Origin: Oceanospirillaceae bacterium | GTDB taxonomy: Bacteria > Pseudomonadota > Gammaproteobacteria > Pseudomonadales > Balneatricaceae | Direction of reading: 5' to 3' | NCBI GenBank assembly: GCA_013215505.1 | Contig: JABSQZ010000028.1 | Coordinates: 1 to 64,000 of the forward strand | Length of the DNA: 64,000 bases | Shown: piece after piece, positions 1-64,000 of the stretch | Position numbering within the stretch: the stretch's first letter is position 1 | Layout of the letters: every line of letters starts with the position of its first letter | Notes under the pieces: model-generated | Told to the model about the DNA's origin: nothing | The model's input: only the letters and a program-made list of their open reading frames with translations | The model's database searches: none | Translations under genes and position numbers: made by a program

Positions 1-76
1 TGGCGTCCCATAGGGGGTTCGAACCCCTGTTACCGCCGTGAAAGGGCGGTGTCCTAGACCACTAGACGAATGGGAC
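1..76 (-). tRNA. tRNA-Glu (anticodon TTC)
   Basis: Read on the minus strand, the sequence starts GTCCCATTCGTCTAGTGG and ends with an encoded CCA. It folds as a cloverleaf: the acceptor stem pairs GTCCCAT with ATGGGAC, the anticodon loop is CTTTCAC (anticodon TTC) on a CCGCC/GGCGG stem, and the T arm GGGGTTCGAACCCC is canonical. The TTC anticodon reads GAA/GAG. The gene stands alone here; anything downstream of it lies left of the window. Confidence 0.97.
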
Positions 77-108
77 AACATTGCATTTGAACAGCAGTGC
101 TCAAATGC

Positions 109-145
109 GGGGCAGATTTTATATCGAGAACCAACAGGGCGTCAA
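109..145 (-). promoter_or_regulatory. Promoter of tRNA-Glu with GC-rich discriminator
   Basis: On the minus strand a TTGACG -35 box (140-145) and a TATAAA -10 box (118-123) are separated by 16 bp. The -10 is followed closely by GCCCC (109-113), the GC-rich discriminator typical of stable-RNA promoters under stringent (ppGpp) control. Between promoter and tRNA the leader contains an inverted repeat, GCATTTGA/TCAAATGC (82-107), which would form a hairpin in the 5' precursor. The boxes are seen directly; stringent control is inference. Confidence 0.75.
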
Positions 146-469
146 GATTTATTAGTAAAATATTTTATTTATAGTTAAGCAGCTGCCAGCTCTCGCCTAA
201 ACTGGTTATTTTTTGTCTTAAATGTCGTTTTCAGCCCCCCGGGCGATAGCCTGATATGTCTTGTTGGGAAAATATTGCTACTGTAATAACAAATCTATTC
301 CTAAACTCACAAATTGCAGCCACTGCTTTACTATCAGTCCTGGCAATCGCCCGCCTTGAGCAATGCAAAAGTGTTATCAAAGATGCTTTAAGGTATTATT
401 GGCACTAGACAATTTTCAGTGGCCAAACAGTGCCAGCCAACAGTAGCTTTAATTTAAAGTGAGTAGTTC
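146..469. other. Intergenic region, no gene seen
   Basis: This stretch lies between the tRNA-Glu promoter and the divergent 245-aa gene. I see no credible ORF, RNA gene or repeat in it. It presumably holds the promoter of the gene at 470, but I could not pick -35/-10 boxes with confidence. Confidence 0.5.
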
Positions 470-1207
470 ATGGGTCAGTCACAGACAGGGTTACTAATTC
501 TCGCCATCATCGTCGTACTAGGCAGTATTGCCTATACCATCCAGACCATTGAAGAGCGGAAACGGGCGCGAAAATTACTGATCATGGCGCTTAAAAGCCA
601 AATCAGGAATTCTCTGAATATTTATCAGGGACTGCCAGATGTATTTATGACCGCAGAACTGCACGATTTTATCAGCCGTTTTATTATCAGTAAGATGACC
701 CGCTTATTAACCATCGATGATTCTGAAGCAACCAAACGTGCACTGAGCAATTTCAGGGAAAAGGCCAATAGCCGTGATATTACTTTGCAACACCCTGAAG
801 GGTCTATGACTATTTATCAAGACGAAGGTCAGGTACATCACGCCTTGAGCCAACTCAAAGAAATTACCCGCTGGCTGGCCGAATTAAGCAAATCTAACCA
901 GATTTCAGAATTTTCCTTCAATGAACTTGGCTGGCAAACCAAAGATTTTTATGACCGGGTCTCCTGCGATATAGAGATCCTTGAAGCCATGGATACCGAA
1001 AAAGTGCACGGCCAAAAAGCCGGTTTCCACAAATTTAGTATCGCCCTCAAATCATTGAATAATCTCAATCAAAGCGAGGCGCTGGACAGTCAAATTTTTG
1101 CCATTCACAGACACATGGAAATTCTTAAAAATGCCGTTCTAGAGCAAGAGCAAGAGGCTGCAGAAGTACTTGCAAAAGCAACAGAAGATGAAAAAAATAA
1201 AATGTAA
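470..1207 (+). CDS. Membrane-anchored protein of unknown function (245 aa)
   Basis: Not recognised. Residues about 8-26 form one hydrophobic segment followed by a positively charged patch (EERKRARK), suggesting an N-in or N-out signal anchor with the rest as one soluble domain. The remainder is mostly predicted-helical, rich in Leu, Lys and Glu, with no Cys cluster or catalytic motif I know. The C-terminal 30 residues (EQEQEAAEVLAKATEDEKNKM) look like a charged coiled-coil tail. It is monocistronic, between the tRNA and a convergent mutM. Codon use looks native, so I take it as a real gene, probably a lineage-conserved hypothetical. Confidence 0.75.
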   Translation: MGQSQTGLLILAIIVVLGSIAYTIQTIEERKRARKLLIMALKSQIRNSLNIYQGLPDVFMTAELHDFISRFIISKMTRLLTIDDSEATKRALSNFREKANSRDITLQHPEGSMTIYQDEGQVHHALSQLKEITRWLAELSKSNQISEFSFNELGWQTKDFYDRVSCDIEILEAMDTEKVHGQKAGFHKFSIALKSLNNLNQSEALDSQIFAIHRHMEILKNAVLEQEQEAAEVLAKATEDEKNKM

Positions 1208-1271
1208 TAGTTTTCTTAAATCAGCTTGTCTCTTCTCACTTGACCTTCTCTGCACTGAGTAGCGGAGCCAA

Positions 1272-2129
1272 CTAATTTGTGGCCTGACTATTTTTCGGTT
1301 TTTTTCTGACTCTGGGCAGACGCTGACAACTAGGACAGAAAACCGTCGATCTCTGGCCTAAGCGAATTTCACTCAAAGGTTTCAGGCAGGCGTTGCAAGT
1401 CTCTCCTTTGCGTCCGTAAACTTGCAGCTCCTGGGCAAAATAACCAGGTTTGCCATCACCTCCGACAAAGTCTTTTAAGGTAGTGCCGCCGCGTTCGATC
1501 GCCTGAGCTAAGATAAACTTTATCGCAGCGACCAGCTTATTAAATTTATCGACAGAGACTTGATTGACCGGCGTTTGCGGGTGTATTGCCGCGGCGAACA
1601 ACGCCTCTGCCGCATAGATATTGCCCACACCCACCACCACTTTATTGTCCATAATAAACTGCTTCACTGAGACTTTTCGTCCTTTAGCTGCCGCTATAAA
1701 GGTCTGGGCAGTAAAAGTCTCCTCAAGCGGCTCAGGGCCCAGGTGCTGCAATAGTTTATGTGGCTGATCTGCCTCCTGCCACAGCACTGCTCCAAAGCGA
1801 CGTGGATCGGTCAGTCTCAATATCACCCCATTACAGAAGCTGATATCAAAGTGATCATGTTTAGCCGGCAGCTGTTCGCCGCGCAGAACACGTAAGCTTC
1901 CCGACATGCCCAAGTGGATAATAATATCGCCGCGGCTGAACTTTAGAATAATATACTTAGCCCGGCGCTGTACTTCCAGCACCCTCAGACCAGGCACTAT
2001 ATGGCTGATTTTTTCCGGTATCAACCAGCGCAACTGTGGCTGTCTAACGGTTATTGAGTGCACCACTATCCCCTGGATATGCGGCTCGATTCCCCGGCAA
2101 GTGGTTTCTACTTCAGGTAATTCAGGCAT
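1272..2129 (-). CDS. mutM: Formamidopyrimidine-DNA glycosylase (MutM/Fpg)
   Basis: A bifunctional base-excision repair enzyme that removes 8-oxoguanine and formamidopyrimidines and nicks the abasic site. The start MPELPEVE is the family hallmark: after Met removal Pro1 is the Schiff-base nucleophile and Glu2 the acid. The middle carries the VVGVGNIYAAEALF helix-two-turn-helix motif. The C-terminus has the zinc finger, a CxxC (CNAC, about residue 243) and a second CPSC after roughly 16 residues. At 285 aa it is slightly longer than the usual 270, through a short basic tail (RVRKKPKNSQATN). It appears monocistronic. Confidence 0.96.
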   Translation of the reverse strand: MPELPEVETTCRGIEPHIQGIVVHSITVRQPQLRWLIPEKISHIVPGLRVLEVQRRAKYIILKFSRGDIIIHLGMSGSLRVLRGEQLPAKHDHFDISFCNGVILRLTDPRRFGAVLWQEADQPHKLLQHLGPEPLEETFTAQTFIAAAKGRKVSVKQFIMDNKVVVGVGNIYAAEALFAAAIHPQTPVNQVSVDKFNKLVAAIKFILAQAIERGGTTLKDFVGGDGKPGYFAQELQVYGRKGETCNACLKPLSEIRLGQRSTVFCPSCQRLPRVRKKPKNSQATN

Positions 2130-2219
2130 TTACAAAACCTTTAAATAAATTCAGTCAAGCATACTGGCTTATTGTTCACAAGCAACCGTAGCAAATAGTA
2201 GCAGGCTGATAGTGAATAA

Positions 2220-3572
2220 CTACTTTTCCCGGCGCTGTTTTAATTGCCGGCTAAAGAAACCAAAAAGCTTGCCAGCCACTGCCAATACCGGACTCAGATC
2301 AACACTAGAACGCAACTCAAACTCCTCAAAGTGAAAGCGACTGTACCTGAGTCCGGCTCTGTTCAACCCCTGTTGTAAACTCTCGCGCATCATTTTTGGC
2401 CCACAGTAATAAACCCGGGATTTTGCCAACCTTGCAGCTGCACCTGCCGCAATTTCAGTACTGCTTAGTCTCTCGCGGACACTTGTATCAACCAACACTA
2501 ATTTAATATTCTCTCTGCCAGCGCAAAGCTGCTGCAACTGCTGCAGATGCGGTGCCTGCTCGCGCCCCTTATAGCTATAGTAAAACACTACCTCGGCGTC
2601 GGTTCCCTGTTCTAACCAGGCAATAAATGGGGTGATTCCTATACCACAGGCGACCCATATCTGTGGTTCAGCATTGGCCCTGGCCTGAAAGTGCCCGTAG
2701 GCCCGACTGACTTGCACTGAATCACCTATTTGTACTCGCCCACCCAATCTGGCTGAATAGTCTCCGAGCGCCTTGACAGTGAAACGCAGCTCTCGGCTAT
2801 CCGTTGGCGCACAGCTAATGCTAAAAGGATGACTCTCCTCCATGCCGGGCTTTTGCACTGAAATAAAACAGAATTGTCCGGCAATATGCGCCAGCCCTTT
2901 GCCGGAGGGCTGTAGAGAGATACAAGTGGCGCCGGCGTTATTATCAATAGCTGTTACCGAATAATTATAACGTCCCGCCAACACCCTGAACGGCAGCAGT
3001 GTTATCGCATAGCAGAGCAACCCCAAAAGACAGAATACTAATATATACAAACCCAGAGGGTCGAGTACCGCAAAAGGCTTAAGCATAAACACATAGTGGA
3101 AACTGGACAGTGCAAACAGTGCACCCATAAACTTGTGACTGAAACGCCACAGTGGATAGGGAATCACCGTAGCCAGAGAAATCACTACCAAAATCAGCAC
3201 TGCGTACAAACTGAACTCACCCAGCGTCTCTGCTAAATCCACCAGCCAGGTTTCCGGCCCCAACTCATCTATTTCAGCGTCTACAGTGTCATGCAGTAAA
3301 ATAGCGGCCATGGCGATAATGCCTATCCACTTGTGGATAACATAAATGCGATCTAAGCCACCAAAGATACTTTCCAGCCCTGGCATGCGGGTGGCGAACA
3401 ACTGCGAAAAGGCCATTAAAATCAGTGCCAAGCTACCTATATACTGAGAAAAAATAGCGGAGCTTGAATAATCTGCCACTAGTGGAAAGTACCAATACAA
3501 CGGCATAAGTGAAGCACTGACTAATAGCAGCAACCCGATAAAACGTATTTTCAAAATAATTCCGCCTGTCAT
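2220..3572 (-). CDS. Ferric-reductase-like transmembrane flavocytochrome
   Basis: The 450-aa protein has an N-terminal half with about six membrane helices and a C-terminal ferredoxin-reductase module. Four histidines suit two b-type hemes, H80/H94 in one helix pair and H146/H159 in another, the 13-14 residue spacing seen in NOX/FRE proteins. The FAD motif HPFSIS is at about 248-253, the nucleotide-binding loop CGIGITPF at about 309, and the terminal YYCGP motif binds the nicotinamide. It would pass electrons from NAD(P)H via FAD and hemes to an acceptor across the inner membrane, plausibly Fe(III). The acceptor is not proven; a NOX-like or quinone role is also possible. The start is uncertain by a few codons. 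Confidence 0.85.
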   Translation of the reverse strand: MTGGIILKIRFIGLLLLVSASLMPLYWYFPLVADYSSSAIFSQYIGSLALILMAFSQLFATRMPGLESIFGGLDRIYVIHKWIGIIAMAAILLHDTVDAEIDELGPETWLVDLAETLGEFSLYAVLILVVISLATVIPYPLWRFSHKFMGALFALSSFHYVFMLKPFAVLDPLGLYILVFCLLGLLCYAITLLPFRVLAGRYNYSVTAIDNNAGATCISLQPSGKGLAHIAGQFCFISVQKPGMEESHPFSISCAPTDSRELRFTVKALGDYSARLGGRVQIGDSVQVSRAYGHFQARANAEPQIWVACGIGITPFIAWLEQGTDAEVVFYYSYKGREQAPHLQQLQQLCAGRENIKLVLVDTSVRERLSSTEIAAGAAARLAKSRVYYCGPKMMRESLQQGLNRAGLRYSRFHFEEFELRSSVDLSPVLAVAGKLFGFFSRQLKQRREK

Positions 3573-3718
3573 TTACAATAAGCTCAGTGGCTTCTGGCTA
3601 TTCTAGCGGTCACTGCTGTCATGCAGCGCGCTATTTTTATAATAATTATTTGTTTCGTCGACATCCCAAAGGCCCGCTAACGCTCAAGCAACAAATCTGC
3701 AGCATCGATCATGCAAGT

Positions 3719-5044
3719 TTATCTTAATACTTTATCGACATTGCAGTTCTGGTCGGCAAAACAGACAATACTCTGCATTAATTGCTGGTATTGGCGATTA
3801 AATGTTCCCCTGCGCCAATAACCTCCGGCCAACACTGTACTCATATCGGCAATATTTTTCTCCCCAAAGATACTGCTCTCAGTATCTTGCATACATGCCT
3901 GCCACTGCTCTTCGCTATCTGCTTCATAAGCTTTACAGTCACGATAGACTCCCGTTACTCCGTAGTGGCTGTCGGCGGGGCTCACAGAGATCCCAGTATG
4001 AGCTGTGTTGGCATATTTATAGCTTTGTCCGGCGTAACTTTGCTGCAGCGATCCCTGCGCCACTTCGTGGATACCGGCACAATCTATGCTCGGCTGATTT
4101 GAATAGCCACGATACCAGATTAAGTGTTTGCGTTGGCTAGTGCTGTATTTGCAGAAAAACTCCCTGGCGGCCTCAGGGTTAATGGTGGCATCGTCGCTAC
4201 TGACAGCCATGAGTACCGGAATATCAAATTGGTATTTATCGCTCATTAAATCTTTGGTCAGCTGATAAAATTGCGCACCGGCATTGGTAGAAAACGATGA
4301 ATAGCGCGCGGCATCACGCTCTTGATTAACCCCCAACCAATCTTGAAAAAGATTCAGATAGCCAGCCATCCAGGCTAAATCACTTTTTGCCTTTACCGCT
4401 GTGGAGAGCAAGATCAATCCTTTAATCTTGTCGCTGCTACTGCCGAGCTGTAAATGTTTGATCGCCAGAGCAGTACCGGTTGAAAACCCCACCAAATATA
4501 GTTCATCAATAGTCTGCATGCGCTGGAAACTTCGCACCCCGTAATCGGTGATCGCCTGCCAGTCCTGAAATTTCATCTCCAGGGAATCCCCCACTACGGT
4601 ACCGTGCCCAGGCAGCAGCACCGCCCTCACCAAAGAACAAGGGTATGCCTGATGCAGCGACTGCGCCAACCCTTTTAGCAGATAGGGCGAGTCAGTCAGA
4701 CCGTGAATCAACAGGAAACCTTTGCCGGCACCGTCGTTGACATCTTTACAAACTTGCTGGTCCCGCTCGGGTATTTGAAAAGGCCCGCGCATCTGCGCCA
4801 CTTGTTGCAGACTATAATCGCCGACAAAAGGTGACTGTGCGTCCGCAAAACGTAATTTTTTCAGCACTTTTTCGATGTTGGTACGACTATTACGGACATA
4901 CTGTTCAAAGGCTAAATTTTGATCTTTTGGCACTGAGGCCGCACTTCCGGTAGGTTTCAGCCAGGAGTTCTCCGGGCTGCAGCCACTGAGTAATAGTAGT
5001 AGCAGTACTGTACTGATGCGTGTCAAAATTTTAAAAACGTCCAA
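3719..5044 (-). CDS. Lipoprotein alpha/beta hydrolase (esterase-like)
   Basis: Starts with TTG behind a good AGGA ribosome site. Residues 1-22 are a lipoprotein signal with lipobox LSGC (Cys22). The fold signature is clear: oxyanion segment LLIHGLTDSPY (about 112), nucleophile elbow GFSTG with Ser188, acid SSDDATINP and a late His in ADSHYG. It is therefore a probable periplasm-facing carboxylesterase or lysophospholipase-like enzyme tethered to the outer or inner membrane. At 441 aa it is longer than simple hydrolases of the family; the extra C-terminal part is Cys-containing (DCKAY, VCFADQNC) and may be disulfide-bonded. The substrate cannot be read from sequence. Confidence 0.85.
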   Translation of the reverse strand: MDVFKILTRISTVLLLLLLSGCSPENSWLKPTGSAASVPKDQNLAFEQYVRNSRTNIEKVLKKLRFADAQSPFVGDYSLQQVAQMRGPFQIPERDQQVCKDVNDGAGKGFLLIHGLTDSPYLLKGLAQSLHQAYPCSLVRAVLLPGHGTVVGDSLEMKFQDWQAITDYGVRSFQRMQTIDELYLVGFSTGTALAIKHLQLGSSSDKIKGLILLSTAVKAKSDLAWMAGYLNLFQDWLGVNQERDAARYSSFSTNAGAQFYQLTKDLMSDKYQFDIPVLMAVSSDDATINPEAAREFFCKYSTSQRKHLIWYRGYSNQPSIDCAGIHEVAQGSLQQSYAGQSYKYANTAHTGISVSPADSHYGVTGVYRDCKAYEADSEEQWQACMQDTESSIFGEKNIADMSTVLAGGYWRRGTFNRQYQQLMQSIVCFADQNCNVDKVLR

Positions 5045-5320
5045 TGTCTGTTCCTCTCTATGCTAATAATGTGTCGTTAATAGCTGTTTAAGCGCTTTAT
5101 CCGAGCAGTTATCCCATTTGCCAACATCTTACACTATCAATGATTTTTTCCTAAGCAACCGACGAAGATGTCCACTGTCTTCTCTAAAGCTGTAAAAGCC
5201 AGCAGCACAGCCTCACGAGCTGCTGCAACAACCCTAATCTGTACAGTATTTTCTGGATTGCACTTATCTGAATCAGCCGGGGAGTTTGCATCCAGCGCTC
5301 AGATAAAGTATAAGGGCGCC

Positions 5321-6175
5321 ATGAAAATTCCAAAACGCATCCAACCATTGGTCGACGATGGCTTAGTCGATGAAGTAATCTCCCGGTTAATGAGCGGCAA
5401 AGAAGCTGACGTTTACGTTGTTCGCTGCAACGGTCAAATACGCTGTGCCAAAGTGTATAAAGACGCAGCCCAGCGCAGCTTCAAAAAAGCGGTCACTTAT
5501 CAGGAAGGCCGTAAAGTCCGCAATAGCCGCCGTGGCCGTGCCATGGAAAAAGGCTCTAAATATGGTCGCAAGCAGCAGGAGGCCAGTTGGCAAAATGCTG
5601 AAATAGACGCACTGAGCAAATTGGCAGCGGCGCAAGTTCGCGTACCTGTAACTTATGGTTGCCTGGACGGCGTATTGCTGATGGAGCTGATCGTTGATCA
5701 AGAGGGTGATGTAGCACCGCGGCTCGGCGATGTCACTATGTCGGAGCAACAAGCTCTGGAAGATCACAGTCTAATGATGACTTATGTGATGCGCATGTTG
5801 TGCGCAGGCATAGTGCATGGTGATTTATCTGAGTTTAACGTGTTAGTGGATCAATATGGTCCGGTCATTATAGACTTACCGCAGGCGGTTGATGCTGCCG
5901 CTAATAATCATGCAAAGTCAATGTTGCTCCGCGATGTCGCCAATATGACCAACTACTTTGGACTATTCGCCCCGCAACTACTCGACAGCCACTATGGCCA
6001 AGAGATGTGGGCCCTATACGAAAACGCCAAGCTCAGCACTGACACTGAACTGAGCGGTAATTTCCAACTAGATACTCACAGTGCCGATGTTGATTCAGTG
6101 ATGGACGAGATCAAGGCGATTATTACTGAGGAAAATGACCGGCTGGAGCGTATCAGCGAATTGGCAGCGCAATAA
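5321..6175 (+). CDS. RIO1-family serine/threonine protein kinase
   Basis: From the ATG at 5321 the protein begins MKIPKRIQPLVDDGLVDEV, the standard N-terminus of proteobacterial RIO kinases; AAGGG precedes it. The ATP-binding segment is SGKEADVYVVRC with Lys in CAKVYK, the catalytic loop is GDLSEFNVL, and the metal-binding motif is IIDLPQAVD, where Asp replaces the DFG Asp as usual in RIO proteins. The fold therefore appears intact and active. In eukaryotes and archaea RIO kinases act in small-subunit ribosome maturation; the bacterial role is unclear. An in-frame extension back to 5168 exists (about 51 extra residues, Ser/Ala-rich), but homologues lack it. Confidence 0.9.
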   Translation: MKIPKRIQPLVDDGLVDEVISRLMSGKEADVYVVRCNGQIRCAKVYKDAAQRSFKKAVTYQEGRKVRNSRRGRAMEKGSKYGRKQQEASWQNAEIDALSKLAAAQVRVPVTYGCLDGVLLMELIVDQEGDVAPRLGDVTMSEQQALEDHSLMMTYVMRMLCAGIVHGDLSEFNVLVDQYGPVIIDLPQAVDAAANNHAKSMLLRDVANMTNYFGLFAPQLLDSHYGQEMWALYENAKLSTDTELSGNFQLDTHSADVDSVMDEIKAIITEENDRLERISELAAQ

Positions 6176-6366
6176 GCGCTGCTATCTCCAATCTGAGCCA
6201 GTTACATCGACCTTCTGTTTGCACCCCGGTAGCTGTGCAACTTTAACTAAAACCGCCAGCTCAGCCAATTCTCTGGCAGGATCATCCACAAAAATTAACA
6301 ACCTGGCTGGGCATGCTCATCTGCATTATTAATATTGCTTGCTCAGCCGATTAAACTGCCCGCCCT

Positions 6367-7059
6367 CTACTTGGGGTTAAAACTAGCGACCTCTGCTACC
6401 GATAAATAACGCCAGGCGGCCAGCTCGAGATCTAAATCTAAATCGCCAATCTTTTGTCGGTGCAGTTTTATAACTTTATTACCTATCGCAGCGAACATCC
6501 GTTTCACTTGGTGATACTTACCCTGAGTAATAGTTAAACGCACTTGCCTGGGACTGATAACTTCAAGTTTAGCCGCTAAAGTTGGCGCATTTTCACCTGG
6601 TAATAGCAGCCCTGCGCTAAACTTATCGGCCGCATCCGTTGCAATTGCACTGCGTAGCTCCACTAAATAGACCTTTTCACACTGCTGTTGCGGACTAATG
6701 ATATTGAATGACCAGCGCCCATCATCCGTGACTAAAACCAATCCGGTTGTATCAGTATCCAGGCGGCCAACAATGTGTAAATCGTCCATGTCTGGCACAT
6801 CTATATAGTTAAATATTGATGGATACCCCTCATCCACATTGGAACAGATGCTAGCAGCGGGTTTGTGCAACATTATATAGCGTGAAGGACGGGCGACTAA
6901 AATCTGGCCGTTGATAATAATGCAGTTATTTTCATGCACTTGCTCTGCAGGGTCGACAATTATCAAGTTATTAACTGCCACTTCTCCTGCCACAATTAAC
7001 TGCCTGGCCTGAGTTCGATTATGCCCGGTACTTTTACAGATAAACTTGTCTAAACGCAT
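6367..7059 (-). CDS. rsuA: 16S rRNA pseudouridine(516) synthase RsuA
   Basis: Converts U516 of 16S rRNA to pseudouridine. The N-terminal S4-type RNA-binding domain (residues 1-60, MRLDKFICKSTGHNRTQARQ) is followed by the synthase domain with the catalytic-Asp motif GRLDTDTTGL at about residue 97. The C-terminal GKYHQVKRMFAAIGNKV is diagnostic for RsuA rather than RluB/E/F. Length (230 aa) matches the family. It is convergent with the RIO kinase gene and upstream of nothing obvious on its strand. Confidence 0.93.
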   Translation of the reverse strand: MRLDKFICKSTGHNRTQARQLIVAGEVAVNNLIIVDPAEQVHENNCIIINGQILVARPSRYIMLHKPAASICSNVDEGYPSIFNYIDVPDMDDLHIVGRLDTDTTGLVLVTDDGRWSFNIISPQQQCEKVYLVELRSAIATDAADKFSAGLLLPGENAPTLAAKLEVISPRQVRLTITQGKYHQVKRMFAAIGNKVIKLHRQKIGDLDLDLELAAWRYLSVAEVASFNPK

Positions 7060-7141
7060 TTTTAGTCTTTTTACTCTAATGGGCAGGCCATTATCCCCAT
7101 CCCCCCGCTATTGGCAACTCAAACATATGCTTAAAAATAGC

Positions 7142-7924
7142 TTAACTAGCGCCTACTGCGTTTAATTGTCGGTGTTGATAGGACCTGATTAACAACCCTA
7201 ACCCCGCTGCAGCGACTAAATGTTTTAAAGAGTGTCCACTGACAACAGCTAATAGATTATAGATTTCCTGATCGAAGTGTTCGCAGAGTTTGGCCAGCAG
7301 ATAGGTTGCCAGCAGCTGCCAATACCCCAGATTAGCAGATTGCTTGTTGCTAAAAAACACCAGTATCAACGGGATTATTAACATCGGTAAAAATTGTACC
7401 AATACATATAAACGTAGATCCGAGGCGCCATTAGCTTCACTAAGTTGCCAATAGCAGACTGAGCCCATGCCAATAGCAAGCAGTGGCCAGCAGATAATTT
7501 TTGCAAGTTTGACAGACACATACTCTGCCACTATCACCGCAAACAACAACATAAATGCCATCGTCATCGGCAGTCGGTCCCAGAATAATGAATGATTATC
7601 AGGTTGCAGATGATAATAGCCAGAGCCCAGGGCCACTAGTGCCACGGCCGCATAAAAGAGTAGGTACAAGTAGCGGATTTCACAGAGGTAACGCTCCCCT
7701 GACAATGGATCAAAGCTCAGCAGAGCATAAAATGCCACCAGCACAAAGGCCAAGTTAGAAAACACATTAAAAAAATTCGCTACTCCCCATAACAGACGTT
7801 GATCGGCGAAATTATGATAGCTGCTATCCTGAGCAATAGGACTGAGTTGCATGACCAGTAAAATCCCCAGCACTGTTACAACGCCAATGAGAATAGATCC
7901 AAGCTGGGGGCGGGTTAAATTCAC
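7142..7924 (-). CDS. Alkaline-ceramidase-like membrane protein (CREST superfamily)
   Basis: GTG start with GAGAG upstream. The protein has about seven membrane helices. Three conserved blocks place it in the alkaline ceramidase/CREST hydrolase superfamily: WGVANFFNVFSNLAF near residue 47, SGYYHLQPDNHSLFWDRLPMT near residue 100, and the C-terminal HSLKHLVAA. These provide the His and Asp residues expected to bind a catalytic zinc in the membrane. Bacterial members are often annotated as ceramidase-domain proteins of unknown substrate; since most gammaproteobacteria lack sphingolipids, amide or ester hydrolysis of another lipid is equally likely. Confidence 0.8.
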   Translation of the reverse strand: MNLTRPQLGSILIGVVTVLGILLVMQLSPIAQDSSYHNFADQRLLWGVANFFNVFSNLAFVLVAFYALLSFDPLSGERYLCEIRYLYLLFYAAVALVALGSGYYHLQPDNHSLFWDRLPMTMAFMLLFAVIVAEYVSVKLAKIICWPLLAIGMGSVCYWQLSEANGASDLRLYVLVQFLPMLIIPLILVFFSNKQSANLGYWQLLATYLLAKLCEHFDQEIYNLLAVVSGHSLKHLVAAAGLGLLIRSYQHRQLNAVGAS

Positions 7925-8068
7925 TGCAATTAGCTCTCTTTAAGTGTCAGTGTTAATACAAATGCATCTATTAATGGCGATAATTTTGCAGTCATTCAGG
8001 GCACTGCCATATCCTGGAAACGAGCAACCAAGCTGCCCTTTTTCGGAAATTTTATAGCCACAGCTTAT

Positions 8069-9451
8069 TTACGCTACTGTAACTAACTCTGCCAGGCGCT
8101 TCACTGCTGCAACTCCCGAGAGATAAGCTCCGTGGACTGTACCGTGGTAGTCAAACTGGGTGTGTTCACCGGCAAACAGCAATCGTTTATGCTGCGCTTG
8201 GTTAAACAAGTTAAAATCCTCTGCAGTAGTTCCCACTGCGCTATAGGAGTATGCGCCATAGCTGCAGGGATCCATTGACCAGCGGCTGACGATAATCTTT
8301 TTCGGTTCGGGTACATTATTTCCAAACATTCGCCGCAGTATTTCAGTCACTTCCCGGCTAATCTGAGCATCACTTTTTTGCTCTATTTCCCAGGCGTACC
8401 CCCCGACACAAATACCGACTAACAAGTCCTTGTCTGAAAAAGTTTTACTGTTCATAAAATACGGAAACTGGCCTTTTATCCTGGACATGTAGCCAAAATA
8501 CTGAGTCTCTATTGGCCAAAAACAGCGCTCGTAAAGCAACCCCACTTTAGTCACATTGCCCATGCCAATCTTATCGATTAATAGCTGTTGCTGCCGTGGT
8601 AATGGCGGGTTAAAATTGACGCTAGCTTTTTTTAGCACTCCCAGGGGCAATGTCACTATTACATAATCTGCGTTAAAGCTTGCCCGCTCAGTAGTCACTG
8701 TTACCGTATTATCGCCATAGCTGATCTGCCGCACTTTTTGCTCTAACTTAATATCCACAGCGGCAGCCAGCGGCTGCAATAGTGCATCGAAACCATTGGG
8801 CAAAACTTCATCGGCCCCCTTAAAACTCAGATCTTCATCAAAATAATAGGCCGACATTGTTGCTATGTCAGACCCAGTATCAAATTCTGTAAATGCACTT
8901 AGCGCCCAATTCAACAACTCAGGCTGAGATTTTTTAAGGTCCAGCTGCAGCAGCGCCTGTGCCAGTGAAATATCCAGATCCTGCACCGACAGACGTCGAT
9001 CAACAGCCCTCATCATTTCGGAAAAATTTGACCACAGCTGTAGTAGCTCAACCTCTCTAACTTGTTTTCCATTCTCCCGATAGACTCTTAAGCTATCGTC
9101 ATCGGTGACAAAACGTCTGGCTGAAACTTGTTGCAGCAGCTCTGTCAACGGGTTTCCCACTGGCCCATGCAGCCAACCGGCACCCATTTCAAAGGGAGTT
9201 CCTAAGCTCCGATCTGTCCATAATCGTCCGCCAATCCGATCCTTAGCCTCTAAGACCAGGACTTGTGCACCGGCACTTTTCAGCTGTTGCGCCGCTGCCA
9301 GGCCGGAAACCCCCGCTCCAACAACGATAACTTTTTTTGCTGCTAAGCTGCTTTTGCCGGCCGCTAAGGCGCTCAGGCTCGGATTGGCCAGACAGCCTAA
9401 GCCCAGCAGTGAAAGTTTAATAAAATGACGACGTTGTTCAGCGCTTAACAA
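8069..9451 (-). CDS. Tat-exported flavin amine oxidase family protein
   Basis: TTG start preceded by AGAGG. The N-terminus carries a twin-arginine-type signal (EQRRHFIKLSLLGLGC), implying export folded with FAD. Next comes the dinucleotide fold VVVGAGVSGLAAAQQL with the trailing EAKDRIGGRLWT motif, characteristic of monoamine oxidase/phytoene desaturase flavoproteins. The C-terminal FAGEHTQFDYHGTVHGAYLSG is the second FAD contact. It should oxidise an amine (polyamine, monoamine or amino acid) with O2 in the periplasm. It lies 163 bp downstream of the CHASE kinase on the same strand; a functional link is not evident. Confidence 0.88.
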   Translation of the reverse strand: MLSAEQRRHFIKLSLLGLGCLANPSLSALAAGKSSLAAKKVIVVGAGVSGLAAAQQLKSAGAQVLVLEAKDRIGGRLWTDRSLGTPFEMGAGWLHGPVGNPLTELLQQVSARRFVTDDDSLRVYRENGKQVREVELLQLWSNFSEMMRAVDRRLSVQDLDISLAQALLQLDLKKSQPELLNWALSAFTEFDTGSDIATMSAYYFDEDLSFKGADEVLPNGFDALLQPLAAAVDIKLEQKVRQISYGDNTVTVTTERASFNADYVIVTLPLGVLKKASVNFNPPLPRQQQLLIDKIGMGNVTKVGLLYERCFWPIETQYFGYMSRIKGQFPYFMNSKTFSDKDLLVGICVGGYAWEIEQKSDAQISREVTEILRRMFGNNVPEPKKIIVSRWSMDPCSYGAYSYSAVGTTAEDFNLFNQAQHKRLLFAGEHTQFDYHGTVHGAYLSGVAAVKRLAELVTVA

Positions 9452-9614
9452 AATATAGGCCTCTGAGAGTATTTAGTTTATAGGCAGGCTGAATGGCCAA
9501 TAGCGAATCTTAAAGCTATTTGAATAACACTGGGGCGAGCTTATTATGCACTATCCTGGATGGCCAGTGCGGAGCATTTCGTTAATGGATAACACTTCGC
9601 TGAAGACTATGCTT

Positions 9615-11732
9615 TTATGCAACCGCCGCAACGGCTATCGGCAGTGTGAATTTGATACAGCACCCCTGCTGCTGAGCAGTGGCTTCTATCCAGACTCTTC
9701 CGCCATTGCGCTCAATCAGTTTTTTCACTACCGCCAATCCCATACCACTGCCTTCCACTTCATCTCTGGGCTTCAATGTTTGAAACATTTGAAAGACTTT
9801 GTCCGACATTGCAGGATCTATACCTGGGCCGTTGTCACTGACAGTAAAAACATGTTCATTGGCTTGTGCCCTATAGCTGATTATAATTTCACCGGCTCTG
9901 AGGTGATGGTGCTTAATCGCATTACTGATCAGGTTGTGCATTACCTGATTTAACAGCGCGGGTTGCACGTCAATACTAGGCAAGTCAAATTTCACCGTAA
10001 ATCCCTGTTGCCGGACAGCGAGTAGATCGACGATATTCTCAACCATTAGATTCATATCTAAAAACTCTATTTGTACAGCACTATTGCCGGCCTTAGAGTA
10101 CTGCAGCAACCCCGCTAACATATCTTCCAGCCTTGTTATGCGGCCTTTTAGTAACTGCATGTAACTGGCGGTTTCATCATCCAAATGCTCTGAGATACCC
10201 TCCTCTATCCACAGGGCCAAATTGCCGATGGCACGCAGTGGTGCCTTTAAATCGTGAGAGGCGACATAGGCAAACTGCTCTAAATCTTCGTTGGAACGCT
10301 GCAGATCTGCAGCGTAAGTTTGAATGTCTATTTCAGCTTTTTTCCGCTCGTCGATCTTTTGAATCGATCCGACCATCCGCTGTGCACTTCCGCGCTCATC
10401 CCAACAGGCCTGTCCACTGCCCAGAAACCACAGATACTCACCGCTTTTATGGCGGATTCTATACTCTATCTGATAGGGGGTATTCTGATTGAAATGCAAG
10501 GCCAGTAACTTTTCGCTACGGGTCCGATCATCTGGGTGTAACATATCGATAAACTGCTCAATACTCGATTCTATCTCTTTATCAGCATAGCCCAGTAAAC
10601 GGTATAACTGCCCCGACCAATACAACTGCGATTTATTAATATCTGACCAATCCCATATACCGACACTCGCCCCCTGTACCGCCAATGCAAAGCGCTGTTC
10701 ACTGAGTTTCAATGCCTTGGTTTGGCGGGCAACTTCCAAAGAAATTGTATGGTGAGCACGATTGAGTTGGTAAAAATGCAGACTTACCAATAGAGAAATA
10801 ATCACAGCGCCAATGGCCGTTAAGCCGGGGATTAAATACGAATGTTGTACCGCGTTCTGTGGTTGCAGGCTCAGCTGCCAACTTCGCTGAGCAAAAGTGA
10901 GGGTGGTTTGAAAATGTTGCTCATCCTGCGTTGCAGCAGCAGTTTGCACCCCGTATAGCAATTGCTGATCAGCCAGGTCCACTACCTGCAAGTCTAATGC
11001 TGTTGCGACTCCCGCTCTGGCCTGCTCAATTAAGTCACCTACACGTAATACTATTGTGGCAAAACCCAATAATTTGCGTCGCCGCTCAGCGACCGCTGTA
11101 GGTTCAGAGTTACCTAAATACACCGGATAGTAAATCATTACTGCAGTTTGATGCCGCTGTTGCGCAGCTAACTGCACCCCTGCTGTCATCACTGGCTGAC
11201 CTGTATCTCTGGCACTTTGCAAGGCGCTCAAACTGGCCACCTGCGAACCTAAGTTATAACCGATACTCAACTCATTAGTGCGCATCGGATAGAGATAATA
11301 AACCGGGTAGTATTCTGGACGAAATGCCGAGACACTCATTGCCCCCTGTTTGCCTTGCACTATCTGATAATTACTGAAGCCCTGGTGGCGCGCTTGCAAT
11401 TCGAAATTTTCTCGCCGGTCGTGACCTACTCTGGGTATCCACTGCAACGCTTGTATATTGTTGCGCTCTTTTAACAGCGCTGCAGAAAAATTTTCAAAAC
11501 TCTGCCGGTTTAAATTACCAGTATTTTGAATAAAGCTCTTTAGCGAAATTACCAGATCACGGCTTGCCTGCAACCCATCTTCAACATTTTTAAAATAACT
11601 ATTTGCCTGTTGATGAAACAGATCTCTCTGTTCTATTTTTAAACTGTTACTGACAAATAAAAATAGTGACAGGGCAACTATGCTACCCAGAACAAGCGCA
11701 ACTGAGGATGTGAGGTAGAACTTTTTGTACAT
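9615..11732 (-). CDS. CHASE-PAS sensor histidine kinase (copy 1)
   Basis: The 705-aa protein has TM1 (about 8-28), a periplasmic CHASE sensor (about 45-250), TM2 (about 300-322), a PAS/PAC domain (about 340-465, ending in the GSGQACWDERG PAC region), HisKA with the phospho-acceptor in YVASHDLKAPLR (His493), and an HATPase with NLISNAIKHH, DNGPGID and GSGMGLA boxes. The kinase core is of the Cph1-like type that usually phosphorylates small Rcp1-like regulators, none of which is adjacent here. It is the second gene after REC-GGDEF-EAL at 11774, 41 bp apart. A close paralogue lies at 33234-35339. The ligand is unknown. Confidence 0.93.
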   Translation of the reverse strand: MYKKFYLTSSVALVLGSIVALSLFLFVSNSLKIEQRDLFHQQANSYFKNVEDGLQASRDLVISLKSFIQNTGNLNRQSFENFSAALLKERNNIQALQWIPRVGHDRRENFELQARHQGFSNYQIVQGKQGAMSVSAFRPEYYPVYYLYPMRTNELSIGYNLGSQVASLSALQSARDTGQPVMTAGVQLAAQQRHQTAVMIYYPVYLGNSEPTAVAERRRKLLGFATIVLRVGDLIEQARAGVATALDLQVVDLADQQLLYGVQTAAATQDEQHFQTTLTFAQRSWQLSLQPQNAVQHSYLIPGLTAIGAVIISLLVSLHFYQLNRAHHTISLEVARQTKALKLSEQRFALAVQGASVGIWDWSDINKSQLYWSGQLYRLLGYADKEIESSIEQFIDMLHPDDRTRSEKLLALHFNQNTPYQIEYRIRHKSGEYLWFLGSGQACWDERGSAQRMVGSIQKIDERKKAEIDIQTYAADLQRSNEDLEQFAYVASHDLKAPLRAIGNLALWIEEGISEHLDDETASYMQLLKGRITRLEDMLAGLLQYSKAGNSAVQIEFLDMNLMVENIVDLLAVRQQGFTVKFDLPSIDVQPALLNQVMHNLISNAIKHHHLRAGEIIISYRAQANEHVFTVSDNGPGIDPAMSDKVFQMFQTLKPRDEVEGSGMGLAVVKKLIERNGGRVWIEATAQQQGCCIKFTLPIAVAAVA

Positions 11733-11773
11733 TGCCTTTTATCCTTATTATCCGTAGATGAAAGTAGTAGGCG

Positions 11774-13507
11774 CTAACCCGAGGCCCGAGGAGTTTTTTT
11801 ACAGGCTCCAAAATAAGCGATCAAATCATCGGCAGACAGTGGTCGTGAAAAATAGAATCCTTGAAGTTCATCACGCTTGGATAGCGGCAGTAGCAGTATC
11901 TGCGATTCAGCTTCAATACCTTCCACTACCAAGGTTAAATCCAGAGTATTCGCCAGCGAAATAATGATATTGCAGATTTTTTTACAGGACTCGGAGGTTT
12001 CGATATTCTCAACAAATGAACGATCAATTTTAATTTTGTCTATAGGCAAGTCATTGAGCCTGCTCAAAGAGGAATAACCGGTACCGAAGTCATCAATGGA
12101 CCAGCGGCAACCAATTTTAGCCAGGCAACTTAAAGCTTCTGTCACTTGCGATATATTTTCCATCAAGGCTGTTTCAGTGATTTCTAACTCAAGCATTTCA
12201 GGTGCGATATTGTATTTAGCTAAGGTACTAATTATATGCTCGGTAAAGCCCTGCTCTTCTATTTGCAGCGGTGAGATATTAATAGCGACCGGAACGATAC
12301 TTAAACCTTGATCCAGCCAGGCACGTAACTGACGGCAACTCTGTTCAATAACCCAACGACCAATCTCTAAAATACAACGTGAGCGCTCCGCTATCGGAAT
12401 AAAGACTCCCGGAGCTATAATTTCGCCAAATTGATTGCGCCACCTCAATAGTACCTCTACCCCACAGACACTGTGATCGGCGACTGACACTTTAGGTTGG
12501 AAATTCAGATACAGCTCGTTATTGGCAATAGCACAGCTCAGTGCTCGCTCCAAAGCTGCGGCCTTAGCTAAACTGTCTTTCATCTTCGGATTAAAAAACA
12601 GACAGGCATTTCTGCCTTTGTGCTTAATTTGATAAAGTGCGTTGTCCGCCTCGCGTAATACTTCCTCAATTCTGTTATTCGCCTGCCCTGGAGTGACCAC
12701 AGAAACACCTATCGAAGCCTGGCAATACAAAGGTTGTTGTTTAAAAATTATCGGCTGTTGGAACACGGCTAACACTTTATCTTTTAGCTCTGAGATATCA
12801 TCTGCGTGTTTGTAACAATTAAACACCACCGCGAATTCATCGCCTCCCAAACGGGCAACTATGTCTGATTTCCTGACCGCCAGCAGCAGCCGCCTGGCCA
12901 GCTCAACCAATACCGCATCTCCGGCTGGATGTCCGTAGCGATCATTAATAATTTTAAAGTTATCTAAATCAATCACTAACAGTGCCAAATAATTTGAGGT
13001 GCGATTGGCTGTTGCCAGTGAAAACTCCAACTCTTGATCAAATTTACCGCGATTTGCCAAGCCAGTTAAACTGTCGGTGTATGCCAATTTAGTGAGTTTT
13101 TTGGCGTGATCTTTCTTCGCCAAAGAGAAGCGCACCACGCGGTTCAGCAGCTGTGCTGTCAATTGGTCTTTGATTAGGTAATCACTGGCACCGTACTCAC
13201 AAGCTTTGTTATCAACCCACTGATCGTCAACACCGGTCAGCAATATCAGCGGAGTGATGTTGCCACTGGCGGTGACTTGGCGAATAATATCTATACCTGA
13301 TTGTCGGCCAATATTTTGATCGATAAAACAGATGTCATATCGCTGTAACTCAGCCACTAAGTCTATGGCAGCCGGATCTCTGATCCAGTGAGTTTCAATT
13401 TGGTCGGGGCGAAACGCCTGCAATAAAATTTTCTTAATACTGAGATAATCAACTTCGTCGTCATCAACTATGAGAACTAACAACTGAGCACCTGCCTTTT
13501 TAAACAT
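11774..13507 (-). CDS. REC-GGDEF-EAL c-di-GMP signalling protein (copy 1)
   Basis: Order: receiver domain (acidic patch VDDDEVD, phospho-Asp in CFIDQNIG, Lys in YLIKD), GGDEF domain with intact RLGGDEF and an upstream RKSD inhibitory I-site, and EAL domain. The EAL signature itself reads EVL (GVEVLLRW), but the other catalytic residues are there: NISPLQ, ELEITET, DDFGTGYSS, KIDRSF, VVEGIE. It may both make and degrade c-di-GMP under control of the kinase downstream. The ATG at 13507 has no Shine-Dalgarno and sits 3 nt after a small hairpin (13511-13531); an in-frame TTG at 13483 has AGGTG ahead, giving MLVLIVDDDEVD, and may be the real start. Confidence 0.92.
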   Translation of the reverse strand: MFKKAGAQLLVLIVDDDEVDYLSIKKILLQAFRPDQIETHWIRDPAAIDLVAELQRYDICFIDQNIGRQSGIDIIRQVTASGNITPLILLTGVDDQWVDNKACEYGASDYLIKDQLTAQLLNRVVRFSLAKKDHAKKLTKLAYTDSLTGLANRGKFDQELEFSLATANRTSNYLALLVIDLDNFKIINDRYGHPAGDAVLVELARRLLLAVRKSDIVARLGGDEFAVVFNCYKHADDISELKDKVLAVFQQPIIFKQQPLYCQASIGVSVVTPGQANNRIEEVLREADNALYQIKHKGRNACLFFNPKMKDSLAKAAALERALSCAIANNELYLNFQPKVSVADHSVCGVEVLLRWRNQFGEIIAPGVFIPIAERSRCILEIGRWVIEQSCRQLRAWLDQGLSIVPVAINISPLQIEEQGFTEHIISTLAKYNIAPEMLELEITETALMENISQVTEALSCLAKIGCRWSIDDFGTGYSSLSRLNDLPIDKIKIDRSFVENIETSESCKKICNIIISLANTLDLTLVVEGIEAESQILLLPLSKRDELQGFYFSRPLSADDLIAYFGACKKTPRASG

Positions 13508-13824
13508 TACGGCGGCTACACGAAATCCGCCATAATAACCGGCTCAGCTTATGAAAATACGCTGTAGTGGCAGAAACACGATTAGAGATAATAAACAGTC
13601 ACTTATCCTGGATATACTGACGGGATTAACTCTCAGGGAAGAATAGCTCTATGCGTGTGACCTATAAGCTGTGCCTGGGGTGATATTTTATGTCTTGCAT
13701 TGAATATAGATCGCATTTAAAAAAAAGCAAAAATTTGCACAGCTTTGATCGAATGCCAGTTCGCCCTTAATAATTAGCCTGCATGGCCTGCCAATTGTAA
13801 ATAGTGAGTGCTTTAGAGAATAGC
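13508..13824. other. Intergenic region upstream of the first GGDEF-EAL unit
   Basis: It separates the GGDEF-EAL gene (minus) from the end of the LysR gene (minus). The only structure I can name is the short inverted repeat GGCGG/CCGCC (13511-13531) directly ahead of the ATG at 13507. A run of eight A near 13720 and general AT-richness suit a promoter, but no site is clear and no ORF is convincing. Confidence 0.5.
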
Positions 13825-14742
13825 TTAACTGCACCTCTCTAACATTAGCGGATCCATTGCCAATTGCTTAAATATCCACTGTTCAAACAGTTGAATCTTC
13901 TGCTGGTGCTCACATTGCTCTGGGTAGACAATATAATAGTCCCGCAGACTGGGCACAGTGTCGGCAAAAATTTGGCGCAATTTCCCCTGAGCTAACTCCT
14001 CTTTGACCAGTATCGGGTCAATCAGCGCCACCCCGGTACCCGCTATGCAAGCATCGAGTATCTGTGAAGTATTTTGAAAATCAAAAGAGACCACCGGGTC
14101 GTTAAAAACCAACTGCTGGGATGCAAACCATTCACGCCACTCAGTCATCACTTGGGCATTAAAGAGCAATGGCTGCTCCAACAAGTCTGCCACTTGTTTA
14201 ATTTCATTGAACATCTCTGGCTGACAGACTGCCGCCAGGCGCTCCCTGCACAACCTTTTGGCTATCATCCCATCCCAGGGACCAATACCGCGACGAATCA
14301 CTAAATCAAAACCTTCTTTATTAAAGTCAGAAGCACTAGTGCTGGTCTGTACTTTTAATCGCCAGTTGGGCTGCAATTTTCTAAAGCTGGCCAATTTTGG
14401 CAGCAACCAACGGGTGGCAAAAAAAGGCACCACTGACATTTTAATCTCTTGGCTGGCGAATGATGTTTGCTCTGTCAATTGCTCAGTGGCCTTTAACAAT
14501 GTCTCTATACCCAATTTCACCTGTGGATAGTAACGCTGCCCCGCTGCACTTAACACAACCTGACGGTCTAAGCGGACAAACAACGCAATTCCCAGGCGCT
14601 GTTCCAGCTGGCGAATTTGGTGACTGATTGCTGAGGGTGAAACAAAGAGTTCAGCGGCGGCCAGCGAAAAGCTGTTTAATCTGGCGGCACTTTCAAAAGT
14701 ACGCAAACTATTTAACGAGGGCAGTGACATGTTCCTATCCAA
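13825..14742 (-). CDS. LysR-family regulator, GcvA-like, divergent to the xyl locus
   Basis: The N-terminal winged helix is typical (SLRTFESAARLNSFSLAAAELFVSPSAISHQIRQLEQRLG, residues about 10-50), with a periplasmic-binding-like effector domain following. The wording SPSAISHQI and the late WFASQQ region resemble the GcvA/AmpR subgroup. It is divergently transcribed from the semialdehyde dehydrogenase with a 125-bp gap, the usual arrangement for a LysR protein controlling its neighbour. The effector is therefore likely a pathway intermediate such as 2-oxoglutarate semialdehyde or a pentonate; that is inference. The start could also be Met5. Confidence 0.9.
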   Translation of the reverse strand: MDRNMSLPSLNSLRTFESAARLNSFSLAAAELFVSPSAISHQIRQLEQRLGIALFVRLDRQVVLSAAGQRYYPQVKLGIETLLKATEQLTEQTSFASQEIKMSVVPFFATRWLLPKLASFRKLQPNWRLKVQTSTSASDFNKEGFDLVIRRGIGPWDGMIAKRLCRERLAAVCQPEMFNEIKQVADLLEQPLLFNAQVMTEWREWFASQQLVFNDPVVSFDFQNTSQILDACIAGTGVALIDPILVKEELAQGKLRQIFADTVPSLRDYYIVYPEQCEHQQKIQLFEQWIFKQLAMDPLMLERCS

Positions 14743-14867
14743 GAATTAATGATCCCTACAGTATACATGAGCAAATACTCAACTGTAGACTGAATAGAAC
14801 TCTTTTGTCGCCATTAAATTATCTGCTTATGATGTCACTAATAATTATTTAGCAGAGGAAACACAAA

Positions 14868-16460
14868 ATGGGCATTTCGGGAAAAATCTTAATAAAAGGT
14901 CAATGGATATTGGGAGAAGGTGGCAGTTTTAATGCAGTCAATCCAGGCACTGGACAAAAATCCAGCGAACTATTCTGCAACGCCAACAACGCTCAAGCGG
15001 AGACGGCAGGCATAGAAGCTTCGCAAGCTTTTGATCTGTACAGCCAATATAGCGACCAACAGAAGGCCAATTTCCTGCGCACTATCGCTTCAGAACTCGA
15101 GAAAATACGCCCTGAAATTGTCCTGCGCGCCACTTGGGAAACAGCCCTGCCGGAAATGCGCATCAACGGCGAGCTGGGTAGAACCATAGGCCAACTGAAT
15201 ATGTTTGCTCAGCTACTGGAAAAAGGCGACTGGAAACGCCCGGTTATCGATCTGGCGCAAGCCGATCGCCAACCACTGCCCAAACCTGATATCCGGCTTA
15301 CGCAAGTGCCACTGGGACCTGTAGTAGTGTTTGCTGCCAGTAACTTTCCACTGGCGTTTTCGGTCGCCGGTGGAGACACCGCATCGGCACTTGCTGCCGG
15401 TTGTCCGGTCATTGTCAAAACCCACAGCGCGCATCCGGGGACTTCCGAGTTAGTCGCCTCAGCTATTTTAGCGGCGATTGAGCAATGTGATCTGCCCGCG
15501 GGAGTGTTTGCCATGCTGCACGGCGGTGGGCGCACTGTCGGTGCCACCTTAGTCACTCACCCGCAGGTAAAAGCGGTAGGTTTTACCGGCTCTATCAGTG
15601 GCGGACGCGCCCTCTATGACCTGGCTGTTGGCCGCCCGGAGCCTATCCCTTTTTACGGTGAATTAGGCTCTACCAATCCGGTCTTTTTGCTGCCTGCATC
15701 ACTGGCGGATAAAGCTGAGGATATAGCAGCATCTTTTATCGGCGCACTGACTATGGGAGTCGGTCAATTTTGTACCAGCCCGGGGATATTGATTGCTGTT
15801 AAAGGTAAGGCACTGGACAGACTACTGGCCTCACTTGCCGAAAAAACCCCGTCTCTAAGCGCCGCTACTATGTTGACCGCCGGTATTTGTAAAAGCTACC
15901 AACAGTCCTGTGAAGAGCGCGCAGCTATGCCCAGCCTTGTGCAGATTGGCTGTGGTGAAAGTGCCGATAGCGAAGCCAGCCAGGCACAAGTACGGCTGTT
16001 CAGTGTCGATGCCAGTGACTACTTAAAACAGGGAGAGCTGGAAGAGGAAGTATTTGGCCCGGCCACCCTGGTCGTCTGTTGTGAAGATAGCGCACAGCTA
16101 TTAGCGGTTGCTAAGAGCCTTGGCGGACATCTTACCGCAGCATTATTTGCCGATGCCGGAGATCAAAATTTAGCCAGCCAGTTGTTGCCAATACTACAAC
16201 AGCGGATCGGCAGAATCTTGTTTGATGGCTACGGCACGGGAGTCGAACTGAGTTCAGCAATGTCTCACGGTGGCCCATACCCCAGTAGTACCGCCGGCCA
16301 AAGTACCTCTGTTGGCACTAGATCTATAGAGCGCTTTACCCGCCCACTGTGTTACCAGAACACTCCGGATGCCCTGTTGCCTGACGAGCTGAAAAATGCC
16401 AACCCCAACTCCATTATGCGTTTAGTCAATAACCGCTGGACCACGACGGCAATAAACTAA
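14868..16460 (+). CDS. Alpha-ketoglutarate semialdehyde dehydrogenase (2,5-dioxovalerate dehydrogenase)
   Basis: Last step of the Weimberg pathway: 2-oxoglutarate semialdehyde + NAD(P)+ to 2-oxoglutarate. The 530-aa ALDH fold shows the nucleotide loop VVVFAASNFPLAFSVAGGDTASA, catalytic Glu265 in FYGELGSTNP and catalytic Cys302 in GQFCTSPG. The FYGELGSTNPVF and SHGGPYPSST segments are the signature of the KGSADH subfamily. It is the first gene of the rightward group with the SMP-30 lactonase and xylD; AGAGGAAA precedes the ATG. A D-glucarate or hydroxyproline role is possible for the family, but the neighbours point to pentose. Confidence 0.92.
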   Translation: MGISGKILIKGQWILGEGGSFNAVNPGTGQKSSELFCNANNAQAETAGIEASQAFDLYSQYSDQQKANFLRTIASELEKIRPEIVLRATWETALPEMRINGELGRTIGQLNMFAQLLEKGDWKRPVIDLAQADRQPLPKPDIRLTQVPLGPVVVFAASNFPLAFSVAGGDTASALAAGCPVIVKTHSAHPGTSELVASAILAAIEQCDLPAGVFAMLHGGGRTVGATLVTHPQVKAVGFTGSISGGRALYDLAVGRPEPIPFYGELGSTNPVFLLPASLADKAEDIAASFIGALTMGVGQFCTSPGILIAVKGKALDRLLASLAEKTPSLSAATMLTAGICKSYQQSCEERAAMPSLVQIGCGESADSEASQAQVRLFSVDASDYLKQGELEEEVFGPATLVVCCEDSAQLLAVAKSLGGHLTAALFADAGDQNLASQLLPILQQRIGRILFDGYGTGVELSSAMSHGGPYPSSTAGQSTSVGTRSIERFTRPLCYQNTPDALLPDELKNANPNSIMRLVNNRWTTTAIN

Positions 16461-16465
16461 CCTTG

Positions 16466-16537
16466 GCACTGATTTAACCGCCAATTAAAGTGTTAGCACT
16501 GATCCAGGCCTGAAAAGAAGGCTGTATCAGTGTTAAC
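16466..16537. repeat. Phased GCACTGAT repeats between dehydrogenase and lactonase genes
   Basis: GCACTGAT occurs at 16466-16473 and 16496-16503, exactly 30 bp apart, and its inverse ATCAGTG at 16526-16532, again 30 bp on. The last two extend to a 12-bp inverted repeat with one mismatch (GTTAGCACTGAT / ATCAGTGTTAAC) and 22-bp spacer. Phasing near three helical turns fits a regulator on one DNA face; a terminator hairpin is the alternative, though no T-run follows. Confidence 0.5.
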
Positions 16538-16570
16538 CTTTATCCATTAGTTTTATTGTAGGTAGTTGCT

Positions 16571-17500
16571 ATGGACCATATTGACGCAATGCTCGGCCCG
16601 CACATTCAGGTCATTGATCAACAATTTGCCAAACTCTGCATCCCGAACACACAACTAGAGCATTTGTGGGGTGACGGGCGCTGGACCGAGGGACCGGTAT
16701 ATTTTGCCGATGCCGGTCAGTTACTTTTTTCCGACATTCCCAACAATCGCATGCTGCGCTTTGATGAGCGCACGGCGCAGTGCAGTATCTGGAATCCCAG
16801 CTGCGATAACAGCAACGGTAATACCAGAGACAGGCAGGGGCGGCTGGTTTCCTGCCGGCATTTAAGCCGATCGGTGATTCGCATTGAATACGACGGCAGT
16901 ACTACGGTGCTGGCCAGTCATTATCAGGGCAAACGCTTAAACTCACCCAATGATGTGGTGGTCTCTGGGGACGGTGCTGTCTGGTTTAGTGATCCCAGCT
17001 ACGGCATCGACAGCAATTATGAAGGCATACAGGCAGAATCTGAAATCGGCGCTTGCCACCTTTACCGTATCTGCCCTGATTCGGCTGAGTTAACCGCAGT
17101 GGCTACCGATTTAGTACAGCCAAATGGTCTGGCATTTTCAGCGGATGAGCAATATTTGTATGTCAGTGATACCGGTGCCAGCCATTTGGACAATGGCCCC
17201 AGGCACATTCGAAAATTTTCTGTGCAGCAATCAAAACTAGTATCCAGTGAAATTTTTTCAGTCTGCCAGCAGGGTCTGTACGATGGCTTTCGCCTGGATA
17301 GCAGCGGAAACTTATGGTGCAGTGCCGCAGATGGAGTGCATTGTCTCAACTCCGCTGGCAAGCTCATCGGTAAAATACGCATTCCCGAGACGGTATCCAA
17401 CCTCTGCTTTGGGGGTATACACCGCAACCGACTCTATATCACCGCTTCTACTTCCTTGTATTCACTGTACTTATCAACCACCGGGTTAAGCTATTTCTGA
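16571..17500 (+). CDS. SMP-30/gluconolactonase-family sugar lactonase
   Basis: Hydrolyses an aldonolactone to the free acid, here expected D-xylono-lactone to D-xylonate (step 2). The six-bladed SMP-30 propeller is recognisable by WTEGPVYFADAGQLLFSDIPNNRMLRFD at the start (metal Glu in EGP), LNSPNDVVVSGDGAVWFSDPSYG in the middle (Asn and Asp ligands) and QPNGLAFSADEQYLYVSDT and DGFRLDSSGNLW later. The 309 aa are normal for the family, with no signal peptide, so it is cytoplasmic. It lies 110 bp after the dehydrogenase and before xylD. Specificity for xylonolactone is from context. Confidence 0.9.
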   Translation: MDHIDAMLGPHIQVIDQQFAKLCIPNTQLEHLWGDGRWTEGPVYFADAGQLLFSDIPNNRMLRFDERTAQCSIWNPSCDNSNGNTRDRQGRLVSCRHLSRSVIRIEYDGSTTVLASHYQGKRLNSPNDVVVSGDGAVWFSDPSYGIDSNYEGIQAESEIGACHLYRICPDSAELTAVATDLVQPNGLAFSADEQYLYVSDTGASHLDNGPRHIRKFSVQQSKLVSSEIFSVCQQGLYDGFRLDSSGNLWCSAADGVHCLNSAGKLIGKIRIPETVSNLCFGGIHRNRLYITASTSLYSLYLSTTGLSYF

Positions 17501-17870
17501 TGGCCCCCAGCTGCGCAATTTGCTGGGCAGTGCTGTTTCGGGCCGGCGATTTTCAAGCGCCCAGTAGTGCTGACAGACAGCAGAGAGTAATGACCAGTCC
17601 TTGCCAAGTTGCCATAGCTGTTATGTTTTATGCTTTAGTCTTTACTAAATATCACAGAATAATCATTAGTAAATTTATTCTGTTTTAATAACTCTGCAGT
17701 TTAAAATGGCGGCGATTAATGCGTATCAACCGCAACTAATGACTCTTTTACGGCACTCATTAACAGTGCTGATGCTTTTTATCGCTGAGATTATTTGGGT
17801 TTCTTTTTTTAAACTGCCTAAAAAGGACAACAATACTGAGAAATCTAAGCGCTGCATATTAGGATCAACC
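17501..17870. other. Intergenic region ahead of xylD
   Basis: Holds a candidate operator (17641-17673) and the presumed xylD promoter. An open frame continuous with xylD runs from 17706 to 17870, but its translation is hydrophobic and unlike any dehydratase N-terminus, so I treat it as untranslated leader. No separate gene is seen. Confidence 0.55.
17641..17673. promoter_or_regulatory. Inverted repeat TTTACTAA/TTAGTAAA upstream of xylD (candidate XylR site)
   Basis: TTTACTAA (17641-17648) and its exact inverse TTAGTAAA (17666-17673) flank a 17-bp spacer. The ten-base form TTTACTAAAT is repeated at 21356-21365 in front of xylX. Sharing between two pathway promoters makes a common regulator site plausible, the XylR-like protein being the obvious candidate. 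AT-rich chance similarity cannot be excluded. Confidence 0.45.
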
Positions 17871-19664
17871 ATGAATAAAAATAGAAAATTACGTTCCCAA
17901 GCTTGGTTCAACAATCCCGACAATCCCGGAATGACCGCTTTATACATTGAGCGCTATCTTAACTTTGGTCTCACCCGTGAAGAGCTGCAGTCTGGCAAGC
18001 CGATTATCGGTATCGCCCAGACAGGTTCTGACTTGTCCCCCTGCAATCGCCACCACATAGAACTGGCCAAGCGAGTACGCGACGGTATTATTACCGCCGG
18101 CGGTATCCCTATGGAATTCCCGGTGCACCCGATACAGGAAACCGGCAAGAGACCGACAGCCACCTTAGACCGTAACTTAGCCTATTTAGGCCTGGTCGAA
18201 CTGCTGTATGGCTATCCCCTGGATGGGGTGGTGCTGATGATAGGTTGTGACAAGACCACCCCCGCCTGCCTGATGGCAGCGGCCACTGTCGACATCCCGG
18301 CAATTGCGCTTTCTGTAGGGCCCATGTTGAATGGCTGGCACAAAGGTAAGCGCACCGGTTCCGGGACTATTATCTGGGAGGCGCGCGAGCAACTGGCCAC
18401 CAATGAAATAGACTATGAAGAGTTTATGCAAATCACCACTAGCTCAGCACCCTCTGTGGGCTTTTGTAATACTATGGGCACCGCTTCAACCATGAATGCC
18501 CTGAGTGAGGCTCTGGGCATGCAACTTCCAGGCTCAGCTGCAGTGCCTGCCCCCTATCGCGAGCGTGGCCAGTACTCCTACCGCACAGGCCTGCGCATTG
18601 TCGACATGGTCTGGGAGGACTTAAAGCCTTCAGACATTATGACCCGGGCCGCCTTTGAAAACGCTATAGTCGCCAACTCGGCTCTAGGTGGCTCCACTAA
18701 CGCTCCCATCCATCTGAATGCGATCGCCCGCCATCTGGGGGTAGAGCTCAGCAATGACGACTGGCAAGAGTTTGGCCATAAAATCCCACTGCTAGTCAAC
18801 ATGCAACCCGCCGGTAAATACTTAGGCGAGGATTTTCACCGCGCTGGCGGCGTACCGGCAGTCATCGCCGAACTGCTTAAAGAGCAATTATTACCTAACC
18901 CGGGTGCAATCTGTGTGACCGGAAAGAGCATTCATGATGAAAACTACAGCGCCGAAAATTATAATCAGAAAGTGATTAAAAGTGTGGCACAGCCGCTGAA
19001 AGCACAGGCCGGCTTCATTAACTTATCCGGTAATTTATTTGACAGCGCCATCATGAAAACCTCGGTTATTTCCGATCAATTTCGAGGGCGCTACTTATCG
19101 AATCCCGACGACCTGAATGCCTTCGAGGGCAGAGCGATAGTCTTTGAAGGACCTGAGGATTACCACCAGCGCCTGGATGACCCAGCGCTTGAGATCGACC
19201 AGAACTGTATTTTAGTGATCCGCGGCGCCGGCCCTATCGGCTACCCGGGAGGCGCTGAAGTGGTCAATATGCAGCCACCAGCCGCCCTGTTAAAGCAGGG
19301 TATCCGTGAGCTGCCGTGCATCGGCGATGGCCGTCAGTCCGGCACTTCGGGCTCACCGTCAATTCTTAACGCAGCTCCGGAGGCCGCGGCTATGGGTGGC
19401 TTGGCACTGATCAAAACCGGGGATATGGTTCGTATTGATCTCAACACTGGCAGCGCCAATATGTTGGTCTCAGCAGCAGAGCTGTCGCAGCGGCGCACTG
19501 AGCTAGAAAAACGCGGCGGTTTTCCCTTCCCCGAGCATCAAACGCCCTGGCAGGAAATTCAGCGCTCTATGACCGATCAGTTTGATCTTGGCATGACCTT
19601 AAAACCGGCGGTGAAATATCAACGAATCGCCACCGATAAAGGGATTCCCAGAGATAACCATTAA
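17871..19664 (+). CDS. xylD: D-xylonate dehydratase (IlvD/Edd family)
   Basis: Dehydrates D-xylonate to 2-keto-3-deoxy-xylonate. The protein closely resembles Caulobacter XylD as I recall it, throughout its 597 aa: [17 protein letters not shown] at the start, [41 protein letters not shown], and [20 protein letters not shown] near the end. Cys58, Cys126 and Cys199 match the three [2Fe-2S] ligands of the sugar-acid dehydratases. The ATG at 17871 has AGGA 10 bp upstream and is preferred to the in-frame start at 17706. L-arabinonate is an alternative substrate. A degenerate copy of its last 30 codons lies just downstream (see the tandem duplication). Confidence 0.93.
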
Positions 19665-19744
19665 TCTTAGTCACTCTCGTTTAGTCATAAACAACAAAGT
19701 CATTCAGAGGTAATAAAATGCCTCTATAAATGACCGATCAGTGG
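19565..19744. repeat. Tandem duplication copy 1 (xylD 3' end plus relic thioesterase tail)
   Basis: This unit is followed directly by a second copy, 180 bp away. It contains the functional end of xylD (to 19664), about 40 bp of non-coding sequence (from TAGTCACTCTCG, 19668 on) identical in both copies, and a broken minus-strand tail of the thioesterase gene (19701-19744). That tail reads HFITSE before its stop but holds an internal stop. A hairpin AGAGG...CCTCT spans 19706-19725. Confidence 0.85.
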
Positions 19745-19925
19745 CTCTATGACTGATCAATTCAATCTGGGTACCATCTTGAAGCCAGCGCTGAAATATC
19801 AATGTATCTCCGCCAAAAAAGGGGCTTTTCAGAGCTAACCACTAATTTTAGTCACTCTCGTTTAGTCATAAACAACAAAGTCATTCAGGGGTAATAAAAT
19901 GCCCCTGCAGTTTATCGATCAGTGA
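19745..19925. repeat. Tandem duplication copy 2 (relic xylD tail plus real thioesterase 3' end)
   Basis: The left part translates in the xylD sense as SMTDQFNLGTILKPALKYQ then a stop, clearly a drifted copy of the xylD C-terminus [19 protein letters not shown]. The same non-coding core follows, then the true 3' end of the thioesterase gene (stop at 19881). The hairpin is AGGGG...CCCCT (19887-19906): both arms differ from copy 1 so that pairing is kept. One extra base in copy 2 shifts the second half by 181 bp. Confidence 0.85.
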
Positions 19926-20279
19926 GGCGCTCAGTGCTACACTTTTTTTCTGTTGGTGACAAAAATGTACCATAGTCGCAGTACCACTGACGGTCTTTAT
20001 CCCCTGTTGCCAGCACTGTTGATAAACATCAAAAGAGCTCTTACCGATGCGGCTGATGCTGGTTGTTATTTCCACTTCAAAGCCGTAGTGGGTCTCCGCA
20101 TGAAAACTCAGATTAAATCCCGCCAGAATTAGCTTCCAATTGTTAACATCCATATCCGGGGAAAAGATCTTGAACACTGGATCCCGGGAAGCTTCAAACC
20201 ACATTGGCAACACAGTGTTATTAATATGACCTAAAGCATCGGTTTCAAGAAAGCGAGGGCTGATGGTATTGGTGAACAT
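19881..20279 (-). CDS. Hotdog-fold acyl-CoA thioesterase (FcbC/YbgC-like)
   Basis: The 132-aa protein begins with the 4-hydroxybenzoyl-CoA-thioesterase-type motif RFLETDALGHINNTVLPMWFE; the Asp in ETDALGH is the catalytic residue of this family. It should hydrolyse an acyl-CoA in the cytosol. It is convergent with xylD and lies downstream of the xylose dehydrogenase gene on the same strand (183-bp gap). No thioester takes part in the Weimberg route, so its presence in the locus is unexplained. Its last codons are part of the 180-bp tandem duplication. Confidence 0.85.
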   Translation of the reverse strand: MFTNTISPRFLETDALGHINNTVLPMWFEASRDPVFKIFSPDMDVNNWKLILAGFNLSFHAETHYGFEVEITTSISRIGKSSFDVYQQCWQQGIKTVSGTATMVHFCHQQKKSVALSASLIDKLQGHFITPE

Positions 20280-20462
20280 CTACTACTCCAATAAGACAAA
20301 TACAATCAAGCGCACATACTACTCATTGACTCAGGGCAAATTGAATAGTTAGGGCGAATTTCCTCTGAGTGTAACGCTGCAACTGAAATATTCAATAGTA
20401 CTTTGGTGCCTGTCGTGAACCACAGGTACTTGTTTAAGTGTGTTTTCAGTAAAAAACTGAAG

Positions 20463-21224
20463 TTAAATGATCCCCCCATCAACTATAAACTCTTGTGCAG
20501 TACAGGCCGATGAACTCTCTGAAGCCAAAAACAGCGCCATATTGGCTATATCAGCTCCGACAATGCGTCGTTTTAAACACTGTTGCTGTTGAATTTGTGC
20601 TTCATCTTCGGCTGAAATCCACAATTTCAATTGTTTTTCTGTCATCACACAACCCGGCACTAAAGTATTCACCCGAATGTTATCCGCCCCCCACTCCCTG
20701 GCTAAAGAACGGGTTAAACCTACCACTGCGGCTTTACAAGTCGCATAGGCAGTCAAATCTGGCAGCGACATACGGTAGCTAACGGAACCTAAATTAATGA
20801 TAGATCCGCACTTTTGCTCACGCATATACTGATGTACAGCCTGGGCACAGAAAAACTGCTGGCCCAAATTCACATCCAGGCGGTTGTGCCAATATTCTGG
20901 GGTCAGATCCTCCGGGGTATGCCTATTGTCACTGGCGGCATTGTTCACCAACACAGTAAATGCGCCACAGCTTTCGCTCAGCTTATCAATCACCCCTCTT
21001 ATAGCCCCTAATTCTGCTAGATCACAGTAGCTAAAAACTGGAACACTGCCCCCGGCATCGACGAGTTCAGCTATTAACTGTTGCGCTGCCTTAGCATCAA
21101 TATCGATAAAGGCTACCCTTGCCCGCTGCTGACAGAAAGCTCTGACTATGTCTGCGCCAATCCCTGAGGCCCCACCTGTGATTAATACACTGCTATCTTT
21201 TAAGTCTGGGTATTGTGCCGCCAT
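20463..21224 (-). CDS. xylB: D-xylose 1-dehydrogenase (SDR family, XylB-like)
   Basis: First step of the pathway: D-xylose + NAD(P)+ to D-xylono-lactone. A classical 253-aa short-chain dehydrogenase: TGGASGIG cofactor loop (residues 16-23), NNAAS at 94, and the active site Ser147, Tyr160, Lys164 (YATCK). Asp41 after the second strand (FIDID) favours NAD+. Segments such as DNRH, CLKRRIV and ASESSSACTAQEFIVDGG recall Caulobacter XylB. It is divergent from xylX across a 266-bp shared regulatory region. Strictly, family plus context define the substrate; L-arabinose remains possible. Confidence 0.87.
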   Translation of the reverse strand: MAAQYPDLKDSSVLITGGASGIGADIVRAFCQQRARVAFIDIDAKAAQQLIAELVDAGGSVPVFSYCDLAELGAIRGVIDKLSESCGAFTVLVNNAASDNRHTPEDLTPEYWHNRLDVNLGQQFFCAQAVHQYMREQKCGSIINLGSVSYRMSLPDLTAYATCKAAVVGLTRSLAREWGADNIRVNTLVPGCVMTEKQLKLWISAEDEAQIQQQQCLKRRIVGADIANMALFLASESSSACTAQEFIVDGGII

Positions 21225-21355
21225 CGCTCTGTCCTTTTTACTTATGGATGGAATTATCTGGCAGATTTTTTCGCCACTTACCCGCTAAACATTAACCACT
21301 GGCCGATTTGTACGGGTCTGTGATTGTCTGTTAGCAAACTGAAAATAAAACCATA

Positions 21356-21365
21356 TTTACTAAAT
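21356..21365. promoter_or_regulatory. TTTACTAAAT element in the xylB-xylX divergent promoter region
   Basis: The ten bases are identical to the left arm of the inverted repeat ahead of xylD (17641). The 266-bp region between xylB and xylX must hold both promoters. I see no full inverted partner here, so this would be a half-site if real. Confidence 0.35.
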
Positions 21366-21490
21366 TAGATACTGAAAAACATTATTGAATTTGCACTGCG
21401 CTATCGTCAATAATCATATTTCCTTAGCTGCTTATTAAATTACTCAATCAGAGTGTTTTGCAGCACTTTTACAATTGCAGGAGCAGCTGA

Positions 21491-22693
21491 ATGAACCGAC
21501 CAGACCCACACGAGCGTATCGCTGAACAGGCCACTAGAGAAATACTTCAGGCAGTTGCTGAGGGTGCCACACTCATAGGCCGGGTATGGCTGCCAGAGGT
21601 CAGCGGACCCGCACCCGTAGTAGTGCAAGGTAGTAAGGTCTACGATATCAGCTCAATTGCGGTGACTAGCAGTATGCTGTTAGAAGTAGATCAGCTGGTC
21701 AGTCAAATTACACAGAGCACTGATCTTCCCTGTATCGGCAGTCTCGAAACTATTCTGAAAAATAGTTTGCACCAACAGCAAGACCCCAATCTGCCCTACC
21801 TGTTAGCGCCCTGTGATTTACAGGCGGTAAAGGCCAGTGGCGTCACTTTTGTCGCCAGTATGTTAGAGCGGGTTATCGAGGAGCGGGCGGCCGGTGATTT
21901 TACCCAGGCAGAATTTTTTCGCCAGGAGCTCAACGCCATTATCGGTGATGATTTGTCCAAAATTGAGCCGGGATCAGAGCAGGCGGCACAAATTAAGCAA
22001 GTATTACAGCAAAAGCAGGCCTGGTCGCAGTATCTTGAAGTGGGCATCGGTCCGGACGCCGAAATTTTTTCTAAGGCCCAGCCTATGTCCGCAGTCGGCT
22101 TTGGCGCCCAAGTGGGTATTCACCCTTGCTCTAACTGGAATAACCCGGAGCCGGAAATTGTATTGGCAGTCAATTCCAGGGGGCATATACTCGGTGCTTC
22201 ACTGGGTAATGATGTTAACTTGCGGGACGTGGAAGGCCGTTCGGCACTGCTGCTCGGTAAAGCTAAGGACAACAACGGTTCCTGCGCGATAGGGCCTTTT
22301 ATCCGACTGTTTGATCAAGCTTTTAGCCTGCAGGATATTGCCCAGGCGGATATCCACTTGAGCATTCAAGGGGATGACGATTTCCAGCTGCAAGGCATCA
22401 GCTCTATGTCTAAAATTAGCCGCTCGCCACAGAGCTTGGTACAACAGACCATTGGCCCCAACCATCAATACCCCGACGGACTGATGTTGTTTTTAGGCAC
22501 AATGTTTGCCCCGGCGCAAGATAGAGGCGAAGCAGGTAAAGGTTTCACCCATCATCTGGGCGATAAAGTCAGCATAGCCACCCCGCTATTGGGCACTTTA
22601 GTGAACTGGGTTAATCACAGTGATAAAATCCCGCAGTGGAATTTCGGCAGCGGCGCTTTAATGCGTAACTTGGCGAAGCGGCAGTTGCTTTAA
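21491..22693 (+). CDS. xylX: 2-keto-3-deoxy-D-xylonate dehydratase (FAH family, XylX-like)
   Basis: Converts 2-keto-3-deoxypentonate to 2-oxoglutarate semialdehyde. The C-terminal two thirds are a fumarylacetoacetate-hydrolase fold with the metal-binding run NNPEPEIVLAVNSRG (Glu ligands), GNDVNLRDVEG and LGKAKDNNGSCAIGPFI, all typical of the KDX/KDA dehydratase subgroup. The 400 aa match Caulobacter XylX in size. GCAGGAGCAG lies upstream of the ATG. It leads a rightward group with the aldose epimerase and XylR-like regulator. Confidence 0.9.
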   Translation: MNRPDPHERIAEQATREILQAVAEGATLIGRVWLPEVSGPAPVVVQGSKVYDISSIAVTSSMLLEVDQLVSQITQSTDLPCIGSLETILKNSLHQQQDPNLPYLLAPCDLQAVKASGVTFVASMLERVIEERAAGDFTQAEFFRQELNAIIGDDLSKIEPGSEQAAQIKQVLQQKQAWSQYLEVGIGPDAEIFSKAQPMSAVGFGAQVGIHPCSNWNNPEPEIVLAVNSRGHILGASLGNDVNLRDVEGRSALLLGKAKDNNGSCAIGPFIRLFDQAFSLQDIAQADIHLSIQGDDDFQLQGISSMSKISRSPQSLVQQTIGPNHQYPDGLMLFLGTMFAPAQDRGEAGKGFTHHLGDKVSIATPLLGTLVNWVNHSDKIPQWNFGSGALMRNLAKRQLL

Positions 22694-22738
22694 GCAATAG
22701 CCCTGACTTCAACTCAAACTTTTGACAACGGATCACAG

Positions 22739-23773
22739 ATGCACTCAACTGCAGTAGTCACAACTTGGGATAACAGCCACTATTCTCTGTTTCAATTAAC
22801 TAACGCACAGCAGAGCAAAGTTCTCATCAGTGACTACGGTGCCACTGTTGTTGAGCTGTGGAGCTGCGATCGCGATGGGCAACTGGGCAATATTGTCCTG
22901 GGTTATCCGACCCTGGAAGAATATCAGCAGCAGGACTGTTATCTGGGTGGTTTAATTGGCCCATGGGCAAACCGCATTAAAGACGGCTGCTTTGACTTAG
23001 ATGGCCGTCAGATTCAGTTAGAGTGCAATCAGGGAGCAAACCATTTACACGGTGCCAGTGCCGGTTTTCACCGCAAGTTATGGACAGTCATTGAGCACAG
23101 TCAATCGATACTGCGGATGAAATTGCAAACTATCCCGGGCGAAGCAGGTTTTGATGCCTGTATTGAAGTCACTGTCAGTTTTATCTTAGATAGTCAGGAC
23201 CGACTGACTATTGATTATCAGGCAACCACTGACCGCCCTACGCCGATAAATTTAACTAATCACAGTTATTTTAACTTGAACCCAAAGGCACAAAATATCT
23301 GGCAGCATCAACTGCAAATAGCGGCACAAAGCTATTTAGCTACTGATGCCACAGGTATCCCCACTGCACAGTTAAAGGTAAACAACAGCCCCTTTAATTT
23401 CAACCAATTACGCAGTATCGAAAGTGCCCGGGGGCAATTCAACATCGACCACTGCCTGTGTCTGGATCGTCAACAGCAGAATATAACCGATGATAAACTG
23501 TATTTTGCCGCCTACCTTGCAGATCCACGCAGCGGCCGCTCACTCAGCATAGAAACCACTGAACCTGGTCTGCAGTTATATACCGGGCAATACTTAAGCC
23601 CTTTCACCGATCGAGTGGGCCGGGTTTGTGGCCCGAACTCTGCCCTCTGTTTAGAGACACAGGCCTTTCCCGATGCAGTTAACACCGCGGATAAAGAGTC
23701 GGCAATCCTCAGAACAGGCGGCACTTACCGGCAAACCAGTCGTTACAGTTTGAACCCGCGGCCTCCCTATTAG
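22739..23773 (+). CDS. galM: Aldose 1-epimerase (mutarotase, GalM family)
   Basis: Interconverts alpha and beta anomers of a free aldose, here presumably feeding beta-D-xylopyranose to the dehydrogenase. Family residues are present: NRIKDGCFDLDG, the substrate-binding NHLHGASAGFHRKLW, the catalytic His in NLTNHSYFNL and the catalytic Glu in LCLETQAFPDAVN. At 344 aa it is a normal bacterial GalM without a signal peptide. It follows xylX by 45 bp, so co-transcription is likely. Confidence 0.92.
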   Translation: MHSTAVVTTWDNSHYSLFQLTNAQQSKVLISDYGATVVELWSCDRDGQLGNIVLGYPTLEEYQQQDCYLGGLIGPWANRIKDGCFDLDGRQIQLECNQGANHLHGASAGFHRKLWTVIEHSQSILRMKLQTIPGEAGFDACIEVTVSFILDSQDRLTIDYQATTDRPTPINLTNHSYFNLNPKAQNIWQHQLQIAAQSYLATDATGIPTAQLKVNNSPFNFNQLRSIESARGQFNIDHCLCLDRQQQNITDDKLYFAAYLADPRSGRSLSIETTEPGLQLYTGQYLSPFTDRVGRVCGPNSALCLETQAFPDAVNTADKESAILRTGGTYRQTSRYSLNPRPPY

Positions 23774-23925
23774 TTAGTCACTCATTGGCAACTAAACTTT
23801 ACCTCTGATTAACAACCCGCTAATAGCTTAGACAACCGTAAATTTTTGCAGAGTATTTAGTGACAAGGCAGCCTCTTTACAGGTAAAAATAAACTTGGTT
23901 TAGTAGCATGGCATAGGGCTAATTT

Positions 23926-25122
23926 ATGTTTAGTAAGCGATACAGTATCAGGCTTTTATTCAACGCTAACAAAGTTTACGACCGCCAGGTAGTTGCGGGT
24001 ATTGGTGAATATTTACAGAGCGCACAGTGCGATTGGGATATATTTCTCGAAGAAGATTTTCACAGTGCCAAAGACAATCTGGCTGATCTGGGATGTGATG
24101 GTATCATCGCCGATTACGACGACCCGCTTATTCAGCAAGCTCTGCACAATAGCACTATTCCTGTTGTCGCTGTGGGCAGCTCTTACCGCGACCAGAGTTT
24201 CTATCCAAATATTCCCTATGTCGCAACAGACAACGATGCACTCGTTGAATGCGCATACCAACACCTAAAAAAATCCGGCCTGCGCCAGTTTGCCTTTTAC
24301 GGTTTGCCCGATGAGGATACCTGCAGATACTCCCTCGAGCGTGAGCGAGCTTATCGTGATCTAGTGCTAAAAGATGGCTTTACAGCGCATGTATATCGGG
24401 GCAAAAATACCGCCCATTCCACTTGGTCTCAGTCGATGGCGCAACTAAAAGCTTGGTTGAAATCACTGCCACAGCCGATAGGTATTATTGCCGTCACAGA
24501 TTCCAGAGCCAGACATTTGTTACAGTGCTGCGAGCATTTAGGCATTTTTGTCCCGGACCAAACGGCTGTCATAGGTATAGATAACGAAAAAATGGCCCGC
24601 TATCTGAATCGTGTTTCCCTGAGTTCAGTAGGACAGGGAACCCATCAAATGGGCTATCGTGCCGCCCATTCTCTGCATCAAATGTTACAGGGGCAAGCAA
24701 GCGAAGCTAAACAGTTTGTGATTGGCCCCACCGGGGTGTTTTCCCGACAGTCCAGCGATTTTAAATCGTTGCAAGACCCGAATGTGATTCAGGCGATGCA
24801 CTACATAAGACAAAATGCCTGCCGCGGCATAAAAGTAGAACAAGTCGTTGATTATGTAGGAATTTCACGTTCCAACCTGGAGAAGCGCTTTCTCGAGGAA
24901 CACGGCTATTCGATACATCATGAATTACATCAGACCAAGTTCAATCGCGCTAAAGACCTGTTGCGCACCACCACACTTGCCAGCAGTGAAATTGCCACGC
25001 TCTGCGGTTACCCTTCACTGCAGTATCTGTACACAGTATTTAACAAGAACCTACAGCAAACCCCTAGAGAATATCGTCTGCAACAGGCAAATCAGGACGC
25101 GGAAACAACTGAGGAAGGTTAA
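23926..25122 (+). CDS. xylR: XylR-like transcriptional regulator (sugar-binding domain plus AraC HTH)
   Basis: The 398-aa protein has no N-terminal HTH; residues 1-275 are a LacI/periplasmic-binding-type sensor (VVAGIGEYLQ, CDGIIADYDDP, VVAVGSSYRD, GIIAVTDSRARHLLQ, AVIGIDNEKMARYL). Residues about 285-390 are an AraC-type double HTH (GISRSNLEKRFLEEHGYSIHHELHQTKFNRAKDLLRTT, then SEIATLCGYPSLQYLYTVFNKNLQQTPREYR). This architecture is that of E. coli XylR, which binds D-xylose and activates. Position at the end of the xylX-galM group supports control of the pathway. The TTTACTAAAT elements are candidate targets. Confidence 0.9.
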   Translation: MFSKRYSIRLLFNANKVYDRQVVAGIGEYLQSAQCDWDIFLEEDFHSAKDNLADLGCDGIIADYDDPLIQQALHNSTIPVVAVGSSYRDQSFYPNIPYVATDNDALVECAYQHLKKSGLRQFAFYGLPDEDTCRYSLERERAYRDLVLKDGFTAHVYRGKNTAHSTWSQSMAQLKAWLKSLPQPIGIIAVTDSRARHLLQCCEHLGIFVPDQTAVIGIDNEKMARYLNRVSLSSVGQGTHQMGYRAAHSLHQMLQGQASEAKQFVIGPTGVFSRQSSDFKSLQDPNVIQAMHYIRQNACRGIKVEQVVDYVGISRSNLEKRFLEEHGYSIHHELHQTKFNRAKDLLRTTTLASSEIATLCGYPSLQYLYTVFNKNLQQTPREYRLQQANQDAETTEEG

Positions 25123-25160
25123 GCTTGGATATTAAAGACCCGGTGAATAATTTCGACTGA

Positions 25161-26189
25161 CTATATATCAATTTTCAAACGCTGGTCTAAGGGTGGTGGC
25201 ATAGTAGTGCCACGTACTATTAGCTGGGTAGGTAAAGTAATTTCCGGGTTGGGTTTTTTCCCCGAAAGTATATTGAGTAATAATTTCATCGCAGTTTCAC
25301 CAATGAGCTGCTTAGGTTGATGTACTGTGGATAATTCCGGGGTGCTGTACTCACAAAAAGGGATATTATCGAAACCCACTACAGACAATTGTTCAGGTAC
25401 TTTAATGTCCATTTCCCGAGCGCGTTTGAGCACCCCAATAGCCATTTCATCGTTGTGGCAAAATATAGCACTGGGTCTGTCTTCAAGAGATAATAGCCCG
25501 GCGGCCAGTTCATAACCCGACAGTAAGCTGTAATCGCCCTCTGCAATATACTGATCGGGGATCTGCAACCGCCATTTTTTCATGCTGTCCTTAAATCCCT
25601 TCATTCTGGCAATACTAATCGAGTTTCTACGGTCTCCGGTAATACAGGCTATTTTGTAATGGCCCATTTGCACTAAGCTCTCTAACACAATGCGGGCACT
25701 GTATTCGTTATCAATATGCACACTGGGAATAGCCGATTGCGGGTAGTATTCACAGGCCATCACCAGTGGAAACTTTGGCTTTCCGCTAGCATCGAGCAAA
25801 TTGGCGATGGGGATATCGGCGGTCAGTGAAAGCACTCCGTCGGCCTGTTTAGAGTAAACCAACTCTAGGTATTTTGTTGCCCGGTCAACGTCATTACCGG
25901 CATCACCTATCAGCACTTTATAGGCATTTTTATGGGCAATTTGTTCAATGCCTTTGATGATATCAGTAAAGAAATGGTTGCCGATGTCTGGCAAGATAAC
26001 CACTATAGTTTTAGATTCCTGAGTACGTAAACTGCGGGCAATAGCATTCGGAGCATAACCAAGCTGGTCTGCCGCGCTCTGCACTTTCAGCTTAGTGGCA
26101 TCGGTCACTTTCTTTGGATTAGCCAGTGCTCTGGAGACTGTCGCTGTTGAGACACCCGCTAATTTAGCAATATCTTTTACCGTAGCCAT
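25161..26189 (-). CDS. LacI-family transcriptional repressor
   Basis: N-terminal LacI HTH (ATVKDIAKLAGVSTATVSRALANP, residues 2-25) with the hinge helix NAIARSLRTQ at about 50, then a ribose-binding-like effector domain (VVILPDIGNHFFTDIIKGIEQIA, GVLSLTADIP, AIFCHNDEMAIGVL, VVGFDNIPFCEYSTP). The wording is CytR/PurR-like. It is the last gene on this strand, separated from the ABC operon by a terminator, so it probably has its own promoter. The natural target is the palindrome at 32414-32433 ahead of that operon; central CG and hinge sequence fit. The effector is unknown. Confidence 0.92.
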   Translation of the reverse strand: MATVKDIAKLAGVSTATVSRALANPKKVTDATKLKVQSAADQLGYAPNAIARSLRTQESKTIVVILPDIGNHFFTDIIKGIEQIAHKNAYKVLIGDAGNDVDRATKYLELVYSKQADGVLSLTADIPIANLLDASGKPKFPLVMACEYYPQSAIPSVHIDNEYSARIVLESLVQMGHYKIACITGDRRNSISIARMKGFKDSMKKWRLQIPDQYIAEGDYSLLSGYELAAGLLSLEDRPSAIFCHNDEMAIGVLKRAREMDIKVPEQLSVVGFDNIPFCEYSTPELSTVHQPKQLIGETAMKLLLNILSGKKPNPEITLPTQLIVRGTTMPPPLDQRLKIDI

Positions 26190-26333
26190 TAACGGTAACT
26201 ACCAAAATAGCGAATTTGATTAATCGCCTTATTGGGGCTGATTAATTTAAAGCTGATCATCACAGCATGACCTTAATAAAAAAAAACAACATGATAACGT
26301 AATTACTCGCTGGACATTGCACTTTGTTGGCAA

Positions 26334-26366
26334 TTAAAAAAGCCCCTCTAACGAATCAAAGGGGCT
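26334..26366 (-). terminator. Rho-independent terminator of the sugar ABC operon
   Basis: On the minus strand the stem AGCCCCT/AGGGGCT (26341-26366) is followed by a T-run (A-run 26334-26340 on the plus strand). It lies just downstream of the substrate-binding-protein stop and ahead of the LacI gene. Confidence 0.9.
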
Positions 26367-26400
26367 CGATTTAACATCTAAGTACTCTGAATAGCCTCAA

Positions 26401-27372
26401 TTAAAACGCGGCATCCGGGAAATAGAAGTCTTTAGCATTAGCTTTAACCACTAACTCTGCACCCAAAATTACCCGGGTAGGTTTGTGGTACATATTGCCT
26501 AACGTCTGATCTTTAACACCGGCGACTGCCAATGCTATACCAGAGGCAACCATTGAGGGGCTATAAGTTACAGTAGAACGTACTACTGGGTTGTCATCGA
26601 GGATCATCTTGATGATATCTTTAGAACCCGCACCGCCTAAGACTGTCTTGATCTCAGTGCGACCAGACTCTTTTATAGCCTGTAACACACCTTTTAACAT
26701 ATCATCATCCTGACACCATACAGCGTCAATATGCTTGTGCTTTTGCAAGAAGTTTTCCATCACTGCCAGAGCTTTCTGGGTAGACCAATCCGCAGGTTGA
26801 GAATCTAAGATAGTGATGCCATCGTGGCCGGCCATCACAGTATTAAATGCGTCAACACGCTGCTTATTGATCGGGATCTGCATGCCTTCGATAACGACAA
26901 CATTACCCTTGCCCTGCATTTCTTTAGCCAACCACTCGCCGCCAACGCGTCCCAGACCAGCATTGTCGCCGGCGATGAAAACATCTTGTGCAGGAGTCGC
27001 TAATTCACGGTCTACTACTACCGTATAGATACCTTCAGCGTAAGCTTCTTCGATAACTTTCTGCAGTGTTGCAGGGTTGTGCGGTAAGATCACTAAGGCA
27101 TCTATGCCTTTGATCATCAGATCTTCAACGTCGCCCACTTGCTTAGTACCGGAACTGGCCGCCACCACAAAGAATTCAACATCGCCGTCCTTTTTGCCGA
27201 TTTCAGCAACCGCTTTTTTAGCCCACCACAACAATCCCGCAGTCCAACCGTGGTCAGCTGAAGGTACACTGACCCCAACTTTGTACTTTTCAGCGGCCTG
27301 AGCTATACCGGTAAAGGCAAACACTAAGGCAAACACTGCCAGTATGCTCATGATTTTGTTTTTGTATTTCAT
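26401..27372 (-). CDS. Sugar ABC transporter periplasmic binding protein (RbsB-like)
   Basis: From the ATG at 27372, preceded by TTAGGAG, the protein is 323 aa with a Sec signal ending AQA (about residue 26). The mature part is a type-I periplasmic binding protein: YKVGVSVPSADHGWTAGLLWW, DALVILPHNP, VVVDREL, FIAGDNAGLGRVGGEWL, VWCQDDDMLKGVLQAI. It should capture a monosaccharide for the permease and ATPase encoded upstream. It is the distal gene of the operon, separated from the permease by about 120 bp with two hairpins. The bound sugar is not evident; an aldose or polyol is likely. An in-frame extension to 27468 is not used. Confidence 0.93.
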   Translation of the reverse strand: MKYKNKIMSILAVFALVFAFTGIAQAAEKYKVGVSVPSADHGWTAGLLWWAKKAVAEIGKKDGDVEFFVVAASSGTKQVGDVEDLMIKGIDALVILPHNPATLQKVIEEAYAEGIYTVVVDRELATPAQDVFIAGDNAGLGRVGGEWLAKEMQGKGNVVVIEGMQIPINKQRVDAFNTVMAGHDGITILDSQPADWSTQKALAVMENFLQKHKHIDAVWCQDDDMLKGVLQAIKESGRTEIKTVLGGAGSKDIIKMILDDNPVVRSTVTYSPSMVASGIALAVAGVKDQTLGNMYHKPTRVILGAELVVKANAKDFYFPDAAF

Positions 27373-27403
27373 GAAATTACTCCTAAGTTTTAATTTGCCC
27401 TCA

Positions 27404-27418
27404 CCCTTGCTACAAGGG
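27404..27418 (-). other. Leader hairpin before the binding-protein gene
   Basis: CCCTTG-CTA-CAAGGG is a perfect 6-bp stem with three-base loop, 32 nt upstream of the ATG at 27372 in the transcript. It may stabilise the binding-protein message. Confidence 0.45.
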
Positions 27419-27438
27419 ATAAATTGGGCGATTTGAAT

Positions 27439-27470
27439 AAGTGCCCGAGCTGCCAGCTCCCGAAGCACTT
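27439..27470 (-). other. Intercistronic hairpin between permease and binding-protein genes
   Basis: AAGTGC...GCACTT encloses GAGCT...AGCTC, giving a long stem. On the minus strand no T-run follows, so it is not a terminator in that direction; it resembles mRNA-stabilising hairpins between transporter genes. In the plus direction it is followed by eight T and could end antisense transcripts. Confidence 0.55.
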
Positions 27471-27493
27471 TTTTTTATTGATATCTAAAGTAC

Positions 27494-28486
27494 TTATCTA
27501 TCCCCTTTAAATTGGGCTAATACAGCAACTAAAATGACCAATCCTTTAACCGTGCCTTGCAAGTAGGGTGAAACCCCCAACAGATTCAACATATTATTTA
27601 TAATGCCTAATATGATGACGCCGATGACAGTGCCGAATATAGTGCCCCGACCGCCAGCTAAGGCGGTGCCACCAATCACTACTGCGGCGATCGCATCTAG
27701 CTCATAAAACAAACCGGCGTCGCCGGGGCTGACCGAATTGAGCCTTGAAGACAACATCACCGAAGAAATACCGACCATGGCTCCAGCAATCACAAAAGTC
27801 ATGAAATATACCCAGCGCACTTTAATCGCTGAGTAAGAGGCAACGGTAGCATTACAGCCTACAGCACAGACGTGGCGACCAAAGGCCGTGTGTTTAAGCA
27901 AAATGTGCGAGATAATTGCCAGCACTCCAAACACCCACACTGGAATCGGAATAGCCAATAAATAGCCGCCACCGATTTCGGGAAACAGCTGATTCTCTGA
28001 CACTACTTCACCGGCATCCGAGACATACAAAGTTAACGAGCGCAGAATTGACATAGTGGCCAGAGTGGCGATAAAAGAGGCAACTTTACCGCGAGTGATA
28101 ATTAAGCCATTAAGTGCCCCGAGCAGCGCTCCAATTGCCACTGCAGCGGCTATTGCCATCGCCACCGCATACCAGCCATCGCCAAACCAATTTAGCAGCA
28201 TCACACAAAGTACACCGACCAGTGCCACCATAGAACCCACTGATAAATCGATACCTCCGGCGATGATCACAAAAGTCATGCCCAGGGCAATAATGCCGGT
28301 GTAGGAAACCTGGCGTAATACGTTAGTTAAATTGCGTGGAATCAAAAAATGCTCACTGGCAATGGCTGAAAAAATCACCAGCACCAGCAACGCGATAAGC
28401 GGTGCGTACGTTCCCCAGGGAAACCTGGCCAATTTGCTAAAAGGGCTCTGCGGCGGCGGGGCTAAAATTTTTGTTTGTATTGACAT
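27494..28486 (-). CDS. Sugar ABC transporter permease (RbsC/AraH-like)
   Basis: A 330-aa inner-membrane protein with about eight to ten helices. The block TNVLRQVSYTGIIALGMTFVIIAGGIDLSVGSMVAL is the family signature, and ELDAIAAVVIGGTALAGGRGTIFGTVIGVIILGIINNMLNLLGV near the C-terminus is the EAA-like loop that contacts the ATPase. It forms the translocation channel with the ATPase encoded upstream. Located 82 bp after the ATPase gene. Confidence 0.94.
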   Translation of the reverse strand: MSIQTKILAPPPQSPFSKLARFPWGTYAPLIALLVLVIFSAIASEHFLIPRNLTNVLRQVSYTGIIALGMTFVIIAGGIDLSVGSMVALVGVLCVMLLNWFGDGWYAVAMAIAAAVAIGALLGALNGLIITRGKVASFIATLATMSILRSLTLYVSDAGEVVSENQLFPEIGGGYLLAIPIPVWVFGVLAIISHILLKHTAFGRHVCAVGCNATVASYSAIKVRWVYFMTFVIAGAMVGISSVMLSSRLNSVSPGDAGLFYELDAIAAVVIGGTALAGGRGTIFGTVIGVIILGIINNMLNLLGVSPYLQGTVKGLVILVAVLAQFKGDR

Positions 28487-28568
28487 GTTATTACCTGTTA
28501 TTCATCAAAAAATACAGCTTTCATCAAGAGAATAAATATTCGCTAGCAAAGCATTAGTACCATAAGTG

Positions 28569-30113
28569 TTACGCACTCTTGGTCAGATCTTGTTTAAGAC
28601 CAGCCGCGTAATACATAATCTCCTGGTCATTGATATCATCCCCTTGTAATTCACCGACAATTTTCCCCTCGCGCATCACTAATACCCGCGAAGCCAGCCC
28701 GATCAACTCATCGAGTTCTGAGGATATAACAATCACCGACATGCCCTTTTTGGTCATAGCGTTGATAAAGTGATAAATTTCTTTCTTAGTATTAACGTCT
28801 ATGCCGCGGGTGGGTTCATCCAGAATCAGTATTTCAGGCTCAGTATCCATCCACTTCGCCAAATACACTTTCTGTTGATTACCACCGCTGAGATTGATCA
28901 GTTCAGAGTTGATTGAAGCCGCTTTAATATCAAACAGATCGACATAATGCTGCGCCTGCTGGGTTTCTAGTTTACCTTGAATCAGTCTTTTTACATATTT
29001 GGCCAGCGAGATCAGACTGATGTTTTTGACGATATCAAAATTCATCACCAGGCCTTTTCCCTGGCGATCCTCGGATAAATACGCCATTTTACAGTCCACC
29101 GCATCCGCCACTGATTTGATAGCGACGTCGCGGCCTTTCACTTGTACCGAACAGCTATCCACCTCGCGCAAGCCCATCAACGCCTCTGCTGTTTCTGTGC
29201 GCCCGGCACCGATCAGCCCGGCAAAACCTAAAATTTCCCCTTTGTGCAACTTAAAGTTAATGTCCTGCAATAGCCCTTTAATATTTAAGTTACTCACCTT
29301 AAGTACTGTTTCTGCAGCGCAGCTAATTTTTGGTGGATAGATTTGATTGAGCTCACGACCGACCATTTTTCTGGCCATATCTTGCTCATCGATATCACTG
29401 ACATCATCGACACTGATAAGGTAGCCATCGCGTAAGATCACCAGTCGATCACAGAGTTGTTTAACCTCTTTGAGCTTGTGAGAGATAAACACTAAAGTGA
29501 CGCCCCGCGCCTTTAGACGTTCTACTAAGGCAAATAGAATTTTTACTTCATGGGCGGTCAACACTGTGGTTGGCTCGTCCATGATCAACACGCGGACATC
29601 GCTGACCAGGGCTTTGGCGATTTCCACCATCTGTTTTTGCGCCACACTTAAAGTGGAAATTAATGCATCTGGGTCCAATTGCGTTTGCAGCTCCTCCAGT
29701 AACTGCAAAGTCTTGACACGCATTGCTTTTTTATCCAGCAAAATCCCCTGACTGCGCTCGCTGCCCAAAAAGATATTTTCAAATACATTCAGTGTATTGA
29801 TTAAATTAAACTCTTGGGGAATCATCGAAATCCCCAGCGCTTTAGCACTGGCCGGGCCGTCTATCTCAACCTTATTCCCGGCAAAACTGATACTGCCGCT
29901 GGTCTTCTGGTAAATACCACAGAGAATCTTCAGTAAAGTAGACTTACCGGCGCCATTTTCACCCAGTATCCCCAACACTTCTCCCGGGAAAATATCAATA
30001 GTCACTTTATGCAACACACGTACACCTGAGAACTCTTTGACGATATTGTCAATCTGCATGATAGGTGTAGCAGTAGCGTGATTTTTATTAGCTAAGCTAT
30101 TCTCACTGCTCAT
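28569..30113 (-). CDS. Sugar ABC transporter ATP-binding protein (RbsA/MglA-like, double cassette)
   Basis: Two fused ABC domains in 514 aa. The first has Walker A GENGAGKST, signature LSVAQKQMVEIAKAL and Walker B VLIMDEPT. The second has the degenerate loop GLIGAGRTE usual for this class, with LSGGNQQKVYLAKWM and ILILDEPTRGID. The start ATG at 30113 overlaps the last 11 bp of the upstream Gfo/Idh gene, so the two are translationally coupled; the longer in-frame start at 30164 lies inside that gene. It powers import of the sugar bound by the protein at 26401. Confidence 0.95.
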   Translation of the reverse strand: MSSENSLANKNHATATPIMQIDNIVKEFSGVRVLHKVTIDIFPGEVLGILGENGAGKSTLLKILCGIYQKTSGSISFAGNKVEIDGPASAKALGISMIPQEFNLINTLNVFENIFLGSERSQGILLDKKAMRVKTLQLLEELQTQLDPDALISTLSVAQKQMVEIAKALVSDVRVLIMDEPTTVLTAHEVKILFALVERLKARGVTLVFISHKLKEVKQLCDRLVILRDGYLISVDDVSDIDEQDMARKMVGRELNQIYPPKISCAAETVLKVSNLNIKGLLQDINFKLHKGEILGFAGLIGAGRTETAEALMGLREVDSCSVQVKGRDVAIKSVADAVDCKMAYLSEDRQGKGLVMNFDIVKNISLISLAKYVKRLIQGKLETQQAQHYVDLFDIKAASINSELINLSGGNQQKVYLAKWMDTEPEILILDEPTRGIDVNTKKEIYHFINAMTKKGMSVIVISSELDELIGLASRVLVMREGKIVGELQGDDINDQEIMYYAAGLKQDLTKSA

Positions 30114-31257
30114 TGAGAGGCACCCACTGACTGTTACTCTTTGATGAACTGACCACAGCTTCAATGAAATTCATCGCCGCTATGCCCTCGGTGATACCTG
30201 GAATTAATTGCAGTTCAGGAGGCCTTGGCTTACCCTGCTGATGCAGCACTAAGGCATCGGCGATATCGCGATAGAGGTTGGCAAATCCCTCCAGATACCC
30301 TTCCGGATGACCGGCCGGGGTTCTGCTGATACGGTTGGCAACTTCACTCACACCATGCCCGGCGCGAGTCAATTTTTGGGTCGGCTCACCTAAGGGGCTA
30401 TACCAGAGTTCATTGGGGTTCTCCTGTGCCCACTCCAAGCCACCTCGATCGCCAAAGATACGTATTTTCAGTTGATTATCATTACCCGGGGCGACCTGCG
30501 AGCACCAGAGAATACCTTTGGCCCCCTGCTTAAAACGCAACAGCACGTGAGCGTTATCATCTAACTGCCGCCCTTCTACAAAAGCGTCAATATCGGCGCA
30601 CACTTCACTGACTTGTAAATTAGAGATAAACTCTGCCAGGTTAAAAGCGTGGCTGCCAATATCTCCGACACTGCCACCCGCCCCTGATTTTTTCGGGTCG
30701 GTCCGCCACTGGGCCTGTTTATTGTCGCCATCTTCCTGCTTATCACTGAGCCAGTCCTGCACATATTCCACTTGCACTAACCGGATCTTGCCGACCTTGC
30801 CCTCCTGCACTAATTCGCGGGCAAATCTGACCATCGGGTAAGCGGTATAGTTGTGAGTCAGACAGAAAAAACTGCCGCTTTCTTTTATTATCTTTGCCAA
30901 CTGTCGCGCCTGCAGTTGATCCAAAGTGACAGGTTTGTCACAAATCACCGCGATACCCTGCTGCAAAAAAGCTTTGGCTACCGGAAAATGCATATGATTA
31001 GGTGTCACAATGACCACCGCATCAATGCCATCTACGCGGGCATTTTCGGTGCGCGCCATCTGCTCATAACTGGTGTAAATACGATCTCCGCTGATGCCGA
31101 GGTTTTCCCCGGAGTCAATGGCCCTGGAACTGTCTGACGACAGCGCCCCCGCCACCAGTTCAAAGCGGTTATCAATGCGCGAGGCGATGCGGTGAATTTC
31201 ACCGATAAAAGCACCATCCCCACCACCGACCATGCCAATTTTTATTTTTTTTATCAT
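30103..31257 (-). CDS. Gfo/Idh/MocA-family NAD(P)-dependent sugar dehydrogenase
   Basis: The N-terminal Rossmann motif GMVGGGDGAFIGEIH (about 8-22) and the catalytic EKP-like motif, here CDKPVTLDQLQA (about 113), define the family. The C-terminal domain has GGSVGDIGSHAFNLAEF, where Asp and His (DIGSH) complete the active site. Expected reaction: oxidation or reduction of a sugar or inositol hydroxyl, commonly C3, with NAD(P). It is 15 bp after the TIM-barrel gene and overlaps the ABC ATPase, so it acts on the imported sugar. Exact substrate not readable. Confidence 0.92.
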   Translation of the reverse strand: MIKKIKIGMVGGGDGAFIGEIHRIASRIDNRFELVAGALSSDSSRAIDSGENLGISGDRIYTSYEQMARTENARVDGIDAVVIVTPNHMHFPVAKAFLQQGIAVICDKPVTLDQLQARQLAKIIKESGSFFCLTHNYTAYPMVRFARELVQEGKVGKIRLVQVEYVQDWLSDKQEDGDNKQAQWRTDPKKSGAGGSVGDIGSHAFNLAEFISNLQVSEVCADIDAFVEGRQLDDNAHVLLRFKQGAKGILWCSQVAPGNDNQLKIRIFGDRGGLEWAQENPNELWYSPLGEPTQKLTRAGHGVSEVANRISRTPAGHPEGYLEGFANLYRDIADALVLHQQGKPRPPELQLIPGITEGIAAMNFIEAVVSSSKSNSQWVPLNEQ

Positions 31258-31272
31258 CAGTTTTTCCCGCGA

Positions 31273-32328
31273 TTAATTAAGGCCTAAAGTTTTCCGGTTG
31301 GCCAGCTGGTCGACCCCGCTATCGGCAAAGTCATCGAACGCTTTGTCAGTGACCTGGATAATGTGTTGATTAACAAAATCCACCCCTTGCTCAGCTCCCT
31401 GCTGTGGGTGTTTAAGACAGCACTCCCATTCAATCACTGCCCAGCCATCGAAGTCGTATTGACTGAGTTTGGAAAAAATCCCCTTAAAATCGACTTGTCC
31501 ATCACCCAGAGAGCGAAAGCGAGCCGCCCGCTCGGTCCAGGAGCTATACCCACCGTAGACACCTTGGCGTCCGGTTGGATTAAACTCAGCATCTTTGACA
31601 TGAAACATTTTGATCCGATCACGGTAGATATCGATGAAAGCTAAGTAATCCAATTGCTGCAGCAGAAAATGTGAGGGATCATAGAGAATATTCACTCTGG
31701 GATGATTATTGGTCGCCGCTAAGAACTTATCAAAAGTCACCCCATCGTGCAGATCTTCTCCGGGATGAATTTCATAACAGACATCTACTCCACATCGATC
31801 AAACTCGTCCAGTATTGGCAGCCAGCGCGCTGCTAACTCCTCAAAGCCCATTTCCACTAAGCCCGCGGGGCGCTGTGGCCATGGATACATAAAGGGCCAC
31901 AATAAAGCCCCTGAGAAACTGGCGTGTTGTGTTAATCCTAAATTTTTAGACGCCCTAGCTGCCCAGAGCATTTGTTGTACCGCCCACTCCTGACGTGCCA
32001 CTGGGTTGTTGCGCACTGACTCGGGAGCAAAACCATCAAACATCTGATCATACGCGGGATGAACAGCAACCAGTTGCCCCTGTAAATGTGTAGACAACTC
32101 AGTGATCACTAAGCCGTGCTCAGCCAGTGTCGCCTGTACTTGAGCGCAGTAACGCAAGTCACTGGCGGCGCGTTCTAAATCAAATACACGGCCATCCCAG
32201 CTGGGTATTTGCACCCCTTTATAACCCAATCCGCCGGCCCAGCGGGCAATATTTTCCAAGCTGTTAAAAGGAGCCTCATCACTGACAAATTGTGCCAAAA
32301 ATAGAGCCGGACCTTTAATTGTTTTCAT
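31273..32328 (-). CDS. Sugar phosphate isomerase/epimerase (xylose-isomerase-like TIM barrel)
   Basis: First gene of the operon. The AP-endonuclease-2-type TIM barrel is recognised by GYKGVQIPSWD, the metal ligands in VCYEIHPGED (Glu), ILYDPSHF (Asp/His), FHVKDAEF (His) and AVIEWEC (Glu), forming one divalent metal site. With a Gfo/Idh partner such enzymes epimerise or dehydrate keto-sugars (IolE/IolI-like and related). At 351 aa it is longer than IolE. GAGG precedes the ATG; the LacI-type palindrome lies 86 bp upstream. Confidence 0.88.
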   Translation of the reverse strand: MKTIKGPALFLAQFVSDEAPFNSLENIARWAGGLGYKGVQIPSWDGRVFDLERAASDLRYCAQVQATLAEHGLVITELSTHLQGQLVAVHPAYDQMFDGFAPESVRNNPVARQEWAVQQMLWAARASKNLGLTQHASFSGALLWPFMYPWPQRPAGLVEMGFEELAARWLPILDEFDRCGVDVCYEIHPGEDLHDGVTFDKFLAATNNHPRVNILYDPSHFLLQQLDYLAFIDIYRDRIKMFHVKDAEFNPTGRQGVYGGYSSWTERAARFRSLGDGQVDFKGIFSKLSQYDFDGWAVIEWECCLKHPQQGAEQGVDFVNQHIIQVTDKAFDDFADSGVDQLANRKTLGLN

Positions 32329-32413
32329 CTGTGCGCCTCACTATGCAATTTTTTATATTTTTATCTGCTTACAAAATACCCAGTAGTGCCATTGAACATG
32401 TCGCTATCAAACA

Positions 32414-32433
32414 CAATGTAATCGATTACATTG
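32414..32433. promoter_or_regulatory. LacI-type operator, perfect 20-bp palindrome
   Basis: CAATGTAATCGATTACATTG is a perfect palindrome with the central CG step favoured by LacI/PurR/CytR proteins. It lies 86 bp ahead of the first gene of the sugar operon, whose far end is next to a LacI-family gene (25161-26189). Binding by that regulator is inference. Confidence 0.7.
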
Positions 32434-32698
32434 CATCCTTAAAAAAAAGACATCGACTTAGTTTCTCCCTAAATTTTCTGTCCGTGTTAACTGCATTTAA
32501 ATATAGCGGCAAATTTATGTCAATAGATTTACTTTGCGATATTTAGTAATTGCTTAAACTTTTTTCACTTTTAAACCCAATCAGAGTCGATATTTCTTTA
32601 CTGATCAATCACTAGCGGTCATAAACTCACAGCCAGTGATTATCAATAAATTCATTAATTTTTCAGTAAGCCCTAAAGAGCCTAATAGCCCTGCACCG

Positions 32699-32718
32699 TT
32701 GCAGCTTTGCAGCTGCAA
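32699..32718 (-). terminator. Hairpin downstream of the response-regulator gene
   Basis: TTGCAGCT-TTGC-AGCTGCAA is a perfect 8-bp stem 36 bp past the stop at 32754 (minus). No clear U-run follows in that direction, so intrinsic termination would be weak; mRNA end protection is as likely. Confidence 0.4.
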
Positions 32719-32753
32719 TACAGGCTCTATCAGAAAAAAACTAAGCAAAATCT

Positions 32754-33182
32754 TTACTTAACCGGTAATTCGATAATACGCCAGTAGTGTTCCAACAGTC
32801 CCAGCGCCTCCAGAAAACTCTCCTCAGCATTAGATTTTACTATGTAGCCAGCAATATTTTTGCTGTAAGCTGCACAGATATCTTGCTCGTCAGAGGAAGT
32901 GGTCATCACAAAAATAACGGTACTTTTTAATTTCTCATCATTGCGAATCACATCTAAAAACTCAAGCCCGCCCATGCGCGGCATATTCAAATCTAGCAGC
33001 ACAATAAAAGGGCCCTGAATTTTTTGCTGGCCATTTTCACCGCGGATTATTTCCAGGGCCTGGACGCCGTCTTTGGCTATGTGCAAGCTGTTAGCTATTT
33101 TCAAGCTCTTTAGGGCGCGTTTGATGCCCATGATGTCAATATCATCATCTTCGACTAACAATAACTGTGCTTCTTTTCTCAT
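32754..33182 (-). CDS. Rcp1-like single-domain response regulator
   Basis: A stand-alone receiver domain of 142 aa: acidic residues VEDDDID (10-16), phospho-acceptor Asp64 in IVLLDLNMP, Thr in VMTTSS and Lys in YIVKSN. The long loop before Asp64 (GENGQQKIQGPF) and VEDDDID start are typical of Rcp1-type partners of Cph1-like kinases. It is 51 bp after the CHASE kinase gene and is the third gene of this cassette, so that kinase is its probable phosphodonor. It has no output domain and must act by protein contact. Confidence 0.93.
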   Translation of the reverse strand: MRKEAQLLLVEDDDIDIMGIKRALKSLKIANSLHIAKDGVQALEIIRGENGQQKIQGPFIVLLDLNMPRMGGLEFLDVIRNDEKLKSTVIFVMTTSSDEQDICAAYSKNIAGYIVKSNAEESFLEALGLLEHYWRIIELPVK

Positions 33183-33233
33183 TTTTGCCTCGATAATAGC
33201 TGTTGCCGGTAATTTTATTGTTCGTCTGCTGTT

Positions 33234-35339
33234 TTACTCAATAATAGGCAGTGAAAATTTAATGCAACAGCCCTGTCGCTGTTGCCGGTCTATCCAAACT
33301 TTGCCCCCACTGCGCTCGATTAGCTTTTTAACGATTGCCAACCCCATACCGCTTCCTTCGACTTCGTCCCTGGGTTTCAGTGTCTGAAACATTTGAAACA
33401 CTTTGCCACTCATCGCCGGATCAATACCCGGCCCGTCATCGCTGACACTAAAGAGATGTTCGCTACCGGTATTTTCATAGTCTAGGTTAATGTTCCCAGA
33501 GTTCCCCAGGTGGTGCTTGATCGAGTTACTGATCAGATTGTGCAGTACCTGGCTTATTACGCTCTGCTGTAGCTGGATGTTAGGCAGCTCAAACTTCACC
33601 ACAAAGCCCTGTTGTTCAGCGCAGAGTAGATCAGTTATATTGCCAGTGAGAAGATTGAGGTCCACGGATTCTACCTGAGTCTCCGCCAGCCCGGCTTTTG
33701 AATATTGCAGTAAACCCGCCAACAAATTTTCCAGCCTGGTGATCCGCCCTTTCAGCAACTGCATATAAGAATCCGTTTCCGAATCCATTTTTCCCGCCAT
33801 GTTTTCTTCAATCCACTGCGCTAAATTACTGATACCCCGCAGCGGGGCCTTTAAATCATGAGAGGCGACATAGGCAAATTGTTCCAAATCTTCGTTTGAA
33901 CGCTGTAGCTCAGCTGCGTAACTGGCAATTGCTATTTCCGCTTTTTTTCGACGCTGGATCTTTTGAATTGAACCGACCATCCGCAGCGCTTTGCCATTTT
34001 CATCCCAGGCGGCCTGTCCGCTGCAGAGAAACCACAGATATTCGCCGCTCTTATGTTTTATCCGGTACTCAATTTCAAAGCGGCTTCTGTCAGTTAAATG
34101 CCGCTGCAACAATTGCGCAGCGGGTTTTCTATCCTCAGGGTGTAACATGCGCACAAAATTTTGTTTACTGGCTTTTAACTCCAAATTATCGTAGCCGAGT
34201 AGTTTATAAAACTGCGGCGACCAATACTCATTAGATTCATCGACATCTATCCAATCCCAAATGCCGACACTGGAACCTTCAACGGCCAGGGAAAAGCGCT
34301 GTTCACTGACCCGCAAAGCCTTGGTTTGAAGAGCGACTTCCAAAGATATTTGCCGATGTGAGCGATTTAGTTGATAAAAATGCAAACTCGCCAGCAGAGA
34401 TAGTAATAGCGCGCCTAGTGCGATTAACCAGGCAGTTAGGTCCCGATACACTGCTCCACCAGCAAGGGGTGTAACACTTAATTGCCAACTGCGCTGGGCA
34501 AAAGAGATAACCGTTTTAAAATGTAAGTTATGGTTGTTATGGACCTTATTCTGATCCCCATACAAGACCTGCCGATCTGCTGAATCTGTGATCATTAAAT
34601 CCAGTTGCTGTGGCAAGCTGGCACTGGCGTGTTCTATTAAATCGCCAACGCGCAGGACTAATAAGGCAAAGCCCAATAACTTGCGGCGGCGCTCTGCAAT
34701 AGACCTGGGTTCTACGCCGTCCTGAAATACCGGGTAAAAGATCAGCACTCCTGATTGGGTCGCTGTTTCTTGTACTAACTTAATAGCTGTTGTCATCACC
34801 GGCCTAGCGGTATCCATGGCTGTTTGCAGTGCATTCAGGCGCGCTTGATTAGAGCCTAAATCATAGCCCACAGCCGCCTCATTACCGCTCAGTGGGTAAA
34901 CATAGTAAACAGGATAGTATTGGGTGCGAAAACTAACAGGCTTTAAGTCACCGAATTTTCCCTGCTTGATTTGAAAGTCAATCAGTCCTTGCTGCTGTGC
35001 TAAGCGCTCATAAACTTGGCGTTTATTGTTAACGACTTTGGGAATCCATTCCAGTGCCTGCACATAGGGACGCTCTTTTAGCAGTGCCTTAGAATATTTA
35101 TCAAAGCGCTCCCTGGTGAGGTTTTCAGTGTTTTCGATAAAACTTTTCAGTGATACCAATAATTCACGGCTAGATTGCAGAGCTGAATCTATGGTTTTAA
35201 AGTAACTGTCTGCCTGTCGATGAAAAATATCTGCCTGTTCGGCTCTTTGACTGTTACTGACTAACAAGAACAATAAGATTGCGCAGATGATACCTATCAA
35301 CAATGTTATAACAGGTGTGAGATAGAGCTTAAATTGCAT
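33234..35339 (-). CDS. CHASE-PAS sensor histidine kinase (copy 2)
   Basis: Paralogue of the kinase at 9615-11732 with the same layout: TM1, CHASE sensor, TM2, PAS/PAC, HisKA (YVASHDLKAPLRGISNLAQW) and HATPase (NLISNSIKHH, DDGPGID, GSGMGLA). The kinase half is nearly identical in wording (VFQMFQTLKPRDEVEGSGMGLA in both), while the CHASE half has diverged more, suggesting different ligands. The ATG at 35339 (MQFKLYLTP) has AGAGGA upstream and aligns with copy 1; the in-frame start 18 codons earlier is less likely. 86 bp separate it from the GGDEF-EAL gene and 51 bp from its Rcp1-like regulator. Confidence 0.93.
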   Translation of the reverse strand: MQFKLYLTPVITLLIGIICAILLFLLVSNSQRAEQADIFHRQADSYFKTIDSALQSSRELLVSLKSFIENTENLTRERFDKYSKALLKERPYVQALEWIPKVVNNKRQVYERLAQQQGLIDFQIKQGKFGDLKPVSFRTQYYPVYYVYPLSGNEAAVGYDLGSNQARLNALQTAMDTARPVMTTAIKLVQETATQSGVLIFYPVFQDGVEPRSIAERRRKLLGFALLVLRVGDLIEHASASLPQQLDLMITDSADRQVLYGDQNKVHNNHNLHFKTVISFAQRSWQLSVTPLAGGAVYRDLTAWLIALGALLLSLLASLHFYQLNRSHRQISLEVALQTKALRVSEQRFSLAVEGSSVGIWDWIDVDESNEYWSPQFYKLLGYDNLELKASKQNFVRMLHPEDRKPAAQLLQRHLTDRSRFEIEYRIKHKSGEYLWFLCSGQAAWDENGKALRMVGSIQKIQRRKKAEIAIASYAAELQRSNEDLEQFAYVASHDLKAPLRGISNLAQWIEENMAGKMDSETDSYMQLLKGRITRLENLLAGLLQYSKAGLAETQVESVDLNLLTGNITDLLCAEQQGFVVKFELPNIQLQQSVISQVLHNLISNSIKHHLGNSGNINLDYENTGSEHLFSVSDDGPGIDPAMSGKVFQMFQTLKPRDEVEGSGMGLAIVKKLIERSGGKVWIDRQQRQGCCIKFSLPIIE

Positions 35340-35425
35340 TCGATAATAATCCTCTGCCGCTGAACCAGTGCCTATCCTATGCAAGAAGCCCATTCCCTGG
35401 AAGTGTTAGATAGTCTGTGTTTGCC

Positions 35426-37189
35426 CTATTTATTCTCTGCCAGATAAGTGACCAGAGCTTCAGCCGATAGAGGCCGCGAGAACAAATATCCCTGCAGTTC
35501 ATCGCTGCTAGATAGCGGCAGGCTATGCAGTTGCTCCAGTGTTTCTATGCCTTCGACAACTACCGTTAAATCTAGGGTATTTGCCAGTGCGATAATGATG
35601 TTACAGATTTTTTGTGAGGACTTAGATGTCTCGATATCGACGATGAAAGACCGGTCTATTTTTATCTTAGTAATTGGCAATACGTTGAGCCGGCTAAGGG
35701 ATGAATAGCCGGTACCAAAGTCATCGATTGACCAGCGACAACCCAGCTGTGCCAAATCATTCAAAGATTCGGTAACATGACACAAGCTCTGCATCAGAGC
35801 CGTTTCGGTAATTTCCAGTTCCAACAAATGCGGGGATATGTCGTATTTTTCCAGCGTCTGCAGAATATGCGCGGCGAAACCTTGCTCTTCGATCTGCAGC
35901 GGTGAGATATTAACGGCAATAGGCACTATCTGTATGCCCTGATTGAGCCAATCACGCATCTGTCGACAGGTCTGTTCAATGACCCAACGGCCAATTTCTA
36001 AAATACAACGCGAGCGCTCAGCCACTGGAATAAAAGTATCTGGAGCAATGTTTTCGCCATCGGCGTTGCGCCACCTGAGCAACGCTTCTGCACCACAGAT
36101 TTTGTGATCAGACACTGTGACTTTAGGTTGAAAGTTTAAATACAACTCATTGTTAGTAATAGCTTGTGTCAGAGCACGTTCCAAATCAGCCGCTTTGGCC
36201 AGAGCGTCTCGCATCAGCGGGTTAAAAAACAGACAGGCATTTTTCCCCTGTCCTTTGATCTGATACAGAGCATTATCTGCCTCGCGAACTACCTCCGAGA
36301 CACTCGGAGCACTCTGCTGCGGTGTAACCACTGAGATGCCTATAGAGGCTTGGCAAAACAGAGATTGCTGTTCAAAGCTAATAGGGTCAGTAAATACCGC
36401 CAATATTTTGTCTTTTAGAGCCAGGATATCCTCTTCGTGTTTATAGCAGGTAAATATTACCGCAAACTCATCACCCCCTAGACGCGCGACTAAATCTGAT
36501 TTACGCACTGCTCGCTGCAGCCGCTGAGAGATATCTGCTAAAACTTTATCCCCGGCCTGGTGCCCATAGTTATCATTAATGCTCTTGAAGTTATCCAAAT
36601 CTATAATCAATAGAGCCAAAAAGGTATTCGTTCGATGCACCGTGGAGAGAGCAAAAGAGAGCGATTGATCAAATTTTATGCGGTTATATAAGCCGGTTAG
36701 ACCATCTGTATAAGCTAATTTGGTGAGTTTTTTTGCGTGTTCTTTTTGCGCTAAGCTAAACCTTATTACCCGGTTGAGTAGCTGCGGGGTCAGTTCATCT
36801 TTTGTCAGATAATCACTGGCACCGTATTCTGAGGCTTTTTTATCTATTTGCTGATCGTCAACACCGGTCAACAGCACCATAGGAGTGATGTTACCGCGCT
36901 CGGTTACCCGACGTATTATGTCGATACCGGATAACTGGCCGATATTTTGATCGATAAAACAAATGTCATGGCTCTGTAGCTGCGCGACTAAATCCACTGT
37001 TGCAGGATCTCTGGTCCAGGTAACTTCGATCTGATCTGGACTAAATGCTTTAATCAGTAACCTTTTAACGCTGAGGAAATCAACTTCATCGTCATCAATA
37101 ATAAGAACTAACAAATTACAACCTACCTTTTCAACCTTAATCTCTGGGAAGGCGCTGATTTGCCTATCCATATAGATACTGAAATTCAA
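35426..37189 (-). CDS. REC-GGDEF-EAL c-di-GMP signalling protein (copy 2)
   Basis: Same domain order as the protein at 11774: receiver (IIDDDEVD, CFIDQNIG, YLTKDEL), GGDEF with intact RLGGDEF and RKSD I-site, and EAL with the canonical EALLRW motif and all other catalytic boxes (NISPLQ, ELEITET, DDFGTGYSS, KIDRSF, VVEGIE). It could therefore be a full bifunctional cyclase/phosphodiesterase. The start is unclear: TTG at 37189 and ATG at 37171 lack ribosome sites, whereas an in-frame TTG at 37114 follows AAAAGGTAGG, matching the arrangement in copy 1. First gene of a three-gene cassette. Confidence 0.92.
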   Translation of the reverse strand: MNFSIYMDRQISAFPEIKVEKVGCNLLVLIIDDDEVDFLSVKRLLIKAFSPDQIEVTWTRDPATVDLVAQLQSHDICFIDQNIGQLSGIDIIRRVTERGNITPMVLLTGVDDQQIDKKASEYGASDYLTKDELTPQLLNRVIRFSLAQKEHAKKLTKLAYTDGLTGLYNRIKFDQSLSFALSTVHRTNTFLALLIIDLDNFKSINDNYGHQAGDKVLADISQRLQRAVRKSDLVARLGGDEFAVIFTCYKHEEDILALKDKILAVFTDPISFEQQSLFCQASIGISVVTPQQSAPSVSEVVREADNALYQIKGQGKNACLFFNPLMRDALAKAADLERALTQAITNNELYLNFQPKVTVSDHKICGAEALLRWRNADGENIAPDTFIPVAERSRCILEIGRWVIEQTCRQMRDWLNQGIQIVPIAVNISPLQIEEQGFAAHILQTLEKYDISPHLLELEITETALMQSLCHVTESLNDLAQLGCRWSIDDFGTGYSSLSRLNVLPITKIKIDRSFIVDIETSKSSQKICNIIIALANTLDLTVVVEGIETLEQLHSLPLSSSDELQGYLFSRPLSAEALVTYLAENK

Positions 37190-37647
37190 AGAAAATTAAA
37201 TATTTTGTATCCATACATTATTGGCCATGAAAATCTGCTGCTTAATTTTTTCTTTATTTATCAGCTAGTTTCATAAACATTTTCCAATACACATAATTAC
37301 AAAGACCATCAGATGAACACCAAATGAATATCATTTATTCATCTAGAGCTCTAAATCGCGATTAACTATATGTTTTTGTTTGATATAAATCAAATTGTAT
37401 AAAATCTGAAATATTAACTGATAGAGAAGACCACAGCGTACTGATACTTTAACATTACACTAATGTATCAAAATACAGTTAATATCAGCCCCTGCACAGC
37501 TTAACATTGGCTATATGCCACAGCTGATTAGACTGAAAAATATTTGTATTTACGCTGAATGTATATCTTGTGTAAAAACCCTAGCATTAGAATTTTTGTT
37601 GCCATCAAAGAAAGAGAGTATTTTAATAACGACAGACGTTTCTAACA
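37190..37647. other. AT-rich regulatory region upstream of the second GGDEF-EAL cassette
   Basis: No ORF is credible. The region is distinctly AT-rich and contains an Fnr-type box (37380-37393). It lies between the GST gene and the cassette, both on the minus strand, so it serves only the cassette as promoter. Confidence 0.6.
37380..37393. promoter_or_regulatory. Fnr/Anr-type binding site
   Basis: TTGATATAAATCAA matches the Fnr consensus TTGAT-N4-ATCAA at every defined position. It lies about 190 bp upstream of the annotated GGDEF-EAL start, and could place the cassette under oxygen control. No Fnr gene is in the window. Confidence 0.6.
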
Positions 37648-38337
37648 CTAAACTGCACATTCATTAAAATGTGATAAGAGTCTACTCATTGCCATAGCTC
37701 TTGGCCGCATAAATTCGATCAGTAGTTCGGGGTAATTGACTGGCACGGCTTGTTGCACACTCTGCCGCTTAGCCAATAACTCGCGCCATAGATTCAGTTT
37801 AGTTAAATTGACAAAGGGCTCAGTGCCCGCAGGTATGATAAATACTTCGAAATAGCGGAATATTGTTGCGTACACAGCATCAATCAATAAAAAGTCTTCT
37901 CCCGAAAAATACCCACCACCTTCTAGCTGCTGCTCTACCAGGATGAAATGGAGCCTGATTTTCTCCAAGCTGGCGGCTAATTGTGCTGGGGTGTGATCGA
38001 CATAAATAATATTTGCGATAGCATTTAGGACCTCTGACGCCAACGCTATCCAGGCGCAGTGTCGAGCCTTTTCAAAAGGATCTGGTGGTAACATAGACCC
38101 CACTGAAATCTCATCCAGATAGGTGCAAATAACCTGAGATTCAAACAATGATTTGTCTTTGTCGATCAACAGCAGCGGTACTTTAGCCGTAACACTGAGC
38201 TGTCGTAATTTTACTTTATCTGCTAGATCGATATCGATGCGCTTATAGCTCAGCTGTTTTTCTTGCAGCAGTATCACCACCCGTTGTACATAGGGGCATA
38301 TATTGTGACCAATCAGCTGTAATATTGGATCTGACAA
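37648..38337 (-). CDS. Glutathione S-transferase family protein
   Basis: Begins with TTG behind GAGGGAA. The N-terminal thioredoxin-like domain has LIGHNICPYVQRVVILLQEK, with a CPYVQR active-site start as in the SspA/omega/DHAR-like GSTs, and the cis-Pro and Glu-Ser motif KVPLLLID...LFESQVICTYLDE. The helical C-terminal domain follows to 229 aa. A Cys rather than Ser/Tyr at the active position suggests thiol transfer or dehydroascorbate-type chemistry rather than conjugation. Upstream of it on the same strand is a VOC gene 121 bp away. Confidence 0.88.
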   Translation of the reverse strand: MSDPILQLIGHNICPYVQRVVILLQEKQLSYKRIDIDLADKVKLRQLSVTAKVPLLLIDKDKSLFESQVICTYLDEISVGSMLPPDPFEKARHCAWIALASEVLNAIANIIYVDHTPAQLAASLEKIRLHFILVEQQLEGGGYFSGEDFLLIDAVYATIFRYFEVFIIPAGTEPFVNLTKLNLWRELLAKRQSVQQAVPVNYPELLIEFMRPRAMAMSRLLSHFNECAV

Positions 38338-38458
38338 AAGTTATTCCCTCGCGGCAATACGCATCATTTTATGCGTTATGAATGATGGCTGAGCCCTGTG
38401 TTATCAGTCCCAGCCCCGGGAAATTGCCCGGCAATCTTCAGCGATTAAAAGGTGAGTT

Positions 38459-38836
38459 TTATTTGCCGCTCATGCAGTGCACATTTAATTTGTTGCCGTC
38501 TAAGTCACGAAAATACCCGGCGTAAAAACCGCTGTCTCCTCGTGTTCCTGGCGCTCCTTCATCCCTAGCACCTAACTGTAACGCTTTGTCATGCATGGCT
38601 TGCACGCAGGCAACGTCAGCGGCAGCCAGGGCTATCATTACCCCATTGCCGACCGACGCCGGGGCCCCATCTGCGGGTAAATGAATAGAAAACATCGGGC
38701 TTTGTGGGTCGGTACCCCAGGCAATAAAATCTTGCGCTTGCATACAGCGAGTGGCGCCTAAAAGGGCCAGTAGTGGATCGTAAAATGCGCTGCTGGTCTC
38801 TAAATCGTCAGTACCTACTGTAGTGTAACCAATCAT
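38459..38836 (-). CDS. VOC-superfamily protein (glyoxalase/dioxygenase-like)
   Basis: A 125-aa single vicinal-oxygen-chelate module: MIGYTTVGTDDLETSSAFYDPLLALLGA at the start and FYAGYFRDLDGNKLNVHC at the end, the latter giving a potential metal-binding Asp/Asn pair. Substrate unknown; the family includes glyoxalases, dioxygenases and resistance proteins. It is divergent from the LysR gene at 38985, which may control it and the GST. Confidence 0.87.
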   Translation of the reverse strand: MIGYTTVGTDDLETSSAFYDPLLALLGATRCMQAQDFIAWGTDPQSPMFSIHLPADGAPASVGNGVMIALAAADVACVQAMHDKALQLGARDEGAPGTRGDSGFYAGYFRDLDGNKLNVHCMSGK

Positions 38837-38984
38837 AATTTAACTCTCTTCAGGTTGTGGTTGAGTGGGGAAGATAACAACAAGTCCCCGTTGCTGTTAC
38901 TCAATATACCCAATTGCAAAAATGCTAACAATCTGCAATTATGACAACGAAATTCCCATTTTTGAGAACAGATAAGGTAGCCTT

Positions 38985-39836
38985 TTGGACTGGAATTCAG
39001 TTAAAATTTTTTTGGCAATAGTTGATCAGGGCACATTAGCGGCTGCGGCAAAAATCTTGGCCGTCAGCAATTCTACAGTCTACAGACGCTTAGATGATTT
39101 TGAAGCAAAGCTCGGGCGGTTATTTGACCGCGACAATGGTCTGTGTCAATTAACTGAGTTGGGGCAGCAGTTACTGGTGCAGGCCCGATCAATTGAAAAC
39201 TCTTTTGATACTATCGAGCGACGTTTGGCTGGAAGAGATGTCCGCCCCCAAGGGGTGGTAAAACTAACCGCCCCCAGCAGCTTCTCCTACCGCCATTTAC
39301 CCCGTCATCTGGCGGAATTTAATCGACTCTACCCACAAATTCAGATCGAACTGCTAGTCACCAACAGCGAATTAAACATGAGTAATCGCCAGGCGGATGT
39401 GGCCTTGCGTGTCACCCATTCACCTCCCGAGCATTTAGTCGGCCGGGAAATTTGCAAAATTAAATGGGCAGTGTACGCATCTGAGAGCTACCTGGCTGAG
39501 CACCCGGGCATCACTGACATACATAGCTTGTCAGAGCAGCGACTAATTGGTGCTGCCGCCAGCCTGAAACAGTACCCGGCCTTCAGTTACCTGGAGCGAA
39601 AGTTCCCAGATAACATAGTGCAGCGCAGCGATGACTTAATCGCCATGGCCATGCTGGCGCTAAGCGGTAATGGTCTGGCATTTTTACCCGATGACCTGGC
39701 AATGCCTGGATTACGGCGACTGTTTGACTACCCTGTAGCCAGCGATAATGCACTGTGGATTCTAACCCATGCAGATTTGCGAAAAGTACAGCGCATATCA
39801 TTACTGATGAACTATTTGGCCGCTGCATTAAAATAG
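38985..39836 (+). CDS. LysR-family regulator
   Basis: TTG start (AAGG upstream) giving MDWNSVKIFLAIVDQGTLAAAAKILAVSNSTVYRRLDDFEAKLG, a LysR winged helix in which the usual SQPALS is replaced by SNSTVYRR. The rest is a type-2 periplasmic-binding effector domain (LTAPSSFSYRHLPRHLAEFNRLYPQIQIEL). 283 aa. It is divergent from the VOC-GST pair (148-bp gap), its likely targets. Confidence 0.88.
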   Translation: MDWNSVKIFLAIVDQGTLAAAAKILAVSNSTVYRRLDDFEAKLGRLFDRDNGLCQLTELGQQLLVQARSIENSFDTIERRLAGRDVRPQGVVKLTAPSSFSYRHLPRHLAEFNRLYPQIQIELLVTNSELNMSNRQADVALRVTHSPPEHLVGREICKIKWAVYASESYLAEHPGITDIHSLSEQRLIGAAASLKQYPAFSYLERKFPDNIVQRSDDLIAMAMLALSGNGLAFLPDDLAMPGLRRLFDYPVASDNALWILTHADLRKVQRISLLMNYLAAALK

Positions 39837-39911
39837 ACCCCAGGCTAGTTGCCTTGGCAATCCCCTGCTAATAATGTAGATTTTGGTTCAAAAATAACAA
39901 TGTGAGATGAC

Positions 39912-41267
39912 ATGCCAGCTCCAGCAAGCAACAACACTGCCGCCTATTCGATACTGATAGTCGACGATGAGCAGGGAATCTGCGATTTCCTCAAACGCGC
40001 TTTATCTAAACTCTATGCGGTAGTCGACATCGCCTGCGACAGCCAACAGGCGCAGCAGTTGCGCGGCAAAAAGCTCTACGACTTACTCATTGTCGATATT
40101 AATATGCCGGGGCAATCTGGCCTGCAGTGGGTGCAAAATTTTGATCAGGCTATGCCCAGTTCCCAAGTCATCTTTATGACCGGCTTTGCCGAGTTAGAAA
40201 ATGCCATAGCTGCAGTGCGCCTGGGGGCAGGTGATTTCATTCTGAAACCTTTTCGCCTGGAACAAATGCAACTGGCGGTGGAGCGCTGCTTCGAAAAGCT
40301 CAGATTGTCCCGGGAAAACTACATCTACCAGCAGCGACTGTCCCGTCAGGACGGCAGTAGCTCGATGATCGGTGATTCACTGGTAATGCAGCGCGTGAAT
40401 GATCTGGTAGAGCGAGTTGCCGGCACTAAGTCTTCGGTATTGATTGAGGGCGAGACCGGCACCGGTAAAGAATTAGTCGCCTCAGCACTGCATCGGCTCA
40501 GTGCTCGCAGCGGACCTTTTGTGCCGGTTAATTGCGCGGCGATAGCTCCCGAGTTGATTGAGTCCGAACTCTTTGGCCATGTAAAAGGAGCCTTCACTAA
40601 CGCCGCTAAGTCACGCCAGGGACTCTTTAGTTACGCCGATGGCGGCACTTTATTCCTCGATGAAATCAGTGAAATGCCGCTGCTTCTACAAGGAAAATTA
40701 CTGCGAGTGCTGGAGGAATCAAAAATTCGCCCGCTGGGAACTGACACAGAGAAGTCCATCGATGTGCGCATTGTCGCCGCCAGTAATAAGCCTCTGGCGA
40801 CCTTAGTAGAACAAAAGCTGTTCCGTGCCGACTTGTACTATCGATTAAATATTCTGCCGATCTCGTTGCCGCCACTGCGACACAGACCTGAAGATATTCC
40901 CCAGCTGTGCAGACACTTTCTTCCCCAGCTGGCCGATGAATTGGCCCTGCAGCAGATCCCGCTTTCCGAGATAGACCTACTGGAGCTGCAGGCCTACCGC
41001 TGGCCCGGTAACGTGCGAGAACTACGTAACCTACTGGAGCGGGCCATGTTACTCAACTGCTCTCCCGGGCAATTACTGATAGAAAAAGATCTGCAGACTC
41101 AGGGCAACTATCCGCTTAATTGGCCACTGCAAAAAGTTCAATTACAACATATAGAGCGGGTATTAGAGGTCTGTTCCGGCAACAAGAGCCAGGCAGCCAA
41201 ACGCTTGGGCATCACCCGTAAAACACTGGATAGGAAACGCAATACAGAGGGGGATGGCGATGACTAG
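39912..41267 (+). CDS. Sigma-54-dependent response regulator (NtrC/DctD-like)
   Basis: Order: receiver with phospho-acceptor Asp62 (LLIVDINMPG) and Lys112 (ILKPF); AAA+ domain with Walker A GETGTGKE (180-187), GTLFLDEISEM Walker B and the R-finger region FRADLYYRLN; and a C-terminal Fis-type HTH (SGNKSQAAKRLGITRKTLDRK). The sigma-54 contact loop reads GAFTNA (226-231) instead of GAFTGA. It overlaps the cache kinase gene by 14 bp, an obvious two-component pair, and a sigma-54-type promoter precedes the transporter gene at 43551. Confidence 0.94.
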   Translation: MPAPASNNTAAYSILIVDDEQGICDFLKRALSKLYAVVDIACDSQQAQQLRGKKLYDLLIVDINMPGQSGLQWVQNFDQAMPSSQVIFMTGFAELENAIAAVRLGAGDFILKPFRLEQMQLAVERCFEKLRLSRENYIYQQRLSRQDGSSSMIGDSLVMQRVNDLVERVAGTKSSVLIEGETGTGKELVASALHRLSARSGPFVPVNCAAIAPELIESELFGHVKGAFTNAAKSRQGLFSYADGGTLFLDEISEMPLLLQGKLLRVLEESKIRPLGTDTEKSIDVRIVAASNKPLATLVEQKLFRADLYYRLNILPISLPPLRHRPEDIPQLCRHFLPQLADELALQQIPLSEIDLLELQAYRWPGNVRELRNLLERAMLLNCSPGQLLIEKDLQTQGNYPLNWPLQKVQLQHIERVLEVCSGNKSQAAKRLGITRKTLDRKRNTEGDGDD

Positions 41268-43347
41268 CAGTACTACGGCAACTTCCAAACTGCGCAGTAT
41301 TCGTACCCGGCTGTTGATCCTGGTGCTGTTGCCACTGTTATTAATGGCCAGCGTACTAGTGGCACTGTTGTACTTTTGGACCACAGATGTAGGTTATCGA
41401 CATTTACTGATGAAAGTCAGTACCGATTTGGCGGTGGCCAATGAAAGTTTCCATAATACTCAGGAGAACTACCTCACTGAGCTGGCGCTGTTGGCCCAAT
41501 CCAGAGAATTCCGAAAATTTTACCTCGCCTCCAAAGCGCTTGAACACAGTAAAGTGATCAGCTCTAGTGCACTGGCGGGGCAATTGCAAAAAATGCAGCT
41601 CAATTCCGGGCTGGACTTCATCCAGCTACTGGACCCCTCCGGCTGCCAATTACTCAACCTGGCAAGCTGCGAGTTTCACCAGAGCCCGCTGCTGCAACAA
41701 GCGCTTATCGGTCGTGCTGTCAGTGGGGTGGAAGTATTCAGCGCGGCGCATTTAAACTACTTATCCCCGGAGCTGGCACAGCGCGCAAAGCTGCAATTGG
41801 CCGATACTGAGCGAGCCATACCGGTGCAGCGCAAGAGTGAAGAGCGCGGTATGCTGCTACATTTAGTCTACCCCCTGACCGATGAACAAGGGCGTGTTCA
41901 GGCACTACTCAGCGCCGGAGTGCTGATGAACGGCAACGCCACTTTTGTCGATCATATCAAAGAGACAGTTTACGGGGCGGGATCACTGGATTTTGACAGT
42001 GTCGGTACTGTGACGATTTTTTTGCAGGACGTGCGCATCAGTACTAACGTTCCGGCAGTGCAAAAACCCGGTGCCAGAGCGTTGGGCACCCGGGTTTCGG
42101 AGCAAGTACGACAAAAAGTATTAGTGCAGGGAGAGCGCTGGCTGGACCGCGCCTTCGTGGTTAGCGATTGGTATATTTCCGGTTACTTACCTATAGTCGA
42201 TGTTTACGGTGAGCGAGTGGGAATGATCTACGCTGGCTTTTTGGAAGCCCCTTTTAAAAGTCAATTTTATCGCTGGATGTGGCAGTTATTAGTGATTTTT
42301 GCGGTGATAGTGCTGGTCTGTGCTCTACTGGTGGTGCGCGGGGCCAAGGGAATATTTAAGCCTATCGAGGGAATGGTGACAGTGATCAGTCAGATCCGCA
42401 GGGGGCAACGTCAGCGGATCGATATTCCGGTCAATACTTCCAGTGAACTGCTAACCTTAGGGGTAGAGTTTAATTTAATGCTGGACCAGCTTGAGCGTCA
42501 ACACGATCATATCCAGGAGTCAGCAGAACAGCTGGAGATCAAAATTAATCAGCGCACTAAATCCCTAAATCAGCACATTAAATTATTGCAGCGCACCCGC
42601 GAACAGCTAGTGGCCAAAGAAAAGCTGGCGGCGATTGGCGAGTTGACCGCCGGTATCGCTCACGAGATAAATAACCCTACTACAGTGATCTTAGGCTATC
42701 TGGATTTGTTGGTCGCTGAGCTTGGCGAGGCCGGTGACAAAGTCAGCGAAGAAGTAGCATTAATTGTTCAACAGGTCGATAGGATTCGATCTATTATCAA
42801 TGACTTGCTGCAATTCTCCCGCCCTTACGATTACTCTAGCCCAGTGCTTAAGATTGATATAAATGCTGTGGTAAAATCGACTCAAGTATTAATTAAACAC
42901 GACCTGCAACAAAAGAACATCCGCCTGGTGCTCGATCTCAGGGCCAGTTGTGAAGTGTACTGCAATCGCCAACAGATGCTGCAGGTGCTGATCAACTTGA
43001 TCGTCAATGCTGTCGCCGCTATTAACTCAGACGGACGTATCACTATCCGCAGCCGCAACTGGCGCCAACAGGGAGTTATTCTAAGTATAAGAGACAATGG
43101 CTGCGGCATGTCCGAGCAAATAGTTTCGCGGATCTTCGATCCATTCTTTAGTAAAACCCCCGGCGGTACTGGCTTGGGTTTATCTGTCAGTTACTCCATA
43201 CTGCAGGGAATGCAAGCCGAAATAGCAGTGCGTTCGCGCCCTGGTAGCGGCACAGTATTCTTTATCTGGCTTCCCAACAGCCTGCCGGTGGCTAAAGCTG
43301 CGTCTCAAACTGATCCTTTTCAGCAGTATCTGACTGGGTCAGTATGA
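41254..43347 (+). CDS. Cache-domain sensor histidine kinase (DctB-like)
   Basis: 697 aa. TM1 at about 24-44, a large periplasmic double-cache-type sensor (about 50-345, with GTVTIFLQDVRISTNV and VVSDWYISGYLPIVDVYGERVGMIYAGF), TM2 at about 347-367, HAMP, a coiled segment, HisKA (GELTAGIAHEINNPTTVILGYLDLL) and HATPase (NLIVNAVAAI, DNGCGMS, GTGLGLS). This class senses small carboxylates. Overlap with the NtrC-like gene implies translational coupling. Its stop codon lies inside the palindrome at 43331-43355. Confidence 0.93.
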   Translation: MAMTSSTTATSKLRSIRTRLLILVLLPLLLMASVLVALLYFWTTDVGYRHLLMKVSTDLAVANESFHNTQENYLTELALLAQSREFRKFYLASKALEHSKVISSSALAGQLQKMQLNSGLDFIQLLDPSGCQLLNLASCEFHQSPLLQQALIGRAVSGVEVFSAAHLNYLSPELAQRAKLQLADTERAIPVQRKSEERGMLLHLVYPLTDEQGRVQALLSAGVLMNGNATFVDHIKETVYGAGSLDFDSVGTVTIFLQDVRISTNVPAVQKPGARALGTRVSEQVRQKVLVQGERWLDRAFVVSDWYISGYLPIVDVYGERVGMIYAGFLEAPFKSQFYRWMWQLLVIFAVIVLVCALLVVRGAKGIFKPIEGMVTVISQIRRGQRQRIDIPVNTSSELLTLGVEFNLMLDQLERQHDHIQESAEQLEIKINQRTKSLNQHIKLLQRTREQLVAKEKLAAIGELTAGIAHEINNPTTVILGYLDLLVAELGEAGDKVSEEVALIVQQVDRIRSIINDLLQFSRPYDYSSPVLKIDINAVVKSTQVLIKHDLQQKNIRLVLDLRASCEVYCNRQQMLQVLINLIVNAVAAINSDGRITIRSRNWRQQGVILSIRDNGCGMSEQIVSRIFDPFFSKTPGGTGLGLSVSYSILQGMQAEIAVRSRPGSGTVFFIWLPNSLPVAKAASQTDPFQQYLTGSV

Positions 43348-43355
43348 CCCAGTCA
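43331..43355. promoter_or_regulatory. 25-bp palindrome overlapping the kinase stop codon (candidate enhancer site)
   Basis: TGACTGGGTC and GACCCAGTCA are perfect 10-bp arms around a 5-base centre AGTAT. It lies 91 bp upstream of the sigma-54-type promoter, a usual distance for an NtrC-family enhancer site. A terminator of the two-component operon is the other reading, but only AAACTTTC follows, not a T-run. Confidence 0.5.
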
Positions 43356-43446
43356 AACTTTCAATCTGCATCAGAATAACCCTACTCTGTTCCGCACAAA
43401 AAAACCTTAAATCGCTAACCAATTGAAACAAATCAGTTTCACTCAC

Positions 43447-43463
43447 TTGGCTCGTTATTTGCA
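43447..43463 (+). promoter_or_regulatory. Sigma-54 (-24/-12) promoter of the OFA transporter gene
   Basis: TTGGCTCGTTATTTGCA matches the RpoN consensus TTGGCACG-N4-TTGCA with one mismatch; GG and GC are spaced by exactly ten bases. Transcription would start near 43474, about 75 bp before the ATG. The gene for an NtrC-type activator is directly upstream. Confidence 0.8.
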
Positions 43464-43550
43464 ATTCTCCAGTCAAGGGTTAGATCCGAGCACACTGTTG
43501 CCTGAGAACCTAATCAGTATTCAATAATAATAATGACTGGAGAATAAACT

Positions 43551-45284
43551 ATGTCTGACTCGCAAGGGCCTTTAGCTTTCCTGAAGAAAGAGCGCATCGT
43601 CGCCAAAGAGGGCTTTAACCGCTGGCTGGTGCCACCAGCATCCATTGCCATCCACCTCTGTATCGGCTCCGTTTACGCCTGGAGTATTTTTAACCCACCA
43701 CTGATCAAACAAATAGGTGTAGTCGCGAGCGCCGCCGACGACTGGACATTGAGTTCAGTGGTGTGGATTTTCTCTACTGCTATCGTCTTCCTCGGCCTAG
43801 CTGCAGCACTGGGCGGCAAGTGGCTAGAGGAAGTAGGACCGCGCATGGTCGGTGTTCTGGCTGCCTTCTGTTGGGGCGGTGGTTTTATCATCGGTAGCTT
43901 TGGTATTGCCTACCATCAATTATGGTTAGTCTATTTAGGCTATGGCGCCCTAGGTGGCTGCGGTCTGGGTCTGGCCTACGTCTCCCCGGTGAGTACTTTA
44001 CTGCGCTGGTTTCCGGACAAGCGCGGCATGGCCACAGGTATGGCCATCATGGGTTTTGGCGGCGGCGCTATGATAGGTGCGCCCCTGAAAACCTGGCTGC
44101 TATCGATCTTTTATCAGGCACCTGACTACTTAGGTAAAGTAGCCGATATTAATTTAATTACTGAAGGCGGTCGACGCTTCGCCGAAGTGGCTGGCAACAA
44201 ACTGGAAGTGGTAGTGGCCAGTGTCGCCGATATGGCCAAACTGCCGGTTCCCGGACCTGAAGGGGTGTATGTGGTAGGTACTGGTGACACGGGTGCCGCC
44301 AGCGTCTTTATCACCTTGGGGGTGGTCTATTTTATTATCATGATCATCGCCTCATTCTCCTACCGGGTACCGGCGAAAAACTGGACCCCAGAGGGCTATA
44401 CGCCACCGACTAAAGACCAGTCGCAAAAGCGCATGATCTCAACTAACCATGTGCACATAGATCAAGCGCTGAAAACTTCTCAGTTCTGGCGTCTGTGGAT
44501 TATGTTGTGTCTGAATGTGACCGCCGGCATAGGCGTGATCGGGGTTGCCAAAACCATGATGACTGAGATATTCGGTTCAACCCTCTCAGGGGTAGTAGAT
44601 GCGGGATTTGCCGCAACCTATGTACTGATGATCAGTGTCTTTAACATGGTTGGACGTTTCTTTTGGGCCACCACTTCAGACCTGATCGGCCGCAAAAATA
44701 CATACCACTGTTTCTTCCTGATCGGCATGTTGCTGTATGTGTCTATACCTTTTGTCGCCAGCTCAGTCAGTGTCGAGCCCTCGGTGATGTGGTTAGTACT
44801 TTTCTACGGCGCCACTATGATTATCTTCACTATGTACGGCGGTGGCTTTGCCACAATTCCTGCCTATCTGGCAGATATGTTTGGTACTTTGCACGTCGGG
44901 GGTATTCACGGTCGACTATTAACTGCCTGGAGTACCGCGGGTGTATTAGGGCCATTTGCCATTACTTACTTAAGACAATTATCAGTGGATGATGCGATAA
45001 ACTCGCTCTCGGCAAAAATAGACCCGGTTCTATTCCAGCAGACCTTTGGCGCAGGTATCGAGCAGTTACAAACCTTAGTGGCGGCTAAAACAGTCACTAT
45101 CGCCAAACTGATGGAAGTTGCGCCTCAGGGGACAATCGACCCGACCTCAAGCCTTTACAATACCACTATGTACGCCATGGCTGCGCTGTTAGTCATTGCC
45201 TTCGTTGCCAACAAAGGTCTGAAACGCGTGGAAGACAGACATCATGTAGACAATACTCACCCTGAAATGGCAGGAGCTAAGTAA
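43551..45284 (+). CDS. OFA-family MFS transporter (oxalate/formate antiporter-like)
   Basis: A 577-aa inner-membrane protein with about 12 helices. The signature IHLCIGSVYAWSIFNPPL in TM1 and WFPDKRGMATGMAIMGFGGGAMIGAPL around TM5 identify the oxalate/formate antiporter family; the insert between TM6 and TM7 (residues about 195-240) is long, as in proteobacterial members near acetate or pyruvate genes. GGAG precedes the ATG. It is placed under a cache kinase/NtrC pair and a sigma-54 promoter, so it likely imports the carboxylate the kinase senses. The substrate itself is not known. Confidence 0.9.
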   Translation: MSDSQGPLAFLKKERIVAKEGFNRWLVPPASIAIHLCIGSVYAWSIFNPPLIKQIGVVASAADDWTLSSVVWIFSTAIVFLGLAAALGGKWLEEVGPRMVGVLAAFCWGGGFIIGSFGIAYHQLWLVYLGYGALGGCGLGLAYVSPVSTLLRWFPDKRGMATGMAIMGFGGGAMIGAPLKTWLLSIFYQAPDYLGKVADINLITEGGRRFAEVAGNKLEVVVASVADMAKLPVPGPEGVYVVGTGDTGAASVFITLGVVYFIIMIIASFSYRVPAKNWTPEGYTPPTKDQSQKRMISTNHVHIDQALKTSQFWRLWIMLCLNVTAGIGVIGVAKTMMTEIFGSTLSGVVDAGFAATYVLMISVFNMVGRFFWATTSDLIGRKNTYHCFFLIGMLLYVSIPFVASSVSVEPSVMWLVLFYGATMIIFTMYGGGFATIPAYLADMFGTLHVGGIHGRLLTAWSTAGVLGPFAITYLRQLSVDDAINSLSAKIDPVLFQQTFGAGIEQLQTLVAAKTVTIAKLMEVAPQGTIDPTSSLYNTTMYAMAALLVIAFVANKGLKRVEDRHHVDNTHPEMAGAK

Positions 45285-45291
45285 AGCAGTG

Positions 45292-45322
45292 CTCGCCGAC
45301 GCTATTGGTGTCGGCGAGTTTT
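45292..45322 (+). terminator. Rho-independent terminator of the transporter gene
   Basis: CTCGCCGAC (45292-45300) pairs perfectly with GTCGGCGAG (45310-45318), followed by TTTT. It may also serve the convergent small gene at 45339. Confidence 0.9.
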
Positions 45323-45338
45323 ATGCTAATGATAGCTT

Positions 45339-45599
45339 TCAAACTTTGGCCGGAGCTCTCTGCCAGGCTCGATACAGACCGTAGACACTGATTAAAAACC
45401 AGGCAAACTCCATCACAAAAGCAGACAAATTGAATTTGAAATACAGTGACAACATAATCAGTATCGCACCGACGATATTGGCGATACTGTAGATGAAAGA
45501 GCGGGCACTGAGCTTCTCCATTTGCAGTGCCAGGTAGACAACCAATACCAGAAGCACTCCAATATTACCCAGAAAATCATAAATATCATAAGACAGCAT
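45339..45599 (-). CDS. Small membrane protein, CBU_0592-like
   Basis: 86 aa from the ATG at 45599 (GAGGG upstream); an ATG at 45623 adds eight residues without a better ribosome site. Three hydrophobic helices are visible: YDFLGNIGVLLVLVVYLALQ, SFIYSIANIVGAILIMLSLYF and SAFVMEFAWFLISVYGLYRAW. The pattern resembles the CBU_0592 family of bacterial membrane proteins with no known function. Monocistronic. Confidence 0.75.
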   Translation of the reverse strand: MLSYDIYDFLGNIGVLLVLVVYLALQMEKLSARSFIYSIANIVGAILIMLSLYFKFNLSAFVMEFAWFLISVYGLYRAWQRAPAKV

Positions 45600-45696
45600 T
45601 TCTATTACCCTCGGTTCAAACATTTGTTAATACGGCTGCCTATCTTAGCCACTTACAAACAATTGTTAAGTAACAAATTATAATGATGATTGTTAG

Positions 45697-46263
45697 CTAA
45701 ACCGCAACTTGCAGTTTTGGCCACTGACGGAGCCAGTGCTTATCCGCTATACGCCTGGCAAATACTTCAGCTTTGGGCCTTTTACTGTTGATAGTGATTT
45801 TGCAGGCAAACAGACTGGCTGTACCAAAGGGAGCGACTATCTCTAACTCCCCGAGCTTATCCAGTCTCGCCGCCACCGCTGTCTCAACCTCAGGCCAGTA
45901 ACTCATCGCATCGGCGCTGCAACGATAAGGCGCATCACCATTGCGCTGATGCATGCGCGCCTGATTTTTCACCGACCAGGGGAGCTCAGAGTGCTGCAGC
46001 AATTGCCGCTCTAAGTCTCGATCACGCTCAACAGAGCAATGTTGTGCATCAAAATAGATCAGATCTATATCCTTGCAAGGGGTGTTTGTGGTGTAGCCGT
46101 GCAACTTATCCCAGACTAAGTTACGCACAAAACCCGCTCCAATACACCAATCAGCTAACCCCAGCTGCGCTGATTGCACTAGCACAGACATGCGCAGAGA
46201 ATCGGTTTTAAGCCAATTTACCATATCTTGAATTTCTTGTTGCTGTTGCTGTTGCTGTTGCAA
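45697..46263 (-). CDS. Nucleotidyltransferase-fold protein with N-terminal polyglutamine
   Basis: The body (about residues 20-188) matches the small nucleotidyltransferase family (NTP_transf_6 type): WCIGAGFVRNLVWDKLHG gives the nucleotide-binding turn and CKDIDLIYFD the metal-binding Asp pair. The start is unusual: a TTG at 46263 has AAGGTGA 4 bp ahead and leads into eight glutamines encoded by alternating CAA/CAG codons. The first ATG (46224) would skip these and lacks a good ribosome site. The substrate of this family is unknown. It stands alone between a membrane-protein gene and a methyltransferase. Confidence 0.82.
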   Translation of the reverse strand: MQQQQQQQQEIQDMVNWLKTDSLRMSVLVQSAQLGLADWCIGAGFVRNLVWDKLHGYTTNTPCKDIDLIYFDAQHCSVERDRDLERQLLQHSELPWSVKNQARMHQRNGDAPYRCSADAMSYWPEVETAVAARLDKLGELEIVAPFGTASLFACKITINSKRPKAEVFARRIADKHWLRQWPKLQVAV

Positions 46264-46445
46264 AATATCACCTTAATTTCAGGAAATGGAATAGGCACTT
46301 GGGGTCGTCGATATCTATGCAGAAGGGTACATGACAATTCAGGGGCAATACAGATGGACAATATGCAAATCGAATTAACGCAAGCCAAGAATATACTTAA
46401 TAATTTTACCGCTATCTGTCCAGCTAATTAACGCCAATAAAGCTA

Positions 46446-47102
46446 TCAACTTGGCTTTTTCGCGCTAACAGCACCGAGCATCCCCCCTAAATATAAGCGA
46501 CTGTTGATTTCAGTAAAGCCCGCTTGTTGCAGAAGCCACAGGATACTTTGCGCTGATTTTTTTGGCGCTAAGCGGTGCCAGCTACACAGTGCCGCCAGTG
46601 AAAAACCGCGCAGTTGTCGATCGGCGCATAACGCCGCTAACTGTTGCTCAGTAAAGCTCTGCAGCGGCACTAAAATACTCACAGCCCCCCGCGGCTGACA
46701 AACTCGGTACAACTCATTGACTGCCTGTTGTGGAGCCGCCACTAGATTGATCAGGGATGCGCAGATAACCGCCTGGAAACGATCATCTGCGAAGGGCATT
46801 TTTGTCACGTCACAATATTGATAGTGCAATTGCGGATAGTTTTTTTTGGCTAAGCAGAGCATAGAGGGGGAATAATCCGCCCCCAACGGCAACATACCAC
46901 GCTGGTCTAAATAAGCGCACAAGTCACCACAACCGCTACCGGCTTCCAGTACAGTAGCACCGCGAGATAAATCTAAGTCATCTACCCACTGCCTCAATAC
47001 TTGTTGATACCAGGGCAACTGATTGATCTTTTGGAACAACAGTGCCGGCTTAATGAATAACAGCGCGCCGATGTAACACCGGTAATATAATTTTAGTAAC
47101 AC
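46446..47102 (-). CDS. Class I SAM-dependent methyltransferase
   Basis: GTG start directly after the stop of the upstream membrane-protein gene. Motif I is VLEAGSGCGDLCAYL (about 51), motif II GADYSPSMLCLAKKNYP, and the post-I segment DVTKMPFADDRFQAVIC is of the UbiE/COQ5 type. 218 aa. The N-terminus (MLLKLYYRCYIGALLFIKPALLF) is hydrophobic and may touch the membrane. Substrate unknown. Paired with the four-helix protein at 47103. Confidence 0.87.
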   Translation of the reverse strand: MLLKLYYRCYIGALLFIKPALLFQKINQLPWYQQVLRQWVDDLDLSRGATVLEAGSGCGDLCAYLDQRGMLPLGADYSPSMLCLAKKNYPQLHYQYCDVTKMPFADDRFQAVICASLINLVAAPQQAVNELYRVCQPRGAVSILVPLQSFTEQQLAALCADRQLRGFSLAALCSWHRLAPKKSAQSILWLLQQAGFTEINSRLYLGGMLGAVSAKKPS

Positions 47103-47504
47103 TCAAGTCACCGCATCCACTGCTTTGTCTCTACTTGGCTTTGGCATTAACAGCAGTAGTAATACAATCATCCAGCTGGCATTGAACATCGCAAAGCCCG
47201 ACAAACTAATATCCACATGACCTAAACCAGTATGTAAAACGCCCGCCGCCAGATCAATCATTTGTATTAGAATCATCGCCTTAATCCACAGCAGATACTG
47301 CTGAGGTGCTTTGGCGATATACAGCATCACTATCCCCAACACTAAAAACCTTGAAGCCAGCATTGCCAGTGGGTATTGCATATCGATTTCGGGCACACTG
47401 TGGCCCATAGCCTGCAGTAAATAGTTTGGCGCCAACAGATAGAACAGTCCCAAGAGTATTTGTATAACGCCTATCAGTCTTAAAATTATCGGTAATGCTT
47501 TCAT
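47103..47504 (-). CDS. Four-helix membrane protein of unknown function
   Basis: 133 aa, AAGGAG before the ATG, with four hydrophobic segments (about 5-25, 45-65, 73-92, 102-122). I do not recognise a family beyond general DoxX-like or DUF4345-type small membrane proteins. It is divergent from an HxlR regulator and co-transcribed with the methyltransferase, whose start codon follows its stop directly, so the HxlR protein probably controls both. Confidence 0.75.
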   Translation of the reverse strand: MKALPIILRLIGVIQILLGLFYLLAPNYLLQAMGHSVPEIDMQYPLAMLASRFLVLGIVMLYIAKAPQQYLLWIKAMILIQMIDLAAGVLHTGLGHVDISLSGFAMFNASWMIVLLLLLMPKPSRDKAVDAVT

Positions 47505-47594
47505 TTTTATCTCCTTTAGAATTAACTATTGGTCATTCTAAGGTAGCTAACTATACTAAAGGAAGTAGTTACCAATTAGATAGTAGGGGTACAA

Positions 47595-47930
47595 ATGGAA
47601 AGACTTGGAACTGACGGTGGCTGTGAGCAAGGCTGCCCGATAAAAAAAACGGCGCTTATCATTGAGGGTAAATGGACAACCTTAGTAATCAGGGAATTAT
47701 TGGCAGGCAAACAACGTTATTCGCATTTACAGAGGGCACTTGAGGGTATAAGCCCCAAAGTGTTAAGTGCCAGATTACGCATGCTGGAAGAAAAAAAGTT
47801 AATCAGCAGAACAGTTTTTGCTACAGTACCTGTGACAACTGAATATGCCTTGACCGAATTAGGCCTAAAATTGCAACCGGTACTGCTGGCGATGGCCGAG
47901 TTTGGAGAGCAATGGCAGCAACAGAGTTAA
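47595..47930 (+). CDS. HxlR-family transcriptional regulator
   Basis: 111 aa with the HxlR winged helix: CPIKKTALIIEGKWTTLVIRELLAGKQRYSHLQRALEGISPKVLSARLRMLEEKKLISRTVF. Cys10 and Cys14 (GGCEQGCP) lie where HxlR/YodB-type proteins carry redox- or electrophile-sensing cysteines. Divergent from the membrane-protein/methyltransferase pair with a 90-bp gap. Confidence 0.92.
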   Translation: MERLGTDGGCEQGCPIKKTALIIEGKWTTLVIRELLAGKQRYSHLQRALEGISPKVLSARLRMLEEKKLISRTVFATVPVTTEYALTELGLKLQPVLLAMAEFGEQWQQQS

Positions 47931-47994
47931 GGCAGCACTCACTGGTTATTGCAGCTGAGCATTTTACAGAATAGAACTGACTGAGAAACACACA

Positions 47995-48423
47995 TTGGTT
48001 AAAGGTTATACGATCAGCTCAGATCAATCGCAGATGGATCTAGACGCCATACATACATATTTAAGCCAATCTTACTGGTCTGCTGGGGTACCTAAAGACA
48101 CCTTAGCCACCGCGCTGCAAAACTCGCTGTGTTTTGGAGTGTTTTGTGCCGATCAACAAATTGGTTTTGCCAGATTAATCACCGATAAGGCCACTTTTGC
48201 CTAGCTGGCCGATGTCTACATTTTACAGCAGCACCGCGGTAAGGGGCTAAGTAAATGGCTGATGCAGGAAATCATCCAACACTCGGAAAACCAGGGGCTG
48301 CGCAGAGTAGTTTTAGCCACCAAAGATGCCCACAGTTTATATGCTCAGTACGACTTTAAAGCACTGACTCATCCGGATTTATTTATGGAGCTGTGGACTC
48401 CCGATGTGTATAAAAACAGTTAA
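47995..48423 (+). pseudogene. GNAT acetyltransferase interrupted by an amber stop
   Basis: The frame runs 142 codons with one TAG at 48202-48204. Before it: GYTISSDQSQMDLDAIHTYL...SYWSAGVP...FGVFCADQQIGFARLITDKATFA; after it in the same frame: LADVYILQQHRGKGLSKWLMQEIIQH, which holds the acetyl-CoA loop (QHRGKG). Homologues have Tyr at the TAG position (TFAYLADVYI), so a single base change explains it. TTG is the apparent start. Either a recent pseudogene or, less likely, an amber-suppressed gene. Confidence 0.85.
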
Positions 48424-48527
48424 TTATAAGCCATGGCTGCATCGATTTAGCTTGTTCTGATGGCGATCGCAGCGGATTAACTGGCAGAAAATATCACTGA
48501 ATATAGAACCTTAACAGAGTTCAAAAG

Positions 48528-49031
48528 ATGACCGAGAAATTTCAAATACCAGGTGTCGCCGCCATCGTACAACGCCAGGGCGATTCTGGGATCGAACTGC
48601 TGGTGCAAGCGCGAGACAAAGCGGATCTGGATGCAGATACCGGCTTGCTGGAGATTCCCGCGGGGAAAATTCGCCAGTTTGAAAACCTCTTCAGCACCTT
48701 GCGCCGCGAGGTTTTTGAAGAGACCGGCCTGCAGATTACTGATATTCCCGCTGAAGCTAAGGCACACAAAGTCAGTTTAAATAACTATCAGGTGATCAGC
48801 TGTGAGCCCTTTTGTGTCAGTCAAAACACCCGTGGCCACTACCCTATTATGACTGTGACTTTCCTCTGCTGGGGGGAAGGCGAGTTACTCAACTCCTCCA
48901 GTGAAAGCAGCAATATTCGCTGGATGCCGCTGGCGGAATTAGCACTATTGCTGAAGCAGCAGCCGCACAAACTTTACCCTATGCATATTTACGCGCTAAC
49001 TAAATATGTAAATTTGCATCTAAAACTCTGA
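48528..49031 (+). CDS. Nudix hydrolase
   Basis: 167 aa with a perfect Nudix box: G-KIRQF-E-NLFSTLR-REVFEETGL at about residues 46-68, preceded by the usual EIPAG. It resembles the ADP-ribose pyrophosphatase/NudF-like group, where EIPAGKI is typical. It hydrolyses a nucleoside diphosphate linked to another moiety; the substrate is not specified. Sits between two broken GNAT genes. Confidence 0.9.
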   Translation: MTEKFQIPGVAAIVQRQGDSGIELLVQARDKADLDADTGLLEIPAGKIRQFENLFSTLRREVFEETGLQITDIPAEAKAHKVSLNNYQVISCEPFCVSQNTRGHYPIMTVTFLCWGEGELLNSSSESSNIRWMPLAELALLLKQQPHKLYPMHIYALTKYVNLHLKL

Positions 49032-49054
49032 GAGACACAAGAGCCGCAACCAAG

Positions 49055-49550
49055 ATTAAAGAACTAAAAAGTTGCGATGAAAAACTATTAACGGACATAG
49101 ACCCCAGCGTAGTAATCACTCACTGTTACCTTATGCAAGAGGGCAAGTTAGTCACCTTTGCTGCCCCTTTTGACGTCCCCTGCTGGGACAGCGAAGAGCT
49201 ACAGCAGCTAATACTGCGCAATGCCGCAATGCGCGCTAATGGTGGCAGCTTATTACTTAGAAGATAAGGTCGTTGCTAGGGTCTCTCTGGCGGATCACTT
49301 TCTCGATCGGCCGAGCGGCTATTTAGTTTTAGACATTTTATATACCAGCACCGAAGTTCGCGGTCTCGGTGTTGCCAGAAAATTGTTTGCAGTGGCGGTG
49401 GCCGAGGCAAATATCAGGTCGGCCCGTGGCTTGTACATATCGGCAACGGCCAGGGTCAATAGCGTCGATTTTTATCTGAATCGCGGTTGCAGTTTACTGG
49501 AGCAACTCAACCCAGAGCTTTTTGCCAAAGAACCTGAAGATATGCTGTAG
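49055..49550 (+). pseudogene. GNAT acetyltransferase broken by a frameshift
   Basis: The first part (frame of 49055) reads DIDPSVVITHCYLMQEGKL...FDVPCWDSEELQQL...MRANGG and stops at 49265-49267. The second part, one frame over (49221-49550), reads AYYLEDKVVARVSLADHF...TSTEVRGLGVARKLF...ARGLYISATARVNSVDFYLNRGC, including the acetyl-CoA loop VRGLGVAR. Together they make a normal GNAT. The shift lies within 49221-49264 and equals one inserted base (or two lost). No good start codon is visible at the 5' end. Confidence 0.8.
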
Positions 49551-49579
49551 TTTCTAATACCTTAAAAGGAGTGATAGTT

Positions 49580-50332
49580 ATGGATAGCGTAGCGCGTTTT
49601 TCCAACCGGGTGGCTGACTATGTCAAATACCGTCCCAGTTACCCGGCGGAGTTAATCGACTGTTTAATCACCCGGGCAGAATTGTCCAGCAATGCTCAGG
49701 TCGCCGACATCGGTGCTGGCACGGGCATCTTCAGTAAGTTGTTGCTTGATCAGGGCTATGCTGTGACAGCAGTTGAGCCCAACACAAAGATGTTGGGTGC
49801 CGCTAGGGCGCAATTATCGAGTAATCGACGCTTTAGCGCTGTGAATAATAGTGCTGAACAAACCGGGTTGGCCGAGCAGAGTATAGATCTGATTTGCGCC
49901 GCTCAAGCGTTTCACTGGTTTAATACAGAGCGGGCCAAACAAGAATTTCAACGAATATTAAAGCCCGATGGATACCTGGCACTGATCTGGAATCAGCGCT
50001 CACTGCAGCAACCCTTGCAAGTCGAATACGACGCTCTATTGCGAGAATACGCCAGCGATTACCAGCGGGTTAATCACATGAACTTAACCCCTGCAGATAT
50101 AGCCAGCTTCTTTCGCCCAGATGCAATGCGCGAATACAGTTTCTATAATCAGCAAGAATTTGCACTGCAGGGTTTAATAGGCCGTATTCAGTCGACCTCC
50201 TACTGCCCTGGGGCAGAAAGCCAAGCATACAAGCAATTGATGGCCGCGGTTAAAATACTATTTTGTAAATACCAGCAAGGCGGCAAGATAAGATTAGAAT
50301 ATGAGACTAAACTGTATTTAGGCAAACTTTAG
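49580..50332 (+). CDS. Class I SAM-dependent methyltransferase
   Basis: 250 aa from the ATG at 49580 with AAAAGGAG 8 bp ahead. MDSVARFSNRVADYVKYRPSYP is the usual opening of the YcgJ/Tam-like family; motif I is VADIGAGTGIFSKLLLDQG, followed by VEPNTKML and the aromatic QAFHWFN block. Small-molecule substrate unknown. No evident partner. Confidence 0.9.
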   Translation: MDSVARFSNRVADYVKYRPSYPAELIDCLITRAELSSNAQVADIGAGTGIFSKLLLDQGYAVTAVEPNTKMLGAARAQLSSNRRFSAVNNSAEQTGLAEQSIDLICAAQAFHWFNTERAKQEFQRILKPDGYLALIWNQRSLQQPLQVEYDALLREYASDYQRVNHMNLTPADIASFFRPDAMREYSFYNQQEFALQGLIGRIQSTSYCPGAESQAYKQLMAAVKILFCKYQQGGKIRLEYETKLYLGKL

Positions 50333-50372
50333 TTATTGCATTTACCGTCAGAAAATCAATCGAGGAGAGGTT

Positions 50373-50810
50373 ATGTATACAGCCAGTTGTTTGTGCGGGG
50401 AAATTGAAATCCAGATCACTGGCCCTATCACCGACATAATCCACTGCCACTGCTCTAAGTGCCGAAAGGCCAGTGGCAGCGCCTACGCCACTAATGGATT
50501 TGTGCTTAAACAAGACTTGTTCATTGTTAAAGGTCAGTCATTGATCAACAGCTATTCGCCCAATGCCCACAGCAACCGCCACTTCTGCCAAAAGTGCGCC
50601 TCGCCGCTGTTCAATGAAAATAGCAATGATCAATTACGGTTACGGATTCGCCTGGGACTAATAGACAGCGACATAGTAGAGCGCCCAGCCTCACATAATT
50701 TTGTTACCTCCAAAGCCAACTGGGATAAATTCGACGATAAACTGCCACACTATAAGGGCCAAGAGCCACATCGCAGCGCTGCGCCAACCGCCGCAGAATG
50801 TGACCATTAA
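50373..50810 (+). CDS. GFA/CENP-V-domain zinc protein
   Basis: 145 aa. The family's cysteine pattern is complete: CLCGEIEIQ (structural site), CHCSKCRKASGSAY (catalytic site, CxCxxC) and FCQKCASPLF. Members include glutathione-dependent formaldehyde-activating enzyme and related proteins of uncertain role; I cannot assign S-hydroxymethylglutathione synthesis. GAGGAGAGG precedes the ATG. 41 bp after the methyltransferase, so possibly co-transcribed. Confidence 0.9.
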   Translation: MYTASCLCGEIEIQITGPITDIIHCHCSKCRKASGSAYATNGFVLKQDLFIVKGQSLINSYSPNAHSNRHFCQKCASPLFNENSNDQLRLRIRLGLIDSDIVERPASHNFVTSKANWDKFDDKLPHYKGQEPHRSAAPTAAECDH

Positions 50811-51127
50811 GTGACCCCTGAGTGGCAATCACTGCGTGCTGAAAAATCTCAGAATCCACAATACCGTGATTTTTCCTGAAACGTTGCCGCTCATTTCTAC
50901 GATAAATGTCACCTCGCAATATAGCTCTACATATCAGCTGCCCTTGCATATTCATAAAAACCAACATGCTTGGCTTGACCTAACTCACGCCTCACAACTT
51001 ACGACTTACGACTTACGACTCACAACTGTACCCCTATCTGTTTCAAAATTTGTATCTGTTATATTTTTTTTGACCAAGCTAAGATAATCGGCATCAACCC
51101 ACTGCCAAAAACCAAAAAGAGAGCAGC
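50811..51127. other. Intergenic region with heptamer array
   Basis: Contains a weak inverted repeat (AAAAATC...GATTTTT near 50842-50876) just after the GFA gene and the heptanucleotide array at 50982-51023. No ORF is convincing. The rest should include the promoter of the decarboxylase. Confidence 0.5.
50982..51023. repeat. Heptanucleotide tandem array, consensus RACTYAC, six units
   Basis: Units in order: AACTCAC, GCCTCAC, AACTTAC, GACTTAC, GACTTAC, GACTCAC. Period is strictly seven. Similar arrays occur at 53199-53219 and, on the other strand, at 63618-63645. Confidence 0.85.
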
Positions 51128-52507
51128 ATGAGCCAGATTAAAAACGACTTAGAAAACATCACATCCCTTGCCGACGCCGTTGCCAAATGGTGCAGTGATT
51201 TCCAGCGTGAACTGCCTACAAGGCCAGTGGCCGTACTGGGGAATCCTCAGCCACCTCAGGCACAACTGCAGCAGCAAGGGTTGGGTGCTGAACAGGCTTT
51301 CGCGCAATTTGTGGCGCAGATAGCCCCAAGTTTAAGCGGCTCTGCCGGCCCCAGATATCTGGGCTTTGTCACGGGTGGCGTCACCCCGGCGGCAATGCTG
51401 GCCGATTGGTTAGTCTCTGCTACTGATCAAAATGTGATGGTCCCCGGGGACTCAATCAGCAGTGCGGTAGAGCAGCAAACTATTGAGTGGTTACTGCAGT
51501 TGTTTGCACTCCCTGAGAATTTTACCGGCACTTTGACTACCGGAGCCACATCAGCCAACATTCTGGGGCTTCTCTGTGCCAGGCAGCACTGCGGTGATCA
51601 ACAGGGGGTAGATATCGCCAGAGATGGCATTGGCGATGCCAAGATTGACGTTTTCTCAGCCTGCCCGCACGCCAGCAGCAAAAAGGCCATGGCTTTTATT
51701 GGACTGGGAAGAGATTCTATTATCACTGTCCCCTGCCTGGCCGAATCGGAAGCCATGGACGTACCGGCACTTAAAAGCTTGTTAGCCGCCAGTAACAGCC
51801 CGGGGAAAGTAGTGATTGCCAGTGCCGGCACTGTCACTGGAACCGACTTTGATGATCTGCAACAAATTGCGCAACTCTGTAAGGAATACCAGGCCTGGTT
51901 ACACGTAGATGCTGCCTTTGGTCTGTTTTCCAGACTACTCACAGGTCAATTATCTTTAACTGCGGGCATTGAGCATGCTGACTCTATCACTTGCGATGGC
52001 CATAAGTGGTTGAATGTGCCCTACGATTGCGGAATGTTTTTCACTAAACATCCAGAGACTTTACAGCAGGTCTGCTCCGTCAGTGCTCCCTATCTGGATA
52101 TTTCTAATGCGTTGCCAGCCTATATGGACCGCAGTATCGAAAACTCCCGTCGCTTCAGAGCCCTGCCAGTTTGGCTGACATTAAAAGCTTATGGCCTTGA
52201 AGGTTACCGAAACATAGTCACTGATAACTGCGATCAGGCCGCTGCATTAGCCAACTGGCTAGAGCAATCCGCGGATTATGAATTACTGACTCCCTGTCGA
52301 TTAAATGTAGTGGTATTCAAACCTAATAATCGACAACGAGACATCAAAAAACTTCTTACCAGCCTCAACCAAAGTGGTCAGGTTTACCTGACTCCGGGAA
52401 TGTGGAATGGCCAGCAGGCAATTCGGGCGGCCTTCAGCAACTGGCGCACATCGATGCAAGATGTCGAAATAGTTTGTCAGTTACTCGCCGAAAAGGTCGC
52501 TGAATAA
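51128..52507 (+). CDS. PLP-dependent group II decarboxylase family protein
   Basis: 459 aa. Features of aromatic-L-amino-acid/glutamate decarboxylase-like enzymes: GPRYLGFVTGGVTPAAMLADWL, the cofactor-binding GATSANI, HVDAAFGLF (Asp to the PLP ring nitrogen) and the Schiff-base lysine in DGHKWLNVPYDCG. The C-terminal small domain is complete. Substrate amino acid unknown; an aspartate or tyrosine-type decarboxylase are candidates. GAGAGCAG precedes the ATG. No transporter is adjacent, arguing against an acid-resistance module. Confidence 0.87.
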   Translation: MSQIKNDLENITSLADAVAKWCSDFQRELPTRPVAVLGNPQPPQAQLQQQGLGAEQAFAQFVAQIAPSLSGSAGPRYLGFVTGGVTPAAMLADWLVSATDQNVMVPGDSISSAVEQQTIEWLLQLFALPENFTGTLTTGATSANILGLLCARQHCGDQQGVDIARDGIGDAKIDVFSACPHASSKKAMAFIGLGRDSIITVPCLAESEAMDVPALKSLLAASNSPGKVVIASAGTVTGTDFDDLQQIAQLCKEYQAWLHVDAAFGLFSRLLTGQLSLTAGIEHADSITCDGHKWLNVPYDCGMFFTKHPETLQQVCSVSAPYLDISNALPAYMDRSIENSRRFRALPVWLTLKAYGLEGYRNIVTDNCDQAAALANWLEQSADYELLTPCRLNVVVFKPNNRQRDIKKLLTSLNQSGQVYLTPGMWNGQQAIRAAFSNWRTSMQDVEIVCQLLAEKVAE

Positions 52508-52601
52508 CATTCAGCGGCGACTTATTCAGTATGGGAATAGACTAATTAGTCTGTTATAAAGCGCTCATGGTTTTATAACAAAACTTTGCAGAAGGTAGGG
52601 C

Positions 52602-53102
52602 TTAACTGTCGGCACAGCTAACACGGGTAAAATCCATGCTCCAGTTAGTCTCCCAGGTAGCCCCTTCATCAAGAGAAAATGCCTGCTCCCAGCGCGGTGC
52701 ATCAGGGTTGGGCATGCTCCATAAAAAGCGCACTTTTATCGGCTGGTTATCCAGCGTGTCTTGGGCATAAAATGTACCTAGCCCATCAATGAATTGACCG
52801 CGCATGGGCACATCTAATTGATCTGGGTTGCGGCCGTCCAGCCACCAGATAGACCAGCTGTTCGTTGTTTCATTATAGGTTCTGATTGTGGCTGCACAGT
52901 AAGCTCCCTCTGCAGCAGCCAAAAAGTTATCGTCGAAGTTTCCCATATTATTTAAGATCTTTTGCGTGTGACAAGTGCCAGAGAACTCATCCCATTCGCA
53001 GCACTGAGATAACCTCTGCTGCAATTTTCGGTGGCTTACCTGCCAGCGACCAATAAAAAAATCAAAATCTTTTGCACTCGGCTGCACTGCTATTGAACTC
53101 AT
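52602..53102 (-). CDS. Conserved hypothetical protein (DUF1579-like)
   Basis: 166 aa from the ATG at 53102, with AAGAAGG 4 bp upstream. DFDFFIGRWQVSHRKLQQRL near the start and TIRTYNETTNSWSIWWLDGR in the middle suggest the lipocalin-like beta-barrel fold of the DUF1579 group. No signal peptide; several Trp. No catalytic residues recognisable. Monocistronic, convergent with the decarboxylase. Confidence 0.7.
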   Translation of the reverse strand: MSSIAVQPSAKDFDFFIGRWQVSHRKLQQRLSQCCEWDEFSGTCHTQKILNNMGNFDDNFLAAAEGAYCAATIRTYNETTNSWSIWWLDGRNPDQLDVPMRGQFIDGLGTFYAQDTLDNQPIKVRFLWSMPNPDAPRWEQAFSLDEGATWETNWSMDFTRVSCADS

Positions 53103-53198
53103 TTTCACCTTCTTATATTGATAATGGCTGTGGATAAGAAATGAGTGTAAATGCCATATAGGTCACAATGAGCCCTATTAAAAAATGAATTTTCTAAT

Positions 53199-53219
53199 AA
53201 CTGATAACTGATAACTGAT
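53199..53219. repeat. Heptanucleotide array, AACTGAT x3
   Basis: Three exact copies of AACTGAT between the DUF1579-like gene and the end of the LysR gene. Unit begins with ACT after a purine, like those at 50982 and 63618. Confidence 0.85.
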
Positions 53220-53257
53220 AGTCGCTTAATAGCTGACAGTAATATCCCTGACAGTGT

Positions 53258-54112
53258 TTACACTAAGTGGTACTTCTGTCTATTTTCCCAGATAAAATCT
53301 TTTAAAGTCCTGACTCTTTTCGCCAATCGATTTCCTGAGGCGTAGACCAGATATACTGGTAATCTCGGCAATTGACTGGGACTCGTTATAGACTCTAATA
53401 CAGCACTACTAATTTGATCAGTACAGAATTGTTTTGGCAGCAGCGCTATTGCAGTACCCGATTGTGCAAAACTGCGAGCCAGAGCCATACTGGTGGTATC
53501 TACTGGTGGGGTAGCAGCTGCAAAGGGGATTAATCGCAGCGGGTCTAGCACCGCCAGTTTATGCCAATCACCCGCTTTAATCAGTGCAGAGTGTCTATTG
53601 CAGTAACTTGGAGATGCTAATAACAGCAACGGGGTTTCTCCCAGCTTCCTGGCGATCAAATCCTGGGTTGTCACAGAGCGCCCACGAAAGGCAATATCTA
53701 TCCTGTCTGCAACTAAATTTAAGGCTTTATCGGTAACGACTATTTGCACTGTGACTTTAGGGTGTAACTGCGCAAAATCAGCCAGTAAACTGACCAGTGA
53801 CTGCTGAGGAAATTCCACCGGCACGGAAAGCCTGATCTGCCCCTGCAAATAGCTTCGCTGCATAAAGCTCTCTTCAATGATATTCAGCTCATTCAGCAAA
53901 CGCTCTGCTACTAAAAAGTATTCAGCCCCCTCCTGAGTTAACGCAACTTTGCGGGTACTGCGTAAAAAAAGCTGGGTATTTAGGCGCAGCTCCAGTGCTT
54001 TAATCCTGGCGCTGACAGTCGCTCTGGGCAACGATAAACGCCGTCCCGCCTCTGAGAAGTTAAGAGTATTAGCGACCACTAAAAAAGTTTGCAGTTGATC
54101 TAAATGAGCCAT
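53258..54112 (-). CDS. LysR-family regulator
   Basis: 284 aa from the ATG at 54112. HTH: HLDQLQTFLVVANTLNFSEAGRRLSLPRATVSARIKALELRLN; the effector domain follows with LRLSVPVEFPQQSLVSLLADFA type wording, typical of the CrgA/AaeR-like subgroup. Divergent from the metallo-hydrolase at 54216 (103-bp gap), its likely target. Confidence 0.9.
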   Translation of the reverse strand: MAHLDQLQTFLVVANTLNFSEAGRRLSLPRATVSARIKALELRLNTQLFLRSTRKVALTQEGAEYFLVAERLLNELNIIEESFMQRSYLQGQIRLSVPVEFPQQSLVSLLADFAQLHPKVTVQIVVTDKALNLVADRIDIAFRGRSVTTQDLIARKLGETPLLLLASPSYCNRHSALIKAGDWHKLAVLDPLRLIPFAAATPPVDTTSMALARSFAQSGTAIALLPKQFCTDQISSAVLESITSPSQLPRLPVYLVYASGNRLAKRVRTLKDFIWENRQKYHLV

Positions 54113-54215
54113 TGTCAAAAATTCTTATACAGTCTGTTTGATTGCCAGTAACTTATCAGACAAATAACCGCTCTGTAAACTGCACAACTTAAATTCATCA
54201 TCAAGAAGGTAATTT

Positions 54216-55124
54216 ATGTCTGCTTTACGATTAGTTAAAAGTATTTTCTGCACTGTTTCCCTAAGCTTATTAATCACTAGTTCAGTAACTGTGGCGCAGG
54301 AAACTCAATCAAAGCTCAGCCTGCAATGGTTAGGTGGCCCCACTGTGTTAATCAAGTTTGGACCGCTGCAACTACTCACTGATGCAATGTTAGGAGAAGG
54401 AGAACAGGCCTATCAAATGGGCGATCCAAACCAGATGTTTGATTTAGCCAAGGGTCCTGATGTTATCGATCATAAAAGGCTAACAGCACTGCCTTATTTG
54501 AATATCAATGACATCGATCTGAGTATTTTAAGCCATACCCACGAAGATCACTTTGATCAGAGTGCGCAAAAGCTACTCGACAGACAACTGCCGTTTATTG
54601 TCCCCACCGGTGCAACAGGGCAATTAACTGCCCAAGGTTTTACCAATATCAGGGAACTTGACTGGGGCCAGCAGTGGCAGCTATCTGAAAATGGCTACAG
54701 TATAGAGATTACCGCACTGCCGGCGAGTCACAGTACTGACAAAGACATTAATGCCTTGTTAGGTCGCGGTAATGGCTATTGGTTTACTTTTAGCCACGCG
54801 AGCTGGGAAAAATCCTTGTATTGGACCGGTGATAGTTTCGCAGTACCTGAATTGCTCGATAGCTTAAATGCTTTTCCCGCCCCCGATATCATGCTGCCAC
54901 ATTTGGGCAGAGTAGGAACTAGTGGCCCACTGGGGCAAATCAGCATGGGGGCTGAAGAAGTGCTGGATTTAATGGCAGTGATTAAACCTGAACTGACCAT
55001 TCCTATCCATCATTCCACTTATCAGTTATACCTGGAACCTATTCAAGTATTAATGGCTAGACAAAGTACAGTCGCTGAAAAACTACAACTGCTGAGTAGT
55101 GGCGAAACTTATGTTGTGAATTAA
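54216..55124 (+). CDS. Exported MBL-fold metallo-hydrolase
   Basis: 302 aa with a Sec signal (LVKSIFCTVSLSLLITSSVTVAQ, cleavage near residue 27). LSLQWLGGPTVLIKFGPLQLLTDAML and the metal motif LSHTHEDHFDQSA (HxHxDH) define a UlaG/RomA-like metallo-beta-lactamase fold, with further ligands ASHS and IPIHHS. It should hydrolyse an ester, lactone or phosphodiester in the periplasm. AAGAAGG precedes the ATG. Control by the divergent LysR protein is likely. Confidence 0.88.
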   Translation: MSALRLVKSIFCTVSLSLLITSSVTVAQETQSKLSLQWLGGPTVLIKFGPLQLLTDAMLGEGEQAYQMGDPNQMFDLAKGPDVIDHKRLTALPYLNINDIDLSILSHTHEDHFDQSAQKLLDRQLPFIVPTGATGQLTAQGFTNIRELDWGQQWQLSENGYSIEITALPASHSTDKDINALLGRGNGYWFTFSHASWEKSLYWTGDSFAVPELLDSLNAFPAPDIMLPHLGRVGTSGPLGQISMGAEEVLDLMAVIKPELTIPIHHSTYQLYLEPIQVLMARQSTVAEKLQLLSSGETYVVN

Positions 55125-55253
55125 ACAAATGCGCCTTAGCTAAGAATTACTTTAGCTTCAGAAACGGTTCACGAATAAGCGTTGCTATCACTTACCAGTG
55201 AACCCTTTTAAAAGCGATCCGTAGGTCAATGTCGCAGCTAAGGAGCCCAATCA

Positions 55254-55892
55254 CTACCCATAGATGATTAAAGGTAATTCTGGCCGAAAATCTTTAATGA
55301 GCGCCGATTGATGTGTATCAAAAGTAACTTCCATTAAGTGCTGTTTGCCAGTTGCAATGGACAGCCTATCAGCTGCAGCTGCAGACTTTAATGCCCCTGA
55401 AATGACATCTGCAGGCACAGTAATATGTACTTGAGTGATCGCTTGAAGCTTACCGTTCTGTATTGTTCTAACTGGCGGCTGCATAAAAGGCAGGTAAATA
55501 CACAGCGGCTCCACTATGTTGGCAGAGTTTTCAGCGATATGAAAAATTTTCCCCGGCGGTAGATAGTCAGCCTGATATACCCAGCCGGCGAAGGGTGCCT
55601 GCACTGTTGCAGAATCAGTTTTATTTAATACCAAGCCAAAAGGTGAGGCTTTATGATTGGTGGCACGCTCACACAAACGCAGATCTCGACCCGGTCCATC
55701 ATTCGCTTCATCGGCATCGCGAAGCCAAAGCAGTTCCAATTTTGAGTTACTAAATTCAAAGCAAATATTCGAGGTTCCCTGACCTGGATGCACTCGACTG
55801 AAACTTTGTTTTAGACCTTGCGATTCAAGCAACTGTGCTGCTTTTTCCGGGTTCTCTAGCAAAATAAAAAAGTGGTCCAATTCATAGCCCAT
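55254..55892 (-). CDS. Glyoxalase-like (VOC) domain protein
   Basis: 212 aa starting MGYELDHFFILLENPEKAAQLLESQGLKQSFSRVHPGQGTSNICFEFSN, a VOC first module with potential metal His8; the second half is less conserved (AITQVHITVPAD). It resembles the Glyoxalase_3 group. Function unknown. It precedes, and is 45 bp away from, the stop of the MFS gene on the same strand. Confidence 0.8.
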   Translation of the reverse strand: MGYELDHFFILLENPEKAAQLLESQGLKQSFSRVHPGQGTSNICFEFSNSKLELLWLRDADEANDGPGRDLRLCERATNHKASPFGLVLNKTDSATVQAPFAGWVYQADYLPPGKIFHIAENSANIVEPLCIYLPFMQPPVRTIQNGKLQAITQVHITVPADVISGALKSAAAADRLSIATGKQHLMEVTFDTHQSALIKDFRPELPLIIYG

Positions 55893-55936
55893 GTGATCCT
55901 CCTAAAATCTCTACATAGTTAAATTTCTGACTCAAC

Positions 55937-57133
55937 TCACGCACACTGTTTAGCGTTAAAAACTGTATCTATGTGCTGCTTTAGGCCTTGTTTTTTCTCT
56001 GCGTACATCAGCCACCAGCTTATCGCCAGCAAACCCGTTACCAGCAGAAATAACAAACCCAGCGACTGGCTATCAACCAGCCAATATTTATTAATCAACA
56101 TCGCCAATAGCGCGCAGCCAAACATGTCCACAGCCCCCGACAAGGCGTTAACTGTCCCTGCTTGCTGGCGAAATGGCTCAATGATTAACTGCAGGCAACA
56201 GGTATAAAAAGCGCCGCCGCAGATCAGGAATAAGCTATAACTGAGCAGTGCATTCACTAGGGTGAAAGGCAGAAAATAAAAACCCAGTGATGAGAGTAAT
56301 AATAGCGGCCAGAATAAAGCCAAAATGCTGTGATAATGCCAGTGTTTCTGGGCAATCTTTACTAAGACTGTTCCCAGTACTAAGCCGCCCATAGTGAGAC
56401 TGATGTAGAACCCGTATTGTTCAGCCGACAGCGCGAATTGTTTCTGAAACTCAAACGGAAAAAAGGTCACAGTGCACATAAACAATAAGTTAGGCAACCA
56501 CTTAAAAGAAGCCGGACAGAGAAAACGCGGATCTGTGACCAGCACAGAATATTCTTTTAGTATCTTTGTCACTGACTTGGTTTTTTCTCTGCTGGTCTGG
56601 GCGGGTAAAAGCTTAAAACCAATCAACCAGGTAACAGCTAGATACAAGCTAACCAATAAAAACAGTAGTTGCCAGCTAGTATTAGTGGTGAGCCAGCCCC
56701 CTAGAGTAGGAGTGATGACTGTGATCACACTGGCCGCTATCGCCATACTGGCAAATGCTTGTTTTAACTTATCACCGATTAATACATCGCCGAGTATAGT
56801 TCTGCTGACAATCAGCGGTGCACCTGCGCCAAGCCCTTGTAGAATTCGACCAATAGCCAGCATAGTTGCAGAAGTAGCCATAGCACAACAGAGACTACCA
56901 ATGATAAACAATAATTGGCCAAGTAAAAATATTTTACGCCTGCCAGCTGTATCTGACCAAGGTCCATACAGCAACTGCGATAAACCAAAGCCAATGGCAT
57001 ACAGCATGATTATCTGCTGAGTATCAGTATCACTCAGTGAAAATTGCTCGGCGATTTGCGGTAGTGCCGGCAAAAATATCTGACTGCCAAACTGAGCGCA
57101 GGACAACATTAAAATAGCTAAAAACAAATGCAT
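55937..57133 (-). CDS. MFS drug-efflux transporter (Bcr/CflA-EmrD type)
   Basis: 398 aa with 12 hydrophobic helices. QIFLPALPQIAEQFSLSDTDTQQIIMLYAIGFGLSQLLYGPWSDTAGRRKIFL is the TM1-loop2-TM3 signature of the DHA1 Bcr/CflA/EmrD subfamily (GPWSD..GRR motif A) and RILQGLGAGAPLIVSRTIL its motif C-like stretch. Proton-driven export of a drug or small hydrophobic molecule is expected. Divergent from a LysR gene at 57231 (97-bp gap). The VOC gene may be co-transcribed. Confidence 0.9.
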   Translation of the reverse strand: MHLFLAILMLSCAQFGSQIFLPALPQIAEQFSLSDTDTQQIIMLYAIGFGLSQLLYGPWSDTAGRRKIFLLGQLLFIIGSLCCAMATSATMLAIGRILQGLGAGAPLIVSRTILGDVLIGDKLKQAFASMAIAASVITVITPTLGGWLTTNTSWQLLFLLVSLYLAVTWLIGFKLLPAQTSREKTKSVTKILKEYSVLVTDPRFLCPASFKWLPNLLFMCTVTFFPFEFQKQFALSAEQYGFYISLTMGGLVLGTVLVKIAQKHWHYHSILALFWPLLLLSSLGFYFLPFTLVNALLSYSLFLICGGAFYTCCLQLIIEPFRQQAGTVNALSGAVDMFGCALLAMLINKYWLVDSQSLGLLFLLVTGLLAISWWLMYAEKKQGLKQHIDTVFNAKQCA

Positions 57134-57230
57134 AAGGGCTCCTTAGTTAACAAGAGCGGCAGTTTATTATTAAACAGGACAAATAAAAATGGCATAATAG
57201 TTAAAACATTAAGTCCCGCGAGGAACAAAT

Positions 57231-58106
57231 ATGGACTGGCTCACCGCCACAAAAAGTTTTTGCCTGTTAGTACACAAAGGTAGTTTTACCCAGGCTGCTA
57301 ACCTGGCTGAGATTTCGCCCTCTGCCATGAGCAAGCGCATCGATTGGTTAGAGAAGCAACTGGGGTTGTCGCTGTTTGTCAGGACCACCAGGCAAGTGAA
57401 TCTAACCGAGGCGGGTAGTGATTTTTTGCCCAGAGCGCAAAGCTTATTAAAACAATTTGACGCTATGCTCTATGATACTCAGCAGAGCGCCTCTCACCCT
57501 TCAGGTATGCTAAACATAGCCGCCACTTTGCCAGTTGGCAGCAGCATTCTAATGCCACACATCGAGGCCTTTTTAGCCCTGTATCCTCTGGTAAAAATAC
57601 AACTTGATGTATTACCTTTTGGCGAAGACCCTGATCTCGATCACGATTTAGTTATCTGCAAAAAACAGGATGATTTTAATTCAGCGGCTCATAAAGGCAC
57701 TATGTTGATTACCCATCAAATGGGTCTATATGCAGCCCCCAAATATTTAACCCAACATACAAAAATAAGCTGTTTAGCGGATGTAAGCGAGCATAAAATA
57801 ATCATGACCAGTTCATACCGCAAGATGGGACGTATAGAAATGGAAAACGGTGAGGTCTGCCTGCTGAACAATTTTAATTTCGTTTCCGACCACCGCGACC
57901 CGCTGCTATACGCCGCCGTGAATGCGATGGGGTTGATCTTTGTCTCCCCAATCTACATTAAAAACGAACTTGAACAAGGTCAATTAGTGCGGCTACTCCC
58001 AGCAATAAAAACCGCTAAAACGCAGCTCTGGGCCTTCTACCCGAATACTGAATTCATGCCGGTAAAAAGCCGCTTGTTTTTGGATTTTTTGAAACAACGT
58101 TTATGA
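57231..58106 (+). CDS. LysR-family regulator next to MFS efflux gene
   Basis: 291 aa. HTH: FCLLVHKGSFTQAANLAEISPSAMSKRIDWLEKQLGLSLFVRTTRQ. The effector domain is of the CrgA-like class. CGAGGAAC precedes the ATG. Placement divergent to the Bcr-like transporter suggests it controls efflux in response to an unknown compound. Confidence 0.9.
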   Translation: MDWLTATKSFCLLVHKGSFTQAANLAEISPSAMSKRIDWLEKQLGLSLFVRTTRQVNLTEAGSDFLPRAQSLLKQFDAMLYDTQQSASHPSGMLNIAATLPVGSSILMPHIEAFLALYPLVKIQLDVLPFGEDPDLDHDLVICKKQDDFNSAAHKGTMLITHQMGLYAAPKYLTQHTKISCLADVSEHKIIMTSSYRKMGRIEMENGEVCLLNNFNFVSDHRDPLLYAAVNAMGLIFVSPIYIKNELEQGQLVRLLPAIKTAKTQLWAFYPNTEFMPVKSRLFLDFLKQRL

Positions 58107-58181
58107 TCAGAAGTTTTATCATATAGAAGAATCGAGCAGATGAAAAACTTAAAGCTGTGACTTGAAACTAACCACTGTTTT

Positions 58182-58229
58182 GGCTCATGGCTGTTCTGGT
58201 TCATGGCTGTTCTGGCTCATGGCTGTTCT
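58182..58229. repeat. 16-bp tandem repeat, three units, across the end of the response-regulator/kinase gene
   Basis: GGCTCATGGCTGTTCT repeats at 58182, 58198 (one mismatch, GGTTCATGG...) and 58214. The stop codon of the minus-strand kinase (58201-58203) lies in the middle unit, so the repeat encodes the last residues (QNSHEPEQP). Unit length is not a multiple of three. Confidence 0.85.
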
Positions 58230-59385
58230 GGCTGGCCGGCAGTTGCCCGAAACTTATGGTAAATTTTGTGCCTGTCCCATGAGTACTTTCAAGCTCTATT
58301 TGCCCTTGCATTTCCTGTTCAATCAGTTCTTTGCAGATGGTTAAACCTAAACCTGACCCGCCTTCACCCGCTTTAGTCGTGTAATACTTTTTGAATGCCA
58401 TCTGCCGTTGTTCGCTACTCATCCCCAGCCCATCATCGGTATAAACCAAGGTAATCAGATGTTTTTCTTCTTTGGCGGCAATTTCAATGTTTCCTGTGCG
58501 CTCTTGATTAAAAGCGTGCAGTAAAGAATTATTAACCAAATTAATAATCACTTGTGATAAGGCCCCCGGATTATTAATGACAGATATTTTTTCATCTATC
58601 AACACAGTGACAGTGTGTGGATGCTTCTTTAATTTTGGTCTCAAAGTTAACAAAATATCCTCTATATACTCTGCCAGATTAAATTCAATAATTTTATTAC
58701 TGCACTGATTAACAGCAACTTGTTTAAAGCTAGCCATTAAATCAGTGGCTCTTTTGGCATTGGCATGGCACATATTGGCGGCTTCAGTTAACTTAGCTAA
58801 GTATTGTTCAAAGCCTTGCTTATCTAATTTATGCTCAGCACTTGCCTGCTTTATTTTTGCTGTTTTCTGCAGGATATAATCCATAGTCAACATCAAATTC
58901 CCCATCGGTGAGGCAACTTCATGGGCAATCCCCGCCACCATATTTCCCAGTTCAGCCATTTTGTTAGATTTTTCTAACAACTCTCGTTTCAATTGCATTT
59001 GTGATGTTATAGATAATTGATTTTTGACTCTGGCCAAAATAATATCTTGCTGTACCGGTTTAGTAATGTAGTCCGCGGCTCCTACAGCAAAACCTTTACG
59101 CAAATCTTCAGGTTCAATTTTTGCCGTGACAAAAATAACCGGAATATGTTCGCTCTGGCTGGACTGTTTCAGGGCAGTGCAAGTTTGATAGCCATCCATC
59201 CCCGGCATCATAATATCCAGCAGAATCAGGTCGACCTGAATTTTTGCCACTACCTTTAGGGCCTTTTCACCACTAGTGACCGCAGAAATAGAGTAATCTT
59301 CCCCTTCAAGGTATCGGCGTAACAAGTCGATATTGACGGGATTGTCATCGACAATCAAAATTGAGGCTTTTTTATTGACTGTCAT
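58201..59385 (-). CDS. REC-HisKA-HATPase sensor kinase
   Basis: 394 aa from ATG 59385, overlapping the upstream kinase gene by 14 bp. N-terminal receiver (ILIVDDNPVNIDLL, phospho-Asp in LILLDIMMPGMDG, Lys in YITKPV), then HisKA (MVAGIAHEVASPMGNLMLT, His in AHE) and HATPase (NLVNNSLLHAF, DDGLGMS, GSGLGLT). No membrane segment: a soluble kinase driven by its own receiver, probably phosphorylated by the membrane kinase encoded just upstream. No output regulator is encoded nearby. The C-terminus lies in a 16-bp tandem repeat. Confidence 0.92.
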   Translation of the reverse strand: MTVNKKASILIVDDNPVNIDLLRRYLEGEDYSISAVTSGEKALKVVAKIQVDLILLDIMMPGMDGYQTCTALKQSSQSEHIPVIFVTAKIEPEDLRKGFAVGAADYITKPVQQDIILARVKNQLSITSQMQLKRELLEKSNKMAELGNMVAGIAHEVASPMGNLMLTMDYILQKTAKIKQASAEHKLDKQGFEQYLAKLTEAANMCHANAKRATDLMASFKQVAVNQCSNKIIEFNLAEYIEDILLTLRPKLKKHPHTVTVLIDEKISVINNPGALSQVIINLVNNSLLHAFNQERTGNIEIAAKEEKHLITLVYTDDGLGMSSEQRQMAFKKYYTTKAGEGGSGLGLTICKELIEQEMQGQIELESTHGTGTKFTISFGQLPASQNSHEPEQP

Positions 59386-61621
59386 CAGTTTCACTGCTGA
59401 CAAAATCAATTAGCCCTTCCAGGTCATAACTATCGACAAAGTGTTGTAATTTAACGAAGAACTTCTCATTGCCAGGGTATTGTTTAAGCAGTTCCGCCAG
59501 TAAATGCTCAACTTCACTCACTCGGTATAATTCGCATTGTTGTACCAGTAACGCTATTTGCTCTGGTTCTAACTTGAAACTGCTTGGCTCAGTGGTGAGT
59601 TTCACTCCCTCTGCTTGGTTTAAACCTGCTTGCAGGTAATCAAATTTGACCTTTAGAATATCGGCCAATAATTGATAGATATCTTCAAACTGGAAAGGCT
59701 TGGATATATAGTTGGCAAAACCTTTATCCAGGTAATATTGTGGATCATTGTTAATACTCGAAGCGCTGATAGCAACTACGGGTATGAACGAGTAACGTAC
59801 ATTCATTTTTTGCAGAAAACTTTCGCCATCCATTATCGGCATCATTAAGTCTGTGAAAACCAAGTCAAATTGATCATGAGCCATAATCTCTAATGCTTCC
59901 TGACCATTATTGGCTTCAACGACCTCAAAGCCGACCTCTGTTAGCATCCTCTGCAAGATTGTGCGGTTAATGGCAATGTCATCCACCACTAGAATACGTT
60001 TACTGTAACCTGCCCGCAGTTTTTCTATGTGTAATTTAGACTTTGTTGGTAAGGTTGTTTCCACTACTGGTAATAATAAATCAAAATAAAAATTTGCTCC
60101 TTGATTGAGTGCGGATTCAAGCTTGAGCTCGCTACCCATCATTTTTAGATACTTCTTTGAGATCGTCAGCCCTAAACCTGTGCCGCCAAATTCTAAAGAG
60201 ACATTTCCCTGATTAAACGCATCAAACACCGCGCTTTGATGGGATTTTTCAATACCTATACCGGTGTCAGTGATGCTGAAAGAAAACACATTGTCACGAC
60301 TACAGCTCAAGGTGAATTTCACTTCTCCCTGATCGGTAAACTTAATAGCGTTGCCTACCAGGTTAATTAATACCTGACGGATTTTTCCCTGATCACCCGA
60401 GACCACCATTACTGCACTGGCAAAATCTGTATTAATTTTCCAGCTAATACCCTTCTGCTGTGCTTTAAGTGAGAACATATCACTCAAGGTGTTACACAAC
60501 TCAACCAGGTCAAAGGGCTCAAGAACAATTTGACTGGCACCTGCTTCAATTTTCGATAAATCCAGTACATCGTCTATTAAACCCAGTAGATGATCGCCAG
60601 ATTTGCCGACGATAGAGAGTGATTTTTGTTGGTCCTGATTCATCTTCTGATCGCGTTGCAGGATCTGCGTATAACCCAAAATAGCGTTCATTGGCGTTCT
60701 TATTTCATGAGAGATATTGGCTAAGAAAACAGATTTTGCTTTATCCGCCGCAACAGCGTCTTCCCTGGCTAAATCTGCCTGCTCTTTGGCCAGCAAGGCA
60801 TTATTTTTACTCGCGGATAATTCCCGCTCCACTAACTTACGTACATCAATTTCACTGCCAAGCTGGTTAATCAGTCCATCGAGCGTGTTATTATTCCTCT
60901 TTAAAGTGGTTACAGTGACAGCAAAACCCGCCATGCCCACCAGTAACAAACTGCTGATCATAATCACCATTTGCACAAAAATAGTATTTACTTGAGCTAT
61001 CCCTTGAGTAAAAGGCTCGATAACTTCCAACACCCCACGCACATCCCCGGCTTGCCAGCCGGTTTTGGGGGTATCCGGATGATTATTATGACAATTAACA
61101 CAAGTTGGCCGCATCACATCGGCAATCGCATAGCGGACACTTAACTTACCATCTACCTCTTCAACACGCACAAAGGGCTGTAGTGGTGTTTCTTGTAGTT
61201 GCAGCCAGGCCTCTTTTTCAAAACTACCTGCTAAGCCACCACTGTCTTTACGCCAGGGAAATGGAAAGGCACTGTAGAGCCTGACTTGAACATCCAATCC
61301 TTGCAGCCCCATTCTTTCACCGAGTAGCAAGCTCAAAGTAGCGGGCAGCGGTATGGCATTATGTTTCTCTTTGTAATCATGACTAATTTCTATTCCCGCC
61401 GCCGCCATAGTCGCCACTACTTCCGAGCTATATAAAGTACGAAATTCACTTAATACCTGGGCATACTGACGGGTACTCTGGATAGTCGTGGACTTTATTA
61501 GTTGAGTATTGAGCTTTTTAATTTGTATGAAGATGATGCTTGAGCCGATAATAAATACCAATGCTAATATGGTCAGCGGATGTTTTTCCCACATTCTTGC
61601 TATCCAGCTTTTTGCTTTCAC
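59372..61621 (-). CDS. Hybrid sensor kinase with periplasmic heme-type DUF3365/Tll0287 domain
   Basis: 749 aa, GTG start. TM1 (about 15-35); periplasmic domain (40-205) of DUF3365/Tll0287 type with a c-type heme motif CVNCH (173-177) after RPT; TM2 (about 208-237); coiled linker; HisKA (FLANISHEIRTPMNAILGYTQIL); HATPase (NLVGNAIKF, DTGIGIE, GTGLGLT); receiver (ILVVDDIAINRTIL, Asp in LVFTDLMMP, Lys in YISKPF); and a short C-terminal region. A periplasmic heme suggests sensing of redox or a diatomic gas. Translationally coupled to the soluble kinase at 58201. Confidence 0.92.
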   Translation of the reverse strand: MKAKSWIARMWEKHPLTILALVFIIGSSIIFIQIKKLNTQLIKSTTIQSTRQYAQVLSEFRTLYSSEVVATMAAAGIEISHDYKEKHNAIPLPATLSLLLGERMGLQGLDVQVRLYSAFPFPWRKDSGGLAGSFEKEAWLQLQETPLQPFVRVEEVDGKLSVRYAIADVMRPTCVNCHNNHPDTPKTGWQAGDVRGVLEVIEPFTQGIAQVNTIFVQMVIMISSLLLVGMAGFAVTVTTLKRNNNTLDGLINQLGSEIDVRKLVERELSASKNNALLAKEQADLAREDAVAADKAKSVFLANISHEIRTPMNAILGYTQILQRDQKMNQDQQKSLSIVGKSGDHLLGLIDDVLDLSKIEAGASQIVLEPFDLVELCNTLSDMFSLKAQQKGISWKINTDFASAVMVVSGDQGKIRQVLINLVGNAIKFTDQGEVKFTLSCSRDNVFSFSITDTGIGIEKSHQSAVFDAFNQGNVSLEFGGTGLGLTISKKYLKMMGSELKLESALNQGANFYFDLLLPVVETTLPTKSKLHIEKLRAGYSKRILVVDDIAINRTILQRMLTEVGFEVVEANNGQEALEIMAHDQFDLVFTDLMMPIMDGESFLQKMNVRYSFIPVVAISASSINNDPQYYLDKGFANYISKPFQFEDIYQLLADILKVKFDYLQAGLNQAEGVKLTTEPSSFKLEPEQIALLVQQCELYRVSEVEHLLAELLKQYPGNEKFFVKLQHFVDSYDLEGLIDFVSSETDDSQ

Positions 61622-61947
61622 TCGCGCTTCCTACTTTAATAGCATTAAAACCACTCGCTCAAATTTCATTCTAAGTTTAGTTGAGAATAGATTTGTTGGT
61701 TAATTTTTAATCAGCAAGCAAAGGTGTAAAGTTGGATGGCCCTCAGCAATACTACAGACAAACTGTCAATTCTGATGACCAAAGTGCAAAGTTAACGGCC
61801 ACCTCCTCCGGCGTATTATCGCTGCTTGTTTTATTAACGATAACTGACTCCAATTGATTGCAATAAAAAATTATTCATTTATGATAGGCCAATAATTCAA
61901 ATGCTAACGATTCTTATTCAGGCTACTGCTTCTAGTTGAGTTGTTAT
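61622..61947. other. Intergenic region between divergent kinase and CHASE relic
   Basis: No ORF, repeat or strong site seen. It should contain the promoter of the hybrid kinase operon (minus strand) and what remains of the promoter of the CHASE gene fragment. Confidence 0.5.
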
Positions 61948-62427
61948 ATGTTCCAACAAAAGCTATCCCCTCTTATCGTAACACTGCTGGTCTCAGCGCT
62001 ACTGCTATCGGGTATGTTTGGCTTTTATTACATTGTAGACTCGCTGGAACAGCGGGAGCAACTCAGATCACTGCAAAACAGAGCGCAGACCCAGTTTCAA
62101 AAAATCGAGTCGGCCTTTGACGAAATCACTATTATATTGCAAGCGTTACCCAGTCTGACTGAAATCAAACCCAACCTCAGCGGTGGGGATTTCGACGACT
62201 ATATTTCTGTTCAAAATATTGCTGACTACGGTATCAGTGCCTTTGGATGGATAGCAAAAGTCAAAATTTCTCAGTTGGCAGACCGGGAGGCTAAAGTAAG
62301 GTCAAGCGGGCAATTTAACTTTAACACCAAATATAGCTCATCCAACCAGATTCACAGTTTCAGTTTAGGCAGCAACCTGGCACAAGATAGCCACTTCGCG
62401 CCGCTGTTTTTAAAAACACAAAACTGA
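61948..62427 (+). pseudogene. Truncated CHASE-domain sensor protein (5' fragment)
   Basis: From the ATG at 61948 (frame open from a TTG at 61936) the 159 codons encode a TM segment (PLIVTLLVSALLLSGMFGFYYIV) and the first half of a CHASE domain (FGWIAKVKISQLADRE...FSLGSN). The family resemblance to the two CHASE kinases in this window is clear (e.g. LGSN and WIPKV-like WIAKV). The second half, second TM and any kinase are missing; the frame stops at 62425-62427 right at the join with an FbpA fragment. Probably not functional. Confidence 0.8.
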
Positions 62428-62797
62428 CTACTTTGGCAAGATGATCACTAACAAATGCAATCCAGAGAAGATCACTTGGGCCAAATCGGTAAATCTGATC
62501 TTCCCCAACCAACAGGGCCGGGGCAGTCACATGAACATCAGCGGTATTGCATTAACCAAAAACGTCCCTCATAAAGATAATGCCATTGCCTTGATGGAAT
62601 ATTTAAGCAGTGACAGAGCCCAGTTTATTTACGCCCAGTAAAACCATGAATTTTAGGTGCGAGCCGATACCGAACATTCAGATTTATTAAAGCAATATAT
62701 GCCCGAATTTAAGTCCGATGATATAAGCCTGGCTGCCATCGCCCAACAGCATGGTAAAGCTTTAGAACTAATACAGAGAGTGGGTTTCGATAACTGA
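62428..62797 (+). pseudogene. Fragment of an FbpA-type ferric-iron-binding protein (3' end)
   Basis: From about 62423 the frame reads TDYFGKMITN then WAKSVNLIFPNQ, RGSHMNISGIALTK and AIALMEYLSSD: the C-terminal lobe of Fe(III) ABC transporter binding proteins. It continues past two in-frame stops (TAA 62639-62641, TAG 62654-62656) as VRADTEHSDLL...EFKSDDISLAAIAQ...RVGFDN and ends at TGA 62795, exactly where FbpA proteins end. The N-terminal two thirds are gone. A pseudogene. Confidence 0.85.
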
Positions 62798-62825
62798 CCC
62801 CTCGAATAAGATAAAGGGAAACAAC

Positions 62826-63617
62826 ATGAGCAGACCACTACCGCGAAAATTGATAGTGCTTAACAAACAAAAGGTGAGCGGCAACATGTTACGTATCACT
62901 TTGGGTGGCGATGCATTGGAGGATTTTCCTCTGGATCAGGAGAGTGGTTATATAAAACTGCATTTTGCCAGAGAAGATGTTTTAGGGGGCGATATAGAAC
63001 AACAACTGCGCAGCGACGACGCGAAAGCACGGCCGATGCTACGCACTTATACAGTACGCCAGCAACGTCAGAACCCCTGTGAAATTGATGTTGATTTTGT
63101 GGTACATGAAGGGGGCCCCGCCTCCGACTGGGCAATCCACTGTAACCCGGGAGAGCAAATATACGTAGCGGGACCCGGTAAAAAGAAATTGATCAATTTA
63201 GCAGCGGATTGGTTTTTTATTGCCGGTGACATGACCGCCCTACCGGCGATTAGTGTCAACCTGGCACTGTTACCCGCAGACGCACGTGGCTACGCGGTGA
63301 TCGAAGTGTTGGAAGAAGCCGATATTCAACCGCTGCCAGTACCCGAAAATTTCGAACTCTACTGGGTTATCAACAACCACAAACAGGGCACTAACTTGTT
63401 ATTAGATGCAGTTACAGCACTACCCGTACTAGCGGGTGCCCCCTCGGTTTGGCTTGCCTGCGAATTCACATCGATGCGCGCCCTGCGTCAGTATTTTCAT
63501 TCTGACTTGCAGATCAAACGCCGTAATGTTTACGCCAGTAGCTATTGGAAGCACGGATTAACTGAAGAAGAGCATAAGTTACTGAAGAGCGCAGATACAC
63601 AGAAAGAGTTGGATTAA
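62826..63617 (+). CDS. Siderophore-interacting flavoprotein (ViuB/SIP family)
   Basis: 263 aa. FAD-binding motif RTYTVRQQ (about 77) and VDFVVHEGGPASDWA are the SIP-family hallmarks; FIAGDMTALPAISVNL and WLACEFTSMRALRQYF form the NAD(P)-binding half. It reduces Fe(III)-siderophores in the cytosol to free iron. Follows the FbpA relic by 28 bp, suggesting the locus once carried an iron-uptake operon. AGGGAAACAAC precedes the ATG. Confidence 0.93.
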   Translation: MSRPLPRKLIVLNKQKVSGNMLRITLGGDALEDFPLDQESGYIKLHFAREDVLGGDIEQQLRSDDAKARPMLRTYTVRQQRQNPCEIDVDFVVHEGGPASDWAIHCNPGEQIYVAGPGKKKLINLAADWFFIAGDMTALPAISVNLALLPADARGYAVIEVLEEADIQPLPVPENFELYWVINNHKQGTNLLLDAVTALPVLAGAPSVWLACEFTSMRALRQYFHSDLQIKRRNVYASSYWKHGLTEEEHKLLKSADTQKELD

Positions 63618-63645
63618 GTCGGAAGTCGGAAGTCGGAAGTCGGAA
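63618..63645. repeat. Heptanucleotide array, GTCGGAA x4 (GACTTCC on the minus strand)
   Basis: Four exact 7-bp units begin at the base after the SIP stop codon. The minus-strand unit GACTTCC differs by one base from the GACTTAC unit at 50982-51023. Confidence 0.9.
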
Positions 63646-63703
63646 GTTTATAAGGGTGCTAAAAATCGAAATTTAATGCACTACTATTTTAAAAATTGCC
63701 GAG

Positions 63704-63728
63704 CCGGAGCAACAGAACCTTGCTCCGG
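63704..63728 (-). terminator. Hairpin between SIP and oligopeptidase genes
   Basis: CCGGAGCAA and TTGCTCCGG form a perfect 9-bp stem with a 7-base loop. On the minus strand it is followed after eight bases by ATTTTT, a possible terminator for the oligopeptidase gene that ends about 100 bp before it; in the plus direction no T-run follows. Confidence 0.5.
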
Positions 63729-63827
63729 GTGAGTGACACTGGGATGTCATTAGGCTAGTACATCTAAAGCCTTGCCTAAATTAATAATCAATAAAATAGA
63801 GAGACTGTTAAACAAGTGCCGCTCTGT

Positions 63828-64000
63828 TCAATCGTTTTGCTCTGTTGTTAAACGAATGAAAAACGCCATTTCTATGGCCTTGTCATGTAAGCTCTTAAAA
63901 CGCCCGGCTGCTCCTCCGTGCCCGGCATCCATGTCGGTTTTAAACACTAGCAAGTTAGTATCGGTTTTTAGCTCGCGTAGTTTTGCCACCCACTTCATCG
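63828..64000 (-). CDS. ptrB: Oligopeptidase B / prolyl-oligopeptidase-like, C-terminal end only
   Basis: Only the last 57 codons are in the window; the gene continues beyond 64000. The sequence [34 protein letters not shown] contains the catalytic His in DAGHGG and the typical end of S9A peptidases (KAIEMAFFI). Cytosolic or periplasmic cleavage of short peptides after basic residues is expected for PtrB. Confidence 0.85.

Follow-up and report, generated by a model that had tools for sequence, protein, structure and literature searches.

The results showed that a segment of about 180 bp, spanning the 3' ends of two convergent genes, is present as two adjacent direct copies in the 64,000-nt stretch of Oceanospirillaceae DNA analysed here (the window), and that this tandem duplication is real and of ordinary origin. 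Each gene keeps one intact tail, in the outer position, the inner tails have decayed, and the spacer between the genes is far more alike in the two copies than the tails are. We consider it somewhat probable (about 0.6 for the account as a whole) that a single-copy ancestor underwent the duplication, that the inner tails then decayed and that the spacer was later exchanged between the copies. The locus is a clear natural example of a harmless tandem duplication across convergent gene ends, with one intact tail left to each gene, and its inner tails provide an internal clock of decay against which the identity of the spacers reads as exchange or selection. The duplication is a genome scar of a known sort, the spacer identity together with a rebuilt hairpin being the one detail that is mildly unexplained.

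Geometry of the duplication and the genes it spans

The genes, the copies and the longest identical block between the copies have the following coordinates.

17706..19664, plus strand: ORF of an IlvD/Edd-family dehydratase, named xylD in the initial annotation (Pfam PF00920 and PF24877; NF009560 over residues 56-652)
19881..20279, minus strand: ORF of a 4HBT_2-type thioesterase-like protein (PF13279)
19564..19743, no strand: copy 1 of the tandem duplication, 180 bp
19744..19924, no strand: copy 2 of the tandem duplication, 181 bp, with one additional base in a G run
19667..19707, no strand: 41-bp identical block in copy 1, from the alignment of the copies
19848..19888, no strand: counterpart of that block in copy 2, at an offset of 181

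The initial annotation had described a tandem duplication of about 180 bp over the ends of two convergent genes, and self-alignment and Tandem Repeats Finder bore this out at 19564-19924. The Tandem Repeats Finder row (19564-19903, period 181, 1.9 copies, score 489) is one of seven with a score of at least 40 in the window, and the other six have periods of 16 or less; the adjacent direct copies match each other above chance by self-BLAST (E = 1.6e-42), and a repeat finder returned the pair as two ungapped families with spacings of 180 and 181. The copies are mismatched at 34 of 182 aligned columns, with 24 mismatches in 101 columns and one indel in the xylD tail, 1 in 35 in the spacer and 7 in the final 21 nt of the unit. 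The longest identical run between them is 41 bp, a length reached in 208 of 100000 shuffles of the mismatch positions, and the claim that about 40 bp are identical base for base thus proved accurate. The description of this block as the spacer is correct for the most part, but the thioesterase stop (19881-19883) and the copy 2 hairpin (19887-19906) lie in or beside it, so that it is not purely non-coding. A dispersed repeat or mobile element was rejected, as the source genome contained no second match to the duplicated segment at E <= 0.001 (one match, the segment itself, with 19 candidates scored).

The xylD ORF ends at 19664, which places the real xylD 3' end in copy 1, and the minus-strand stop of the thioesterase ORF at 19881 places the real thioesterase 3' end in copy 2. 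The family match of xylD starts only at residue 56, about 55 codons after the ORF start at 17706 (stretch 17706-17870), and the true start is therefore probably downstream of 17706. The neighbours of xylD, by profile matches, include an aldehyde dehydrogenase, a member of the SMP-30 lactonase family, an FAA-hydrolase-family protein, an aldose epimerase and a XylR-type regulator, together with a D-xylose 1-dehydrogenase-like SDR that scored 320 bits, under the cut-off of 400; this neighbourhood presumably fits a D-xylose oxidation cluster.

The single-copy relative and the decay of the inner tails

In the search for relatives, 10 of 57 genomes (the source genome included) matched the region, and both the xylD side and the thioesterase side were matched in four of them, namely the source genome, G006, G002 and G005. 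The two matches are on separate contigs in G002 and G005, and they are adjacent on one contig only in the source genome and in G006, which is the Osedax symbiont Rs2 of the same genus (contig ASZI01000377.1). In Rs2, xylD, the thioesterase gene and the SDR gene have the same order as in the window, xylD and the thioesterase gene are convergent, the thioesterase-like proteins are 80% identical across residues 1-132, and the segment is single-copy, the two halves of the query matching overlapping Rs2 DNA (1-544 to 17006-17548, and 547-1099 to 17372-17922). The initial annotation had suggested comparison with related genomes, in which unrelated sequence at this place would count against the duplication; the Rs2 sequence was instead homologous and contained one copy. 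Among 35 loci with the thioesterase gene (23 with flanks of about 1.5 kb and 12 with flanks up to 6 kb), xylD was nearby in three, which are the window itself and two views of Rs2. Rs2 was the one single-copy relative found with this gene order, and the 57-genome search and the 35 thioesterase loci contained no closer relative with either the one-copy or the two-copy state. The single copy at these convergent genes in a relative of the same genus makes it probable that the duplication is derived, loss of one copy in Rs2 being the formal alternative.

The spare ends of the two genes are the following.

19744..19845, plus strand: relic xylD 3' end in copy 2, with one indel and derived changes at all codon positions
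19700..19743, minus strand: relic thioesterase 3' end in copy 1, with six changes unique to copy 1 against one unique to copy 2

When the xylD tail was polarised by Rs2, G002 and G005, whose xylD tails encode one protein sequence except for a single residue in G002, 17 clear changes were assigned to copy 2, distributed over codon positions 1, 2 and 3 as 8:4:5, and three to copy 1, all at third positions, with four sites ambiguous and one indel set aside. Polarisation with Rs2 alone gave 19 changes unique to copy 2 and five unique to copy 1 in the xylD tail, and the thioesterase-tail counts listed above were obtained in the same way. The changes are thus concentrated in the xylD tail of copy 2 and in the thioesterase tail of copy 1, and these inner tails are relics freed from constraint. 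Both the ORF ends and the polarised changes agree with the earlier assignment of the real xylD end and a relic thioesterase tail to copy 1 and of the reverse arrangement to copy 2, and the accompanying claim that the relic coding parts had drifted was also upheld, the inner tails having changed faster than the outer ones. From the relic branch of 0.17 per site and the xylD dS between the window and Rs2, which is 0.96 (NG86) or 0.75 (YN00), the duplication would lie, very roughly, at a third to a half of the distance back to the divergence of the two lineages.

Spacer identity, the proposed exchange and the hairpins

The history that we favour would start from an ancestor with a single hairpin, in which the ends of convergent xylD and thioesterase genes faced each other across a short spacer, the arrangement of Rs2 today. 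After the lineages of the window and Rs2 had split, about 180 bp containing both tails and the spacer would have been duplicated in tandem, perhaps by ordinary slippage or unequal exchange. Such an event damages neither gene, as each retains its tail in the outer position; the inner tails, released from constraint, have decayed. Later, a short tract would have passed from one copy to the other, by a conversion-like exchange or a template switch, leaving the spacer (about 41-58 bp) nearly identical once more.

The excess identity of the spacer is evident from the comparison of 19665-19722, where the copies differ at 2 of 58 positions, with the rest of the unit, where they differ at 31 of 122 (Fisher p = 1.6e-4), and the tract is flanked by diverged sequence on either side. 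If both spacer copies were neutral and had drifted at the rate of the relics, 35 nt should have accumulated about 11.8 differences; one was observed (Poisson p = 9.8e-5). Compared with Rs2, copy 1 and copy 2 each differ at 12 of 35 spacer columns, 11 of them common to both, and at all 11 two-against-one sites the two copies agree and Rs2 differs. The longest run of concordant polymorphic sites was 15 of 60, a length reached in 3 of 100000 permutations. This pattern would reflect either homogenisation after much divergence or a constraint peculiar to the lineage, and we favour homogenisation. The initial annotation had offered selection on the spacer or recent patchy conversion; the excess identity behind that suggestion is real and conversion fits it better, whereas long-standing selection on the exact letters is disfavoured as the weaker explanation, because 12 of 35 columns differ from Rs2 and because a second duplication in the same genome (L061, below) shows the opposite pattern. 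Conversion is inferred from the pattern alone, and with one single-copy relative the spacer changes are not datable within the lineage. As to direction, it is likelier that copy 2 overwrote copy 1, since the left edge of the block lies at the real xylD stop and a longer tract, bringing in relic xylD sequence, would damage xylD and be eliminated by selection. Weak constraint on the spacer is possible, because 12 of 35 is below the saturated neutral level at a dS near 1 by a Jukes-Cantor estimate.

A stem-loop fold was obtained in copy 1, copy 2 and Rs2, and the hairpin elements of the two copies are as follows.

19706..19725, plus strand: copy 1 hairpin, seven pairs with a 6-nt loop
19699-19704 / 19729-19734, plus strand: copy 1 outer stem, six further pairs, made by four tail changes
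19887..19906, minus strand: copy 2 hairpin, inside the thioesterase coding end

These folds bear on the rival view that selection holds the spacer as a 3'-end element (a hairpin, 3' UTR or DNA site) which each gene needs while the inner tails decay, a reading that we take to be possible but rather doubtful. On the plus strand, none of 200 shuffles folded as well as copy 1 (z -4.1), copy 2 (z -3.3) or Rs2, as such an element would lead one to expect, but the minus-strand folds were weaker, with 11 of 200 shuffles as good for copy 1 (z -1.95), 2 of 200 for copy 2 (z -2.31) and 0 of 200 for Rs2; the plus/minus MFE of the 49-nt segment was -14.3/-12.9 in copy 1 and -13.2/-10.0 in copy 2. The copy 1 stem was retained through a paired G-C to A-T change at 19708/19723, and the outer stem was gained from former tail sequence. 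When the same eight changes were placed at random, a fold as stable as that of copy 1 arose in 331 of 20000 plus-strand simulations and in 634 of 20000 for the minus strand, a sign of some selection within the block; a compensated core pair, however, arose by chance in 5089 of 20000 simulations, which weakens that pair as strong evidence; the hairpin changes of copy 1, pair and outer stem together, are suggestive only. Selection on a 3' UTR would also predict that the identical block begins within a few bases of the xylD stop, as it does; on the other hand, an exact identity of 41 nt exceeds what the hairpin requires, and the letters have changed relative to Rs2. Nor is the hairpin exceptional for its setting, as the best 50-nt energies of the eight convergent ORF pairs of the window ranged from -12.8 to -28.3 on the plus strand, with -15.4 for the xylD/thioesterase pair, and the stability of this pair's hairpin was matched or exceeded in four of the seven other pairs on the plus strand and in four on the minus strand. 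A canonical intrinsic terminator was rejected, because no such site or U-rich tract was scored at 19706-19725 or 19887-19906, and so was a known structured RNA, since the Rfam search of 19000-20500 up to E = 1 returned only ncr952 at 20328-20433, away from the duplication and with 20.6 bits against a gathering score of 100.

Two other explanations bring in the divergence of the copies itself. That they differed from birth, one having come from a diverged strain by recombination and the identical block being where the two sequences happened to agree, would be in line with the third-position differences of the xylD tail (all three in copy 1, the four ambiguous sites and 5 of 17 in copy 2). However, first and second codon positions account for 12 of the 17 clear changes in copy 2, which also contains a frame-breaking indel, both as decay after duplication predicts. 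Between strains, moreover, a non-coding spacer would be expected to rank with the more divergent parts rather than to be the most alike, and we hold this origin to be improbable. A single locus assembled twice is conceivable in an assembly of 52 contigs, but the copies are too diverged for it, differing at about a fifth of their aligned columns with the codon-position pattern of evolutionary change, and we regard an artefact of this kind as extremely unlikely.

A more speculative version, to which we give little credence, is that a shared 3'-end hairpin was duplicated and split, so that copy 1 became a private xylD hairpin rebuilt from decayed thioesterase code (the compensated pair plus the new 6-bp outer stem) and copy 2 stayed with the thioesterase gene, the preserved 41-nt spacer keeping the 3' UTRs of the two mRNAs complementary although overlap of the transcripts would no longer be needed. 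PMC5381666 reports compensatory change in Bacillus cereus terminators and stronger conservation of the bidirectional ones; the likeness here is that a stem-loop lies between convergent genes and has a paired change in its stem of the sort described there, and the difference is that no U-run was scored and that two tandem copies are present in place of one shared stem. A likeness also exists to the excludon and overlapping 3' UTRs of PMC7154746, in that convergent neighbours have potentially complementary 3' UTRs, known here from the DNA alone, with the difference that the complementarity of the outer spacers is a by-product of duplication. On the plus strand, a T-run at 19926-19938 was the sole terminator-like site scored in 19400-20400, where 1.0 is expected by chance; located inside the thioesterase gene, it could serve as a stop for xylD read-through.

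Similar duplications and other repeats

Scars of this kind recur in the source genome. In a sample of 61 stretches (1.264 Mb, window included), 18 close direct repeats were found, nine of which were dropped because they were spaced by more than 25 nt, lay inside one ORF or had no gap context, and the remaining nine are intergenic tandem duplications, the xylD/thioesterase one included. Five of the nine lie in convergent gaps (156 sampled), two in co-directional gaps (558 sampled) and two in divergent gaps (150 sampled). The excess in convergent gaps over the others (5 of 156 compared with 4 of 708) gave p = 0.012 when the window was included; without the window, p was 0.039 by gap count and 0.031 by length. 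This enrichment is fragile, because the genes are mechanical ORFs and one stretch, L087, contains a dispersed repeat. The duplications named individually, apart from that of the window, are listed below.

L061 8538-8839: second duplication between convergent ORFs, on contig C7, spacing 160, 87% identity
L083 18361-18652: further intergenic tandem duplication
L088 13199-13480: further intergenic tandem duplication
L088 17559-17731: further intergenic tandem duplication
L089 3217-3391: further intergenic tandem duplication
L065 9619-9882: further intergenic tandem duplication
L066 4031-4270: further intergenic tandem duplication

The duplications at L061 8538, L083 18361, L088 17559 and L089 3217 resemble the one described here in that their copies, of 87-146 bp and 73-92% identical, have the same orientation, adjoin each other and lie at ORF ends or next to them, and the xylD/thioesterase unit differs from them in holding both convergent gene tails. 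The homologous stretch is shorter by about one unit in relatives for L061 (unit 160; by 137 bp in Rs2 and 179 bp in G003) and for L089 (unit 88; by 125 bp in Rs2 and 108 bp in G003), and part of the L088 17559 unit is matched twice in Rs2 too. In L061 the spacer differs at 17 of 82 positions and the gene tail at 4 of 60, as counted by eye on the alignment, so that the relic tail is the part most alike in L061 and the spacer the part most alike in the xylD/thioesterase duplication; a conserved spacer is no rule, and the idea that spacers are generally kept in such duplications was unsupported. The sample hints that such duplications may be common in this genome, in which case exchange and selection would be separable statistically.

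In 0.4-Mb samples of two genomes of the same family, G012 contained no close direct repeat, and G008 gave four rows, which are two long tandem arrays touching gaps, one spaced pair and one in-gene repeat; the G008 sample is not repeat-free, yet it contains no two-copy intergenic scar of the xylD/thioesterase sort. Earlier reports of such duplications were sought in the literature, with nothing on point among the matches listed, which does not imply absence from print.

Some other repeats were also observed. The dispersed intergenic repeat of about 60-120 bp in L087 (13586-13706) is also found at C24:66025-66101, at the end of the contig that contains the window, as well as in G003 and Rs2; the L087 query had at least 41 matches in the source genome (the query included, with 40 candidates scored), most of them in the 13586-13706 part, and copies at the ends of contigs C9, C24 and C27 may be the cause of the assembly breaks there. 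Within the window, perfect heptamer repeats that differ in unit sequence and comprise 3.4-4.6 units are located at 50997-51020, 53197-53220 and 63616-63647, and a 16-bp repeat in 3.7 copies at 58175-58233 spans the 3' end of the minus-strand ORF at 58201-59409.
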